Source: Aliivibrio sifiae (GTDB lineage: Bacteria > Pseudomonadota > Gammaproteobacteria > Enterobacterales > Vibrionaceae). Taken from it: a DNA stretch of 64,000 bases. A program made the position numbers and the translations under genes. This document shows, one piece after another, positions 1-64,000 of the stretch. The notes below the pieces were generated by a model. It saw only the letters and a list, made by a program, of their open reading frames with translations, had not been told where the DNA came from and ran no database searches. The stretch's first letter is position 1. Every line of letters begins with the position of its first letter. The stretch is from NCBI RefSeq assembly GCF_002954705.1, contig NZ_MSCO01000001.1, positions 2,154,865 to 2,218,864 of the forward strand, written 5' to 3'.

Positions 1-284
1 CTAACCAGCTACAACATCGTAAGGCTGGAAATGGCTGAAATGGCTAAACAGCACGAAGTTGAGCCCCTGCGGAGCAGCTTTATCAATGCACTATTTTTAA
101 TTATGGACGAGATGATTTGGGCGAGTGATACACGCAGCCCAGGAGCGATACCAAAAACTTAAAGGCTCTCAAGGAAAGTGGGAAACAGCTTATTCTCCCC
201 AAGAAACGGAATAGGAAACCATACCCCCGAACAATTTTAAAAAAGTCAGTCAAATATCCTAATAAACATGCCACTCGCTCCTAA
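1..284 (+). pseudogene. IS4-family transposase, C-terminal fragment with frameshift
   Basis: Frame 1 from the window edge reads a typical IS4-family C-terminus (...NIVRLEMAEMAKQ..., then ...WASDTRSPGAIPK) and hits TAA at 160-162. The alternative frame continues the same protein from 156 (NLKALKESGKQLILPKKRN) to TAA at 282-284. The shift falls in an A run at 153-157 that has five A where six would keep the frame, so a one-base deletion is the simplest explanation. The upstream part lies outside the window. Assignment to IS4 comes from recognising the conserved tail and from similarity to the fragment at 2560-3656 in the short stretch that overlaps. The copy is presumably inactive. Confidence 0.75.
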
Positions 285-311
285 GCGAGGGGCATTAATC
301 ATATGATCGGC
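285..311 (+). mobile_element. Probable right end of the IS4-type element
   Basis: Downstream of the transposase tail the sequence runs to GATCGGC at 305-311. The same heptamer closes the transposase-proximal end of the other IS4-type fragment at 3728-3734. Read inward, both ends therefore begin GCCGATC, as terminal inverted repeats would. Exact IR length and any target duplication cannot be fixed from this window. Confidence 0.45.
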
Positions 312-394
312 TTTTTATTATATAGAGAGGCATCAATACTAATTAATTTGTTTGATCCAAACCTGAGGAAACTGTAGGTCATTACTTTGAATTT

Positions 395-811
395 CTAACT
401 TTTAAAATTATCATTCTCAACCACAGCTCTAATTAACCCTTCTGTTTTACCAAATGAACACGAATTACTCTTAATCTTAAAAAAAGCGGCTTGTTCTTCA
501 AGAATTAAATTAATCAATGCTTTATCCTTACAATGATTAGATGTAATCTCTAACTTGCCATCATCTAATATCACCAGATTTAAAATATCATCGTCAATTT
601 GTGCACTATAATATCCTGCAAGCTGTGATAAATCTATTGGCTCACCTTTATTCAAATTCAATTCAAACTCACCACTATAAGATGAACAGAGCCATACCTT
701 ATCTTCAGGAGTACAAGTATATTCTCCATTGTTAAATGCAACCACATTCAATTTATTATCCAACTTTCCTGAATGGCTACTTTGACGATCACGAGCATCC
801 CACAATGTCAT
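395..811 (-). CDS. Hypothetical protein, 138 residues
   Basis: I do not recognise this protein. It is acidic and soluble-looking, with no signal peptide or membrane segment, and has two spaced Cys-containing stretches (YTCTPEDKVWLCSS and SNSCSFGK). ATG at 811 is preferred over TTG at 814 because GAAGAG lies six bases before the ATG. The frame stays open upstream for 13 more codons (SILEVTASESEEI) to a TAG without a better start, so it could be the surviving C-terminal part of a longer gene. It sits alone between IS debris and an HTH gene on the other strand. Real coding status is uncertain. Confidence 0.5.
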   Translation of the reverse strand: MTLWDARDRQSSHSGKLDNKLNVVAFNNGEYTCTPEDKVWLCSSYSGEFELNLNKGEPIDLSQLAGYYSAQIDDDILNLVILDDGKLEITSNHCKDKALINLILEEQAAFFKIKSNSCSFGKTEGLIRAVVENDNFKS

Positions 812-954
812 CAATATCTCTTCAGATTCACTCGCGGTGACTTCTAAAATGCTCTAGCCGTGAGTGTTGATGCCCTAATCAAACGAAAAGATAGAAGTCT
901 TAAATAAATTGTAATAGCATAGTGATATTAAAAATAATATTGTGAGGCTAAGGA

Positions 955-1884
955 ATGCCAATAACATTTGCAAAGTTCCTCGAGTACGTAAGAACAGACA
1001 GAATTTTGACACAACAAGAAATGGTTGATCTACTTAGCTCATCAGATCCTGCGCTTTCTAAGCTTGATCTTACTACTTTTAGCCGTTGGGAGCGCGGCGT
1101 CACCTCTCCAAAACTATCGAAACAGCTACTTATAGCACGAGTGATGGAAGAAGATGTAGTACAACTTATAGACCCTAACGTTAAAGCAAAAGAAAAGAAC
1201 AAACGACATTTCGATAAAATGACCAACCGTATTCTCTACCCTTACACCGCCACGCCGAGTACATTTTCCCATTATCACCATGGTTCATTGCTTAAACAGC
1301 AGGGTCTATGTGAACAATTGAGCGGGTTCCACCATGATTATATGGGCATATCCATCAATGCCGAGGATCTACAAACAAGCGAGTTGGTTGCAAATACATT
1401 CAGTGATTCTGCTGGCATGTTAGTCGGTCATCTACTTTATGGCTTTATACCAGTGAATCAACCTGCTGCTGCCATTTCCCCAGACCAGCTATCGGCCTGC
1501 CCTTTCATTGGCTATGACAATAGTTCAGAAAAAATAGCCGATATGTATGTAGTCTCTACCTATGGTTCACTACCTGCACCTAGGATGGTGAGCATTTTGT
1601 TGATGCTAGATATACTTTGTGCCAACACTCAAGTAAAACACTTAGTTTTGAATTGCCATGACCAAGAGGCTTTTGCACTATTTGAAACCAGTACCGAATG
1701 TGAAATACTTGCAAAAGGAAGTGAAGTGCCGTTTGGTGGGATTAAGGTATTCGGAAAAAACTATAGGTACGTACAGCTTAGGATAAAAGCTGAAACAATA
1801 CTTGCATTAAAGGTCATCTCAAGCCTTATTCCTTTTGCTAGAGAATACATTCAAAGCTTGTTAGGAAGCAGTGGGACTAAATAA
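955..1884 (+). CDS. XRE-type helix-turn-helix protein with unidentified C-terminal domain
   Basis: The N-terminal 65 residues look like a lambda-repressor/XRE DNA-binding domain (FAKFLEYVRTDRILTQQEMV ... FSRWERGVTSPKLSKQLLIA). The SRWERG segment matches the usual recognition-helix end of this family. The remaining ~240 residues are not recognised; they are mixed alpha/beta, have no membrane segment, and contain HYHHGS and several Cys. GAGG seven bases before ATG 955 supports the start. The gene stands alone, with IS remnants downstream and an opposite-strand hypothetical gene upstream, so acquired DNA is plausible. It is likely a DNA-binding regulator; the effector domain and targets are unknown. 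Confidence 0.75.
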   Translation: MPITFAKFLEYVRTDRILTQQEMVDLLSSSDPALSKLDLTTFSRWERGVTSPKLSKQLLIARVMEEDVVQLIDPNVKAKEKNKRHFDKMTNRILYPYTATPSTFSHYHHGSLLKQQGLCEQLSGFHHDYMGISINAEDLQTSELVANTFSDSAGMLVGHLLYGFIPVNQPAAAISPDQLSACPFIGYDNSSEKIADMYVVSTYGSLPAPRMVSILLMLDILCANTQVKHLVLNCHDQEAFALFETSTECEILAKGSEVPFGGIKVFGKNYRYVQLRIKAETILALKVISSLIPFAREYIQSLLGSSGTK

Positions 1885-1941
1885 GTAGGAACTAGGGTTG
1901 TAGTAGATATCTCCTAGTTTGTAGTGGTACATTGAATTTTA

Positions 1942-2199
1942 TCACTTATCAAAACTACCCGGTAATTGAACCTCGGCACGAAAGCCATTATTAAATCTCA
2001 GCACCACAATATTCGACTGCTCTTGTACTGGCTCTGTTACGATAATGGGATGAATTTTTGTTGTAAATTCTGACTCGCAGAGCTTCTTTGACAAATAATA
2101 AAGGGTTTAGTAGCTTATTTCATTATCAATACAAAATTTCTTGATAGATTACTATCTTAAAATATTAGCCCAATGGCCGCGCTTACTTTGCTAATTCAT
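1942..2199 (-). pseudogene. IS66-family TnpA (accessory Orf1) with four in-frame stops
   Basis: One continuous frame of 86 codons starts at ATG 2199 behind GGAGG and ends at TGA 1942-1944. It reads as an IS66 Orf1: SKRGHWANILR near the start, SIKKFCIDNEISY-stop-TLYYLSKKL in the HTH part, and NIVVLRFNNGFRAEVQLPG at the end. It is broken by TAG at 2191, TAG at 2152, TAA at 2149 and TAA at 2107, with no frameshift. At least three of these fit C-to-T changes of Gln codons. The rest of the element (TnpB, TnpC) is absent; the HTH gene ends only 58 bp away. Family call is from motif recognition. Confidence 0.7.
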
Positions 2200-2254
2200 A
2201 ATACCTCCGATTAAAAAGATACTATAGCAAAATATGCTTAATATTGATGTGTGT

Positions 2255-2393
2255 GGTTAGCCAGGCACTTACGCCAATAATATAGGCTTGCCTGTTAATA
2301 CCTTCCTATTTGAAACTTCAGATACTGGGATGGAATATGCTGCTAGAGGCTCTTTAATACAGCTTCTTTTCTCTCGGTAGAATATTGCTCCAA
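2255..2393 (-). pseudogene. Degenerate transposase OrfA N-terminus (IS3/IS66-type HTH)
   Basis: Translation of the minus strand, shifting frame twice, gives LEQYSTERKEAVLKSL, then AAYSIPVSEVSNR, then QASLYYWRKCLA. This is the pattern of a transposase OrfA helix-turn-helix (extender helix, valine-rich turn, ...SLYYWRK). It has an in-frame TAG and at least two frameshifts and stops after the HTH. It lies just upstream of the broken IS66 TnpA on the same strand, but whether both came from one element is not clear. Confidence 0.5.
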
Positions 2394-2408
2394 AATGATC
2401 CCTAAACT

Positions 2409-2552
2409 GTCTCGTCCTAAAATACGTTGACGATTTTTAATTGAAAGCTAAGTGCGCATGCACTTGACTTTTTTATGTACTTGATTTGGTGTACTCATTC
2501 CCAAACTTAAATGCGGTCGCATTTCATTATAAATAAAAATAGATTCTTCAAC
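2409..2552 (-). pseudogene. IS3-family OrfB, C-terminal fragment with element end
   Basis: The minus strand encodes VEESIFIYNEMRPHLSLGMS and then TPNQVHKKVKCMRT, stopping at 2448-2450. This is the end of an IS3-family OrfB integrase (the YN..RPH.SLG..TP signature). Beyond the stop, TGTCTCGTCCTAAAATACG at 2409-2427 starts with TG and looks like the right terminal repeat. Everything upstream of the fragment is missing; it abuts the IS4-type pseudogene at about 2553-2560. The IS3 assignment is from the motif; the terminal repeat is inferred. Confidence 0.65.
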
Positions 2553-2559
2553 TAGGCAT

Positions 2560-3656
2560 CACATCAGCATCTGCATCTGCAGCTATCTGTACCATTTCTA
2601 GTCACACTAAGTTTATGCTAGCCCCCCCCAGAGCTCTTGCTTTACTCCTGATGGGAACCGACTCCTCAGAGTAACTTCGCTTTGCAACTGAGTTTGTTTT
2701 ATTTCACCAAAGCCTTCCTCGATCTCCCAGCGCAGCCAGTAGATACGCAGTAGCTCTTCGAGTGGGTATTGATTTGGGTCAGCCAAAGAGGTAATAAAAC
2801 CTTCAATTTCACCCGCAGGATCTTTGTGCAGTACAAGCCTTGCCTGCCAGGTGGCAGGCAGCTCAGAGTTCTTCTTTCACGCCTGCGGGGATATTGGCAT
2901 ATCGTTGTCAACGTATTCCTCAATGACTTCATAGCGAAGCTTACGTTTTATTGGTGTTAACCAGTAACTGTTAGATGCTGCTTTTTGCCAGTTAATCAGT
3001 AAATCTGCAGAGAAATAGCAACGATCGAATAAGGTTAGTGAGTTAGCGGGAACGTCAGTTAGCAGGCGATGTGCTAATGTCGCTTCACCAACATTACACG
3101 CATCAAACGATGCGCCCAGCATCATGCGAGTTTCAGCTGCCATTAATCCAACTAATCGAAGCTGAGGATAAGGTTTATAGTTCTTAGAAATGAAGCCAAA
3201 TGATTCAGCATTTTCTTCTGAATTTGGACATCGAAAAGTCGTACCGTCAACAGCAAGAACATTGAGATTTAGTACGCTGTTTAGCTGAAGCGCATCGGTT
3301 TCCCACGCCGAAACAACTGTTTTAAAAAGTGCAGCTAAGGGAGCCTCATCCAATCGACGTCGACTGTCCGTGAGCACACTAGGCGCAACTCTAGACCAAC
3401 TATTTTCTGGTTGAGGTTGAAGAGCTAAGTCTAGAGAGCTGCATACTTCCTTGATTGACTTGTTGCGTTGTAAACCCATCCAAATAACGAGCCATACGGC
3501 TTGTTGAGCTGGTAATCGGCGACGCCGAATACTTGTTTTGTTAGTATGATGAAGAGCCTGTTCAATCCATTCCATCTCAATAGCATTAACAACAGACTCA
3601 TAGTTACTACTGTTTTCTATCGTTTCATGCGCTTGGTTTAACTCATCAACTAACAT
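2560..3656 (-). pseudogene. IS4-family transposase, truncated and disrupted
   Basis: The first 259 codons (3656 to 2877) are intact and match an IS4 transposase: a DDE_Tnp_IS4 N-terminal region, then AVDGTTFRCPNSEENAE with the first catalytic Asp and LFDRCYFSADLL around the second. A TGA at 2877-2879 interrupts SPQA-stop-KKNSELPATWQ where relatives carry Arg (CGA to TGA). The frame then runs through RIYWLRWEIEEGFGEIKQT, which holds the catalytic Glu region. A frameshift near 2613 and a second CGA-to-TGA at 2602-2604 (NLV-stop-LEM) follow, and the protein ends at the IS3 fragment. The element is dead. Confidence 0.8.
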
Positions 3657-3734
3657 ATAAAAATCCCTACCAACAAAAGTTAGTAGGGATTATCACGTGA
3701 TCTTAGGATCGTTCAAGTACCTTAAACGATCGGC
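3657..3734 (-). mobile_element. Left end of the IS4-type element
   Basis: Between the transposase start and GATCGGC at 3728-3734 lies an untranslated element end. It contains the hairpin AATCCCTACTAAC/GTTGGTAGGGATT (about 3662-3691). Read inward, the terminus is GCCGATCGTTTAAGG, sharing GCCGATC with the end at 305-311. Family-level inference; boundary is approximate. Confidence 0.45.
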
Positions 3735-3780
3735 ATTAAGAGTATATGCTCTGGCCTTTTTATTCTACTTATTTTGGGCT

Positions 3781-3960
3781 TTATTTATTTAAATTAACAA
3801 CTAACTTTAAATAAATAATCTCTTCAATAGATAAGTAATCAATACTGCTATTATTCATACCCAATAAGCCACAGCAAATTAAAGAACTTATTTGTGCACC
3901 CTTATTCTTTGTTAACATTTCGTTAAAAGCAGCTTCTAGCATTACTTTTTGCTTATCCAA
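3781..3960 (-). CDS. Small hypothetical protein, 59 residues, TTG start
   Basis: The frame begins at TTG 3960 behind GAAGAGGG with an eight-base gap, a good ribosome binding site, and ends at TAA 3781-3783. The product begins MDKQKVMLEAAFNEMLTKNK, continues with a hydrophobic Cys-Cys stretch (SSLICCGLLGMNN) and ends in IEEIIYLKLVVNLNK. I do not recognise it. It lies between IS debris and the conserved TIGR03503-dnaQ region and is oriented like them. It could be a real small protein or a remnant tail; the good Shine-Dalgarno favours the former. Confidence 0.45.
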   Translation of the reverse strand: MDKQKVMLEAAFNEMLTKNKGAQISSLICCGLLGMNNSSIDYLSIEEIIYLKLVVNLNK

Positions 3961-4132
3961 AATATCGCCCTCTTCAATAATTGACAGAAGTATATTTAAT
4001 AAATGGCATTAGTGCAAATTTTATAAAAAAGCAAACGTTAATTTTAGAACAAATGTAACAGAATGAAAAAATACGAACAAAAAAAACACTATTCTGCGGT
4101 TTTTTATTATTTTTGTATTACCTCAAGTAAAG

Positions 4133-5395
4133 TTAGACTTTAGGTGGTGGTGGCATAGATAGTTTTTCTGATTTTGGCGCCGCTGCTTTCAATTGTCTCA
4201 TTGCATTAACTTTTTTCCAACCAAAGATAGCCCCAAAAATAAGAACAATAATCAGTAGATTTCCAAGCACTACATAAATCCAAAACCACTTACGAGCTTC
4301 TGCTCGTTCTTCTTCTAATTTCTTTTGCGCATCAATTTTACGCTGTTCAGCTTCAGCCTTAATTCGAGCTTCATAAGCGGCTTTTAAGTCAATTGGTTCT
4401 GTCACACCATAACTGTGCTTACCAAGAAAAAACTGAAGAGGACGATCTGTTGCCATATCAGTTGCATACACCCAACCTGACCATGTATTTTTACCCGACA
4501 TATAGCTGTTTGGTAAGTCAAAATACAATTTTTCATCATCTTTATTAGATTGTGCTTGAGTTACTCTTGTTACTTTATTTGGATTAATCTGTTCTATATG
4601 AGCCGCAAGTGAACCTGCTTTTATTACTCCCGCCTCGGTATCAATAGTCATTGAATGACTTTGATTTTCATTACGAGCTTGAGTAAAGCTTGCTCTGATT
4701 GGTGATGGATAAACCAGAACATCTTGCTCTACCGTTCTTAAAAACACCCCATTACGAGATTGAATTCGGACCCAATATTTACCCGGCTTAATATTAATAG
4801 GTAAATTAACCGTAAAGATTCCATCCGCCGCCACTTCATCAAGATCTTCGCCATTATCTTCAAAAGTACCTAATACTTCGGCTAACGGACGAGCTTCTTT
4901 TACAAGATCTTTTTCATTCGCAAGGTAGGGAGTAAACGTCACATTTAATTTAATACGATTCAAAAAATCACGTAAAACAAGAGGTTTGCCATCTTGCAGC
5001 AACCGAGCAGTAAATTTTAAACTTTCCGATTGATAGAGTTTTTTCGGTAACGAATCCACATTAAGTGTTAGATTCGATAAAATTTTAACTTTATTTTCAG
5101 GTGTTATTTTACCTATAGCTTGCCAAGGACCCGGCATTGGATTCTCAATGGAAATAATATCCATTCCATTTTCTTCATACCAAGCAACATTTTCTGGGTG
5201 CTCCCAAGCATAATATTTTGTTCCATCAGGACGAACTAAGGTTACTGCTTGAGATGCCTTTTCTCTGTAAACCAAAAAAGAAACTTGCTTTATAGTTGGA
5301 TCGACACGAAAACGATTATCCAACCACGACATTTCAGTGCTCTTTGCCCAAGAAAACATTGGGACAAACAGCACAATCATCAATAACCGCCACAT
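4133..5395 (-). CDS. TIGR03503-type exported/membrane-anchored protein
   Basis: A 420-residue protein with an N-terminal signal peptide (MWRLLMIVLFVPMFSWA), a long extracytoplasmic domain, a charged helix (about 345-370, IKAEAEQRKIDAQKKLEEER) and a C-terminal membrane segment (about 373-394, WIYVVLGNLLIIVLIFGAIFGW). A short proline-rich cytoplasmic tail ends KLSMPPPPKV. This architecture and its position next to dnaQ match a family conserved in Vibrionaceae and relatives (TIGR03503); its function is unknown. It begins nine bases after dnaQ stops and is probably cotranscribed with it. Part of the ectodomain (about 195-230, DGIFTVNLPINIKPGKYWVR) resembles an Ig-like or choice-of-anchor fold, which is inference. 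Confidence 0.8.
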   Translation of the reverse strand: MWRLLMIVLFVPMFSWAKSTEMSWLDNRFRVDPTIKQVSFLVYREKASQAVTLVRPDGTKYYAWEHPENVAWYEENGMDIISIENPMPGPWQAIGKITPENKVKILSNLTLNVDSLPKKLYQSESLKFTARLLQDGKPLVLRDFLNRIKLNVTFTPYLANEKDLVKEARPLAEVLGTFEDNGEDLDEVAADGIFTVNLPINIKPGKYWVRIQSRNGVFLRTVEQDVLVYPSPIRASFTQARNENQSHSMTIDTEAGVIKAGSLAAHIEQINPNKVTRVTQAQSNKDDEKLYFDLPNSYMSGKNTWSGWVYATDMATDRPLQFFLGKHSYGVTEPIDLKAAYEARIKAEAEQRKIDAQKKLEEERAEARKWFWIYVVLGNLLIIVLIFGAIFGWKKVNAMRQLKAAAPKSEKLSMPPPPKV

Positions 5396-5404
5396 ACTAT
5401 ACTC

Positions 5405-6133
5405 CTAACTACGCCACAAACAGGCATCACCAACTATATCCAAACGCTTTTCATGCGCTTCTATTTCATCGGCCGTAGCACGCAAAACCTTTAATCCTTT
5501 TCTTCCTGAATTTAATCTTTTGATACTTTCTTCTGAGGAATCTGACTGATTTTCAGAATTAAAGCTCAAACTCGTTTGCCCGCCCGTCATTAACAGGTAA
5601 ACATCTGCCAAAATCTCAGCATCGAGTAAAGCGCCGTGAAGCGTTCGATGAGAGTTATCTATGCCATAGCGTTCACATAAAATATCCAGATTGTTACGCT
5701 TACCTGGGAATATTTTTTTCGCCATTGCCAAGGTATCAGTAATTTTACAATACTGATCCGTTGTACCAATAAGCTTATTAACTTTACTGAATTCATAATC
5801 CATAAAGCCAACATCAAAGGGTGCATTATGAGCAACTAGCTCTGCACCTTTAATAAAAGCTAAAAACTCATCATGAATGTCTTTATATTCAGGTTTATCA
5901 TACAAAAATTCATCAGTAATACCGTGAACATCAATCGCTTCAAGATCAATAAGGCGATCTGGTTTGATATAAACATGAAAGTGATTACCGGTTAATTTTC
6001 GGTTGATAATCTCAACCGCACCAATCTCAACAATACGGTGACCTTCATAGACAGGTCCACCCGAAAAGTTCATACCTGTGGTTTCTGTATCGAGAACAAT
6101 AATTCGATTAAGGGAATTGTCGCTAGTATTCAT
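5405..6133 (-). CDS. dnaQ: DNA polymerase III epsilon subunit (proofreading exonuclease)
   Basis: Epsilon supplies 3'-5' proofreading in the Pol III core, binding alpha (dnaE, also in this window) and theta. The 242-residue protein has the DEDDh exonuclease motifs: ExoI VLDTETTGM near residue 14, ExoII VAHNAPFDVGF near 100, and ExoIII HRTLHGALLDAEIL near 160. After the nuclease domain comes QTSLSF, fitting the clamp-binding motif of epsilon, then a C-terminal tail that would bind alpha. rnhA diverges only 52 bp upstream of its ATG, as is common in gammaproteobacteria. Confidence 0.97.
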   Translation of the reverse strand: MNTSDNSLNRIIVLDTETTGMNFSGGPVYEGHRIVEIGAVEIINRKLTGNHFHVYIKPDRLIDLEAIDVHGITDEFLYDKPEYKDIHDEFLAFIKGAELVAHNAPFDVGFMDYEFSKVNKLIGTTDQYCKITDTLAMAKKIFPGKRNNLDILCERYGIDNSHRTLHGALLDAEILADVYLLMTGGQTSLSFNSENQSDSSEESIKRLNSGRKGLKVLRATADEIEAHEKRLDIVGDACLWRS

Positions 6134-6185
6134 AGGCTCATTTGTGTCAGACTATTTCTAAATTCTTCTAATGATAACAGAGATA

Positions 6186-6644
6186 ATGAAGCAGGTTGAA
6201 ATTTTCACAGATGGTTCTTGTTTAGGAAATCCAGGTCCTGGTGGTTACGGTATTGTAATGCGCTATAAAGGCACAGAAAAAACGTTTTCTGAGGGGTTTA
6301 ATCAAACGACTAATAATCGTATGGAAATGCTTGCTGCCGTGGTTGCTCTACGTAATCTAAAAGAGCCATGCTCTGTCGTACTAACTACAGACAGCCAATA
6401 CGTTCGCCAAGGGATCACTCAATGGATCCACGGGTGGAAAAAAAGAGGTTGGAAGAAAGCAGATAAGAAGCCCGTGGTAAACGCCGATCTTTGGAAACAA
6501 TTAGACGCAGAAGCGGAGCGCCACACTGTTGATTGGCGCTGGGTGAAAGGTCATGCAGGTCATCGTGAAAATGAAATGTGTGATGAATTAGCAAGAACTG
6601 CAGCAGAAAACCCGACTCAAGACGATACGGGTTATCCCGGCTAG
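6186..6644 (+). CDS. rnhA: Ribonuclease HI
   Basis: RNase HI cuts the RNA strand of RNA-DNA hybrids, removing primers and R-loops. Catalytic residues are visible: Asp in [18 protein letters not shown], Glu in NNRMEML, Asp in [16 protein letters not shown], and the last Asp in CDELAR, with the flexible-loop His in [10 protein letters not shown]. The second ATG (6186, [10 protein letters not shown]) gives 152 residues and aligns with the E. coli start; ATG 6171 would add five residues and has no better ribosome site. It diverges from dnaQ and converges on yafS with a 16-bp gap. Confidence 0.96.
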
Positions 6645-6660
6645 TTTTATGAACATCGTG

Positions 6661-7404
6661 CTATTTTGACTCAGTTTTACCTTGATGGGTCTGCACCACT
6701 GAAATAGGAGCCAATTTAGGCTTCTTTTTCCACGCCGACTTTATAGGCCTTAATGGGTAAGTCCTTTTTCTTGCCACAAGAAAATAAATCCCACTAATTG
6801 GCTTTACTGACTCTCCACCTAAATTCTCAAACCATGTCCATATGGTTCGATAGCGAGTTAAAGGCGCTAACGCAAAGCAATCACTGTAGACCACTTCAAA
6901 ATTTAATACGCTAAGCCAATCTTTAATTCTGTGTGGCGTAAACATTCGGCCACTCCATGGAAGGTTATTTTTTCTCCATGGGAATAAACTCGCTAACCCT
7001 ATTGCACTCATCGGATTAAAGCCAGTTAAAATAACATAGCCATCATTAATTAAAACTCTATCGACTTCTCTTAATAATTGGTGAGGGTCTGACGAATAAT
7101 CAAGTTGATGAGCAAGTACACACGCATCAATACTTTTTTCTAAAAAAGGCAATTGAGGCAATTCAGAGACAATATTTTTTAATGAATTTTTGTTATCTAG
7201 GTTAACTTGGTGTTTAATATTACAGAAGCGACTATCAAGCTCAGCACTGAGCCCACCAATTTTAAGCATATGGTAACCAAACAGTTTAGGGCACCATTCA
7301 TCCAGACGTGATTGAATTAGCTCTCCTATCCACTCTCCGTGAGGGATATCAGACCATGAATGCGGTTTTTCAATTTTTTTATCAAGCAGTGCTGGCTTAA
7401 TCAA
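6661..7404 (-). CDS. yafS: YafS-type SAM-dependent methyltransferase
   Basis: A 247-residue class I methyltransferase-like protein. [11 protein letters not shown] stands where the SAM-binding glycine loop is expected, and a hydrophobic strand [20 protein letters not shown] with [19 protein letters not shown] matches the Methyltransf_11 post-motif region. Substrate is unknown. The identity rests on order: gloB, yafS, rnhA and dnaQ are neighbours in E. coli too. It is transcribed away from gloB, 41 bp apart. Confidence 0.85.
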
Positions 7405-7445
7405 TATCGTTACCTATTTACGCTACAAAATTTGGAGAAAGGTTA

Positions 7446-8204
7446 ATGCTATCAATAAAAAGCATACCTGCATTTAATGATAATTACATTTGGTTAATTC
7501 ACAACAATGATAATCATTGTGTTGTTGTTGATCCCGGTGACGCGACACCTGTTTTAGAGTGTATTAAAGCGAATAATTTTATTTTAGATGCTATTTTGAT
7601 TACTCACCACCACCATGATCATATTGGAGGGGTTCCTGAGCTTGTTCGTCAATTCCCTGGAATCAATGTTGTTGGCCCAGAGAGCGAACCCATCCCAACG
7701 TTAACTCACCCAGTAAGTGATGGTGATTTTGTTGAACTATTCAATGAACAATTCATGATTCTTGGTGTTGAAGGGCATACAAAAGGCCATATTGCTTATG
7801 TTGGCGATGAAAAGCTTTTTTGTGGTGATGCATTGTTTTCTGCTGGTTGCGGTCGCTTATTTGAAGGTACTGCTGAGCAAATGTTTCATTCACTACAAAA
7901 ACTCACCGCTCTGCCTGATGAAACAGAAGTATATTGTGCACATGAATATACTGCATCCAACTTAGCATTTGCATTAGCAGTAGAGCCAGATAATGATTAC
8001 CTGCAACAATACCGTGAAAAAGTATTACATCTTCGAGCGAATGGAAAGTCGACTATTCCATCAACAATACAACGCGAGAAATTAATTAATCCTTTTTTAC
8101 GAACAAATGAAAATAGTGTAAAAAAAGCGGTTGTGAATAAAGTCTCAGAAAGTACCGAACTTGAGACCTTTACCGCATTAAGAAGATGGAAAGATGAGTT
8201 TTAA
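7446..8204 (+). CDS. gloB: Hydroxyacylglutathione hydrolase (glyoxalase II)
   Basis: Glyoxalase II hydrolyses S-D-lactoylglutathione to D-lactate and glutathione, the second step of methylglyoxal detoxification. The 252-residue protein has the metallo-beta-lactamase metal motif [10 protein letters not shown] near residue 54, further ligands in [10 protein letters not shown] and [13 protein letters not shown], and the C-terminal HAGH domain with [11 protein letters not shown] and [29 protein letters not shown] ribosome site precedes ATG 7446. A Fur-box-like palindrome lies inside the gene at 7503-7521. Confidence 0.96.
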
Positions 8205-8265
8205 GTATGAAACTTGTTTGATGTGTGGTTGCAACGTATTATCCGTGTCCAAATAAAAAATATGA

Positions 8266-8294
8266 ATGCCAATATCATGCTGTGATGTTGGCAT
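8266..8294. other. Hairpin between gloB and mltD
   Basis: ATGCCAATATCA and TGATGTTGGCAT form a 12-pair stem (one T-G pair) with a five-base loop, 24 bases before mltD. No T run follows on either strand, so this is a weak terminator candidate at best; a leader structure for mltD is possible. Confidence 0.45.
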
Positions 8295-8317
8295 AAGCAC
8301 ACTGAAGGCAATACACA

Positions 8318-9871
8318 ATGAAACTGAAATTCCATTGGATTGGATTAGCGCTATTAGCAGGCTGCCAAACCGCACCTCCTCCAGAGCAGACTCAGACTGA
8401 AACCACCTCAACGGTTACAACTCCTTCAAAAACAGACTCGACACCTTCTGAAGTAAAGCCAGTTGAAAAACCAACTTTAACGCCTCAAGAACAAGAAGAT
8501 GTTTGGCAACGTATTGCAATGCAATTAGAGATGCCAATTCCAGACCAAAAGTCAGTTGATTATTATCGTAACTGGTACATAAAACATCCAAGTCATTTAC
8601 GAACAGTGGCAAAACGAGCACAACCTTTCTTGTATATGATCACGGTTGAGATTGAAAAACGGGGCTTACCTATGGAATTAGTCCTTCTTCCGGTTGTAGA
8701 AAGTGCGTTTGACCCATTTGCTTATTCACATGGCAGTGCAGCAGGTCTATGGCAATTCGTTCCAGGTACTGCTGATCGCTTTAAATTAGAGCGCAACTGG
8801 TGGTATGACGGTCGCCGCGATGTCCCTGCGGCAACAAATGCTGCTTTAGATTATATGGAATATTTTGATAGCCGCTTCGATGGTGACTGGCAAAATTCAA
8901 TTGCATCTTACAACAGCGGTGCTGGTCGAGTATCAAGAGCCATGACTAAGAATAGAAAGCTAGGTAAGCCAACCGATTTCTTTTCATTAGATTTACCAGA
9001 AGAAACCAGTGGTTATGTTCCTAAATTACTTGCTCTTGCTGATATTATAAAAAATCATGAAAAATACGGTGTAGAACTGCCACCAATCCCAAATAAACCC
9101 GTTCTTGAAATGGTAGCTCCTAAACAACAATTAGATCTTGCTATTGCGGCAGAGTTTGCTGGTATTTCAATCACTGAATTACAAGGTTACAACCCTGCTT
9201 ATAATCAATGGGCTACCTCTCCAGATGGTCCTTACCATTTATTACTACCGATTGAGCATGTTGACCAGTTCAATGCCAACTTGAAAAAGAACGCGAATAA
9301 AACAATGAAAGTTGTTCGCTATAAAGTTCAACCAGGCGATACCATCAGTCAATTAGCTGTTAAGCACAACACGACAACGAATATTATTGAACAAACCAAT
9401 GATTTGAATGGTTCTAGTATTCGCGTTGGACAATACTTGTTAATCCCAACAGCATCTCAAGGGAATAAAACGTATGCATTAAGTGCTCCACAACGTTTAA
9501 AAAAGACTCAAGCTAAAGCAAAAGGGAAATACAAATTAGCTCATAAAGTTAAAGACGGTGAAAGCTTATGGAGTATTGCTCGTGACAACTCGATTTCATA
9601 CCGAGATCTAGCAAAATGGAACGGCATGGCACCAAAAGATTCATTACGTGTAGGTCAAAATTTAGTTATTTGGAAAAACAGCTCTGATGGTGCAATCATC
9701 CGAACTGTAAATTATCAAATCAGACAAGGTGACAACCTAAGCTCTATCGCACAGAAATTCAGTGTCTCTGTGACAGATATCATGAAATGGAATAACATCG
9801 AACGTGGCTCTTATATTAAGCCAGGACAAAAATTAAAACTTTACGTTGATGTTACTAAGGTAAACGTATGA
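8318..9871 (+). CDS. mltD: Membrane-bound lytic murein transglycosylase D
   Basis: MltD cleaves the MurNAc-GlcNAc bond of peptidoglycan, releasing anhydro-muropeptides. The 517-residue protein has a lipoprotein signal (LALLAGCQT lipobox, lipidation Cys at 16), a low-complexity Thr/Pro/Glu linker, and the SLT domain with the catalytic Glu in VVESAFDPFAYSHGSAAGLW and the conserved SYNSGAGRV. It ends with three LysM repeats (about 335-380, 408-455 and 468-515), each with the GD/GES..L..IA pattern. Three LysM copies is one more than in E. coli MltD. The stop overlaps the next start by four bases. Confidence 0.96.
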   Translation: MKLKFHWIGLALLAGCQTAPPPEQTQTETTSTVTTPSKTDSTPSEVKPVEKPTLTPQEQEDVWQRIAMQLEMPIPDQKSVDYYRNWYIKHPSHLRTVAKRAQPFLYMITVEIEKRGLPMELVLLPVVESAFDPFAYSHGSAAGLWQFVPGTADRFKLERNWWYDGRRDVPAATNAALDYMEYFDSRFDGDWQNSIASYNSGAGRVSRAMTKNRKLGKPTDFFSLDLPEETSGYVPKLLALADIIKNHEKYGVELPPIPNKPVLEMVAPKQQLDLAIAAEFAGISITELQGYNPAYNQWATSPDGPYHLLLPIEHVDQFNANLKKNANKTMKVVRYKVQPGDTISQLAVKHNTTTNIIEQTNDLNGSSIRVGQYLLIPTASQGNKTYALSAPQRLKKTQAKAKGKYKLAHKVKDGESLWSIARDNSISYRDLAKWNGMAPKDSLRVGQNLVIWKNSSDGAIIRTVNYQIRQGDNLSSIAQKFSVSVTDIMKWNNIERGSYIKPGQKLKLYVDVTKVNV

Positions 9872-10560
9872 CACCTTCTTCAAATCCATTAATTTTATTG
9901 ATCGATATATTTCGCTCTCCCGCTGATTGTTTTGCCGCGTTATATGAACGAGGTAAATGGGCTTGGCTACCTTATGTTTTACTTATCTTTGCACCATTTA
10001 TGTTCTGGGGAACCTATTTTGACCTAGTCAATTTTGAATGGGTAACTACGAACTTAACCGCTCAAATAGAAAGTGTTGGCGGCCAAGTTCAAGGTGAATG
10101 GCTAACCAAAGAAATTTTGTTAGCTGGTGAGGTAATTAATGATGTTATGGGACGAACAGCAACCATCTTATTATTAGCGCTATGGTTTAAATTGGCTACA
10201 AAGCAAAACCAATACCAACACAGCTATTTTAAATGGATTGCAGGTAGCACCATTGTTATGTTCCCTGCACTGATTGGTGACATTGCTAGTTACGCTAGTC
10301 TTTTATTAAATCATGCGAATATCATGCCTTACGCTGCTGACTTGAATAGTCTAAATGGTTTAATTAAACTGCCTATGACAGACCACTGGTCTGCTTATGC
10401 AAGTTCTTTCCCACTGCTTATGCCGTGGTATATAGCACTAAGCTATGCTGTCTTGGGCGCATGGACAGATTTAGAGCGTTCTAAAGCATTAATAATAGCA
10501 ATCCTTCCTTGGGTTACTTGTTTTACGTTGTGGGGCTTTATAACTGCGTTTTCAGGCTAA
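9868..10560 (+). CDS. Yip1-family inner-membrane protein
   Basis: A 230-residue polytopic protein with about five hydrophobic segments (YVLLIFAPFMFWGTYF, ATILLLALWF, WIAGSTIVMFPALIGDIASY, FPLLMPWYIALSYAVLGAW, ALIIAILPWVTCFTLWGFI). The opening RSPADCFAALYERGKWAWLP and overall pattern fit the Yip1 domain family, whose bacterial role is not established. Its ATG overlaps the mltD stop (ATGA), so the two are translationally coupled. Its 3' end overlaps the convergent yafD-like gene by 23 bp. Confidence 0.8.
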   Translation: MTPSSNPLILLIDIFRSPADCFAALYERGKWAWLPYVLLIFAPFMFWGTYFDLVNFEWVTTNLTAQIESVGGQVQGEWLTKEILLAGEVINDVMGRTATILLLALWFKLATKQNQYQHSYFKWIAGSTIVMFPALIGDIASYASLLLNHANIMPYAADLNSLNGLIKLPMTDHWSAYASSFPLLMPWYIALSYAVLGAWTDLERSKALIIAILPWVTCFTLWGFITAFSG

Positions 10561-11407
10561 AACTGACCTGTAGCGGATTATGATCAGAAGCGTTACTCTT
10601 CATAGAGTGCGCTTCTGTTACTTCTAGGCCACGATAAAAAATATGATCTAACGGTAAACCTGTAATAAAACGCATACGATCATCAGGAGTAAATAACACT
10701 TCTTTTAAATCTAATGTCTTCACCTGTTGTTGCAACGTTTCCAACCTATCATTACTCCATGAATTAAAATCACCAGCAATAATCAAAGGGCCATCATGCT
10801 GCTTTACCTCTTGTGATAATGCTTCAATTTGATTTTTATAATCTTCAGTTCCTAATGTAAAATTAATGGCATGAATATTTACTACCATTAACGTCTGTTT
10901 ATCTGACAAAGGGTACTCAGAGAGAAGTGCTGATTTAGGTAATCGTAACCAAGGTTCTATCGCAGTATGAGCACACACTTTTTCTGCCGACTCTTTTGCT
11001 AATGTTAAAACGCCAGCACTCGTATCAAACACATCAAAAGCTCGTACTAACTCAGCTGAATACGATTTATCCACTACAAATTGTTTTAATTCTGTCGTAA
11101 AACTAGCTTCTTGTAATAAAACCAGATCAGAAGAAACCGTTAATGACTTTAATGCAGGTTCCCAACTCTCTTTTTGCTGTTTGTAAATATTCCAAACTAA
11201 AACATTCAATTGACCATTACGATCGATTGGTGCTGAGGTCTTAAATTGGGTACAACCAGACTGATAAGTTAACGATGCATCTGGAGTATCTTTAGACAGT
11301 TCAATAAATTCAGGTTCTAGAGGAACAGTAAATACAATTGACTTAGCAACGAGAGTTAGCCCTACCAATAACGCAGAGCCAGATAAAAATAGAGTTCTCT
11401 TTTTCAT
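10538..11407 (-). CDS. YafD-like endonuclease/exonuclease/phosphatase-family protein
   Basis: A 289-residue EEP-fold protein with an N-terminal membrane anchor or signal (RTLFLSGSALLVGLTLVAKS). EEP landmarks appear in order: LNVLVWNIYKQQ, VLLQEASF with the metal-binding Glu, VVNIHAINFT, IIAGDFNSWSNDR, and ASDHNPLQVSF with the catalytic Asp-His. E. coli yafD lies in the same gloB-mltD neighbourhood. ATG 11407 (MKKRTLF) is chosen over TTG 11413. It has no clear Shine-Dalgarno because the preceding bases are the tail of the glnB terminator. Substrate unknown. Confidence 0.82.
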   Translation of the reverse strand: MKKRTLFLSGSALLVGLTLVAKSIVFTVPLEPEFIELSKDTPDASLTYQSGCTQFKTSAPIDRNGQLNVLVWNIYKQQKESWEPALKSLTVSSDLVLLQEASFTTELKQFVVDKSYSAELVRAFDVFDTSAGVLTLAKESAEKVCAHTAIEPWLRLPKSALLSEYPLSDKQTLMVVNIHAINFTLGTEDYKNQIEALSQEVKQHDGPLIIAGDFNSWSNDRLETLQQQVKTLDLKEVLFTPDDRMRFITGLPLDHIFYRGLEVTEAHSMKSNASDHNPLQVSFSLKTQL

Positions 11408-11411
11408 AAAC

Positions 11412-11438
11412 AAAAAAAGGAGTGAATCATCACTCCTT
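11412..11438 (-). terminator. Terminator after glnB
   Basis: AAGGAGTG and CACTCCTT form an eight-pair stem with loop AATCAT, followed on the minus strand by TTTTTTTG. It ends transcription from glnB, five bases before the start of the yafD-like gene. Confidence 0.8.
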
Positions 11439-11493
11439 CCTTAAATAGTAATAATGCTAACTAGATTAGCAGATACTCATGTTTATGTGGGTA

Positions 11494-11841
<348 letters not shown>

Positions 11842-11924
11842 TTAACATTCATAAATACTATTAGCCTATTATCCTTGAGCCAAAGCGAACATACAACCTA
11901 GGAATAACATTACTTAATTGATGC

Positions 11925-12236
11925 TTACTTCATTGTCGAATAATAAGCAGCTAAGTTAGCGATATCTGCATCGTTCAACATCGCAGCCATCGGTTGCATT
12001 ATTGCAGAGTTACCACCACTACGTTCTTTATTTTTATACGCTTTTAATGATGATTCGATATATTGAGCATTTTGCCCTTTCAAGTTTGGATAACCAGGGA
12101 TAACGGCAATACCATCGGCTCCATGACAAGAGGCACAAATCGCTGATTTCGCTTGTCCAGCAGCGGCATCACCCGCTGCAAATGTTGGCGCTGAAGCCAT
12201 TAATACGATCATTGCTAGTCCAATTGTTTTTTTCAT
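11925..12236 (-). CDS. Small periplasmic class I cytochrome c
   Basis: A 103-residue protein with a cleavable signal (MKKTIGLAMIVLMASAPTFA) and a single haem-binding CASCH at about 34-38. The sixth ligand is probably the Met in SAIMQPMAAML. The sequence resembles one half of cytochrome c4 or a c5/c553 electron carrier. The redox partner cannot be told from here. It is monocistronic, with glnB and tilS on the same strand. Confidence 0.88.
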   Translation of the reverse strand: MKKTIGLAMIVLMASAPTFAAGDAAAGQAKSAICASCHGADGIAVIPGYPNLKGQNAQYIESSLKAYKNKERSGGNSAIMQPMAAMLNDADIANLAAYYSTMK

Positions 12237-12288
12237 AATATTGCTCCATTCATATTTATAATCATTTTGACAAGTTCATACTAAATGT

Positions 12289-13632
12289 CTATTTCAAGCC
12301 TAATTTCTTCCAGATCAGCTCACATTCTTCACCTGAAAATGCTTTACATACAAACAGATCAGCAACAGCGGCAAGTTCTTCATTATAAAAAATCATTGGT
12401 AACCTTGCTCTCTGCCAACTTGGGATACCATACTCTTGATATAATTTTTTCATTTTACGGCGATGAGAGCGAGTCTCAGGGTGAGGGGAAAGCCCTTGAA
12501 CATTAAAACGCACTTCCACTCTTTCATGTTTTAAAGGCGCTCTAAGTAATAATATTTTTTCTCTCTCCACTTCGTTACCCATTATTCCTACAGCCTGGTG
12601 CTCGAATACGAGTCTTCCAAGTTTGTCTGGCAATTCCATAGACTGGTGTAACTCACATCTCCACGATGAAAGATCTTTGTACTGGGGCAAACAATATAAA
12701 TTGTCTTGAAAACGTCTTAATTGAATTGAACCTAATGCTAAAGAAGGATTCGCATCTTCTTTTGCTTTTGCTACTTCGGTCCATAATACTTTTAATTGGA
12801 TTTGGCTAGGTAAAGGAATTGAAAATTGCTTCAACCACAACCTCAATAACATATTACGAGCAAGTTCAGATTCTTTATCTAATTGCGAAATAGAAATAGC
12901 ATAATATGAATTTTGAAACGCGATTAGCTTAGGTTGAAGTAATTCAGTAAGTAAGCGTTCTTGTTCTGCACATAACTGAGCACTACGTGATACAGCAGAG
13001 CCAAAATTAGGCCAACGTTTAACTAAATTAGGCACAACTTGGTGTCGTAAAAAATTACGATCAAAGCGCGTATCTTTATTGCTCTCATCTTCAACCCACT
13101 CCAATTTATTATTATGAGCATATGCTTCAATATCAGAGCGAAGTTGCATTAATAACGGGCGGCATTTATACCCTTTTAATAACGGAATAATTGATGGCAT
13201 TGAGGATAACCCCGTCGGGCCACTGCCTCTTTTCAATGCAAGAAAAAAAGTTTCGACCTGATCATCCTGATGCTGGCCTGTAAGTAATAAACTATTAGTT
13301 TGTATATGCTTATCTAACGCTTTATAACGAGCCTCTCTTGCTACTTCTTCTAAACTATCTTGAGCACTAACAGTAACCTGTACCCGTTCAATATGCAGTT
13401 CAATCCATAAAGAATCACAATGCCTCTGGCACACCTTTTCCCAATCAAATGCATACTGACTTAATCCATGATTAACATGAACAGCAATACATTCAAGCCC
13501 CCTTTCTTTGGCGTAAATTGAAGAAAGACGAAGCAGAACCATAGAGTCAACACCACCACTTAAAGCAACAATAAGATGTGGTTTAGATACAGGGTAAGAA
13601 TCTAATTGAGATGAGAATTGAGAATAAAGCAT
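12289..13632 (-). CDS. tilS: tRNA(Ile)-lysidine synthase
   Basis: TilS converts C34 of the minor tRNA-Ile(CAU) to lysidine with ATP and lysine, making it read AUA. The 447-residue protein has the PP-loop SGGVDSMVLL near residue 27, the conserved HVNHGLS and GQHQDDQVETFFLALKRGSG segments, and the C-terminal TilS domain (SHRRKMKKLYQEYGIPSWQR, VADLFVC). ATG 13632 (MLYSQF) is preferred over TTG 13638. It follows accA after a strong terminator, so it probably has its own promoter. Confidence 0.95.
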   Translation of the reverse strand: MLYSQFSSQLDSYPVSKPHLIVALSGGVDSMVLLRLSSIYAKERGLECIAVHVNHGLSQYAFDWEKVCQRHCDSLWIELHIERVQVTVSAQDSLEEVAREARYKALDKHIQTNSLLLTGQHQDDQVETFFLALKRGSGPTGLSSMPSIIPLLKGYKCRPLLMQLRSDIEAYAHNNKLEWVEDESNKDTRFDRNFLRHQVVPNLVKRWPNFGSAVSRSAQLCAEQERLLTELLQPKLIAFQNSYYAISISQLDKESELARNMLLRLWLKQFSIPLPSQIQLKVLWTEVAKAKEDANPSLALGSIQLRRFQDNLYCLPQYKDLSSWRCELHQSMELPDKLGRLVFEHQAVGIMGNEVEREKILLLRAPLKHERVEVRFNVQGLSPHPETRSHRRKMKKLYQEYGIPSWQRARLPMIFYNEELAAVADLFVCKAFSGEECELIWKKLGLK

Positions 13633-13652
13633 AAACAATATATCCAGATAAT

Positions 13653-13679
13653 AAAAAAGCGAGCACTCAGGCTCGCTTT
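13653..13679 (-). terminator. Terminator after accA
   Basis: AAGCGAGC and GCTCGCTT pair across loop ACTCAG; on the minus strand TTTTTTAT follows. It lies between accA and tilS, close to the tilS start. Confidence 0.85.
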
Positions 13680-13705
13680 CACTCTACTCTATCTGACAAA
13701 AATTA

Positions 13706-14665
13706 TCAACAGTAACCGTAGTTCATTAAACGCTGGTAACGACGATCAAGCAATGCTTCTTCATCAAAACCAGCCAGCTCATCCAATTGTTCGATTAAAC
13801 GAGCCTTAATATTTTCAGCCGTTGCTTTATGATCACGATGTGCACCACCTAGAGGCTCATCAATGATCGTATCAATCAATTCAAGCTCTTTTAGACGAGG
13901 AGCAACAAGACCCATCGCTTCAGCAGCTTGTGGGGCTTTATCTGAATCACGCCATAAGATTGAAGCACAACCTTCAGGAGAAATTACTGAATAAGTAGAG
14001 TACTGAAGCATGTTTACATAGTCACCTACGCCGATTGCTAATGCTCCACCAGAACCCCCCTCACCAACAACATTACAAATCACAGGAACACTTAGTTCTG
14101 ACATGATCTTTAAGTTCATTGCGATAGCTTCAGACTGGCCACGTTCTTCTGCACCAACACCTGGGTAAGCACCCGCCGTATCGATGAAAGTAATGATAGG
14201 CATTTTAAAACGCTCTGCCATTTGCATTAAACGTTTTGCTTTACGGTAACCTTCAGGTTTAGGCATACCAAAGTTACGCAATACTTTTTCTTTTGTACCA
14301 CGACCTTTTTGGTGACCAATAATCATCACAGGACGACCATCTAAACGCGCCATACCACCTACTAATGCTTTATCATCAGCAAAAGCACGATCACCGGCTA
14401 ATTCATCAAACTCTGTAAACATATGTTCGATGTAATCTAATACATATGGACGCTCTGGGTGACGAGCAAGCTGTGCCACTTCCCACGCGCCTAGGTCACT
14501 AAATGTTTTCTTTTTAAGCTCTAAACATTTATCTTCTAATTGCTTAATTTCTTTTTCTAGATCAAGCGTATTATCTCCACCACGGCGAGAAATATCACGC
14601 AGCGCTTCAATTTTTGCTTCTAGTTCTGCAATTGGTTTTTCAAATTCAAGAAAATTTAGGCTCAT
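13706..14665 (-). CDS. accA: Acetyl-CoA carboxylase carboxyltransferase subunit alpha
   Basis: AccA with AccD transfers the carboxyl group from carboxybiotin to acetyl-CoA, giving malonyl-CoA for fatty-acid synthesis. The length of 319 is the family standard. Typical segments are present: the N-terminal coiled region, [49 protein letters not shown] and the oxyanion-hole [14 protein letters not shown]. It follows dnaE by 51 bp in the conserved dnaE-accA order and ends in a strong terminator. Confidence 0.97.
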
Positions 14666-14716
14666 TAAAGAATCCTTATTAGTTCAAGGCCGCTCAAATT
14701 AGCAGCCTTACTTATT

Positions 14717-17700
14717 CTAGTTAAATTCAAGCTCGACTTGCTGTTCGCCAAGCAACGATTTCAAATCATCCATCAGTTGGTCTGTTGGCGTCACTCGCCA
14801 CTCTGTCCCTAAGACCAACTTAACACGAGCATTTGCTCGCTGATAATATACATTTACCGGAACAGTCCCTGCCCGATTAGGCTCTAGTATTTGACTAAAG
14901 CGCTCAAAAAATTGGTTGTTAATTTGTGCTTCGGTAACAGAAACTGATAATCCACGAGCGTATTTTTCTCGTGCATCACCCAATGACATCACTTCACGGG
15001 CAGACATTTTAAGCCCCCCGTTGAAATCATCAAAGCTGACCTGTCCAGAAACCAGCACTATTTTGTCAGTTTCTAGCAAATCAGCGTACCGATCAAGCGC
15101 ATCAGAGAATAACATGACCTCCATTCGGCCCGATCTGTCATCCAATGTCATTAAACCGATCCGGCTGCCACGCTTTGTGGTCATTACTCTAGCAGCAATA
15201 ACCAAACCTGCAACCGTTACAGTTTGATCGCGTCTCGTAACGTGAGCGTCATTCAAACGCCACGTAGTATATCGAGATAATTCTTTAATATACGCATTGA
15301 CTGGATGCCCAGTTAAATAGAGACCTAATGTTTCTCTCTCCCCTTCAAGCCATACTTTTTCTGGCCATCTTGGAACATGTGTATACGCTTGTTCAACCTC
15401 TTCAGGTGCTTGAGTTAACACCCCAAACATATCAGACTGACCAAATGATTCCGCTTGATGATGTTGCCCTGCGGCTTTCATTGCATCATCTAATGACGCC
15501 ATCAATGCTGCACGATGAGGACCAAGTCTGTCTAATGCGCCAGAACGGATCAGTTTCTCCACCACTCGCTTATTGGTTTTTTTTGTATCAATTCGAGAGC
15601 AGAAATCAAATAAATCACGGAAATGCCCGCCTTTATTACGCGCCTCTATGATATTTTCAATAGGCGCTTCACCAACCCCTTTAATCGCACCAATACCATA
15701 AACAATCGCGCCATCTTCATCGACATTGAAACGATATAAACCGGCATTAACATCTGGTGGAAGCACTTTTAACTTCATACGGAAACATTCATCAACAAGA
15801 CCTATAATCTTATCGGTGTTATCCATATCAGCGGTCATTACCGCCGCCATAAACTCTGCAGGATAATGCGTTTTTAACCATAATGTCTGATAAGAAACTA
15901 AGGCATAAGCGGCTGAGTGAGATTTGTTAAAACCATAACCAGCAAACTTTTCTACCAAGTCGAAGATTTTCATCGACAACTCACCATCTACGCCATTAGC
16001 AATCGCACCTTCTTTAAAGGTACCACGCTGCTTTGCCATTTCTTCAGGTTTTTTCTTACCCATTGCACGACGAAGCATGTCGGCACCACCTAGCGTATAA
16101 CCCGCTAAGATCTGGGCGATTTGCATAACTTGTTCTTGGTATAAAATGATACCGTAAGTTGGTTCTAGTGTTTCTTTAAGTGATTCATGCTGCCAAGTAG
16201 CATCAGGATAAGACACTTCTTCTCGACCATGTTTACGGTCTATAAAGTTATCTACCATGCCTGATTGCAATGGACCAGGGCGGAATAGTGCCACTAATGC
16301 GATAATATCTTCAAAGCTATCTGGTTGTAGACGCTTGATCAGATCTTTCATACCACGGGATTCCAATTGGAATACCGCGGTAGTTTCTGAGTTTTGTAAT
16401 AATCTAAATGACGCTTGATCATCCAAAGGAATTGATTCAATACGTACCGGATCTTTACCTTCTTTCTTCAAGCGAGGATTTACTAACCCTAAAGCCCAAT
16501 CAATAATGGTTAAGGTTCTTAAACCCAAGAAGTCGAACTTAACTAGACCTGCAGTTTCAACGTCATTCTTATCAAACTGTGTTACGGGGAAGTTACCATC
16601 CGCATCACAATACAATGGAGCAAAGTCAGTAATTGTCGTTGGTGAAATAACAACACCACCCGCATGTTTACCTGCATTTCGCGTACAACCTTCCAAGATT
16701 CGACACATATCAATCAAGGTTTTAACTTCTTCATCGCCATTATAAAGCTCTGGAAGTTGAGGTTCAGCATCAAATGCTTTTGCTAATGTCATACCAGGAT
16801 CTGGCGGGATTAGTTTTGAAAGACGATCAACAAAACCATAAGGATGCCCAAGAACTCGGCCTACATCTCGAATTACCGCTTTTGCCGCCATGGTACCGAA
16901 GGTAATGATTTGAGATACCGCATCACGACCATACATTTCAGCGACATGATCAATTACCTGATCACGTTTATCCATACAGAAATCGATATCGAAATCGGGC
17001 ATGGAAACACGCTCAGGATTCAAGAATCGTTCAAAAAGGAGATCGTATTCGAGAGGATCAAGATCGGTAATATCCAGGGCGTAAGCAACAAGTGAACCTG
17101 CACCAGACCCTCGACCCGGACCAACAGGAATATCATTATCTTTAGACCACTGAATAAATTCCATTACGATAAGGAAGTAACCTGGGAAACCCATTTGGTT
17201 AACTACGTCTAATTCAATTTGTAAACGTTCGTCGTATTCAGGTCTTCGTTCTAAACGTACTTTTTCATCAGGGAACAAAAAGGCTAAACGTCGCTCCAAA
17301 CCTTCTTGAGATTTTTTAACTAAGAAGTCTTCAATTTTCATCCCTTCCGTTGGAAAATTCGGAAGAAAGTACTCCCCAAGACGTACCGTAACATTACAAC
17401 GTTTTGCAATTTCAACACTGTTTTCTAACGCTTCTGGTATATCAGAAAACAGCTCACACATTTCATCTTCTGAACGTAAATACTGTTGTTCACTATAAAG
17501 TCTTGGTCGGCGGGGATCGACTAAAGTAAAGCCATCATGGATAGCTACTCGAATTTCATGCGCTTCAAAATCTTCCGCTTTAATAAAGCGAACATCATTG
17601 GTAGCAACAACTGGCAACCCTTCTTTTTCGGCTAACTCTACAGCAAAGTGAAGGTAACTTTCTTCATCAGAACGACCTGTTCGAGTTAATTCAAGATAAT

Positions 17701-18196
17701 AGTGTTCAGGGAAATGGGTTTGATAAAACTCAACACATTCATCAGCAAGTTCTTTATTGCCTTTAAGCAGCGCTTTACCTACATCACCATTCTTGCCGCC
17801 AGAAAGAAGAATTAAGCCTTCTCTATGCTCTATCAACCACTCTTTATCCATTACTGGAGTATGTTGAACGTGACCGCGTAGGTATGCTTTTGAGATTAAT
17901 AACGTAAGGTTTTTATACCCTTCATTATTTTTTGCTAAGACAGTTAGGTTAAACAGTTCATTACCAAATTCTTTTGACTGAACCGTAAAATCTGCACCTA
18001 TAATCGGTTTAACACCTGCGCCATGGGCAGCAAAATAATACTTAACTAAACCACATAAGTTAGTGAAATCAGTTAATCCCATAGCTGGCATGTTCATTTC
18101 AGCAACTTTCTTAACTAATGGTGGGACTTTAGAAAGGCCATCAACAAGTGAGAAATCACTATGAACTCTAAGGTGTACAAATTTAGGGTCAGACAT
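14717..18196 (-). CDS. dnaE: DNA polymerase III alpha subunit
   Basis: The replicative polymerase of 1159 residues, near the E. coli 1160. Visible parts: the PHP domain at the N-terminus ([13 protein letters not shown]), the palm with [13 protein letters not shown] near 400 carrying two catalytic Asp, [14 protein letters not shown], the [11 protein letters not shown] and [16 protein letters not shown] segments, an internal clamp-binding QSDMF near 920, and the OB domain ([20 protein letters not shown]). Its ATG shares one base with the rnhB stop (TAATG), indicating translational coupling. Confidence 0.98.
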
Positions 18197-18819
18197 TACT
18201 CTATTCCTAACACACGTTTCACGGGTTTAAAGCTACGGCGATGTTCAGAAATCACACCATGCTCTTCAATGGCAGCAAAATGTGCCTTGGTTGGATAACC
18301 TTTATGTTTCGCAAAACCAAATTGAGGAAATTCTTTATCTAGAACTTCCATTTCTCTGTCGCGAGTTACTTTTGCAATAATAGATGCAGCACTGATCTCT
18401 TGAACTCGTAAATCACCTTTAACAACAGCTAAACTAGCCATTGGTAAATCAGGGACTTTATTACCATCAATTAAGGCAAAATCTGGCGTTATTTTTAATC
18501 CTGCAATAGCTCTTTGCATCGCAACCATTGTAGCTTGTAAGATGTTCAACTCATCAATTTCATGAGCTTCACAGCGACCTAGTGACCATGCTAATGCTTT
18601 TTCTTGGATTTCTGGAAACAATAAATCACGCTTTTTATCCGTCAATTTTTTAGAATCCGTTAAACCTTCGATTGGATTATTTGGGTCTAAAATAACAGCA
18701 GCCGTTACAACTGCACCAACTAATGGTCCACGCCCTACTTCATCAACACCAGCAAATAACTGGTAACCTTGAGGGTATTCAAATGGAGGTAATTCTTTCG
18801 AGTCTGTTTTTTTTGTCAT
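18196..18819 (-). CDS. rnhB: Ribonuclease HII
   Basis: RNase HII removes ribonucleotides misincorporated in DNA by cutting 5' of them. The 207-residue protein has the signature [16 protein letters not shown] with the catalytic Asp-Glu, [12 protein letters not shown] with the third acid, and the [12 protein letters not shown] and [13 protein letters not shown] segments. It sits four bases after lpxB and overlaps dnaE by one base, matching the conserved lpxB-rnhB-dnaE order. Confidence 0.97.
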
Positions 18820-18823
18820 AACG

Positions 18824-19975
18824 TTATTCTGCTGTTTCTTTATTAATTAGACGTAAGACGGCATTAGCGGCTTGCTTGTCCGCATCTTTTTGGATCCATT
18901 GATGCATTTCAGTAAACTTTTCAATTAATTCACTGTTATCTTGGCTCAATACTTTTTCCATTGCCGGATAAAGAAAATCAGGGTGACACTCTTCTTGAAT
19001 AAACTCTTGCACTAATTCTTTTCCTGCTAAGACATTAGGCAAAGAAACAAATTCAGTAATCGAAAGCTTTTGAGCAATCCATCCTGTTAGTTTATTTACT
19101 TGATAACCAACAACCATTGGTCTTTTTATTAGCATACATTCAAGTGCTACCGTACCTGATGCTAATAATACAGCATCAGCGGCTGTCATGACATTTCGGG
19201 CCGTATCTTGAATAATTGTAAATTCTAATTCAGGGGCCGTTTCTTTCCAGATTGTTTCAAACTGTTCACGGCGTTTTTCGTTAACAGCGGCAACGACAAA
19301 CCCCATTTTAGGATGTTGTTTATGAATTCGTTGACAGGTTTCAATAAATGGTTTGGCAATTAATGCAACTTCACCACCACGGCTACCTGGTAAAACGGCT
19401 AGCCATTGACGATCTTGTTGTAAACCTAATAATTCACGAGCTGAAATTTGATCGCTTTGCATTGGAATTGCATCAGCCAATGTATGGCCAATAAACTCAC
19501 AAGCTACATTATATTTATCATAAAATGCTTTTTCAAACGGCAAAAAGGCTAAAACAAGATCCGTTGCGGCATCAATTTTAAATATACGCTTTGGACGCCA
19601 AGCCCATACAGATGGACTAACATAATGAACTGTTTTTATACCTTTCTCTTTTAGCGTTTTTTCTAAACGTAAATTAAAGTCAGGCGCATCAATACCGATA
19701 AAAACATCTGGTGGGTTTTGAGTAAAATGATTAACAAGTTCTGCTTTCACTTTTAATAAACGAGGTAATCGACTCAATACTTCTACCAACCCCATTACGG
19801 CCAGTTCTTCCATATCAAATAATGACTCACATCCTTGAGCTATCATTTTAGGTCCGCCGATCCCCACAAATTCAGCACCAGGATATTGTGCTTTTACTGA
19901 CTTAATAAAGCCTTCACCTAGCGTATCACCAGATAACTCACCAGCGACAATACCAATTCGTAATGGTTTGGTCAT
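18824..19975 (-). CDS. lpxB: Lipid-A-disaccharide synthase
   Basis: LpxB joins UDP-diacylglucosamine and lipid X into the lipid A disaccharide at the inner face of the inner membrane. The 383-residue GT19 protein has [16 protein letters not shown] at the N-terminus, the [14 protein letters not shown] and [15 protein letters not shown] motifs, [10 protein letters not shown], and the nucleotide-sugar site [20 protein letters not shown] strong hairpin terminator separates it from lpxA upstream, so full-length readthrough or a separate promoter is needed. Confidence 0.97.
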
Positions 19976-19985
19976 TTTTGCTCCA

Positions 19986-20016
19986 AAATAAAAAAGGCCT
20001 ACATCAATAGGCCTTT
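19986..20016 (-). terminator. Terminator or attenuator between lpxA and lpxB
   Basis: AAAGGCCTA and TAGGCCTTT form a nine-pair perfect stem with loop CATCAA, followed on the minus strand by TTTTTTATTTT. By form it is a complete intrinsic terminator inside the lpx cluster. Confidence 0.8.
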
Positions 20017-20048
20017 ATAATATGCTTATATACTTCTAAACGCCGTTA

Positions 20049-20837
20049 TTAACGAATAATACCGCGCGTCGATTTCTCAAACAAATCTAAGAAGCCTTGA
20101 AGTACTGGAAATGCTTCAATTTCTTTATTTATCTCAGCTTTTGCTTCTTCTAATGTATTACCATTACGATAAAGCGCTTTATAAGCTCGACGAATTGCAT
20201 GAATTTCAGGTTTTTCAAAACCGCGACGCTTTAATCCTTCGATATTAATACCGAAAGGCTTACAGTGATTACCTTGTGCCATAACAAATGGAGGTACATC
20301 TTGAACAACAACCGATGCGCCACCAATAAAGCTATGAGCACCAACGGTACAAAACTGATGAACAGGCGATAATGCAGAAACAATCGCATAATCTTCAATG
20401 TTCACATGACCAGCTAGTGTTGCATTGTTCCCCATGATTATATTGTCACCAACAACACAATCATGTGCGATATGAACATTTACGCACAATAAGTTATCAC
20501 TACCAACCGTTGTTACGCCACGATCTTGAGTCGTACCACGGTGGATTTGAACACTTTCACGGATAACATTACGATCGCCAATAACAACGGTTGTAGCTTC
20601 ACCACTGTATTTTTTATCTTGGCTTTCTTCACCAATAATGGCAAATGCAAAAATACGGTTATCTTTACCTATCGTAGTATCGCCTTTAATGACAACATGC
20701 GACATAACCTCAGTACCTTCACCAATCGTGATATTACCTGAAATGTAAGTAAACGGACCAACAGAAGCATTCGCTTCGATCGTCACATTACCTTCAATAA
20801 CTGCTGACGGGTGAATTTGAGCAGATTCATGAATCAT
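20049..20837 (-). CDS. lpxA: UDP-N-acetylglucosamine acyltransferase
   Basis: LpxA makes the first committed transfer of lipid A synthesis, placing 3-hydroxyacyl on UDP-GlcNAc. The left-handed beta-helix hexapeptide repeats fill residues 1-190 ([19 protein letters not shown] onward), with the catalytic His in [13 protein letters not shown], followed by the helical C-terminal domain. ATG 20837 (MIHESAQ) gives 262 residues, equal to E. coli; it lies two bases after the fabZ stop. The upstream in-frame ATG at 20861 would sit inside fabZ. Confidence 0.97.
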
Positions 20838-20839
20838 AA

Positions 20840-21292
20840 TTAAAACTCTCGTCTTGCACACTTAAGTTCAGCTGAACACACTACAGCACCATCAACTTTA
20901 GCTACACCGTTAAATAGTGCAATACCGCGACGATCTTTAATGAATTCAACTTCAATAATTAATTGATCGCCAGGAACCACTGGCTTACGGAACTTAGCTT
21001 TATCAATACTAGCAAAATAGTAAAGCTCATTCTCAGCAGGAGCACCAAATGATTTAAATGCTAATAAACCAGTAGCTTGAGCCATTGCTTCAAGAATCAA
21101 TACTCCTGGGAAAATTGGCATTTGAGGGAAATGGCCAGTAAATTGAGGTTCATTTACAGACACATTCTTGATCGCGTGTAAGTATTTTTCTTCTTCGAAA
21201 TCTGTTACTCGGTCAACCAATAAAAATGGGTAACGGTGAGGTAATAACTCTTGGATTTCTGTAATGTTGAGCGTTTTATTTTCACGAGTCAA
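20840..21292 (-). CDS. fabZ: 3-hydroxyacyl-ACP dehydratase FabZ
   Basis: FabZ dehydrates 3-hydroxyacyl-ACP in fatty-acid elongation and competes with LpxA/LpxD for hydroxyacyl-ACP. The hot-dog fold signature is clear: [19 protein letters not shown], then [20 protein letters not shown] with the catalytic His and Glu. The start is assigned to TTG 21292 ([13 protein letters not shown]), which has AGGA eight bases upstream and gives 150 residues, matching the family. The ATG at 21313 would add seven atypical residues. It is coupled to lpxA. Confidence 0.96.
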
Positions 21293-21363
21293 AATAATAT
21301 TCCTGTAAAACAATATCGTATCTGAGTAATAGTGTAGCTCAAATAGAGTAATAATAGATAGAC

Positions 21364-21385
21364 AAAGGTCTGCAAAATGCAGACC
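21364..21385 (-). terminator. Hairpin between lpxD and fabZ
   Basis: GGTCTGC and GCAGACC pair across AAAAT; on the minus strand only TTTG follows. A short U tract makes it a weak terminator or an attenuator. Confidence 0.5.
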
Positions 21386-21419
21386 AATACTTATTAATTA
21401 GAATGTTACTAAGTGAGAA

Positions 21420-22439
21420 TTAGTCGACTAACTTTTTCTCTACTGCCTTTAATCGTTTATTCATTTCATCAATTTTGTGAACACGAGTTGCAGTTTTTCG
21501 CCATTCTTTATTGGTTTGCAGTGGAATACCTGATGAGTACATGCCTTTTTCGCTAATGCCTCTCATCACCATACCCATACCAGTAATAGTTACACCATCG
21601 GTAATTTCAATGTGACCATTTATCACTGAACCACCACCGATAATACAATGCTTACCAATACTTGTGCTGCCAGCGACAATTGTACCACCAGCCATCGCAG
21701 AACCAGATCCGATTTGTACGTTATGAGCGATTTGAATTTGGTTATCAATAATAACATTACTTTCAATAACAGTATTATCAATTGCACCACGGTCAATGGC
21801 GGTATTGGCACCAATCTCAACATTATCGCCAATGATAACCGATCCTAATTGGGGTATTTTAACCCAAGTTCCACGGTCATTTGCATAACCAAAACCATCA
21901 GAACCAATAACAGTACCAGATTGAATCAAGCAAGATTCACCAATTTCTACTCGATGATAAATAGAAACATTTGCCCACAACTTAGTATTCTTACCAATTT
22001 TCACTTCTTGGCCAACAAAACAGCCCGCACCAATAATCGCACCATCAGCAATAACGGCTTTTGATTCAATGACTGCATTATGTCCGATAGCAACACCTTC
22101 TCCAATTACTGCATCATCAGCAATATATGCAGATGGTGCAATGTCTTTTGCTGGAGTCGGTGTTGTATCTAAAGCTTGAGCAGCTAAAGCAAAGCCTAAA
22201 TATGGGTCTCGCATTATTAATGCATTAGATTGACAGAACTCAATGTCTGCCTCTTTCACAATCACCGCTGATGCTTGGCAACTAGCCAATTGCTTACGAT
22301 ATTTAGCGTTTGAAAGGAACGTTATATCCCCTTCTCCAGCTTTACTCATCGAAGCGATAGAATGTACAACAACATCACCGTTACCATGAACGGTTGCACC
22401 CAGTTTTTTTGCCAATTCAGCAAGCGTAATACGAGTCAT
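21420..22439 (-). CDS. lpxD: UDP-3-O-(3-hydroxyacyl)glucosamine N-acyltransferase
   Basis: LpxD adds the N-linked hydroxyacyl chain in lipid A synthesis, third step. The 339-residue protein has the N-terminal uridine-binding domain ([32 protein letters not shown]), then hexapeptide repeats with the catalytic His in [10 protein letters not shown], and a C-terminal helix ([20 protein letters not shown]). It follows skp by eight bases, as in the conserved bamA-skp-lpxD order. Confidence 0.97.
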
Positions 22440-22447
22440 GTTCGACC

Positions 22448-22963
22448 TTATTTAATTTCTTTAATAACTTTTTCAGATAGATTATCTTCTGGTTTTGCCC
22501 AAAGTAGTGTTTGTGCATCTACAACCATATCGTAGCCTTCTTTGTTTGCTACTTTTTCTACTGTTTGTTGAACTTGCATGATCAGTTTCTGACGTTCTTC
22601 GCCTTGACGACGACGGTTATCTTCATCTAATGCTTGTGCTTTCAGTTTATAATCTGACTGAAGAGATGCAATTTCACGCTCAAGCTTAGTTTTACCTGAC
22701 GTACCTAAAAGCTCACCATCACGTTTGATAGTTTCTACTTTATCTTTAATTTTTGACTCTAAACCACGTAATTCATCAATACGATCTTTAAACTCAGCAC
22801 GAAGTTTTTCTGAAATAGCTTCACGTTGTGGCATCTGCTGAACGATTTGAGCCATATTTACATAGCCAATTTTGGTTGCTGCTTCTGCTGCATTAGCAAA
22901 AAAAGAACCACTTAATAATACTGTGCCTAAAGCGGCTACTTTTACCAACTTTTTCAAAATCAT
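22448..22963 (-). CDS. skp: Periplasmic chaperone Skp (OmpH)
   Basis: Skp is a trimeric periplasmic chaperone that holds unfolded outer-membrane proteins on the way to BamA. The 171-residue product has a signal peptide ending SFFANA, the [15 protein letters not shown] strand, and long charged helices (about 45-135) that form the tentacles. It is followed by lpxD and preceded by bamA on the same strand. Confidence 0.95.
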
Positions 22964-23036
22964 ATCCTTAATTAATTATTATCGACCTAAATTTAATCGG
23001 TTTACATTAACACTTTTCTATTAGAGCTATCAATGC

Positions 23037-25466
23037 TTAGAAAGTTCGTCCAATGGTGAAACTAAAGAATTCTTCATCATCACCCTCATAAATCTTCACT
23101 GGTTTCGCAATTGAGAATACTAACGGCCCCATAGGAGACATCCATTGTAAAGCTGCACCATATGAAGAACGGAAATTCGATGGATCAGAATAATCATAGT
23201 AATACTGACTGCCATCCATTCCTGGTTTAGGATCTTTATAGTCAAACTCAGTATCCCAAACACTCGCCATATCAAAGAAGACACTGGTACGAATTTGACC
23301 TTGTGTCTCTTCACTTGCAAATGGAGTTGGTACAATTAGCTCAATACTTGCTAAAGCTGTTGCATTACCACCAACAGAATCATCCGTTGCTGCGTAAGAG
23401 GTATTATTACCTATCCCCCCATTTGAACCTTGAGCATAAACGGCTTTTGGGCCCGCAGAGTTTGAACCAAAACCACGTAATGTTGTGAAACCACCTGCAT
23501 AGAAGTTTTCATAGAATGGGTACAGGTTATCATTACCGTCAGTTTGACCGTAACCATTACCGTATCCAGCCTTACCACGCATTAATAAAGCAAACTCATG
23601 CTTTTTAGTTAATGGGAAATATTGGCGCACTTCATATTGAGCTTTGAAAAACTGTGAATCCGAATTCGGCGTCGTTATCTTATAAGACGCACGCTGGTAG
23701 TTACCTGCGGTTGGGAAATAACCTTTATTTAAGTTATTACGAGTCCAAGATAACGTCACATCAAAGTCACTTACGATCAGCGTTTGAGCACCTTCATCAT
23801 AAGCATCACCTACTGAATTTAAGTATTGTTCAATTTGAACATAACCTTCTAGATTAGAAATTTTGTTATGCGTATAACCCACACCAATTTCGAAGTAGTT
23901 TAGCTCATCAAACGGGAAACCCCATGTAAGATTACCACCATAACTTTGGTTGGTGTAATCGACAATACCCGCATCAGATGCTTCAAATTCATTATAGAAA
24001 ATCTTACCACCTAAGCTGACACCATCAAGGTTCCAGTAAGGGTCTCGATAATCTAAACTGATGTTCTTTTGATAATCGTTCATCATTGCATTGATACCAA
24101 CACGGTTACCAGAACCGATGAAGTTATCCTGCTGAAGACCAACTTGGAAGCTCACACCCGATTCAGTACCGTACCCGACACCAAAATTAACACTACCTGA
24201 GTTTGCTTCTTTTACAGAGTAAACCAGATCAACTTGATCATCAGATCCTGGAACTCGAACCGTTTGTACATCGACCGTTTCGAAGAAACCTAAACGATTT
24301 AAACGATTTTTCCCCGTTTCAATCGACTTAGAGTTTAACCAAGAACTTTCCATCTGACGCATTTCACGACGTAACACTTCATCTTTAGTGGAAGTATTAC
24401 CGACAAATTTAATATCACGAACATAGATACGGTTACCCGCCTCTACATTAATAACTAGCGATACTGTTTGGTTCTCATCATCAAACTCTGGCATGGTACG
24501 AACTTGAGGATAAGCGTAACCGGCTTCACCCAAAATTCGTTTAATATTTTCTTCTAAACGAGTAACTTCAGAGCCGTTATAAACTTCGCCATCTTCAAAA
24601 GGAACAAGCTTTTTAAATTCGTCTTCTTTACCGATCAACTCACCTTGGAATTTAACGCCACTTACAGTGTAAGGCGCCCCTTCTTCAACGGTTAACGCGA
24701 TATATACGCCTTTTTTATCTGGAGAAATAGAAACTTGAGTTGAATCTACCTGAAATTTCAAATAACCGCGATCAAGATAATATGAACGTAATGCTTCAAT
24801 ATCACCAGCAAGTACTTGTTTCTGATATTTTTCATCCGCTAAAAAATTCCACCACGCGACATCTACATTAAGATTGAAACGACTGAGGAGTTGCTCATCA
24901 GTAAATACTTCATTACCAATAAAGTTAATTTGTTGAATTTTAGCCGAAACGCCTTCAGTAAATACAAATTTTAAATCCGCACGATTTCTAGGTAGTGGCG
25001 TTACAACAGCATGAACCGTTGCATTGTACTTACCAACACTGTAATAGAAGTCTTCTAAGCCCTTTTCAATATTACTTAATGTTGTTCGATCTAATGCTTC
25101 GCCTACACGAATAGAAGAAGCTTCTAAGTTTTGCTGCATCTGCTCTTCTTTAATGGCTTTATTACCAGAAAAAGAGATATTTGCAATCGTTGGGCGTTCT
25201 GTCACTTTAATTAGTAATGCATTCCCATCACGAAATACCTTTACGTCTTCAAAGTTACCAGAAGCAAATAATGCTTGAATTACCTGAGATACGTCTTGCT
25301 GGCTCATACTATCACCAACACGAACAGGGGTCTTAAGTAATGCTGCACCTAATGCGACACGCTGTAATCCCTCAAAGCGTATATCATCAATAACAAATGT
25401 TTCTGCGCTCTGCGCTGCAACGCTGCCAAAAAGCAGTGAGGCTATCAACAATTTTTTCATCGCCAT
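23037..25466 (-). CDS. bamA: Outer-membrane protein assembly factor BamA
   Basis: BamA folds and inserts beta-barrel proteins. The 809-residue protein has a signal peptide (to about residue 20, SVAAQSA), five POTRA domains (about 22-420) and a 16-strand barrel containing the VRGF-type loop as [18 protein letters not shown]. It ends with the C-terminal Phe expected of a barrel (SFTIGRTF). Two starts are possible (MAMKKLL); the first is kept. rseP lies 29 bp upstream and skp 73 bp downstream. Confidence 0.98.
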
Positions 25467-25495
25467 AATACGTTTTATTATTCCCTTGCTACTAC

Positions 25496-26854
25496 TTAAA
25501 GGCGCATAAAGTCGTTAAATAAAGCGACAGCCATTAATGACATAATCATTGCTGTTCCTACTTTATAACCAATTTCTTGAACTCTTTCTGATACAGGCTT
25601 ACGCGTAATCCCTTCTATTGCAAAGAAGAGTAAATGCCCACCATCCAATACAGGAAGAGGTAATAAATTAATAATACCTAAATTAACACTAATTAAAGCT
25701 AAAAATCCTAAAAATGATACTAAACCATATTCAGCTGTAGTACCTGCGCCTTTGGCTATCGAAATAGGACCACTTAAATTATTTAACGCTACATCACCCG
25801 TGAATAATTTCTTAGTCATGGTTAATGTTAAATCAATAATATTACCGGTTTTTTCTACTGCTTTTTCAAAAGCAACGATTGGACCATATTGTTTTTCATA
25901 GCGATAACCTTCAGGCCATGCTTCAAAAATAGGTGATACTCCAGCAAAACCAATAATTTTACCGTTAGCATTCTCTTTGCTATCAGGAGTTAAGCTTAAA
26001 GCCACCTGTTCATTATCACGAAGTACAACTAGCTCCATCGTTTTATTTGGATTGGATTGTATCGCGTCAACCATATCCTGCCATTCTGCTAACTTATTAC
26101 CATTAACAGAAACTAAGCGATCACCAACCAATAAACCTGATTTTTCAGCTGCACTATTTGCACTTACATTGGCAACATCTAAAGTTAATGTTGGGCGATA
26201 AGGAAGAAAACCAAGAGACACCATTGGTGAATCTTTTTCTGGATCAAATTTCCAATCAGATAAATCAAGAGTCGTTGTAACATCTACACCAATATTATTT
26301 TCATCGCTATAGGTTACCGTCATCGACTCATCGCCAATATGAGAAACAATCGCCATATTAACCGCTTCCCAATCCGAGGTTTTGATTCCTGAAATCGCTT
26401 TTAGTTCCACTCCAGATTCAATTCCTGCTTGAGAAAAAATTGAATTATTATCGATATGTCCAACAACTGGCTTTAATGCAGTCACTCCGATCATAAAAGC
26501 AAGCCAACACGCTACCACTGCAAAAATAAAATTCGCGATTGGTCCTGCGGCAACAATGGCACTTCTTTGCCATAAAGGACGGTTATTAAAAGCATGTTGT
26601 TTAAGTTCTTCAGGAACCTCATCAACACGTTCATCCAACATTTTTACATAACCCCCAAGTGGGATCATAGATATGTTATATTCCGTGCCGTCTTTGCCTT
26701 TTCTGCTCCAGATTGACTTACCAAAACCAATAGAAAATTTCTCAACAATTACACCACAACGGCGAGCTACCCAAAAATGACCATACTCATGAACAGCAAC
26801 AAGAATACCTAGTGCGATAATAAATGATGATAGATTCCATAGAAGTTCTGACAT
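25496..26854 (-). CDS. rseP: Site-2 protease RseP
   Basis: RseP cuts RseA within the membrane to release sigma-E and clears signal peptides. The 452-residue protein has the zinc motif [11 protein letters not shown] near residue 22, a GFGKS.W segment, two PDZ domains (about 115-300, the second with [18 protein letters not shown]), and the C-terminal [16 protein letters not shown] motif with the third ligand Asp. It is coupled to ispC (two-base gap). Confidence 0.97.
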
Positions 26855-26856
26855 AG

Positions 26857-28059
26857 TTAAACCTTTTTAATTGCCTCATCGGCATAATGACGGGCCATTC
26901 TATCTAGGTCAATCAGGCTTTCCAAGCTATCTAGCTCAAGGTTTTGGAAGTTTGCGCATACTTTGTCCAAAACCGACTCATTAATTCGAGCTATATCTGT
27001 AAATTTAATCTGACCGTTCAAAAAAGCAGCGACTGATTGTTCATTAGCTGCATTTAACCCTGTCGTCGCGTGCTGACCTAAATAACATGCGTCAATAGCT
27101 AATTTCAAACATGGGTAACGAGAAAAGTCTGGCTCAAGAAAACTAAACTCTCCCACTTTAGTAAAATCAAGTGGTTCAACTCCAGCATTTACTCTTTTAG
27201 GATAAGACATAGTGCAGGCAATTGGGGTTCTCATATCGGGAAGTCCCATTTGCGCTAAGACAGAACCATCCTTGTACTGAACCATAGAGTGGATAACTGA
27301 TTGAGGATGAATAACAACTTTCAACTGCTCTTTGCTTGCGTTAAACAGCCAACGAGCTTCTATATATTCCAACCCTTTATTCATCATGGTTGCTGAATCA
27401 ACAGAGATCTTAGGTCCCATTGACCAGTTAGGGTGAGCAATTGCCATTTCAGGTGTTACAGATTCTAATTCTGATATATCGGTATAACGAAATGGACCAC
27501 CTGAACCAGTTAATAAAATAGAGCTAATGCCATTAGCATCTAAATCACAACGCCCTAAATTGGTTTGAATTCTCTCAGGAAGACATTGAAAAATTGCATT
27601 ATGTTCACTATCAACTGGCAATAACTCGGCACCATATGTTTCGACAGCATCAATAAATAATTGCCCAGACATGACTAAAGCTTCTTTATTCGCAAGTAAT
27701 ATGCGCTTTCCAGCTTTAACTGCTGACATGGTTGGTAACAGACCAGCTGCCCCAACAATCGCCGCCATGACCGTATCAACATCATCAAGTTGAGCGATGT
27801 GACAAAGCCCTTCTTCACCTGAAAACACCTCGATATCAAGATCACGCTCTTTTAGCTTAACCATTAACGAATGTGCTGCGTCAGTACTTGCCATAGCAAC
27901 ATATTTAGGTTGCCATTCACAACAAAGATCCAGCATTTTTTCAACGTTACTTCCTGCACCTAATGCAACAACATCAAATTTATCGGCGTTTTGTTTTGCG
28001 ACTGAAAGTGTACTACTACCAATAGAGCCAGTAGCACCTAAAATGGTTAACTTGCGCAT
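26857..28059 (-). CDS. ispC: 1-deoxy-D-xylulose 5-phosphate reductoisomerase
   Basis: IspC (Dxr) converts DXP to MEP in isoprenoid synthesis with NADPH. The NADPH site is [17 protein letters not shown] at the N-terminus. Substrate and metal residues lie in [16 protein letters not shown], and the flexible loop in [28 protein letters not shown] 28059 (MRKLTILG) gives 400 residues, close to E. coli; the TTG at 28074 would add five without support. A strong hairpin separates it from cdsA. Confidence 0.97.
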
Positions 28060-28088
28060 AATGAATGACCACAATGAAAATTGAATAG

Positions 28089-28116
28089 AAAAACGGTAGA
28101 TTATGATATCTACCGT
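28089..28116 (-). terminator. Terminator between cdsA and ispC
   Basis: ACGGTAGAT and ATCTACCGT form a nine-pair perfect stem with loop TATGAT; TTTTTC follows on the minus strand. Confidence 0.75.
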
Positions 28117-28160
28117 ATAAATTAAGTTGATTTAGTTCTTCAAAACAGAAGAGAAACGAA

Positions 28161-29000
28161 CTATAGAAAATACAAGAAAGCAAATACTGGGAATGCAGCC
28201 GTTAAGCTATCAATACGATCTAAAATACCACCATGACCAGGAATGATAGTGCCACTGTCTTTAATACCAGATGCTCGCTTAAACATACTTTCAACAAGAT
28301 CACCTAATACTGAAATAATAATGGTTGCAATGAAAATACCTAACATCGCAATTGTACTTTCAAATCGGATTTCAAAAGCACTTGCAGCAACCCAGCCAAC
28401 GATAATCGCAGTAATAATCCCACCGATTAAACCTTCGATCGTTTTATTTGGGCTTACTGCTGGTGACATTTTACGCTTACCAAAGGTTTTGCCAGCAAAA
28501 TAAGCGCCGCTATCTGCAGCCCATACCAATAAACAAACCAATAAAACTAATTTAGCGCCATAAAAACTATCAACCGCATAACTATCGGCACGCAACAATA
28601 GAATACTCCACAAAAATGGGATCATTGTTAGCCAACCAAAAATGTGCTTTAAAGGTAGGTGGTTTTGCCATAATGTTTTACTTTTAGGGAAGGTTAAAAC
28701 CAAACCTGAAGCAACTAGCCACCATATTGAACCAATCAATAAGATTGCTTGATGCCCATCAGTTGGAATCGCAAGTTCCAAAGTTGAGGTTGGCAATAAA
28801 AAAAGAGACGCTGCAAGGGCAATTACTGAAGGGACTAAGGCTATATAACGAGATTTAGATTCTGTAAACTGAGTCCACTCCCAAAAGCCTACAAGTGTAA
28901 TTGCGGTAATCGCAATAAGGAAACCTTGCATTGGCAACATGAAAATGCCTGCAATAACTAGGGGTGCTAAAATAAGAGCGGTAATAATACGCTGTTTCAA
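28161..29000 (-). CDS. cdsA: Phosphatidate cytidylyltransferase
   Basis: CdsA makes CDP-diacylglycerol from phosphatidic acid and CTP. The 279-residue, multi-pass protein has the signature KDSGTIIPGHGGILDRIDS near the C-terminus and MSPAVSPNKTIEGLIGG. About eight hydrophobic segments are visible. It begins four bases after uppS stops. Confidence 0.96.
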   Translation of the reverse strand: MKQRIITALILAPLVIAGIFMLPMQGFLIAITAITLVGFWEWTQFTESKSRYIALVPSVIALAASLFLLPTSTLELAIPTDGHQAILLIGSIWWLVASGLVLTFPKSKTLWQNHLPLKHIFGWLTMIPFLWSILLLRADSYAVDSFYGAKLVLLVCLLVWAADSGAYFAGKTFGKRKMSPAVSPNKTIEGLIGGIITAIIVGWVAASAFEIRFESTIAMLGIFIATIIISVLGDLVESMFKRASGIKDSGTIIPGHGGILDRIDSLTAAFPVFAFLYFL

Positions 29001-29003
29001 ACT

Positions 29004-29777
29004 TTATAGATCCTTTTCGTTCATTAGAGCTTGGATTTGCTCACCTGTACAACCAAATCGTCTTTCTCGACTAACAAACCAAGCAATAGCATCCGCTAAA
29101 CTTTGTTCATTAAAATCAGGCCAATATTGGTCAGTGAAATAAAACTCAGCATAAGCCATTTGCCACAGCATGAAATTGCTGATGCGACACTCACCGCTGG
29201 TTCTAATCATTAAATCCACATCAGGTAAATCTGACATTGTGAGCTTAGAAGCAATCGACGCTTCATCAATATCATCAACCTGTAAATTACCTTGCTCCAC
29301 TTGATAAGCAAGACGTTTAACTGCTTGGGTAATATCCCACTTGCCGCCATAATTTGCAGCAACATTTAGCACTAACCCTGAATTTTCACAAGTTAATGCC
29401 TCAGCATCAACGATCTTCTTTTGAAGACGAGAGCTAAATTGAGAGGTATCACCTATAACGCGTAACTGAATATTATTTTTATGAAGACGCTTAACTTCAC
29501 GGGAAAGAACCGTAATAAACAACTCCATGAGGACACTAACCTCTTCTTCTGGGCGACGCCAATTCTCGCTACTAAAAGCAAAAAGAGTAATGGCTCTTAT
29601 CCCTAGTTTGCTGGCTGCTGATATGGTTTTTCTCACCGCATCAACACCGGCTTTATGACCAAATACACGAGGCTTACCCTGAGCTTTCGCCCAACGTCCA
29701 TTACCATCCATGATTACCGCTATATGATTTGGTAATACTTCAGATGATAAAAACTCGCTGTTAGGTTGACTGGCCAT
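29004..29777 (-). CDS. uppS: Undecaprenyl diphosphate synthase
   Basis: UppS condenses eight IPP units onto FPP in cis, giving the lipid carrier for peptidoglycan and O-antigen. The 257-residue protein has [17 protein letters not shown] with the catalytic Asp, [24 protein letters not shown] and the C-terminal [22 protein letters not shown], ending in a typical ...[10 protein letters not shown] tail. GGGAGTT precedes the ATG. Confidence 0.97.
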
Positions 29778-29791
29778 ATAACTCCCTTAAA

Positions 29792-29823
29792 AATAAAAGC
29801 GCTAATGTCTACACATAGCGCTT
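29792..29823 (-). terminator. Terminator between frr and uppS
   Basis: AAGCGCTA and TAGCGCTT pair across an 11-base loop; the minus strand continues TTTATTTTTAAGGGAG. The T tract runs straight into the uppS ribosome binding site. Confidence 0.65.
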
Positions 29824-29900
29824 CTTATCGTGTTCATCGCCGACATCATATCATTATTTATATGAAAAAATCAGCCTGAACAATGAGTAATAAAAGTAAA

Positions 29901-30458
29901 TTAGACTTCCATTAACTCTTTTTCTTTTACTGAAAGCACTTCATCAATGCTCTTAACAGCAGAATCTGTCAGTTTTTGAATTTCGTCTTGTGCTCTACGA
30001 TCATCATCTTCTGAAATTTCTTTCTCTTTAAGAAGACCTTTAAGATCACCATTTGCATCACGACGGATATTACGAACAGCAACACGAGCGCCTTCAGCTT
30101 CGCCACGTACAATCTTAACAAGGTCTTTACGACGCTCTTCTGTTAGCGGTGGAAGCGGTACGCGAATTACTGTACCAGCAGACATTGGGTTTAGACCAAG
30201 ATCTGACATCATGATTGCTTTTTCAACTAAGCCAGCAAGCTCTTTATCAAAAACAGTAATCGCAAGAGTACGAGAATCTTCAGCAATGATGTTTGCTACT
30301 TGATTAATTGGAGTTCTTGCACCGTAGTACTCAACAGAAAGACCAGCGAGAAGGCTTGGGTGAGCACGACCTGTACGAATTTTTAACAGGCTGTTTCTCA
30401 GTGCTTCTACGCTTTTTTCCATGCGCTCTTGAGCGTCTTTTTTAATTTCGTTAATCAC
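29901..30458 (-). CDS. frr: Ribosome recycling factor
   Basis: RRF splits post-termination ribosomes together with EF-G. The 185-residue length is standard. [20 protein letters not shown] starts domain I, and the hallmark [22 protein letters not shown] and [20 protein letters not shown] helices are present. It follows pyrH by 36 bp in the conserved rpsB-tsf-pyrH-frr order. Confidence 0.98.
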
Positions 30459-30494
30459 AACTTCACCTTAAATTGTTATTTTATATTGGACGAT

Positions 30495-31226
30495 TTATTC
30501 AGCGCTGCTGATTAAAGTACCTTCAGTTTCACCCATTACAACACGACGCAATGCACCCGGCTTATTCATATTGAATACACGGATAGGCATTTTGTGGTCA
30601 CGAGCAAGAGTAAACGCTGCTAAGTCCATAACTTTTAATTCTTTTTCAAGAACAGTGTTGTAATCCAGTTTATCATATAATTCTGCATCAGGGTTAGATA
30701 CTGGATCAGCGGTAAATACACCATCTACTTTTGTTGCTTTTAAAACGACATCAGCTTCAATTTCAATGCCACGCAAACACGCAGCAGAATCGGTTGTAAA
30801 GAATGGGTTGCCTGTACCTGCAGAGAAAATTACTACACGGCCTTGACGAAGTTGAGCGATTGCATCAGCCCAATTATAATCATCACATACACCTTTTAGA
30901 GGGATAGCAGACATTACTCGTGCATTTACATAAGCACGGTGAAGTGCATCACGCATAGCAAGGCCATTCATTACTGTTGCTAGCATACCCATGTGATCGC
31001 CTACTACGCGATTCATACCAGCTTCTGCAAGGCCAGCACCACGGAAAAGGTTACCACCACCAATAACAACACCAACTTGAACACCAAGTTCAATCAGTTC
31101 TTTTATCTCTTGAGCCATACGCTCAAGTGTTGCTGGGTCAATACCAAAACCCTCTTCGCCTTGAAGTGCTTCACCACTAAGTTTTAATAGAATACGCTGA
31201 TATACTGGTTTCGGGTTCGTCGTCAT
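30495..31226 (-). CDS. pyrH: Uridylate kinase
   Basis: PyrH phosphorylates UMP to UDP, is activated by GTP and inhibited by UTP. ATG 31226 ([20 protein letters not shown]) has AAGGTAAG upstream and gives 243 residues, near the E. coli 241; the upstream ATG at 31271 is not needed. The amino-acid-kinase motifs [35 protein letters not shown] and [14 protein letters not shown] are visible. Confidence 0.97.
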
Positions 31227-31362
31227 GGTTCTTACCTTTTCACTAAGAGTTGTCGAAATAACTGTCGCCATTTGATATTAACTGTTTTCTGTAAAAGCAA
31301 ATAGCTACAACTATCGTCTTATATTATAAAAGCTTACGTAACTAAGTTGATTCTTTATTCAC

Positions 31363-31394
31363 AAAAAGACCGCAGCATGGCCACGGTCTTTTTT
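31363..31394. terminator. Terminator after tsf
   Basis: AAAAAGACCG and CGGTCTTTTT form a ten-pair stem with an 11-base loop, with A and T runs on both sides. It closes the rpsB-tsf unit and separates it from pyrH. Confidence 0.85.
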
Positions 31395-31412
31395 ATCAAC
31401 AATACGAAAGGA

Positions 31413-32258
31413 TTAACCTTTTTGTACTGCAGCTACTTCGTCAGCAAAGCTCATTTCAGCCGCTTTCTCGATACCTTCACCAACTTCTAGACGTACGAAG
31501 TTAGATACTGATGCGCCTTTTTCTTTAAGAATTTCAGCAACAGTTTTCTTAGGTTCCATGATGAAAGCTTGACCTGTTAGAGAAACTTCGCCCGTGAATT
31601 TCTTCATACGGCCGATAACCATTTTCTCAGCGATTTCTTGAGGCTTGCCTTCGTTCATAGCGATTTCAACTTGAACAGCTTTTTCTTTTTCTACTACTTC
31701 AGCAGGTACGTCAGATGGGTTAACGTACTCAGGCTTAGAAGCAGCAACGTGCATAGCGATGTGCTTAAGCGTATCAGCTTCGCCTTCACCAGCAACAACA
31801 ACACCAATTTTCTCGCCGTGACGGTAAGAAGCAAGTGCTACGCCTTCAACAAGTTGAACGCGACGGATGCTGATGTTTTCGCCGATTTTAGTAACTAGAG
31901 CGATACGAGCATCTTCAAATTTTGCTTGAAGAGCTTCGATGTCTAGACGCTCAGCTAAAGCAGCTTCAGCAACTTCGTTAGCGAATGCTAGGAAACCAGC
32001 ATCTTTAGCTACGAAGTCAGTTTGACAGTTAACTTCAAGAAGAACAGCAACGCCAGCTTCTTCTTTGATAATGATTGTGCCTTCAGCAGCGATGTTACCT
32101 GCTTTTTTAGCCGCTTTTGCTGCGCCAGATTTACGCATATTTTCGATTGCTAGCTCGATGTCGCCTTCAGCTTCAACAAGTGCTTTCTTACATTCCATCA
32201 TACCAGCAGCAGTACGTTCACGAAGTTCTTTAACTAGAGCAGCAGTTACAGTTGCCAT
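31413..32258 (-). CDS. tsf: Elongation factor Ts
   Basis: EF-Ts exchanges GDP for GTP on EF-Tu. ATG 32258 ([20 protein letters not shown]) has GAGGA at proper distance; the protein is 281 residues. The UBA-like N-domain, the conserved [10 protein letters not shown] that contacts EF-Tu and the C-terminal module ([16 protein letters not shown]) are clear. It follows rpsB after a hairpin. Confidence 0.98.
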
Positions 32259-32291
32259 TCTCAATTCCTCAATATAAATAGGTATAAAAGT

Positions 32292-32320
32292 TAAAAATCA
32301 GGGGCCAAATTGGGCCCCTG
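32292..32320 (-). terminator. Intercistronic hairpin between rpsB and tsf
   Basis: CAGGGGCC and GGCCCCTG pair across a six-base loop; ATTTTTAAC follows on the minus strand. Such a partial terminator could set the rpsB/tsf ratio; this role is inferred. Confidence 0.65.
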
Positions 32321-32392
32321 CTAACTATATTTAGTTTACTACGAAACTAAAAGACTCACTAGGAGCAAATAATAATTCGACGAGTCGAAAAA

Positions 32393-33121
32393 TTACTCAG
32401 CTTCTACGAAACCGTCTTTTTCAGCTACAGCTGCAACGTCTTGGTTACGACCAGACTTTACAGAATCAGCAGCAGCGTTCAGGTAAAGTTGGATAGCGCG
32501 GATTGCGTCATCGTTACCTGGGATAATGTAGTCAACGCCATCTGGGTTTGAGTTAGTATCAACAACAGCAAATACTGGGATACCTAGGTTGTTTGCTTCT
32601 TTAACTGCAATGTGCTCATGGTCAGCATCGATAACAAATAACGCGTCTGGAAGACCGTTCATGTTTTTGATACCACCTAGAGATTTCTCTAGTTTTTCCA
32701 TGCTACGTGTACGCATAAGCGCTTCTTTCTTAGTGATCTTCTCAAAAGTACCGTCTTGAGATTGAACTTCGAATTCTTTTAAACGCTTGATAGACTGACG
32801 AACAGTTTTAAAGTTAGTAAGCATGCCGCCTAACCAACGGTTGTTCACGTAGTACTGGTCACTGTTGATTGCAGCTTCTTTAACAGCTTCAGATGCAGCG
32901 CGCTTAGTACCAACAAAAAGAACTTTACCTTTTTTGCTACCGATTTTAGCAAGTTCTGCTAAAGCTTCGTTGAACATTGGTACCGTTTTTTCTAAGTTGA
33001 TGATATGAACTTTATTACGAGCACCAAAGATGAATGGCTTCATTTTTGGGTTCCAGTAACGAGTTTGGTGACCGAAGTGAACACCAGCTTTAAGCATATC
33101 GCGCATTGATACAGTTGCCAT
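32393..33121 (-). CDS. rpsB: 30S ribosomal protein S2
   Basis: S2 is a late-assembling small-subunit protein of 242 residues. The family N-terminus [59 protein letters not shown] and [20 protein letters not shown] are all present. It heads the rpsB-tsf unit and has a structured 5' leader. Confidence 0.98.
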
Positions 33122-33245
33122 TTGAGAATTCCTCTATTAAATGGGGTTAAGCCTCCACATACCCCGCTTGTAATCCGACCCTAACCATTTGATTGAAACA
33201 ATCAAAAAGTTGAGCACCCCGGACAGCGTGACGGTATGTGTGTGA
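33122..33245 (-). promoter_or_regulatory. Ribosomal S2 leader (t44/rpsB-leader type)
   Basis: The 5' region of rpsB is structured. CACATACC (minus strand, at 33233-33240) is fully complementary to GGTATGTG (33156-33163), closing a domain of about 85 bases. Inside it lies a hairpin TTTGATTG/CAATCAAA with loop TTT on the transcript (33188-33206). The position between map and rpsB is that of the S2 leader (t44 RNA) known in gammaproteobacteria, through which S2 represses its own operon. Identity is inferred from location and pairing, not from a covariance-model hit. Confidence 0.65.
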
Positions 33246-33292
33246 TTTAAAATTAAAGTATTGTCGGTATTGAGAACAAATTGTTCATCAAT

Positions 33293-33307
33293 CCGGCGCG
33301 CTTTATA
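33293..33307 (-). promoter_or_regulatory. Candidate rpsB promoter with GC-rich discriminator
   Basis: On the minus strand TATAAA (33302-33307) is followed by GCGCGCCGG, the GC-rich discriminator typical of promoters under stringent (ppGpp/DksA) control. No convincing -35 lies 17 bases upstream. Confidence 0.45.
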
Positions 33308-33477
33308 CCATAAAAACGCCGCTAAAATCTACTATTTTCAAAAAAATCATTCTGACTCCCTTTCAACCAAGAATGATTTTTCACTCTTCTTCATATTGAA
33401 AGATAAACATACCCTAGGTAAACTAAGAATAATTATCGTTTAACCAGAACGATTTATTTTTAGATAGAGAAAAGCCC

Positions 33478-34305
33478 ATGTCAGTAAATATTAAAAACGC
33501 TGCAGAAATTGAAAAAATGCGCGTTGCCGGCCAATTAGCCGCAGAAGTACTTGAAATGATTGAACCCTTCGTAAAAGCAGGGGTAACAACTGAAGAACTT
33601 GACCAAATTTGCCATAAGCATATTACTGAAGTACAAGGTGCGATCCCTGCACCACTAAACTACCATGGTTTTCCTAAATCTATTTGTACCTCAATCAATC
33701 ACATTGTGTGTCACGGCATTCCAGCTACACAAGATGAGCAATACAATGGTTTCACTAAGCCAGCAGTACTAAAAGATGGTGATATTCTTAACATCGACAT
33801 TACTGTAATCAAAGATGGTTATCATGGCGATACTTCAAAAATGTTTTTGGTTGGTGACGTTAGCTCTACAGATAAACGTCTATGCTTAATTGCACAAGAA
33901 AGCCTGTATGTAGGTATGCGTAAAGTAAAACCTGGTGTAAAACTGGGTGAAATTGGCACTGCAATTCAAAAATACATTAAAGGCACAACACCTAAATGTT
34001 CAATTGTTCGTGATTACTGCGGTCATGGTATTGGTTCTCAGTTCCACGAAGAACCACAAGTTGTTCATTACAAAAATAATGACCGCACAGTGTTAAAAGC
34101 TGGCATGACATTCACTATCGAGCCAATGATCAACTTAGGTAAATTTGGTTGTCTGCAGGATGATAACGATGGTTGGACAGTTTATACTGGTGACGGTAAA
34201 AATACAGCACAATGGGAACATACCATTTTGGTTACCGAAACTGGTTGTGAAGTATTAACACTTCGCGCTGAAGAAACTATTCCTCGACACATGAATAACA
34301 AATAA
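33478..34305 (+). CDS. map: Methionine aminopeptidase type I
   Basis: Map removes the initiator Met from nascent proteins. The 275-residue pita-bread enzyme has the substrate His in HIVCHGIPATQ, metal ligands in ILNIDITVIKDGYHGDTSK, YCGHGIGSQFHEEPQV, and FTIEPMINLG, and the last Glu in TAQWEHTILV. GAGAAAAG precedes the ATG. It diverges from rpsB and is followed by a strong terminator. Confidence 0.97.
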   Translation: MSVNIKNAAEIEKMRVAGQLAAEVLEMIEPFVKAGVTTEELDQICHKHITEVQGAIPAPLNYHGFPKSICTSINHIVCHGIPATQDEQYNGFTKPAVLKDGDILNIDITVIKDGYHGDTSKMFLVGDVSSTDKRLCLIAQESLYVGMRKVKPGVKLGEIGTAIQKYIKGTTPKCSIVRDYCGHGIGSQFHEEPQVVHYKNNDRTVLKAGMTFTIEPMINLGKFGCLQDDNDGWTVYTGDGKNTAQWEHTILVTETGCEVLTLRAEETIPRHMNNK

Positions 34306-34315
34306 TAATGAAATA

Positions 34316-34344
34316 AACAGAAGACTTCGGTCTTCTGTTTTTTT
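34316..34344 (+). terminator. Terminator after map
   Basis: ACAGAAGAC and GTCTTCTGT pair across a TTCG tetraloop and are followed by a T run ending in TTTTTT. It lies 17 bases before glnD. Confidence 0.9.
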
Positions 34345-34360
34345 ATCAGCAGGGATTGCT

Positions 34361-36982
34361 ATGAATTATACATCTCCTCTTACCTTATCTGATCAACAAC
34401 TGACAATTGCTGAATTAAAGCAACAACTCGCTCTCTTCTCTCAATATCAAGTCAACGCATTCCAACACAATGTTCCTGTTTCTGATTTAGTCTTTGAACG
34501 CTCTCATTACTTTGACCAATTGCTGTCTCGCTTATGGTCTTTCTTCGGATTTAATCAATTATCAAATACAACGCTAATTGCCGTTGGTGGGTATGGTCGC
34601 AGTGAGCTTCACCCTTTATCTGACATTGATATTTTAATTTTAAATAATGACAATCTAAGTGAATCCTTCTGTCAAAAAACCAGCGAATTCGTCACCTTAC
34701 TTTGGGATTTAAAATTAGAAATTGGTCATAGTGTTCGCTCTTTAGATGAGTGTATTGAAATAGGAAAAAGTGATTTAACCGTTGCAACTAATTTACAGGA
34801 AGCACGCTATATTTGTGGTGATAAAGAGTTTGCTCATCAATTAAAGCTGAACATTCATTCAGATAGTTTTTGGCCTAGTGAAGCTTTCTATCAAGCCAAA
34901 ATAGATGAACAAAAAAAACGTCATAGCCGTTATCACGATACAACATATAACTTAGAACCTGATATCAAATCAAGTCCAGGAGGGTTGCGAGATATTCATA
35001 CACTCAGTTGGATTGCTCGCCGTCACTTTGGGGCAACCTCTCTTTTAGAAATGAGCCAAGCTGGATTTTTAACGGATGCAGAATACCGAGAATTAGTTGA
35101 ATGCCAAGAATTTCTATGGCGTGTTCGTTTTGCCTTGCATATTGAATTAAAACGTTACGACAATAGATTAACCTTTGGACATCAACCTCAAGTTGCTGAA
35201 CGCTTAGGGTTCATTGGTGACGGAAACCGTGGTGTAGAGCGTATGATGAAAGAGTTCTATCGAACGTTACGTCGTGTTGCTGAACTCAATAGCATGCTAT
35301 TAAAGATTTTTGACGAAGCAATTATCCATCAAGGTGAGCAAGAAGAAGCGATTATTATCAACGATGACTTCCAACGTCGTGGACGCTTAATAGAGGCAAG
35401 AAAACCCGCTTTATTTCAAGCTCGCCCTGATACTATTCTTGATATGTTTTTACTTATCGCTAATGATTCAACAATTGATGGTGTCGCACCACCAACAATG
35501 CGTCAATTACGTACGGCACGTCGTAGACTCAATCGTTTTTTATGTGAAATACCAGAAGCAAGAGATAAGTTCATCACCTTAACTCAGCATCCTAACGCAC
35601 TTCATAAAGCATTCAGTGTTATGCATCGATTAGGCGTACTTTCTGCCTATTTACCACAATGGAGTCAGATAGTAGGTCAAATGCAATTTGATTTATTTCA
35701 CGCGTATACAGTAGATGAACATAGTATGCGATTGCTAAAGCACATTAATACATTTTCAGAACCTGAAAACAGAAAAAAGCACCCTATATGTTGTGAAGTT
35801 TATCCAAAAATAATAAAAAAAGAGCTGTTGATTATCGCGGCTATTTTTCATGATATAGCAAAAGGCCGAGGAGGCGATCATTCAGAACTTGGCGCTGTTG
35901 ATGCCTATGAGTTTTGTATTGAACATGGGTTATCAAAACCAGAAGCAAACCTTGTTGCTTGGCTAGTAAAAAGTCACCTACTCATGTCTGTAACTGCTCA
36001 ACGCCGTGATATTTATGATCCTGATGTTATTACTGAGTTTGCAAAACACGTTAGAGATGAAGAGCGTTTAGATTATTTAGTGTGCCTTACTGTCGCAGAT
36101 ATCAGTGCAACTAACCCAGATCTTTGGAATAGTTGGAAGCGAACACTTATTGCTGATTTATATAATGCAACACAGCGAGCACTACGTCGTGGTTTAGAAA
36201 ACCCACCTGATATGCGTGATCGTATCCGCCATAATCAACACATGGCCTCTGCACAACTACGAGCAGAAGGCTTTACCCAATGGCAAGTAGAAGATCTATG
36301 GCGCCGATTTAAAGCTGATTATTTCTTACGCCATACACATCAACAGATTACATGGCATGCAAGTAATCTTCTTAATCATTCAGACAAAGAAAAATCGCTG
36401 ATACTTATCAGTAAAAGTCCAACGCGCGGTGGCACGGAAATTTTCATTTATAGTAAAGATCAGGCACACCTTTTTGCAACCGTCGCTGCAGAATTAGATC
36501 GACGAAGCATTACCATTTATGATGCTCAAATTATGTCAAGCAAAGACGGTTATGCTCTTGATACTTTTATGGTTCTTGACCAAAATGACAATCCTATTGA
36601 TGAGGATAGACAGCAACGTTTAATTGACCAGTTGTACGCTGTAGAACTGGAAACTCAAGAAACACACATCAAGACTCGTCGTCCCCCCCGACAACTACAA
36701 CATTTTACGGTAAAAACTCGTATGGAGTTTCTTCCAACTAAAACGGGAAAGCGTACTTTAATGGAATTTGTAGCACTAGATACGCCAGGATTATTAGCTA
36801 CGGTAGGAGCCACTTTTGCACGTTTAGGCGTGAACCTTCATGCTGCAAAGATCACCACTATAGGTGAGCGTGCGGAAGATCTCTTTATTTTAACGTCAGA
36901 GACAGGCGGTCGGCTTGATGAAGAAAAACAAGATGAATTAAAAACTGCGCTCATTGAAAATGTTGATAATCTAATAAACTAA
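34361..36982 (+). CDS. glnD: Bifunctional uridylyltransferase/uridylyl-removing enzyme
   Basis: GlnD is the glutamine sensor that uridylylates or deuridylylates P-II (GlnB, encoded at 11494-11832). The 873-residue protein has the nucleotidyltransferase site VGGYGRSELHPLSDIDIL near 75, the HD hydrolase domain with IIAAIFHDIAKGRGGDHSELG near 495, and two C-terminal ACT domains (about 690-760 and 800-873, the latter with LMEFVALDTPGLLATVGATF). The map-glnD order is conserved in gammaproteobacteria. Confidence 0.97.
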   Translation: MNYTSPLTLSDQQLTIAELKQQLALFSQYQVNAFQHNVPVSDLVFERSHYFDQLLSRLWSFFGFNQLSNTTLIAVGGYGRSELHPLSDIDILILNNDNLSESFCQKTSEFVTLLWDLKLEIGHSVRSLDECIEIGKSDLTVATNLQEARYICGDKEFAHQLKLNIHSDSFWPSEAFYQAKIDEQKKRHSRYHDTTYNLEPDIKSSPGGLRDIHTLSWIARRHFGATSLLEMSQAGFLTDAEYRELVECQEFLWRVRFALHIELKRYDNRLTFGHQPQVAERLGFIGDGNRGVERMMKEFYRTLRRVAELNSMLLKIFDEAIIHQGEQEEAIIINDDFQRRGRLIEARKPALFQARPDTILDMFLLIANDSTIDGVAPPTMRQLRTARRRLNRFLCEIPEARDKFITLTQHPNALHKAFSVMHRLGVLSAYLPQWSQIVGQMQFDLFHAYTVDEHSMRLLKHINTFSEPENRKKHPICCEVYPKIIKKELLIIAAIFHDIAKGRGGDHSELGAVDAYEFCIEHGLSKPEANLVAWLVKSHLLMSVTAQRRDIYDPDVITEFAKHVRDEERLDYLVCLTVADISATNPDLWNSWKRTLIADLYNATQRALRRGLENPPDMRDRIRHNQHMASAQLRAEGFTQWQVEDLWRRFKADYFLRHTHQQITWHASNLLNHSDKEKSLILISKSPTRGGTEIFIYSKDQAHLFATVAAELDRRSITIYDAQIMSSKDGYALDTFMVLDQNDNPIDEDRQQRLIDQLYAVELETQETHIKTRRPPRQLQHFTVKTRMEFLPTKTGKRTLMEFVALDTPGLLATVGATFARLGVNLHAAKITTIGERAEDLFILTSETGGRLDEEKQDELKTALIENVDNLIN

Positions 36983-37103
36983 TATTTAAAGTGCCCTATT
37001 TAAACTTAACGGATCTACCCCACAAGTTTCTTTAACGCTATTTGTTATATTCGTTATCTTAGATGAAGATTGAAGCAACAAGATAATAACAATGGAGTAA
37101 ACC

Positions 37104-37484
37104 ATGTACCCACACTTAGTTAGCCTTGGAATTTCAGAACCCGAAAAAATTGAGCGTTACTCTTTGCGTCAAGAAGCACATAAAGACGTACTTAAAATTT
37201 ATTTTGGTAAACAGAAAGGTGAATTATTCGCTAAAAGCGTAAAATTTAAATACCCACGCCAAGTAAAAAATGTCTTAGTTGATAGTGGTAGCCATCGTTA
37301 TAAAGAAACCACCGAGATTAACCGTAACCTAACATTAATCATTGATGAGCTTAATAAAATTACACGCCCAGAAAAAGAAACTCCTGCGGATGTGAAAAAG
37401 AAAATCCTTAAAGATCTTCGTCACTTAGAAAAAGTTGTAGCAAGTAAAATTGAAGAAATCGAACGGGATCTAGATAAGCTTTAA
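37104..37484 (+). CDS. yaeH: UPF0325/DUF3461 family protein (YaeH-like)
   Basis: A 126-residue soluble protein that I recognise as the UPF0325 family of E. coli YaeH: the [20 protein letters not shown] opening, [12 protein letters not shown], and the helical end [20 protein letters not shown]. Function is unknown. GGAGTAAACC precedes the ATG. E. coli yaeH is also near glnD (past dapD, which is not here). A strong bidirectional terminator follows. Confidence 0.9.
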
Positions 37485-37500
37485 CACTGCTTTTTATGTG

Positions 37501-37534
37501 ATAAAAAATGGACCAATTAAGGTCCATTTTTTAT
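37501..37534. terminator. Bidirectional terminator between yaeH and secF
   Basis: ATAAAAAATGGACC and GGTCCATTTTTTAT form a 14-pair perfect stem with loop AATTAA. It serves the convergent yaeH and secDF transcripts. Confidence 0.9.
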
Positions 37535-37557
37535 CAGTAGAATATACACATTACCAG

Positions 37558-38508
37558 TTAAGGCATTTGCTCAAATTCTTCTTCACCTTCTTTATCAACA
37601 GGGGTTGGCATTAGGTGCTCACGAGTGATACCTAATTTAAGAGCAAGCGCAGAAGCGACATAGATAGAAGAATACGTACCAATCGTAATACCCAATAGTA
37701 ATGCAAGAGCAAAACCATGAATCATTGCACCACCTTGAGTGAACAATGCGATAACTACAAACAGAGTCGTTGCTGATGTTATCAACGTACGGCTTAATGT
37801 TTGAGTAATTGAATCATTCATTATGTCTTCAGGTTCACCTTTACGCATCTTCAAGAAGTTTTCACGGATCCGGTCAAATACAACAATAGTATCATTCAAG
37901 GAATAACCGACTACCGTTAGTAATGCTGCAATAATCGTTAAATCTACTTCAATCTGTAAGAATGAAAAAATACCTAATGTAATGATAATATCGTGCGCCA
38001 ATGCCAATACCGCACCCGCGGCTAAACGCCATTGGAAGCGCATTGAAACGTAAGCCAAGATACATAACAAAGAAACAAGGATCGCTAACCCCCCCGCTTC
38101 AGTTAGTTCATCACCCACATTTGGACCAACAAACTCAATACGACGCATCTCAACTTGATCGCCAGTACCTTCTTTGATTGCACTGATGATTTGGTTACCT
38201 AGTTCTTCTCCTTTAATCCCATCACGAGGTTGAAGACGAACAATGACATCACGAGCAGTACCAAAATTTTGTACCGTTGCATCACCAAAGCCTTTTGCTT
38301 CTAGTGCACCGCGAATATCAGTTAATTGAGCAGGTTGCTCAAAACCAACTTCAATTAAAGTACCGCCTGTAAAATCTAACCCCCAATTCAACCACTTTGT
38401 TGAAAGTGTCGCAATTGAAGCAACAATCATCAACATTGAAAAGAAAAAGGCAGGCTTAGACCAACGCATAAAGTCGATCGTTTTCTCTGCTTTCATTAAT
38501 TGAAACAT
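37558..38508 (-). CDS. secF: Protein translocase subunit SecF
   Basis: SecF works with SecD and YajC, using the proton (or sodium) gradient to help exported proteins leave SecYEG. The 316-residue protein has six membrane segments, the periplasmic domain with LNWGLDFTGGTLIEVGFEQP, and the membrane motif GYSLNDTIVVFDRIREN. AGGA nine bases before the first ATG supports the start. Twelve bases separate it from secD. Confidence 0.97.
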   Translation of the reverse strand: MFQLMKAEKTIDFMRWSKPAFFFSMLMIVASIATLSTKWLNWGLDFTGGTLIEVGFEQPAQLTDIRGALEAKGFGDATVQNFGTARDVIVRLQPRDGIKGEELGNQIISAIKEGTGDQVEMRRIEFVGPNVGDELTEAGGLAILVSLLCILAYVSMRFQWRLAAGAVLALAHDIIITLGIFSFLQIEVDLTIIAALLTVVGYSLNDTIVVFDRIRENFLKMRKGEPEDIMNDSITQTLSRTLITSATTLFVVIALFTQGGAMIHGFALALLLGITIGTYSSIYVASALALKLGITREHLMPTPVDKEGEEEFEQMP

Positions 38509-38520
38509 AATAATGAGTCC

Positions 38521-40377
38521 TTAGATCGACAGCTTGTCTACGCGCTTGCCGCCGTAAACTAAATTAATCACACAACGAGTACCAACAATCGCAGTAAACA
38601 TTGATGTTAAAATACCAATAGACAGCGTTACCGCGAAGCCTTTAATCGCACCAGTACCCACAGCAAACAGAATAATTGCTGTAATTAGTGTTGTAATATT
38701 TGCATCCGCAATCGTACTAAATGCGTTAGCATAACCTTGGTGAATCGCTTGTTGTGGATTACGTCCGTCTCTTAACTCTTCACGGATCCGCTCAAAGATA
38801 AGTACGTTTGCATCCACCGCCATACCTACGGTTAATACGATACCGGCAATACCAGGTAAGGTCATTGTCGCACCTGGAATCATCGACATAACACCAATAA
38901 TTAATACCAAGTTAGCAGCAAGCGCTAAGTTAGCAACCAAACCAAAGCCACGGTAGTAAACCAGAGTAAACAGCATTACTGCAACCATACCCCAGATACA
39001 TGCCTGAATACCCATATCAATGTTTTGTTGACCCATTGATGGACCGATCGTACGTTCTTCAACAATCGAAATTGGGGCAATTAACGCACCAGCACGAAGT
39101 AATAACGCAAGGTTATGAGCTTCAGCTTGAGAATCAATACCAGTAATTCGGAAGCTACGACCTAACGCAGACTGAATCGTCGCTTGGTTAATCACTTCTT
39201 CTGTTTTAGATAGAATCACTCGACCTTCAGGCGTACGACGACCACTGTCTTTATACTCTGTAAATACCGTAGCCATTAGCTTACCGATATTTTTACGAGA
39301 GAATGCCGTCATCTTGCTACCACCCTCACTGTCTAGTGATATGTTAACTTGTGGACGACCATATTCATCAGCACTTGAGCTTGCATCTGTAATGCTTGCA
39401 CCGCCAAGAATAATACGTTTTTTCAGAACAACAGGACGACCATTACGATCTTCTTTAATCTCGCTACCCGCTGGCGCACGACCATTTGCTGCCGCAGCTA
39501 AATCTGCTTTATCATCCACTTCACGGAATTCAAGCGTTGCTGTTGCACCTAAGATTTCTTTTGCACGAGCAGTATCTTGTACACCAGGTAATTCAACTAC
39601 GATGCGGCTAGCGCCTTGGCGCTGAACTAGAGGCTCTGCCACACCAAGTTCGTTAACACGGTTACGGATAATCGTAATATTTTGCTCAACGGCATAATTA
39701 CGAATCTCTTGCAAACGTTGATCTGTAAACTTAGCAACAAGCTTAAATTGACCATTAGATTCTGAATCTACAAAAGTCATATCACGATGAGCATCAGACA
39801 ATAATTTTTTTGCTTCAGCTAATTGCTCTTCATTACGTAAAACGACTTCAACAGCATCTTTCCCTGATTCACGAATCGCGCGGTAACGAATTTTTGCTTC
39901 ACGTAAATCGGTACGGAAAGATTCTTCTTGTTGACCAATAAGTTTACTCATTGCCGCGTCCATATCCACTTCCATTAAGAAGTGAACACCGCCACGAAGG
40001 TCAAGACCTAGCTTCATTGGAGCAGCACCAATAGAAGTTAGCCAATCAGGAGTTAATGCTGCAAGGTTTAGCGCCACTACGTAATCTTTACCTAGTGATT
40101 GATTGATAATATCTCGAGCACTGATTTGAGAATCAGTATCATTAAAGCGAACAAGTACACTGCCATTTTCGAATGCAATCGACTTATAAGCAATGTCATT
40201 GTTTTTTAAATTTTCAGCGACAACATCCAGCGTAGAGGTCTGAACCTCAGTACCACGACTACCCGTGATTTGAACGGCTGGATCTTCACCATAAAGGTTT
40301 GGAAGTGCATAGAGAGCTGAGATTAGTAATACAGAGATTACCATCAAATACTTCCATAAAGGGAAACGGTTTAGCAC
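38521..40377 (-). CDS. secD: Protein translocase subunit SecD
   Basis: A 618-residue RND-type protein with one N-terminal membrane helix, a large periplasmic P1 domain ([20 protein letters not shown] onward), and five C-terminal helices including [19 protein letters not shown] with the conserved Asp. The start codon is GTG, behind AAGGAC at eight bases. It forms an operon with secF and yajC, but a terminator-like hairpin lies just upstream. Confidence 0.97.
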
Positions 40378-40393
40378 AGCGATGTCCTTAACG

Positions 40394-40424
40394 AAAAATA
40401 CCCCCTAGCCGAAACTAGGGGGTA
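40394..40424 (-). terminator. Terminator or attenuator between yajC and secD
   Basis: TACCCCCTAG and CTAGGGGGTA form a perfect ten-pair stem with loop CCGAAA. TTTTTCG follows on the minus strand, seventeen bases before the secD GTG. Confidence 0.8.
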
Positions 40425-40430
40425 CAATTT

Positions 40431-40763
40431 TTATAGTGATTTCAGTGTGCCCTTTGGCAGAACCGCTGAAACAAAATCTTTCTTAATAGTTACTTCGTTA
40501 TTCGCATTAAGCTCAATTACGATGTAATCATTTTCTTCAGATACTTTAGTGATTTTACCCACTAAACCGCCTGCAGTAAGGACTTCATCACCTTTGCCCA
40601 TAGAAGACATTAGGTTTTTGTGTTCTTTTTGACGTTTCGCTTGTGGGCGATAGATCATAAAGTAGAAGATAACAGCAAACATACCAAGCATGATAAACAT
40701 TTGCATACCACCGCCTTGTGGCGCTGCTTCACCAGCTGCATGAGCCTGAGAGAAAAAATTCAT
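40431..40763 (-). CDS. yajC: Preprotein translocase accessory subunit YajC
   Basis: A 110-residue protein with one membrane helix (GGGMQMFIMLGMFAVIFYFMIY), then the conserved RPQAKRQKEHKNLMSSM and GDEVLTAGGLVGKITKV segments in the cytoplasm. It belongs to SecDF-YajC. The tgt-yajC-secD-secF order is conserved. Confidence 0.96.
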   Translation of the reverse strand: MNFFSQAHAAGEAAPQGGGMQMFIMLGMFAVIFYFMIYRPQAKRQKEHKNLMSSMGKGDEVLTAGGLVGKITKVSEENDYIVIELNANNEVTIKKDFVSAVLPKGTLKSL

Positions 40764-40854
40764 TTAATAACGTCCTCGTATCTAATTTTAATGTCCAATT
40801 TCTAAAATGTGACCATACACATATCCTTTAGATATATGGGTGATAACTCTGTTT

Positions 40855-42018
<1,164 letters not shown>

Positions 42019-42178
42019 TTATTTAATTTGCATTCACTAATAGGGTTAATGATGCACCGCTAGATTAACAATCGTTCTATTTACTTTACCGCTAACCTAG
42101 TTGAAAACATCCAGTTTTCCTATTTCACTGATTCCATGAGTGAAATTTGAATTTATATAATGTATTAGCTTACATTAA

Positions 42179-43231
42179 TTACGCTGTCTTTTTTGTAATA
42201 AACATCGCATCACCATAGCTAAAGAAACGATATTTATTATTCACCGCTTGCTCATACGCTTTCATCGTATTTTCATAACCAGCAAAAGCACTTACAAGCA
42301 TGATAAGTGTAGACTCAGGCAAGTGGAAATTTGTCACCAATGCGTCAACAACTTGGAACTCGTATCCTGGGTAAATAAAAATTTCAGTATCATCAAAAAA
42401 CGGCGCTAACTCTGTCCCTTGTTTTAATGCATGTTGGGCTGCACTTTCTAAAGAACGCACAGAGGTTGTACCAACAGAAATCACACGGCCACCACGAGCC
42501 TTAGTTGCATTAACTGCATCAACGACTTCTTGAGAGACTTCAGCGTATTCAGAATGCATGTGGTGTTCTAAAATATTATCAACACGAACCGGTTGGAATG
42601 TACCCGCACCGACATGAAGCGTAACGTAGGCAAATTCTACGCCTTTTGCTTTCATTTTTTCTAAAATGTCTGTATCAAAGTGTAAACCTGCGGTTGGAGC
42701 AGCAACAGCACCCGGCTTTTCGTTATAAACCGTTTGGTAGCGTTCTTTATCCGCGTCTTCATCCGGACGATCAATATATGGAGGAAGTGGCATATGACCA
42801 ATTTCATCCAAAATATCTAATACTTTCTTTTCAGAAGTGAAACGAATTTCAAATAAGGTATCGTGACGAGCAACCATCTCTGCTTCGTATTCTTGGTTCT
42901 CACCTAACCACAGTTGGTTTCCAGGTTTTGGTGATTTAGAACAACGAACGTGAGCCAACACTGAATGTTCATCAAGTACACGCTCAACTAATACTTCTAG
43001 CTTCCCGCCAGAGGCTTTTACACCAAACATACGCGCAGGAATAACTCGAGTATTATTGAAAACAACAAGATCACCGCTCTGCACTAAATCAAGAACATCA
43101 GTAAACTGACCATCAACTAATTCTCCGCTATTACCATTTAAATGTAATAGGCGGCTTGCCGTACGCTCAGGTTGAGGATAACGAGCAATTAGTTCATCGG
43201 GTAATTCAAAGTGGAAATCGGATACTTGCAT
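42179..43231 (-). CDS. queA: S-adenosylmethionine:tRNA ribosyltransferase-isomerase
   Basis: QueA adds the epoxycyclopentanediol from SAM onto preQ1-tRNA. The 350-residue length is standard. Family segments are clear: [65 protein letters not shown], and [24 protein letters not shown] (split by one turn). It lies upstream of tgt on the same strand with a 196-bp gap. Confidence 0.97.
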
Positions 43232-43474
43232 GGTTTAGTTCTTCATCAAAAATGGCAGACAGAGTAGTATATTCACGCCCAGAGCAATAGCAAGGGATGA
43301 AGCAATATACCTCTCAAATTTTGAAAAAATTAGCACTTTAATTAATGAATTTGACTTTAAACAGAGAAAGTCGCATCAATATGTTTATCTCTTCAAATCG
43401 CTATCTAGTTCGCACTTTTTTATTCGTTCTCATTCTATATTTAAAAAAGAACTTATAGATTGCAGGAGCACGCT

Positions 43475-43918
43475 ATGTTTACCGTTAATGACATGATGAC
43501 AACTCATCCTCATACTTTGCTTCGTTCCAACTCACTAGAAGATGCCAAAGCATTAATGGATGAGCATGGTATTAGGCATATTCCCATCGTAGATACTGAA
43601 GGTGCACTCGTAGGGTTAGTTACTCAGCGTGATTTATTATCAGCTCAAACGTCATGTTTAGAAAAACCAACACTAGAAGAAATATCTGCTTTAAGCATTC
43701 CACTTAATGACATCATGCATGAAAACATCATGAGCGTTTCTCCACATGGTGGATTAAAATCTGCAGCATTGTTTATGCAAAAACACAAAGTAGGATGTTT
43801 GCCCGTTGTTGACCGAGGGAAGTTGGTAGGAATTATTACTGATTCAGATTTTGTAACTATCGCCATTAACTTATTAGAATTACAAGAAGAAGTTGACCCT
43901 ATGGAACTTGATGAATAA
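43475..43918 (+). CDS. CBS-domain-pair protein
   Basis: A 147-residue protein made of two CBS domains and nothing else: TVNDMMTTHPHTLLRSNSLE to VTQRDLL, and DIMHENIMSVSPHGGLKSAA to IITDSDFVTIA. CBS pairs bind adenosyl ligands; without an attached enzyme the target is unknown. ATG 43475 has GGAG at good distance; the TTG at 43460 precedes that site and is unlikely. It is divergent from queA and convergent with aceA. Confidence 0.85.
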   Translation: MFTVNDMMTTHPHTLLRSNSLEDAKALMDEHGIRHIPIVDTEGALVGLVTQRDLLSAQTSCLEKPTLEEISALSIPLNDIMHENIMSVSPHGGLKSAALFMQKHKVGCLPVVDRGKLVGIITDSDFVTIAINLLELQEEVDPMELDE

Positions 43919-44023
43919 TCAGTTAACTTTCAATATAAGTAGAAAAAGAAAGGGAGACTCCATTCTCCCTAAACGTGATAATACCAACCTTTCTTATTAT
44001 TTGAATATCTTAAATTAAAACAG

Positions 44024-45352
44024 TTATGCGTTCGTTTTAAATTGCTCTTCTTCTGTTGAGCCTGTTAGTGCGGTCACTGATGAATTGCCACCTTGAATGG
44101 TATTTGTCATCTTATCAAAGTAGCCTGTACCGACCTCTTGTTGGTGTGCAACAAAAGTATAGCCCTTATCCGCTGCTTCAAACTCTTTACGTTGAACCAT
44201 TTCAACATAATGACGCATTCCCTCACCTTGTGCATAAGAGTGCGCTAGTTCAAACATGTTAAACCACATGTTATGAATACCCGCTAACGTAATAAACTGG
44301 TATTTATAGCCCATATCTGCCAGCTCTTGTTGGAACTTAGCAATCGTTTCTGAATCCAGATTTTTCTCCCAGTTAAACGACGGCGAACAGTTATAGGCTA
44401 ACAGTTGATCTGGATACTCTGCATGAATCGCCTCTGCAAATTTACGCGCTTCTTCTAAACATGGCGTTGCGGTTTCACACCACACTAAATCAGCATAAGG
44501 TGAATACGCCAGACCACGAGAAATGGCTTGATCAATACCTGCGGTCACTTTATAGAAACCTTCAGCTGAACGCTCACCTTCGATGAACTCTTGATCATAA
44601 GGATCACAATCTGAGGTTAGCAAATCTGCGGCATTAGCATCGGTTCTTGCAATAACCAATGTCGTTGTGCCTGCCACATCGGCTGCTAGTCGTGCAGCTA
44701 CCAGTTTTTGAACCGCTTCTTGAGTTGGTACTAATACTTTGCCTCCCATGTGACCACATTTTTTTACTGACGCTAACTGATCTTCAAAGTGAACCCCAGC
44801 CGCACCTGATTCAATCATATTACGCATCAACTCATAGCCATTAAGTACACCACCAAAACCGGCTTCTGCATCGGCAACAATCGGAAGAAAATAATCAATT
44901 CCCTCTTCAGGTGTAGTTCCTGTTGACCATTGAATTTGATCCGCACGACGGAAGGCATTATTAATACGTTTCACTACCGAAGGTACCGAATCTACCGGGT
45001 ATAGCGATTGGTCTGGGTACATGGTCGACGCGGTGTTGTTATCCGCTGCTACTTGCCAACCTGACAAATAAATAGCTTCAATTCCCGCCTTCGCTTGTTG
45101 GACTGCTTGTCCACCCGTTAGAGCGCCAAGACAATTTACATACCCTTTTTTTGATGAGCCATTCACCAGCTCCCATAGCCTGTCAGCCCCTTTTTGTGCA
45201 ATGGTATTTTCTGGTGCAAAAGATCCTCGAAGGTTAATAACTTCTTCAGCGGTATAAGGACGAGTTACTCCATCCCAACGTGGATTTTCTGCCCAGTCTT
45301 TTTCCAATGCATCAATTTGTTGTTGGCGAGTTTGCGGTTTAAATGTCGTCAT
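44024..45352 (-). CDS. aceA: Isocitrate lyase
   Basis: AceA splits isocitrate into glyoxylate and succinate, the first step of the glyoxylate shunt. The 442-residue protein has the catalytic-loop [45 protein letters not shown] and the [13 protein letters not shown] segment. It follows aceB by 14 bases. No aceK follows. Confidence 0.97.
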
Positions 45353-45366
45353 AATAGTTCCCTCTC

Positions 45367-46971
45367 TTATAAGTATTCATAGCCAGGTAGTGTTAAAAAG
45401 TCTGTTAGTTGATCACTGGTGGTCAATTGCTCCATCAGTTTTGCTGCTTGAGTAAATTGGCCAGAATCAAAGCGTTCTGTTCCCAATTCTTGTTCAATAA
45501 CTTTCATCTCTTCTAATAACATGGTTCTAAACAAATCAGCCGTTACAACAGCGCCTGTATCTAAGGTTTTCCCATGTTGTATCCATTGCCAAATAGACGT
45601 TCGTGATATTTCTGCCGTTGCAGCATCTTCCATTAATCCATAAATAGGCACGCAACCATTTCCAGTTATCCACGCTTCAATATATTGAACTGCCACACGA
45701 ATGTTATGTCGCATGCCCTCTTCTGTTCTCTCTCCTTCACAAGGTGCTAATAATTCTTCTGCGGTAATTGGATGGTCATTCTCTCGGCTAATATCCAGCT
45801 GGTTGATCCGCGAGCCTAAAACCTTGTCAAATTCCGCTCTTGCAGTATCAGCTAGCCCAGGATGAGCAACCCAAGTACCGTCGTGCCCATTATTGACTTC
45901 CAGTGATTTATCGGTTTGAATTTTATTTAATACCCAATCATTTTTTACCGGATCTTTCGATGGGATAAAGGCGGCCATTCCTCCCATCGCAAACGCTCCT
46001 CTTCGGTGACACGTTCTGATCAGTAATCGTGAATAGGCATTTAAAAACGGTTTTTCCATGGTCACCACTTGGCGATCAGGTAGCACGCGATCTGGATGAT
46101 TTTTTAAGGTTTTAATGTAGCTAAAAATGTAATCCCATCGGCCACAATTTAAACCAACAATGTGCTCTTTTAAGCTGTATAGGATCTCATCCATTTCAAA
46201 CACAGCAGGTAAGGTTTCAATCAATACTGTCGCTTTAATCGTACCTTGCTTTAAACCAAACTCACGCTCAGCAAAGGTAAATACATCACTCCACCACGCC
46301 GTTTCTTGGTAGGCTTGTAGTTTAGGAAGATAGAAGTACGGGCCACTGCCTTTTTTTAATGACGCCTGGTAGTTGTGATAGAAATAAAGCGCAAAATCAA
46401 ACAAAGCTCCGGGAATAGCAACACCATTAAACTGTACGTGCTTTTCAGGAAGATGCAGACCACGTACACGACAAATTAATACCGCAGGATCTTGCTTAAG
46501 CTGATATACCTTTTGAATTTGAGGGGTGGTGTATTGGATTGTGCCGTTCATTGCATCTCGAAGATTAATCTGACCATTAAGTACCGCCTCCCATGACGGT
46601 GCGAGTGAATCTTCAAAATCAGCCATGAATACTTTTACATTTGCATTCAATGCATTAATTACCATCTTTCTGTCTGTTGGGCCTGTGATCTCAACACGTC
46701 GGTCTTGAAGATCACTTGGAATACCTTGAATACTCCATTTAGATTCTCGGATTGAACGTGTTTCCGTTAAAAAATCGGGCAGTTGTCCTGCGTCTATTTT
46801 TCGCTGTCTTACTTTGCGGGTTTCTAAAAGTTCAGGAACTCGATGCGCAAACTTTTCGACAAGATGGGTAAGAAAGCGAATCGCTCCTGCACTTAATACT
46901 TCATCAACTTGAGGAAGACTCGGCCCAATAATGGATAATTCTTGTTCTTTCGTCGTCATGGTATCTGTCAT
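45367..46971 (-). CDS. aceB: Malate synthase A
   Basis: AceB condenses glyoxylate with acetyl-CoA to malate. ATG 46971 ([10 protein letters not shown]) lies eight bases after GGAGG and gives 534 residues; the TTG at 46989 would precede that site. Family motifs: [54 protein letters not shown] and a C-terminal [17 protein letters not shown]. It leads the aceBA operon. Confidence 0.97.
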
Positions 46972-47545
46972 GGTCTGCGCCTCCGGCAAAATTACATTTG
47001 TAACTAAAACACTACGAATCAGTATTCATGTTTCATCCTATTTATCGTTCTTGCTGTTTACGTCTATTACATTCTCGAAAGAGCGAATGAATTACAACCC
47101 CTACTAAAGGCTAATACTGCCTTGATATTTCAATAAGATGTCGACATAAATCAGAAAGTTGAGTTGTGAGTAAATGCTCTATAAAGAGAATTGTCAAAGT
47201 TTAATTATTACAAACTGATAACATAACCATCAGGAAATGATCTGCTATTTACGTTGTAAAATTACACAAATTAAACTTGTAAAATTGAACATGTAAAATT
47301 CACAGTTTTAATTTCACAAAGAAAACAGCGGGATAGCATAAAAAAATGATTACACTTGATCTTATTTAGAGAAGAGTAAAAAGAAAGTGGCGATATACAA
47401 CAAGAAGAGAAGAAATAAACTGGTCAGATCTGTTTGATAAGAAATATAGAAAAGTGAGAATCCGGTCACTAATTGCCCTATTATTCAAAAGTAGAAAGGC
47501 ACCTATTTAAATCAATAAATAAGTGCCTTAAGTACAAAAATAAAG
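46972..47545. promoter_or_regulatory. aceBA upstream region with TGTAAAATT repeats
   Basis: A gene-free stretch of about 570 bases between aceB and the end of oxyR, very AT-rich. TGTAAAATT occurs three times in direct orientation, at 47255-47263, 47278-47286 and 47292-47300. The first copy extends into TGTAAAATTACA, an inverted repeat of TGTAA/TTACA around AA. A regulator binding site for the glyoxylate operon is inferred; the regulator is not identified. No further ORF with a ribosome site was seen. Confidence 0.45.
47496..47529 (-). terminator. Hairpin after oxyR
   Basis: AAGGCAC, then TATTTA, pair with TAAATA and GTGCCTT, giving a 13-pair stem with single mismatches. The minus strand continues TCTACTTTTG, a poor T tract. 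It lies 16 bases past the oxyR stop. Confidence 0.6.
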
Positions 47546-48445
47546 CTATAAAATATGCTTAACAATATCAGCCAGCTGATGAAAAGCCTGTAAACGAGAA
47601 GAGCTTGGGCGCCAAACTAAGCCAATAGCTCTCGACGCTTCTTGACCCGGAGGCTCAACCACCACAAGGTTTTGGTTATCTAATAAACCATGTTTAATCG
47701 CCATTTGAGGAATAAAGGTAGTACCTAATCCATTTGCAACCATCTGAACTAAAGTATGCAGACTGGTTGCCGTGAATGGATTAATTTTTTCTTTTTTCGT
47801 CAATTTACATGCAGAGACAGCATGTTCCGTTAAACAGTGCTCTTTCTCTAATAAAAAGACGTATTCATCAGGAAGATCATCATAACGAATCGGAGTGGAA
47901 ATTGAGCGCGCTTGATCTTTACTTATGACCATCTTAAACGGGTCATGCCCTACAATTAGGCTCTCCATCCCACCGATATCAACAGGCAAAGCAAGAATAA
48001 GAACATCCAACTGACCTTGTCTCAACGCCGCTAATAAATTGGTTGTGGTGTCCTCTCTTAATAGTAGCGTCAATTGTGGATAGGTTTGATTCACTTCTTG
48101 AACTAGGTCGCACAACAAAAATGGGGCAATAGTTGGAATACAACCAACACGTAGTTGCCCTTGCATTGCATCACCTTGGCACAAGGATCCTAATTCGATT
48201 AAGTCTTGTCCTTTCGCTAATAACTCTCGTCCTTGTTCAACGACTTTTTCACCAATAGGGGTAAAAACTAATGTCTTTTTATCTCTCTCATACAATGAGC
48301 AACCAATTAATTCTTCAAGGTTTTGTATCCCTTTACTTAATGTTGATTGGCTGACAAAGCATCGTTCTGCTGCTTCACCAAAATGGCGAGTCTCATGCAG
48401 AGTAATAAAGTAGTGTAACTGTTTTAATGAAGGCCATTTGTTCAT
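47546..48445 (-). CDS. oxyR: LysR-type peroxide sensor OxyR
   Basis: OxyR activates peroxide defence when H2O2 joins two cysteines. The 299-residue LysR protein has the N-terminal HTH (HFGEAAERCFVSQSTLSKGI) and, in the effector domain, the redox pair in EKEHCLTEHAVSACKL: two Cys nine positions apart as in E. coli Cys199/Cys208. It diverges from the peroxiredoxin gene with 130 bp between, its likely target. Confidence 0.95.
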   Translation of the reverse strand: MNKWPSLKQLHYFITLHETRHFGEAAERCFVSQSTLSKGIQNLEELIGCSLYERDKKTLVFTPIGEKVVEQGRELLAKGQDLIELGSLCQGDAMQGQLRVGCIPTIAPFLLCDLVQEVNQTYPQLTLLLREDTTTNLLAALRQGQLDVLILALPVDIGGMESLIVGHDPFKMVISKDQARSISTPIRYDDLPDEYVFLLEKEHCLTEHAVSACKLTKKEKINPFTATSLHTLVQMVANGLGTTFIPQMAIKHGLLDNQNLVVVEPPGQEASRAIGLVWRPSSSRLQAFHQLADIVKHIL

Positions 48446-48575
48446 CGTTTTTCTCGATTACATCAATCTATTTAATTCGCTTTTTTCAATCATACCTTTT
48501 GTACTATAGTTTGTCCTGTTGAAACACAAAGCCAAACACGAAGTTTGGGAAATCTAATTTTTAGGAGATTCAAAA

Positions 48576-49184
48576 ATGGTACTAGTAGGTCGTCAAGCAC
48601 CAGACTTTACTGCTGCAGCTGTTCTAGGTAACGGTGAAATCGTTGATAACTTCAACTTCGCAGAATTCACTAAAGGTAAGAAAGCGGTAGTATTCTTCTA
48701 CCCACTAGACTTCACTTTCGTTTGTCCTTCAGAGTTAATCGCTTTTGACAACCGTCTAGCTGATTTCCAAGCTAAAGGCGCTGAAGTAATTGGTATCTCT
48801 ATCGATTCACAATTCTCTCACAACGCATGGCGTAACACTGCTATCGAAGATGGCGGCATTGGTCAAGTTAAGTACCCTCTAGTTGCTGACGTTAAGCACG
48901 AAATCTGTAAAGCATACGACGTTGAGCATCCAGAAGCTGGTGTTGCTTTCCGTGGTTCTTTCCTAATCGATGCTGACGGCCTTGTTCGTCACCAAGTAGT
49001 TAACGATCTTCCTTTAGGTCGTAACATCGACGAAATGCTACGTATGGTTGACGCACTAAACTTCCACGAGAAGAATGGTGAAGTTTGTCCAGCACAATGG
49101 GAAGAAGGCAAAGCAGGTATGGACGCATCTCCAAAAGGTGTTGCAGCATTCCTATCTGAACACGCTGACGACCTAAGCAAGTAA
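48576..49184 (+). CDS. Typical 2-Cys peroxiredoxin (AhpC/TSA family)
   Basis: A 202-residue peroxidase that reduces H2O2 and organic peroxides. The peroxidatic Cys is in FYPLDFTFVCPSEL near residue 50 and the resolving Cys in NGEVCPAQWEEG near 170, the eukaryote-like Prx1 arrangement with the GGIGQVKYPLVAD loop. It needs a thioredoxin-type or AhpF-type reductant; no ahpF is adjacent. LLAGGAGATTC-type ribosome site (TAGGAGATTCAAAA) precedes the ATG. Codon use looks strongly optimised, suggesting high expression. ACTATAGTTTGTC at about 48510 could be half of an OxyR site. Confidence 0.92.
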   Translation: MVLVGRQAPDFTAAAVLGNGEIVDNFNFAEFTKGKKAVVFFYPLDFTFVCPSELIAFDNRLADFQAKGAEVIGISIDSQFSHNAWRNTAIEDGGIGQVKYPLVADVKHEICKAYDVEHPEAGVAFRGSFLIDADGLVRHQVVNDLPLGRNIDEMLRMVDALNFHEKNGEVCPAQWEEGKAGMDASPKGVAAFLSEHADDLSK

Positions 49185-49309
49185 TTGCTAACATAGAGTA
49201 CTTTGCATAAAAGTACTTGAATGCACCTGATGCTCAACGGTGCATGTGGCTAGAATATTAAAAGCGTATAAACGCAGTAGCCTAAAATCAGAAAGTTTGC
49301 CTAATACTA

Positions 49310-49339
49310 AAAGCCCTGAAGTTATCTTCAGGGCTTTTT
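49310..49339 (+). terminator. Terminator after the peroxiredoxin gene
   Basis: AAAGCCCTGAA and TTCAGGGCTTT form an 11-pair perfect stem with loop GTTATC, followed by TTTTTC. Confidence 0.9.
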
Positions 49340-49465
49340 CTTTTCTATTGATAAAACTGGAAGCGGGCTCTTTGTTCTAACGCGTAATTCTGACGCCCTC
49401 TTCACACATCTAAAACTAAATATTCTTTATACTGAATCATTCTCCATTATTTCTATCTACACATC

Positions 49466-50206
49466 ATGTCTATTAAAATTGAAGTCTGTATCGATAATCT
49501 AGAATCTCTGCACAATGCTATTAATGGTGGCGCAGATCGTATTGAGCTTTGCTCCTCTCTTGCATTGGGTGGATTAACACCAAGCTTTGGCTTTATGAAA
49601 AAAGCCGCCGCTATTTCTTCTATTCCCGTTTATGCGATGATCCGTCCTCGACAAGGCGATTTTCTTTATGACAACGATGATATATCGGCAATGATTGAAG
49701 ATATCCACGCCGCAAAATTAGCCGGTCTGCAAGGTGTCGTATTTGGTGTATTAAAAGCAAATGGCGATATTGACATGCCTCTTGCTACTCGTTTAATGAA
49801 AATAGCCAGTGACAATGATTTAGGCGTTACTTTTCATCGTGCTGTTGATCAATGTTCTAATTATAAAAAAGCGATTGAAAATATTGCAGAGCTTGGATGC
49901 GAACGTATTCTGACATCAGGTCTAGCAGCTAATGCTTATGATGGTATTGATGTCCTATCTGAAATGGTAAAACTCGCCAATGGACGCTTTGACATATTAG
50001 CAGGTGCAGGTGTCACTGCTGACAATGCAAAAGAAATTATAGAAAAGACCGGTGTCACTGAAATTCATCTATCCGGTAAATCAACTCGTCCAAGTAAAAT
50101 GAAATTAGTATTAGATGGCGTGAAGATGGGAGCTGGCGATTTGGATGATTTTATTGTCCCGGTGACGGACTCTAAAAAAATTGATGCGGTAAGACAAAGC
50201 ATTTAA
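49466..50206 (+). CDS. cutC: CutC family protein
   Basis: CutC is a TIM-barrel protein linked to copper homeostasis, though its reaction is unsettled. The 246-residue product has the family segments [62 protein letters not shown], and [14 protein letters not shown]. It stands alone with terminators on both sides. Confidence 0.93.
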
Positions 50207-50224
50207 TCAATTTAAAATACGAAT

Positions 50225-50256
50225 AAAAAGGCCTAAGAATTATCTCTGGCCTTTTT
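50225..50256. terminator. Terminator between cutC and the BOF gene
   Basis: AAAAAGGCC and GGCCTTTTT pair across a 14-base loop. The two genes converge here and both could use it. Confidence 0.8.
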
Positions 50257-50278
50257 GACACTGGGTTCAATCGAAAAA

Positions 50279-50644
50279 TTATTTTGCTAATTGCACAGTA
50301 TTTACGTCAATAGCAGTGTGTTTCCACTCTTTATCTACTTCACCTTGAATCACTAATTTTATTTCAGGAGTTGCTTCAATACCATTCCAATCACGATGAT
50401 CAATCTCAACAATCATCTCACCAGTCGCATCTTTAAATTGATATTCTTCATCACCTAATGAAGAAACAATATAACCAGTTAATGTTACTGGAGTGTCATC
50501 TTTTGCCTCTTGAGCTACTTGAACTGTATTTACTGTCACCGCACTTGGGCCGGTGAATCCACCTTTAGCAATTTGAGTGTTTTGAGCAGCAAATGCACCT
50601 GTTGATACCAATACTAATGCACTTACTAATACGATTTTTTTCAT
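50279..50644 (-). CDS. BOF-family exported protein (YgiW/YdeI type)
   Basis: A 121-residue periplasmic protein with signal peptide (MKKIVLVSALVLVSTGAFA) and a bacterial OB-fold: GGFTGPSAVTVNTVQVAQEA, TPVTLTGYIVSSLGDEEYQF and MIVEIDHRDWNG match the family. Relatives act in stress tolerance. It lies 40 bp downstream of the barrel gene on the same strand and may share its transcript. Confidence 0.88.
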   Translation of the reverse strand: MKKIVLVSALVLVSTGAFAAQNTQIAKGGFTGPSAVTVNTVQVAQEAKDDTPVTLTGYIVSSLGDEEYQFKDATGEMIVEIDHRDWNGIEATPEIKLVIQGEVDKEWKHTAIDVNTVQLAK

Positions 50645-50684
50645 TTTATTATTTCCAAATATGATTAACTTCTATAACTGCATA

Positions 50685-51320
50685 TTAAAAGTAGTAAGCT
50701 GAACTCAACATGAACGACGTAGAATTAGCTACGCTATCCGCTTGATAACTTGCTGAAGCACCTAGCGCTAGGTTTGGGATCACCATGTATTCAATACCTA
50801 CACTTGCAATCACACCTAAAGCACTTTCTGATTTAGAATTACCTGGAACATAATCCGTTGTATACTCATGATCTGTTAAATCATTTTCATATTCAGTATT
50901 TGCTGATGAATCAAATTTATATTGAGTATAAGTTAAACCTAAACCCGTTTTTAACTGTAACTTTTCATTAACATTATAGAAATACACAGGTTTAAACGTA
51001 AATTGACTTGCATCTAAATCAGCATCCCATTCACGTTCTTTAGTGTAACCAACTTTATCTGATACTAACATTTGACTACGAGAATCATCACTCTCAAATT
51101 TCTTATAACCTAATTCTAGACCAAAATCGTTAAAACGATAGCCAACAAAACCACCAAAGGCTGAACTTGAATCATCAGGATTTAATGTCACATTATCTTG
51201 TGAAAAAGTAGATGAGTAATCATGGCTCATATTCGTTACGCCATATTCTAAGCCTACGTATGGTGCAGCAAATGCGTTTGTTGATGTTGCAGCCATTAGT
51301 AAAAATAAATACTTTTTCAT
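50685..51320 (-). CDS. Outer-membrane beta-barrel protein (OmpA-like barrel)
   Basis: A 211-residue product with signal peptide (to AFA at 19), alternating amphipathic strands (PYVGLEYGVTNMSHDYS, SSAFGGFVGYRFNDFGLELG, FTFKPVYFYNVNEKLQLKTG, SALGVIASVGIEYMVIPNLA) and a terminal Phe (SSAYYF), the signal for BamA-dependent insertion. It has eight predicted strands, like AcfA/OmpW-sized barrels. Function unknown. It diverges from the first LysR gene. A mutated copy of its 5' end lies at about 51502-51534. Confidence 0.85.
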   Translation of the reverse strand: MKKYLFLLMAATSTNAFAAPYVGLEYGVTNMSHDYSSTFSQDNVTLNPDDSSSAFGGFVGYRFNDFGLELGYKKFESDDSRSQMLVSDKVGYTKEREWDADLDASQFTFKPVYFYNVNEKLQLKTGLGLTYTQYKFDSSANTEYENDLTDHEYTTDYVPGNSKSESALGVIASVGIEYMVIPNLALGASASYQADSVANSTSFMLSSAYYF

Positions 51321-51573
51321 TGTAAATTTAATCCTATCGTTATCGTGTTGGGCTTGGTCTTAATTATCAATGTGAGTACTATAAAGAAGAGATCGTGAAG
51401 GAAGTGTGAAGATTCTCTCTATCAATTTGTATCAATTCAATTAAGAATTATTAGACTCGTTCTATAGGTTTTTAAATAGCTGTAATAATTTACAGTATTT
51501 AAAAAATACATACTTTTTCATCATAAATTCAATACAATAAGAAGAGTTAACGAAGGATGCGTAAAGAATTATT
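51301..51573. repeat. Duplicated 5' end and upstream region of the barrel gene
   Basis: Bases 51301-51333 and 51502-51534 match at 28 of 33 positions; both contain, on the minus strand, ATGAAAAAGTAT plus the following codons and the bases before the ATG. A second, weaker match links 51381-51417 with 51534-51570 (GAAGAG...GAAGGA...GTGAAGA-like). The second copy ends after about 18 codons at a TAG, so it is a relic of a tandem duplicate or a reused control region in front of the LysR gene. Confidence 0.6.
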
Positions 51574-51608
51574 TAATAATTCAAATTTCAATAAGGAAGT
51601 AATTCAAT

Positions 51609-52535
51609 ATGGCTAAAGATCTCTTTGCAACATTAGACTTAAACTTACTAAGAACCTTTTTAATTCTTTCTCAAGAGCTCAATATGAGAAAAGCTTCTGA
51701 GCGTCTTTTTGTCTCTCAACCGGCCATAAGTCAAGCGCTACAAAAATTACGTAATCATTTTGATGATGAGCTTTTTATAAAAGTTCACCATGGATTAAAA
51801 GCAACCCCATTTTCTGAAGAATTAGCAGAAAACATTCACCCTTACCTTGATGGTTTATCTTCAATATTAAATAAATCTGAAAACTTTCAGCCAAGCGAAT
51901 TGCAACAAACACTAAAAATAGCGTTAGCACCTCAAGTACTAACTTGTTTATCTGGAGCTTTGTTTCATGAAATAAGAGAACAAGCACCAAATGTTGATCT
52001 CCAATTATTTAACTGGTCAATCTCAACCTTTGATGAACTAATTAAAGGAAAATTAGATATTGCGATTAATTATGATTATGACAAGGTATCTAAAGAGTTA
52101 CTCGCTAGTAATTTAATGACCGTGACAGGTTGTGTCATTATTCGAAATGATCACCCCATAAAAAAGCACGTTGCCACTCCTTATGACTTTGAGGGATATG
52201 AACTTGCCTCTTTAATAATCCCCGGTTGGAATAGCAATAAAAGTTTAGCTAGTGAAGTGCTACAACACTTAGATATTGAACATAAAGTTGGCTTTCGTTC
52301 AGAGTTACCAATGGCACTAATTGATGTTATTCAACATACAGATATGTATTTCCCATCAACTTCGTTGTTCCCAACTCATCAATATTCAGGCTTAAGACGT
52401 ATTGATCTATCTCTTGGAGATATTCCCTTAAATTATCCTATTTATAGCTATTATCACCAAAGACACAAAAAGAACCCTCTGCACACTTGGCTAAATCAGT
52501 TAATTACTGATTTATTATTAGAAGCCCACCACTAA
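51609..52535 (+). CDS. LysR-family regulator, paralogue 1
   Basis: A 308-residue LTTR with the N-terminal HTH (LNMRKASERLFVSQPAISQA) and a periplasmic-binding-like effector domain from about residue 90. AAGGAAG precedes the ATG. Its first 75 residues are nearly the same as those of the LysR at 53777-54700, while the effector halves differ widely. The shared operator reading with different ligands is inference. It diverges from the barrel gene and precedes the YadA-like gene on the same strand; either is a candidate target. Confidence 0.9.
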   Translation: MAKDLFATLDLNLLRTFLILSQELNMRKASERLFVSQPAISQALQKLRNHFDDELFIKVHHGLKATPFSEELAENIHPYLDGLSSILNKSENFQPSELQQTLKIALAPQVLTCLSGALFHEIREQAPNVDLQLFNWSISTFDELIKGKLDIAINYDYDKVSKELLASNLMTVTGCVIIRNDHPIKKHVATPYDFEGYELASLIIPGWNSNKSLASEVLQHLDIEHKVGFRSELPMALIDVIQHTDMYFPSTSLFPTHQYSGLRRIDLSLGDIPLNYPIYSYYHQRHKKNPLHTWLNQLITDLLLEAHH

Positions 52536-52723
52536 TGGCTTATTAATGATCGCAATTATATCCACAATAATAAGGGTTACTTATTATTAATATAATCACA
52601 GATGATTAGAAAGTAACCGCTACTCTCCATATTATTCATTCCATCAAACGGAAACAGATTTATCGGTAAGCAAGGATGCTCATTACTAAATCTAATTTAT
52701 GATTAATATATGAGAGTTATAAA

Positions 52724-53578
52724 ATGAAAAAAACTATTCTAGCGCTATCGTTAACGGCCATCTTTTCTTCTTCTGTTATGGCAGCAACTATTGAGAATCC
52801 AACAGAACTACCAAGCATTGATAATTCAGTGCCATCAGTTGCAGATCGACCAAGCCCAGATTTTGGAAATACGCCAAACTGGGGATTAGGCCCAACTCAA
52901 CCACCGATGGATAATTCTCCTGAGTACGGAAAACCAATGAATCCTACTCAACCACCAATGGATAACAATACACCGGAACGTCCAACACCAGATCATTCAC
53001 CTGATTGGGGAATTAATCCAGACAAACCTGTTGACCGTCCACAACCAGATGACGCTTCTCCTGATTATGGTAAAGAAATACCTACACAACCACCAGTTGA
53101 TAATAGCCCAAATCGCCCAAAACCAGACGATGCTTCTCCTGATTATGGTAAAGAAATGCCTACACAACCACCTGTAGATGACAATTCACCAGAACGTCCT
53201 GGTCCTGATTTCGGTGATACGCCAGACTGGGGGATTCCACATGTAAGTGATGGTGAACGCATCACTTCATTAGAGAATGATTTTAAAGCAATGGCTGAAG
53301 AAAATAATCGTCGCTTTAATGAACAAGATGAAAAAATCGATGGTGTTAGAGCTGGTTTACACGCCGTTGCCAATGCTCGTCCATTTGTAACAAATGGTGA
53401 GTTTGCAATCGGTGTTGGTGTTGGTTTTTCTGGCTCTAAGGAAGCATTAGCACTGGGTGGGGCTTATGGTATTAATGAACAATTAAGTGTTTCTGGTACT
53501 TTCCATTATGAATCATCAGGCAGCTACTCATCATCAGATGTTGCTGGCGGCGTTGGTCTTCAATACAGCTTTAAATAA
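52724..53578 (+). CDS. Short trimeric-autotransporter-like protein with proline-rich passenger
   Basis: A 284-residue protein. Signal peptide 1-20 (AIFSSSVMA). Residues 21-175 are low-complexity, rich in Pro, Asp, Asn, Thr, with repeats such as DASPDYGKE-(I/M)-PTQPPVD (26-residue period, 78 bp in the DNA at 53048 and 53126) and PDWG. Then a coiled coil (176-217, GERITSLENDFKAMAEENNR) and a YadA-type membrane anchor (218-284, NGEFAIGVGVGFSGSKEALA to GGVGLQYSFK). The anchor ends in Phe-Lys instead of an aromatic residue. No globular head is present. Probably a trimeric surface stalk; binding target unknown. Confidence 0.8.
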   Translation: MKKTILALSLTAIFSSSVMAATIENPTELPSIDNSVPSVADRPSPDFGNTPNWGLGPTQPPMDNSPEYGKPMNPTQPPMDNNTPERPTPDHSPDWGINPDKPVDRPQPDDASPDYGKEIPTQPPVDNSPNRPKPDDASPDYGKEMPTQPPVDDNSPERPGPDFGDTPDWGIPHVSDGERITSLENDFKAMAEENNRRFNEQDEKIDGVRAGLHAVANARPFVTNGEFAIGVGVGFSGSKEALALGGAYGINEQLSVSGTFHYESSGSYSSSDVAGGVGLQYSFK

Positions 53579-53696
53579 ATAACTCTCGCCCCACCAAGGA
53601 TTGGTAGGGCACTTTATTCTATCTATAATTTGACCTTATTTTTAACTACACAATATTCTGTCTTTGACGTGTTATCTTATGATAGCCCTTGCCTCT

Positions 53697-53720
53697 GCCT
53701 CTCATCCAGAGGCTTTTTTT
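53697..53720 (+). terminator. Terminator before LysR paralogue 2
   Basis: GCCTCT and AGAGGC pair across CATCC, followed by TTTTTTT. It closes the YadA-like transcript or acts as a leader terminator for the LysR gene. Confidence 0.75.
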
Positions 53721-53776
53721 CTTTACCATAATGCAGTTCTCTGCTCCAATGAAATAGTATTCAAAGGAGTGATATC

Positions 53777-54700
53777 ATGGCTAAAGACTTGTTTTCTAAT
53801 TTAGACCTTAATCTTTTAAGGACTTTTATTATTCTGCATCAAGAACGAAATATGCGTAAGGCCTCTGAACGCTTATTTGTCTCTCAACCAGCAATCAGTA
53901 AAGCCCTACAACGTCTACGTGATCACTTTGGTGATGAATTATTTGTAAAAACACATCATGGCCTTCGTGCTACTGAATATGCGAATCAATTAGCAGAAAG
54001 CATCTCCCCAATACTTGATGAATTATCGTCAACATTAAATGAAAGTAATGAATTTAATCCACAAGAGCTCGATGGCGTAATTAAGATCGCTTTATCTCCT
54101 TTTCTTTTAAGCGCCATTGCCAATAGCTTATTTCAAGCAATTAGAACTGAAGCACCTAACGTTCAAGTGCAATTATTAAATTGGTCTAAATCCACAATGA
54201 CCGATATCATTAATAACGAAGTTCAATTAGGAGTTAATTATGAAATTAGCCACGCTCCGAAAGAATTAATCCAAAAAGCTATAGCTCAAGACCGTTTTAC
54301 TGGTTATATACGAAAAGACCATCCTTATAAAGGTAACAATATTGAAGTGAAAGATGGTGTAAATTTCGAACTAGCAACAGTAATTGCTGTTGATTGGAAC
54401 TCTCACCAATCTTTAGCAGAAAAGATATTAAAGATAAGAGGATACGAAGCAAATATTGGCTTTAGATCTGAATTACCTTCAGCTGTTATTGATGTAGTTA
54501 ATAACTCTGACATGCTATTCCCTGCATCTAAGTTTTTAGAAATAGAACATAACCACCAATTACGAAGCCTTAAAATTCTTTTTGATAATCAAGACATTAA
54601 CCCTAAAGTCTGCGCTTATTACCACCATAAAAATCGTAATAACCATACGATGCTATGGTTAAAAAACATTCTTCAATCCTTACTTATTGATAACCAATAG
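53777..54700 (+). CDS. LysR-family regulator, paralogue 2
   Basis: A 307-residue LTTR; MAKDLFSNLDLNLLRTFIIL and MRKASERLFVSQPAISKALQ are almost identical to paralogue 1, whereas the effector domain (from about residue 90) is divergent although it keeps landmarks such as NIGFRSELPSAVIDVV. AAAGGAG lies eight bases before ATG. It stands between the YadA-like gene and a small barrel gene. Duplication followed by effector-domain divergence is inferred. Confidence 0.9.
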   Translation: MAKDLFSNLDLNLLRTFIILHQERNMRKASERLFVSQPAISKALQRLRDHFGDELFVKTHHGLRATEYANQLAESISPILDELSSTLNESNEFNPQELDGVIKIALSPFLLSAIANSLFQAIRTEAPNVQVQLLNWSKSTMTDIINNEVQLGVNYEISHAPKELIQKAIAQDRFTGYIRKDHPYKGNNIEVKDGVNFELATVIAVDWNSHQSLAEKILKIRGYEANIGFRSELPSAVIDVVNNSDMLFPASKFLEIEHNHQLRSLKILFDNQDINPKVCAYYHHKNRNNHTMLWLKNILQSLLIDNQ

Positions 54701-54741
54701 TTATTAGGTCAATTAACCTCAATCATTAATAACTCAAGATT

Positions 54742-54778
54742 AAAGCCTCTATTCTTTTAAGGGATTGGAGGCTTTTTT
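54742..54778 (+). terminator. Terminator after LysR paralogue 2
   Basis: AAGCCTC and GAGGCTT pair across an 18-base loop and are followed by TTTTTTG. Confidence 0.75.
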
Positions 54779-54841
54779 GTACATTTCATATACTTCTCTC
54801 ATCGGCTAGGAACGTGACTCATAACAATAGGTAGGGTAATT

Positions 54842-54973
54842 ATGATTCTTCTTATCATGCTAATAATCCAATTTCTTTTTCTAACCCTTTGTATCAAAGC
54901 AATGATAAATGACTCTGAGTGCATTAATTACTCATTAATAAGTTTTGGTTATGAGCAAGATAAATACATGTGA
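54842..54973 (+). CDS. Possible small membrane protein, 43 residues
   Basis: ATG 54842 is preceded by TAGGTAGGG with a five-base gap, a good ribosome site, and the frame ends with TGA 54971-54973. The product has one hydrophobic helix at the N-terminus (MILLIMLIIQFLFLTLCIKA) and a short polar tail ending YEQDKYM. It lies between a terminator and a barrel gene. Not recognised; coding status rests on the ribosome site and on composition. Confidence 0.4.
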   Translation: MILLIMLIIQFLFLTLCIKAMINDSECINYSLISFGYEQDKYM

Positions 54974-55076
54974 TTAGTGACTTACTGTATTTCTTATTAC
55001 TATCTCCTCATCAAAACAATTAAAGATAAAACAAAGCACGGATGCTTTTTTAAACTATTATGAGAGAGTATCCATT

Positions 55077-55571
55077 ATGAAAAAATCACACCTAGTTCTT
55101 GCTATCGCAACTCTATTTAGCGCAAACACTTTTGCTAATGACTTCCACCTTTCTCCTGAAATTAAAATCGGCCCTTACGGCGGCTTTGGTATTCAAGCAG
55201 GTGTCACTGACGCACTTGGCTTTGATGCGGCATTTATCAGTTATGGACGTACGGTTTATAGCAGCTCTATGTATGATGAAACTATCGACTCATATCGCTT
55301 TGGTGTTCAGCACATGTTTGGTGCTGCAAAAATTCATGGTATGCAACTTGAGGCTGGTATTGCAAATTATGATGGAAAGAAAACAAAAAGTGGTAACACA
55401 ACAAAAGAAAGTGCACTCGGTTCTAGTATTGGTGCCTCTTATGTTTTCCAAGCTACTGATAATTTAGGGCTCAGAGCAGGAGTTGATTTGAATTACTTCC
55501 CAATGAGCGACACTTATATTCCTTATGATTTATCAACTAACTTCAATATTGGTATGACATTCACTTTTTAA
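55077..55571 (+). CDS. Small outer-membrane beta-barrel protein
   Basis: A 164-residue product with signal peptide (MKKSHLVLAIATLFSANTFA) and alternating strands (IGPYGGFGIQAGVTDALGF, SYRFGVQHMFGAAKIHGMQL, LGSSIGASYVFQATDNLGLR), ending in Phe (IGMTFTF). It is the size of an eight-strand barrel. Function unknown. A 122-codon overlapping ORF in another frame is a shadow. GAGAG lies 13 bases before the ATG. Confidence 0.78.
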   Translation: MKKSHLVLAIATLFSANTFANDFHLSPEIKIGPYGGFGIQAGVTDALGFDAAFISYGRTVYSSSMYDETIDSYRFGVQHMFGAAKIHGMQLEAGIANYDGKKTKSGNTTKESALGSSIGASYVFQATDNLGLRAGVDLNYFPMSDTYIPYDLSTNFNIGMTFTF

Positions 55572-55572
55572 G

Positions 55573-55745
55573 TAATACCATTCTAGATAAGTAGTTGTTC
55601 AGATAATTGCGTAGGAAAAATCGATTATAGCAAGGCATAAATTACAGTAACTAGTGGATCTAATTACAAAATTTATAACACTGATATAATCGATTTTAAC
55701 AAGCAAGAATGATCAAATACTTATGTAGATTGGCATAATACCAAT
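55573..55745. repeat. Imperfect palindromic repeat, about 170 bp
   Basis: The left arm (about 55573-55655) and the reverse complement of the right arm (about 55662-55745) align along their whole length. Shared blocks include ATAAGTA-TTG-TCA, AAAATCGATTATA and ATAAATT-GTAA-TAG, with centre TGGATC. The unit would fold into one long hairpin and carries no ORF. It resembles MITE- or BIME-like dispersed repeats of Vibrio intergenic regions; copies elsewhere cannot be seen here. Confidence 0.7.
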
Positions 55746-55768
55746 TCAAATATGTAAATGACCAGATA

Positions 55769-55806
55769 CAAAAATGGCGCTGTTTATTTAAACAGCGCCA
55801 TTTTTA
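55769..55806. terminator. Bidirectional terminator between the barrel and VC2662-type genes
   Basis: AAAAATGGCGCTGTTT and AAACAGCGCCATTTTT form a perfect 16-pair stem with a four-base loop, serving both convergent genes. Confidence 0.9.
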
Positions 55807-55828
55807 TTTAATTAATTTTTAAATCAAA

Positions 55829-56389
55829 TTACATCGCAAAGTTCACGATAGGGAAACAAGGTAGAAAACCATTTTCCGCACAGTTGATCAGACCAACTTG
55901 AACACCTTTAATTTCAGATGTCATATTAAAGAAACCCACTTGAACGTGTGAATCGTTTGAAAGGTTTGCAACGCCAACATCAACCATTGTGTAGCCTTCA
56001 GAATAGTTAACTGCAGATAGGTTCGCACCTTTAACATTATTAGTAATGTTAACAAAACCTAAGTTAGCACCTAGATCTTCACCTTTGTGCCAGTTAAATA
56101 GGCCGAAAGATGCACCTGTCATATTGCCATTAACTTTGTTAGCACCGATAAATAGAGGGAAGTTAACACCGGTTAGGTTATCACTTTCTGACATACCAAG
56201 TGCAAAATCGACACCTGTTATATCACCCGTTTTACCATGAAGAGCTGCTAAACGTACGCCAGTTACTTCACTTGCCGCTGGTGCGTTAAAACCATTCAGA
56301 GATGAAAACATCACAGGAGTGCTGTCTGCCATAGCGAACGATGAAACCATAGATAACGCCGCGCAAGTACCAACTAAAATTTTCTTCAT
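55829..56389 (-). CDS. VC2662-family exported protein
   Basis: A 186-residue protein with signal peptide (MVSSFAMA) and a regular pattern of short strands: ITGVDFALG, LTGVNFPLF, MTGASFGLFN, LGANLGFVN, VKGANLSAVN, VDVGVANLSN, VQVGFFNM, IKGVQVGLIN. Each has Gly-x-(N/D/S/Q)-(F/L/V), giving a solenoid-like repeat of about 15-20 residues. It ends NGFLPCFPIVNFAM with two Cys (INCAENGFLPC). I recognise it as the Vibrionaceae VC2662 family, of unknown function. Confidence 0.8.
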   Translation of the reverse strand: MKKILVGTCAALSMVSSFAMADSTPVMFSSLNGFNAPAASEVTGVRLAALHGKTGDITGVDFALGMSESDNLTGVNFPLFIGANKVNGNMTGASFGLFNWHKGEDLGANLGFVNITNNVKGANLSAVNYSEGYTMVDVGVANLSNDSHVQVGFFNMTSEIKGVQVGLINCAENGFLPCFPIVNFAM

Positions 56390-56551
56390 AATATATTCCT
56401 TTATTACTATAATTTATGATTATTAAATGAATCTATTTTTGTATTATCAATCGCATAGTGAATGCAATAGCTCATAATATACTCATATTCATCAATAAAT
56501 ACAGCATAGTTCAAAAAGTTACTCTATGAGTATTATTTTTAAGTCAAATTG

Positions 56552-57250
56552 TTACTTGATCACATCATCAATGTTTTGATCACCAATATGACGTACGTCT
56601 TTACCTTTTACAAAGTAGATAATGTATTCACAAATATTCTGACAACGATCACCCACTCGCTCAATTGCACGAGCAGCCCACATCACTTTCATTACACTTG
56701 GAATTGAACTTGGGTCTTCCATCATATACGTCATAAGCTGGCGTACTACCGCTTCATATTCTGCATCGATTTTATCATCAAACTTATATGCCTCGGTTGC
56801 AGCTTTAACATCCATTCGGGCGTAAGCATCTAACACGGTATGCATCATTTTAACTGACTGGCGACCTAGTGACTCAAGAGAAACGAGTAAGGAGTGTTGT
56901 TTGTTGGTAAAGTTTTCTAATGAAACCTTAGCGATCTGAGATGCAACATCACCAATACGTTCTAGATCAGTAATTGTTTTAATGATTGCCATGACCAAAC
57001 GTAAATCACTTGCGGTGGGTTGTCGCTTAGCAATAATGCGCGTGCATGCTTCATCAATTGCAACCTCCATCGCGTTAACTTTATGATCTTCATGCATAAC
57101 ACGTTTTGCTAATTCAGCATCATGATTATGCAATGCTTCTAATGCATAGGTAAGTTGCTGTTCCACCATTCCTCCCATGGTTAATACATGAGTTCTAATG
57201 GCTTCAAGCTCGGTGTTAAATTGGCCTGAAATATGTCGACCAAGTTGCAT
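56552..57250 (-). CDS. phoU: Phosphate signalling regulator PhoU
   Basis: PhoU links the Pst transporter to PhoR and damps Pho activation when phosphate is ample. The 232-residue protein is two three-helix bundles; the metal-binding motif appears as [14 protein letters not shown] and as [16 protein letters not shown]. It is last in the pst block, 40 bp after pstB. Confidence 0.97.
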
Positions 57251-57290
57251 GATATATCCTTATTTTATTAGTTGGCCTGCCATAGGTGAA

Positions 57291-58109
57291 TTACCCATAA
57301 CGGCCTGTGATGTAATCTTCTGTTTGTTTATGCACTGGAGAAGTAAAAATTGTATTTGCATTACCATATTCAACCAATTTACCTTGGTTGATAAACGCAG
57401 TATGATCACTTACACGCGCGGCTTGTTGCATATTATGAGTCACAATAACTACGGTATATTTGCTTTTTAATTCATAGATAAGTTCTTCAATCGTCAGCGT
57501 CGATATTGGATCCAATGCAGAGGTTGGCTCATCTAATAATAAGACCTCAGGCTCAATTGCAATGGCTCTAGCAATAACAAGACGCTGTTGCTGACCACCT
57601 GATAATCCAAACGCATTTTCATGCAAACGGTGTTTTACTTCATCCCATAAAGCTGCAGCTTTCAAGGCTTCTTCTACTGCTTCATCTAATATTCTCGCTT
57701 CTTTAATCCCTTGTAAACGTAAACCGTAAACTACGTTCTCATATATTGATTTAGGAAACGGATTTGGCCGTTGAAACACCATTCCAACACGACGACGTAG
57801 TGAAGGGATATCAGTATTTGGCTGATAAATATCATCACCAAACAGTTTTATTGACCCTCTGATTTTGCAGTTATCGACCAAATCATTCATTCGGTTAATG
57901 CAACGTAGTAACGTAGATTTACCACAACCAGATGGACCAATAAAAGCGGTCACCTGCCCTTTAGGAATACGCATATCGATATTAGATAATGCTGACGTTT
58001 TATCATAATGCAAACTGAGATTGTTAATCTCTATCGCTGTATTTTCATCCGATAGCTCGTTGACGTCTATTGACGATAAAAAAGAGAGGTCTGGTGATAA
58101 TGAATACAT
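57291..58109 (-). CDS. pstB: Phosphate ABC transporter ATPase
   Basis: PstB drives phosphate import by PstCA. ATG 58109 ([10 protein letters not shown]) follows the pstA stop by four bases and gives 272 residues; the longer TTG frame from 58163 lies inside pstA. Walker [15 protein letters not shown], the [16 protein letters not shown] signature, Walker [16 protein letters not shown] and the H-loop [10 protein letters not shown] are all there. Confidence 0.97.
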
Positions 58110-58113
58110 ATAG

Positions 58114-59637
58114 CTACAACTCCAATGTTCGATATTTCTCTCGTAAATTATTACGAATAGCAATGGCAGTTAAGTTTAATCCAATAATAACGGTAACTAA
58201 TAAAAATGCCGTAGCATAAACGATAGGACGAGCTGCTTCTACATTTGGACTTTGGAAACCTACATCATAAATATGATAACCAAGGTGCATGAATTTACGA
58301 TCTAAGTGTAAATAAGGCGCTACATTATCTACGGGTAAAGAAGGTGCCAGTTTAACGACACCAACCAGCATTAAAGGAGCAACCTCACCCGCCGCCCTTG
58401 CAACCGCTAAAATTAATCCGGTCATAATGGCAGGACTTGCCATAGGCAAAACGATTTTCCACAAGGTCTCAAATTGCGTAGCCCCTAGAGCTAATGAGCC
58501 ATGGCGAACAGAATTAGGTATACGACTTAATCCCTCTTCGGTTGCAACAATAACAACTGGAAGTGTTAAAATCGCGAGAGTTAACGCTGACCACAATAAA
58601 CCAGGCGTTCCAAACGTTGGTGTTGGTAACTCATTTGAATAAAAAAGTTGATCAAGCGTTCCACCCACCACATACACAAAGAAGCCTAAACCAAACACTC
58701 CATATACAATAGATGGTACACCTGCGAGATTTATCACTGCAATTCGAACTAATCTTGTCAGCATATTTGGCTTTGCGTATTCATGTAGATAAATAGCGGC
58801 AATGACCCCTAATGGCATCACTATGACCGACATTAAAAGCACTAATAAAATAGTACCAAAAATAGCTGGAAAGACGCCGCCTTCTGAATTTGCTTCTCTT
58901 GGATTATCTGACACAAAGTCATACAACTCCCCAACCCAATGCATCGTTTTTTCTTTTAAAGACATCGCATTAGGAAACCAAATATCAACCACATTATCGC
59001 TACTTAATTTGTACTTTTCACCCTGACTATCTTGCAAAATCAAGTAACTATGACTGAGTTGATTAACAATCGTTTCAGCTTGTTCATTTAATTCTGTTTC
59101 GCGTTTTTTACTTTCATCGCTTAATAATCCTGAATTTGGTAAGGCATCAAGTAATCGATATAACTTACGTTGCTCTTGCTCTAGCAGATCTATTTTGGCT
59201 TTTTCACTACGCACCCATGCTTCAACTTGCAATCGAGTTAATTCAAGACCGCTCGAGGTTTCAATAATAGTACCGAAATATTTACCATTTTGAAGTCTAT
59301 CTACCACAGCTAAATCAACAGGCTGACTTACCGATTTAATTTTGTCTTTATCAATATTAATAAAATCAAAACCATTAATATCTCGATTGCCGACTTTGAT
59401 AACTAGTCGTTCTTTTTTCTCAGTATTAGTATCATGCAGTTTTTCTACATCATAAAGTTGCCCAACAATAACTTTACCATCAATCGTATGCCATTCTTGC
59501 AATGGGGTTGGCCAAAAATAGGAAAGCCCTTTCCAACCAATCAATAATAGAATGCCAAGAACAGCGATCATGCTGATACTTACAGAACCTGCCGTCAACC
59601 ATATCCAAGGAGATCCTGATTTAATCCAATGTTTCAT
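58114..59637 (-). CDS. pstA: Phosphate ABC transporter permease, long form
   Basis: A permease of 507 residues, about 200 more than E. coli PstA. The extra part lies between the first membrane helix (about 15-36) and the core permease (from about 240). It is extracytoplasmic, with a charged helix ([20 protein letters not shown]). The core carries the EAA loop ([20 protein letters not shown]). Long PstA/PstC pairs are usual in Vibrionaceae and relatives. It follows pstC by 23 bp. Confidence 0.93.
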
Positions 59638-59660
59638 TATTCACCGTCATATCGACCAAC

Positions 59661-61874
59661 CTATAAACTGCGGTACTTTTCACGTAGCCCTTGGCGTATC
59701 CATTCTGCCAATGAGTTAACGAAAAAGGTAAAAACAAATAATAAAAAAGCGGCTAAGAAAAGCATTCTAAAGTGTGTACTGCCCATTTCTGATTCTGGCA
59801 TTTCAATCGCAATATTTGCAGCCAGAGTTCGCATCCCTTCTAAAATATTGCCATCCATAATTGGGGTGTTACCGGTTGCCATTAATACAATCATTGTTTC
59901 GCCTACGGCACGTCCTAATCCCATCATCACCGCAGAAAAAATACCAGGGCTTGCGGTCAACAAAACCACTTTAGTTAAGGTTTGCCACTGTGTCGCTCCC
60001 AACGCTAATGAACCTTCAGATAAATGTTTAGGTACTGAAAAAATCGCATCTTCAGCAATAGTATAAATAGTTGGAATAATGGCGGCTCCCATTGCTATCC
60101 CAACCACCAATGCATTGCGTTGATCGTAACCAAGCCCCCTATCACCAAGGTAGTGTCGTAAATCACCATCAAATAGCCAACTTTCAATCAAATAACCATA
60201 TTGAAAAGTAAGATACCCTATCCCAATTAGTGCAGGAATAAGTAAAATGGCATGTTGACCTCTAGGTAATTTCCTCATGATATGAGCAGGTAATATGTGC
60301 CAAATAAACGCAATAATAATCATACTCAAAGGGAAAAACACAAATAAACTAAAGACAGCAACTAAATTATTTTCAACAATGGGAGCAAGCCAAATACCCG
60401 CTAATAAGCCAATAATCACGGTCGGTAATGCTTCCATTATTTCGATGGTCGGTTTGACGTAACGACGAACATTGGCAGACATAAAATACGCTGTATAAAT
60501 TGCACTACCAATGGCTATCGGACCTGCAAAAATTAAAGCATAAAAGGCTGCTTTAAGTGTTCCAAATGCCAGTGGCATTAAACTGAATTTAGATTCAAAG
60601 TCATCGTTAGCAGCGGTTGATTGCCAAATGTAAGCTGGTTCTGGGTATCCTTCATACCATATTTGTCCAAAGACAGATTGCACACTGACTTCTGGATGAG
60701 GATTTGTTACTTCAAAGCATTCCCATCCTTTTGGAGTAAGAACAATAAGCTTTTCTGCATTCGGTGGTTGAGTAACGGCAAGTACATCATCATTAAATAG
60801 GTGCTGGCGATAGAGTGTTTTTTCTGTGGTTGTATGAATAAGTGATAGATTCCCTTTTTCATCAATAACACTTACTCCTTTTCGATATACTTCTGGTGAT
60901 AACTGAGAGATTGGCGCTCCAAAATCAAAAGTACGGATCAGCGTTAATCTGCGTTTTTCATCATTTATCGTATCAAACCATTGGGACAATGTGCCATTTT
61001 CAAACTGAACCAAAACAGAGTGTGCACCTGATAATAATGTCAGTTTTTGTGCTGATTTTTTTAACGGAATACGTTCACGTAAATTAGCTTGGTGATCTTT
61101 TAGCGTCCACACTTGAAGTTCATGCTGATACAACAAATACAAAAAATCATTATTAGGTGTTATCACCATTGAAAGTAATACATCAATTTTATCTAAGCCA
61201 GCTTGTTCAAATGTGATTGGTACTGCTTTCCATACGGTTTCTCCCGTCATCTGGTTAACCACACTATCAAGCTCTACACCCAATAAACGCTCATCTTGTG
61301 TTTTAGCTAAAATAACCCCTTCAGTTGCAGTTAAGCTTAATGCCAATTGGGTTAATGCTTGCTGCTTTTCATCAACTTTAATCACAGGGAATGGCGCAAA
61401 CTTTTCAACCAGAGGAATAAGCTGGCGATTACCTTTTGAATAATTTGTTTGAAACCCAATTTGGGCAAACTGAACCCGTCCTTTATCATCACCAAACGCA
61501 AACCAGTCTTGGCTTTCAATCGTTGAAGTAAAGGCCGTCGCATTTTTAATGATCTGCTGCTCGCTCACTAATTTTTTATTAATGAGATCAATAAACTCAA
61601 CACGTCCAGTATCATCAATCCGATACGCCATTTTCCCTTGCTCATCGGATCCTATTGCTAACGTATTATCATGGTAAGAAACGTTATATTGAGAGAGAGG
61701 TTCAACACTCACGGATGTAAAAATAGGAGCAATAACCGCTAATAAATAAAAACAAATAAGCATAAGGGCTGCGATGATCCCTACGCCACTGGATTTCACC
61801 CACACACGCATAATCAGATCAACAACACGACGTTGTTTATCTCGAACTCTCTGATTAGGTTTGGCGTATGCCAT
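59661..61874 (-). CDS. pstC: Phosphate ABC transporter permease, long form with beta-rich domain
   Basis: A 737-residue permease. After an N-terminal membrane helix (about 30-50) come about 370 residues of periplasmic, beta-rich sequence with propeller-like repeats (YNVSYHDNTLAIGSDEQG, DWFAFGDDKGRVQFA, NDFLYLLYQHELQVW, SVIDEKGNLSLIHT). The core permease follows from about 445, with the EAA loop [21 protein letters not shown]. coli PstC is only about 320 residues. The domain could sense phosphate or contact PstS; that is inference. A Pho box lies just upstream. Confidence 0.92.
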   Translation of the reverse strand: MAYAKPNQRVRDKQRRVVDLIMRVWVKSSGVGIIAALMLICFYLLAVIAPIFTSVSVEPLSQYNVSYHDNTLAIGSDEQGKMAYRIDDTGRVEFIDLINKKLVSEQQIIKNATAFTSTIESQDWFAFGDDKGRVQFAQIGFQTNYSKGNRQLIPLVEKFAPFPVIKVDEKQQALTQLALSLTATEGVILAKTQDERLLGVELDSVVNQMTGETVWKAVPITFEQAGLDKIDVLLSMVITPNNDFLYLLYQHELQVWTLKDHQANLRERIPLKKSAQKLTLLSGAHSVLVQFENGTLSQWFDTINDEKRRLTLIRTFDFGAPISQLSPEVYRKGVSVIDEKGNLSLIHTTTEKTLYRQHLFNDDVLAVTQPPNAEKLIVLTPKGWECFEVTNPHPEVSVQSVFGQIWYEGYPEPAYIWQSTAANDDFESKFSLMPLAFGTLKAAFYALIFAGPIAIGSAIYTAYFMSANVRRYVKPTIEIMEALPTVIIGLLAGIWLAPIVENNLVAVFSLFVFFPLSMIIIAFIWHILPAHIMRKLPRGQHAILLIPALIGIGYLTFQYGYLIESWLFDGDLRHYLGDRGLGYDQRNALVVGIAMGAAIIPTIYTIAEDAIFSVPKHLSEGSLALGATQWQTLTKVVLLTASPGIFSAVMMGLGRAVGETMIVLMATGNTPIMDGNILEGMRTLAANIAIEMPESEMGSTHFRMLFLAAFLLFVFTFFVNSLAEWIRQGLREKYRSL

Positions 61875-61921
61875 GATGGGTTAACCTCTGTACTTAATTA
61901 TTGATAATCGTTTTATATTTC

Positions 61922-61948
61922 ATTATATGAGTGACACTATAATGACAG
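61922..61948 (-). promoter_or_regulatory. Pho box and promoter before pstC
   Basis: On the minus strand CTGTCAT-TATA-GTGTCAC (61948 to 61931) matches the PhoB box (two seven-base repeats, four-base spacer) with one mismatch in the second repeat. An 11-base-periodic TTACACT lies just before it. TATAAT follows at 61922-61927, but only three bases away; TATAAA at 61912-61917 is 13 away, closer to the usual ten. It likely drives pstCAB-phoU. Confidence 0.7.
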
Positions 61949-61949
61949 T

Positions 61950-62939
61950 TTAGTGTAAATCTAATTTGGATAATTCTTGTAAAACAAACCGCTCAGATAG
62001 TGCAATGTACCCGTCTTGCTCTACTCTTTTTTGTCCATTAGCAGAAAGCATATAACGAATAAACTCGGCTTCCAGAGGCTTAAGCTTTGCTGTTGGCGGC
62101 TTATTTATGTAGATATATAAGAAACGAGCTAAGGGATATTTACCACTCGTTATATTATCCGTTGTCGGCTCAATGTAATCAGTCCCTTCTTTACTGATAG
62201 ACAATAATTTAACTCCCGACATTTGATAACCAACGCCAGAATAACCAATACCATTAACAGAAGCAGAAATACCTTGAACTACAGAGGCTGAGCCCGGTTG
62301 TTCATTAACATTGACCTTAAAATCTCCATCACACAATGCATTATTTTTAAAATAACCATAAGTACCAGAAACTGAATTACGACCAAACAGTTGAATTTGA
62401 TGTGTAGCCCAACGAGCTTTGATTCCTAAGTCTTCCCAACGATTTATTGGTTTTAATGCACCACAGCGTAATGTGGCTGAAAATATGGCATCAAGTTGAA
62501 TAAAATCTAACCCTTTAATTGGGTTATCCTGATGAACAAAAATTCCGAGGGCATCAATAGCGACTCGGATTTCAGTAGGTGGGTAACCAAATTGTCTTTC
62601 AAAAGCGGCTTTTTCACTTTGCCGCATTTTTCGACTCATGGGGCCAAACTGTGCTGTACTTTCAATTAATGCTGGAGGAGCTGTAGAAGAACCTGATGCT
62701 TGAATTTGAATATTAACTCGGGGATAGATCCGTTGAAAGTCTTCCGCCCAAAGTGTCATCATATTTGCGAGAGTATCAGAGCCGATGGAAGATAAATTGC
62801 CAGAGATACCAGATACACGCTCATAATGAGCTAACTTCCCATCGTAGGCCAAACCACTTTGAGCAATGCACAGCCAAAGAAATCCCACAGGAAAAAACAC
62901 CCGAGACCATCTTTGTATTTTACTATGCATGTTATTCAT
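61950..62939 (-). CDS. pstS: PstS-type phosphate-binding protein
   Basis: A 329-residue periplasmic protein with signal peptide (FFPVGFLWLCIAQSGLA). The phosphate loop is seen in SSIGSDTLANMMTLWAEDF and QIQASGSSTAPPALIE; FGRNSVSGTYGYFKNNALC and a GIGYSGVGYQ segment complete the PBP fold. It starts seven bases after phoR ends, so it shares the phoBR transcript, with the Pho box for the permeases downstream of it. Confidence 0.9.
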   Translation of the reverse strand: MNNMHSKIQRWSRVFFPVGFLWLCIAQSGLAYDGKLAHYERVSGISGNLSSIGSDTLANMMTLWAEDFQRIYPRVNIQIQASGSSTAPPALIESTAQFGPMSRKMRQSEKAAFERQFGYPPTEIRVAIDALGIFVHQDNPIKGLDFIQLDAIFSATLRCGALKPINRWEDLGIKARWATHQIQLFGRNSVSGTYGYFKNNALCDGDFKVNVNEQPGSASVVQGISASVNGIGYSGVGYQMSGVKLLSISKEGTDYIEPTTDNITSGKYPLARFLYIYINKPPTAKLKPLEAEFIRYMLSANGQKRVEQDGYIALSERFVLQELSKLDLH

Positions 62940-62946
62940 TATGTCC

Positions 62947-64000
62947 TTATTTCAAAATCAATCTTTTAGGCAGAATAAATGAAAAAGTACTCCCTTTTCC
63001 TAATTTACTCTGTATTTCTAACTGTGAATCATGGTGACTAAGTGCATGTTTTACAATAGCAAGTCCTAATCCACTGCCACCAGTATCTCTTGAACGAGCC
63101 TTATCTACACGATAAAAGCGCTCCGTTAAACGAGGAATATGTTGTGGCTCTATTCCTTGACCTGAATCCGTCACTGCCAACATTGCTCCGGACTTCACTT
63201 TCTTCCATTCAACAGTAATGTCTGCACCCTCAGTCGTATGTTTAACAGCATTATAAACTAAATTCGAAATCGCACTGCGTAACTGATCTTCATCACCTTG
63301 TACTTTAAGGTTATGATCTACATTAAAAGTAATAGCATGATTTCTTTCACCACTTAACGCTACCGCTTCTTTTTCTAAAATATCTAACATAGATGGCACA
63401 TCAACACGATCTTCTAGCATAGATGTCGCTGCCGCTTCTATCTTAGATAGCGTTAATAGCTGTTCAACTAAATTTTCCATTCGTGATAATTGCTCTGTCA
63501 TTACGCCGTGAGCTCGATTCCACATTGGCCCAACAAGCATATCAGGATCTTCTGACATCTCTAAATAACCACGCAGTACCGTCATTGGTGTACGTAATTC
63601 ATGCGACACATTAGCAAAAAAATTACGACGCATTCCTTCTAACTGCTTAATTTGAGTGACATCACGAACCACCATCAAATATTCACCATCACTGTATGTC
63701 ACGATACGAATTTCAAGCGTTTTATCGGTGTTAATCGGCGACGGCATATCTAATGGAATATCAAAGTTCTGAGTCATTAAATATTGAACAAAATCAGGTG
63801 TGCGTATTAAATTCGTGATTGGGTGCCCTGAATCATCAGGCCAACGAAAACCAAGAAGTGATTGCGCTAAGCTGTTACACCAAACGATATTTCCTTCATG
63901 ACGAAAAACTACCACGGCATCAGGCAGAGCCTCGGCACCTTGCCTAAAACGACGAATTAATGCGGATAACTCTTTGCGACGCTTTTTATGTCTTTTCTGT
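62947..64000 (-). CDS. phoR: Phosphate-regulon sensor kinase PhoR (partial)
   Basis: The frame is open to the window edge, upstream of GTG 63915, reading [19 protein letters not shown] at the visible N-terminal side, so the gene starts beyond 64000. It has a PAS domain ([20 protein letters not shown]), the HisKA box [17 protein letters not shown] with the phospho-His, and HATPase motifs ([30 protein letters not shown]). PhoR phosphorylates PhoB; phoB should lie just to the right. The N-terminal membrane helices are outside the window. Confidence 0.95.

Follow-up and report, generated by a model that had tools for sequence, protein, structure and literature searches.

The locus

The window, which is the whole stretch of 64,000 nucleotides of Aliivibrio sifiae DNA analysed here, holds an imperfect palindrome in the gap between two convergent genes. 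An earlier note, made from the sequence alone, had described a 170-bp palindrome at 55573-55745; the palindrome is real, but comparison of copies and their flanks sets its limits at 55576-55735 on the plus strand (left end TACCATTCTAGATAAG; right end, as reverse complement, TGCCAATCTACATAAG), a 160-bp element with one TAA triplet lying outside it on each side as a copy of the target duplication (55573-55575 and 55736-55738). The element starts 4 bp past the stop codon of the plus-strand ORF at 55077-55571, which has no match in Pfam or NCBIfam, and is faced by a minus-strand gene at 55829-56389 encoding a VC2662-family protein (NF047437). A terminator-like hairpin lies outside the element on the plus strand (55770-55805), in keeping with the reported location in a convergent gap beside a terminator. 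Between the two, the plus-strand segment 55739-55765 is older target sequence that is present in sister species without the element; with 18/26 identities to the left end of IS-A, an IS630-family element described below, it is probably what remains, in decayed form, of one end of an older, related element into which the palindrome inserted. Elsewhere in the window, a proline-rich repeat protein (52724-53578) lies between two similar genes (51609-52535 and 53777-54700), which we take to be LysR-type regulators.

No ORF of at least 60 aa lies within the 160 bp, as had been claimed. The claim of an identical core in both arms also held: an inverted-repeat search found a 16-nt repeat, 94% complementary, with its left arm at 55617-55632 (+) and its right arm at 55682-55697 (-), within which AAAATCGATTATA is exact at 55617-55629 (+) and 55685-55697 (-). 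Folding of either strand gives the single long hairpin that had been predicted, at -46.6 kcal/mol (z -5.36) for the plus strand and -49.8 kcal/mol (z -7.57) for the minus strand, and in neither case did any of 200 shuffles fold equally well. Searching 54500-57000 against Rfam gave five sub-threshold matches and none above the gathering score; none lay inside the element, and one overlapped its last 13 bases.

Copies and spread

The A. sifiae genome (4.46 Mb in four contigs) contains five full-length copies at E < 1e-50, including the one in the window, on three contigs, together with shorter or diverged copies. Matches to the family came from every one of the 14 genus genomes and from 7 of 47 others. 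The dispersed, non-autonomous repeat supposed from one copy is indeed multi-copy, contrary to the single-copy outcome that the earlier note had set as its refutation. A pattern for the element's ends, allowing up to two mismatches, occurs 37 times in the A. sifiae genome and 110 times in the genome richest in these ends (G011), while the reversed control pattern was found 0 times in each of the 14 genus genomes. Exact 34-base matches in a named sequence collection, from which the records nearest the window's own may be left out, fell in Aliivibrio records in 26 of 26 stretches. Among plasmids, one Photobacterium record matched, at 68.6%, and the E. coli genomes and phages searched gave no match to the element.

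Three colinear subfamilies, each of about 160 bp, were compared. A sister subfamily matched 40 of 197 genomes sampled across the order, and these matches belong to families f1, f2, f6, f7, f10, f12 and f17; by a locus measurement that favours lengths near 160, 11 of 12 of its loci held a 159- or 160-bp element, 6 had identical TNA triplets and one yielded no element. Over the 54 distinct full-length sites defined below, unit length ranges from 155 to 187 bp and is exactly 160 in 39. Variant arrangements were also seen: a full copy joined directly, through a single TAA, to the end of another copy (L032, G011:C24:38061-38264), short copies of ~96 bp that lack the inner part (for example, G002:C12:40087-40182), and copies enlarged to 177 bp by 17 additional bases close to the hairpin tip (L003 and L005).

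Target duplication and empty sites

The full-length set, defined by an alignment score of at least 140 to the copy at locus L052, comprised 62 copies at 54 distinct sites. Flanking triplets were identical at 49 of these (TTA at 25, TAA at 24) and differed at the other five; some loci were retrieved by a pattern containing TWA, which partly preselects the triplet but not its identity on the two sides. When flanks were re-paired in 10,000 trials, identical triplets averaged 24.1, with a maximum of 38. Looser lists (408 end pairs, and 126 copies of which 57 have identical triplets) were set aside.

Empty sites, which the earlier note had suggested seeking in relatives, were found for two copies. 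Among 12 sister-species loci compared at the window site, three (G010, G008 and G011) are of precisely the length predicted for an unoccupied site, with one triplet; in G013, G001 and G007 the element is absent alongside further differences, in G005, G002 and G006 the gap contains a sister element, and G012, G009 and G004 were left out of judgement. At a second A. sifiae copy (C2:856900), G013 aligns ungapped across the insertion point, G007, G001 and G010 lack the element and have gaps close by, and G011 has sister-element sequence. These two empty sites fit a 3-bp duplication.

Judged on these sequence comparisons, the palindrome is a mobile element, a MITE: it is short, has no transposase gene, and has terminal inverted repeats, a target duplication and many dispersed copies, and at each end it shares 19 to 20 of 26 bases with an autonomous element, IS-2. 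Of the "MITE/BIME-like" form first proposed, the MITE half therefore stands and the BIME half falls. A BIME built of REP units and moved by a RAYT enzyme would likewise be palindromic, extragenic and multi-copy, but what is found is a single 160-bp unit with target duplications rather than a mosaic of 20-40-bp REP units, and the insertion sequences that have the same ends are of DDE type; we regard this reading as barely credible.

Candidate partner elements

An IS630-type motif beside one MITE end in the A. sifiae genome led to two related transposase-bearing elements with ends similar to those of the MITE, as the earlier note had proposed looking for. IS-A is 1,091 bp in the copy at G003 locus L162 and belongs to the IS630 family by NF033545 and PF13358; IS-2 is 1,111 bp in G010. 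The ends of both start with TACCAAT. Of 150 Vibrionaceae genomes searched, 41 match the first half of IS-2, five of them with 6 to 19 matches, partial ones counted.

In the window copy, the left 26 bp (55576-55601, +) are 19/26 identical to the left end of IS-2, and the right 26 bp (55710-55735, -) are 19/26 identical to its right end and 18/26 to its left end. The L052 copy fits IS-2 best at its left end (20/26 to the IS-2 left end, next best 16) and, by a thin margin, at its right end (20/26 to the IS-2 right end versus 19 to the left). In the third subfamily, the left end fits IS-A best (23/26) and the right end fits the IS-2 right end best (21/26), and comparison of the second subfamily gave no decisive fit to either element. 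When the window was scanned blind with the two IS-2 ends, for which 9 and 14 places score at least 17, the top places were the element's own two ends at 19/26 each, although one other place equals the score of the left one.

In 16 distinct IS copies both ends could be placed clearly; all 16 have TNA on either side and 10 have the same triplet there, a less regular pattern than that of the MITE. In a set of 30 IS loci considered for this count, 11 gave no end pair, 6 with two-mismatch pairs were dropped, and 1 of the remaining 13 is the L162 copy. IS-2 is broken in A. sifiae and carries an in-frame stop in the G010 copy, and no match to the IS-2 transposase was found in 9 of the 14 genus genomes, including G011, richest in MITE ends. 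In many hosts the MITE may thus be stranded, or be moved by another relative. IS630-family elements of ~1.11 kb, whose two unlike ends resemble those of the MITE, are the best candidate source of the enzyme that probably moves it.

In several copies, the IS630-family transposase spans two frames that overlap close to an A tract (L162:1520-2565; L173:1498-2561), and a programmed frameshift is possible from this arrangement.

Two other leads were followed. An IS inside a sister MITE (L060:542-1780; G000:C2:1106441-1107679) was at first favoured as the autonomous partner, the outer ends there being TACCAAT with TAA on both sides; it was rejected on finding that it has its own inverted ends and sits in a ~10-bp direct repeat, GTTATTTACT, within the MITE. 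From its ends and transposase we take it to be IS5-like, of the IS903 kind. Around lone MITE ends, no transposase was seen in sets of 15 and 20 stretches, judged by eye from first residues, with open frames listed for 9 of the 15 and frames of at least 150 aa for the other 20.

Conservation of the hairpin

Across 15 diverse copies, 96.6% of the cells of the consensus hairpin are paired. Cells changed on both sides number 71, versus 26.0 in shuffles (0 of 500 as high); pairs with two-sided change number 15 versus 10.9 (5 of 500), and further pair types 37 versus 32.9 (11 of 500). Slid controls never exceeded 5 pairs and 11 cells. One alignment supplied both the structure and these counts, and few subfamilies are represented among the copies, so that independent events are fewer than cells.

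Pairwise comparisons point the same way. Five between distant copies gave 7 or 8 compensated changes versus 0.8 to 1.6 expected, loop positions included, and two further distant comparisons gave 4 and 5 versus 0.6 and 0.9; two close pairs of copies gave 2 and 1. Where distant copies were compared, in seven comparisons, most of the compensated changes are located over 26 bp from the element ends. Because distant subfamilies show compensatory changes deep in the palindrome, the hairpin is, on these alignments, maintained in evolution, and the joint change of the arms hints that the hairpin itself matters. It may be kept as DNA, for transposition or through inter-arm exchange, or as RNA.

Several mismatches are near-invariant among the 15 copies (alignment A3, columns 40/126 G.A, 41/125 A.A, 60/105 G.A and 61/104 C.A), and pairs adjacent to them covary.

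Genomic context and the role of the hairpin

Flanking genes were assigned by mechanically calling ORFs of at least 100 aa, with 7 of the 54 sites left out where the available sequence has no gene on one side. On this basis 29 of 47 MITE sites lie in convergent gaps, 15 in tandem gaps and 3 in divergent gaps, whereas 133 background gaps from the same DNA comprise 20 convergent, 90 tandem and 23 divergent (Fisher p 3.6e-9 for the convergent bias, sites of related species being partly non-independent). This placement is compatible with loss of harmful insertions and, equally, with a 3'-end function.

The hairpin might act as RNA, protecting, processing or ending the transcripts of either gene at mRNA 3' ends; copies would then persist for that reason, with mobility serving only their spread. 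The convergent bias (29/47 versus 20/133), the compensatory changes well within the element and the position of the window copy between a stop codon and a terminator would all suit such a role. Against it, strand-neutral pairing shows no excess of G-U (44 G-U versus 55 A-C; the 34 G-U versus 4 A-C counted on the predicted structure are biased by construction), and no orientation preference was found at tandem sites (6 of 15). We consider an RNA role rather unlikely.

The same strand-neutral covariation counts in favour of a purely selfish element whose palindrome is kept for transposition, or by arm-arm correction in replication or repair, and whose convergent placement reflects loss elsewhere; the overlap of an ORF at only 2 of the 54 sites also favours this account. 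DDE transposases are expected to require element ends only, though, and most compensated changes lie farther inside than 26 bp. We put the odds on pure selfishness at about even.

Relation to known repeats

RUP is a repeat of the 107-bp class. Found in Streptococcus pneumoniae and thought to be moved by IS630-Spn1, it is the nearest parallel as described in the extract of PMC2229807: like the MITE, it is short, non-coding and intergenic, with IS630-family-like ends, but it targets TA, whereas the MITE has TNA triplets, a length of 160 bp and a palindrome along its full length. Unlike the candidate partner elements, which belong to the IS630 family (NF033545), the MITE is non-coding. TA is the target for which the superfamily is known (ISY100; PMC6400869, extract), and the MITE and IS flanks here are TNA triplets. 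Vic-1 of Vibrio cholerae is 184 bp long (PMC2267715, extract).

We also weighed the reading that this is an ERIC element of the Vibrionaceae. ERIC (RU-1, 127 bp) is, like the MITE, an intergenic imperfect palindrome with outer bases TATACC (PMC2759123, extract), and ERICs are reported from Vibrionaceae (PMC10969869, extract). Yet ERIC duplicates TA (PMC2759123, extract) and the MITE a 3-bp triplet, and they differ also in sequence and in length (127 versus 160 bp). Similarity of the window copy to E. coli ERIC is at shuffle level (117 of 500 as good; for the sister subfamily a marginal 36 of 500), and an E. coli ERIC query found 0 matches in the A. sifiae genome at E 0.001 while finding ERICs in 7 of 51 genomes. 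An ERIC identity is thus very improbable.

Homology with YPAL is not supported, shuffles being as good in 273, 383 and 304 of 500 trials for the three subfamilies, which leaves no sequence similarity. YPAL shares with the MITE a proximity to terminators, and an RNA role at mRNA 3' ends has been proposed for it. YPAL (RU-2, ~168 bp) also resembles the MITE in length, palindromic form, closeness to stop codons and empty sites (PMC2229807 and PMC2759123, extracts); unlike the MITE, it has no TA at its ends, is not rich in A+T and makes duplications of 3-26 bp (PMC2229807, extract).

By the sequence tests made, then, the element is not ERIC, YPAL or BIME. No description of this MITE family was found in the open-licence papers searched, mainly by title and abstract, and we regard it as a new MITE family with an architecture and mechanism of known kind.

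Interpretation and significance

The best explanation of these observations, to which we assign a probability of roughly 85%, is a MITE that inserts with a 3-bp target duplication, would be moved in trans by an IS630-family transposase and survives mostly in convergent gaps. At the window site, the element inserted at a TAA one base past the stop codon, duplicating the triplet. Selection would remove insertions in genes and promoters, and because of that loss the survivors would lie mostly past stop codons in convergent gaps, where their hairpins would be included in the 3' ends of mRNAs. More tentatively, and with somewhat less than even confidence, we suggest an order-wide 160-bp element for which an IS630 lineage provides the movement, with duplication of TNA rather than TA, its hairpin perhaps selected throughout as a ready-made, strand-neutral hairpin for convergent gaps.

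What moves small bacterial repeats is presented in the extract of PMC2229807 as an open question without experimental support. Here, both MITE ends match both ends of transposase-bearing elements, which makes the pairing directly testable, and the coevolution of the arms allows a test of whether the hairpin persists on a DNA or an RNA basis. The family is also relevant to the annotation of Aliivibrio and related genomes.
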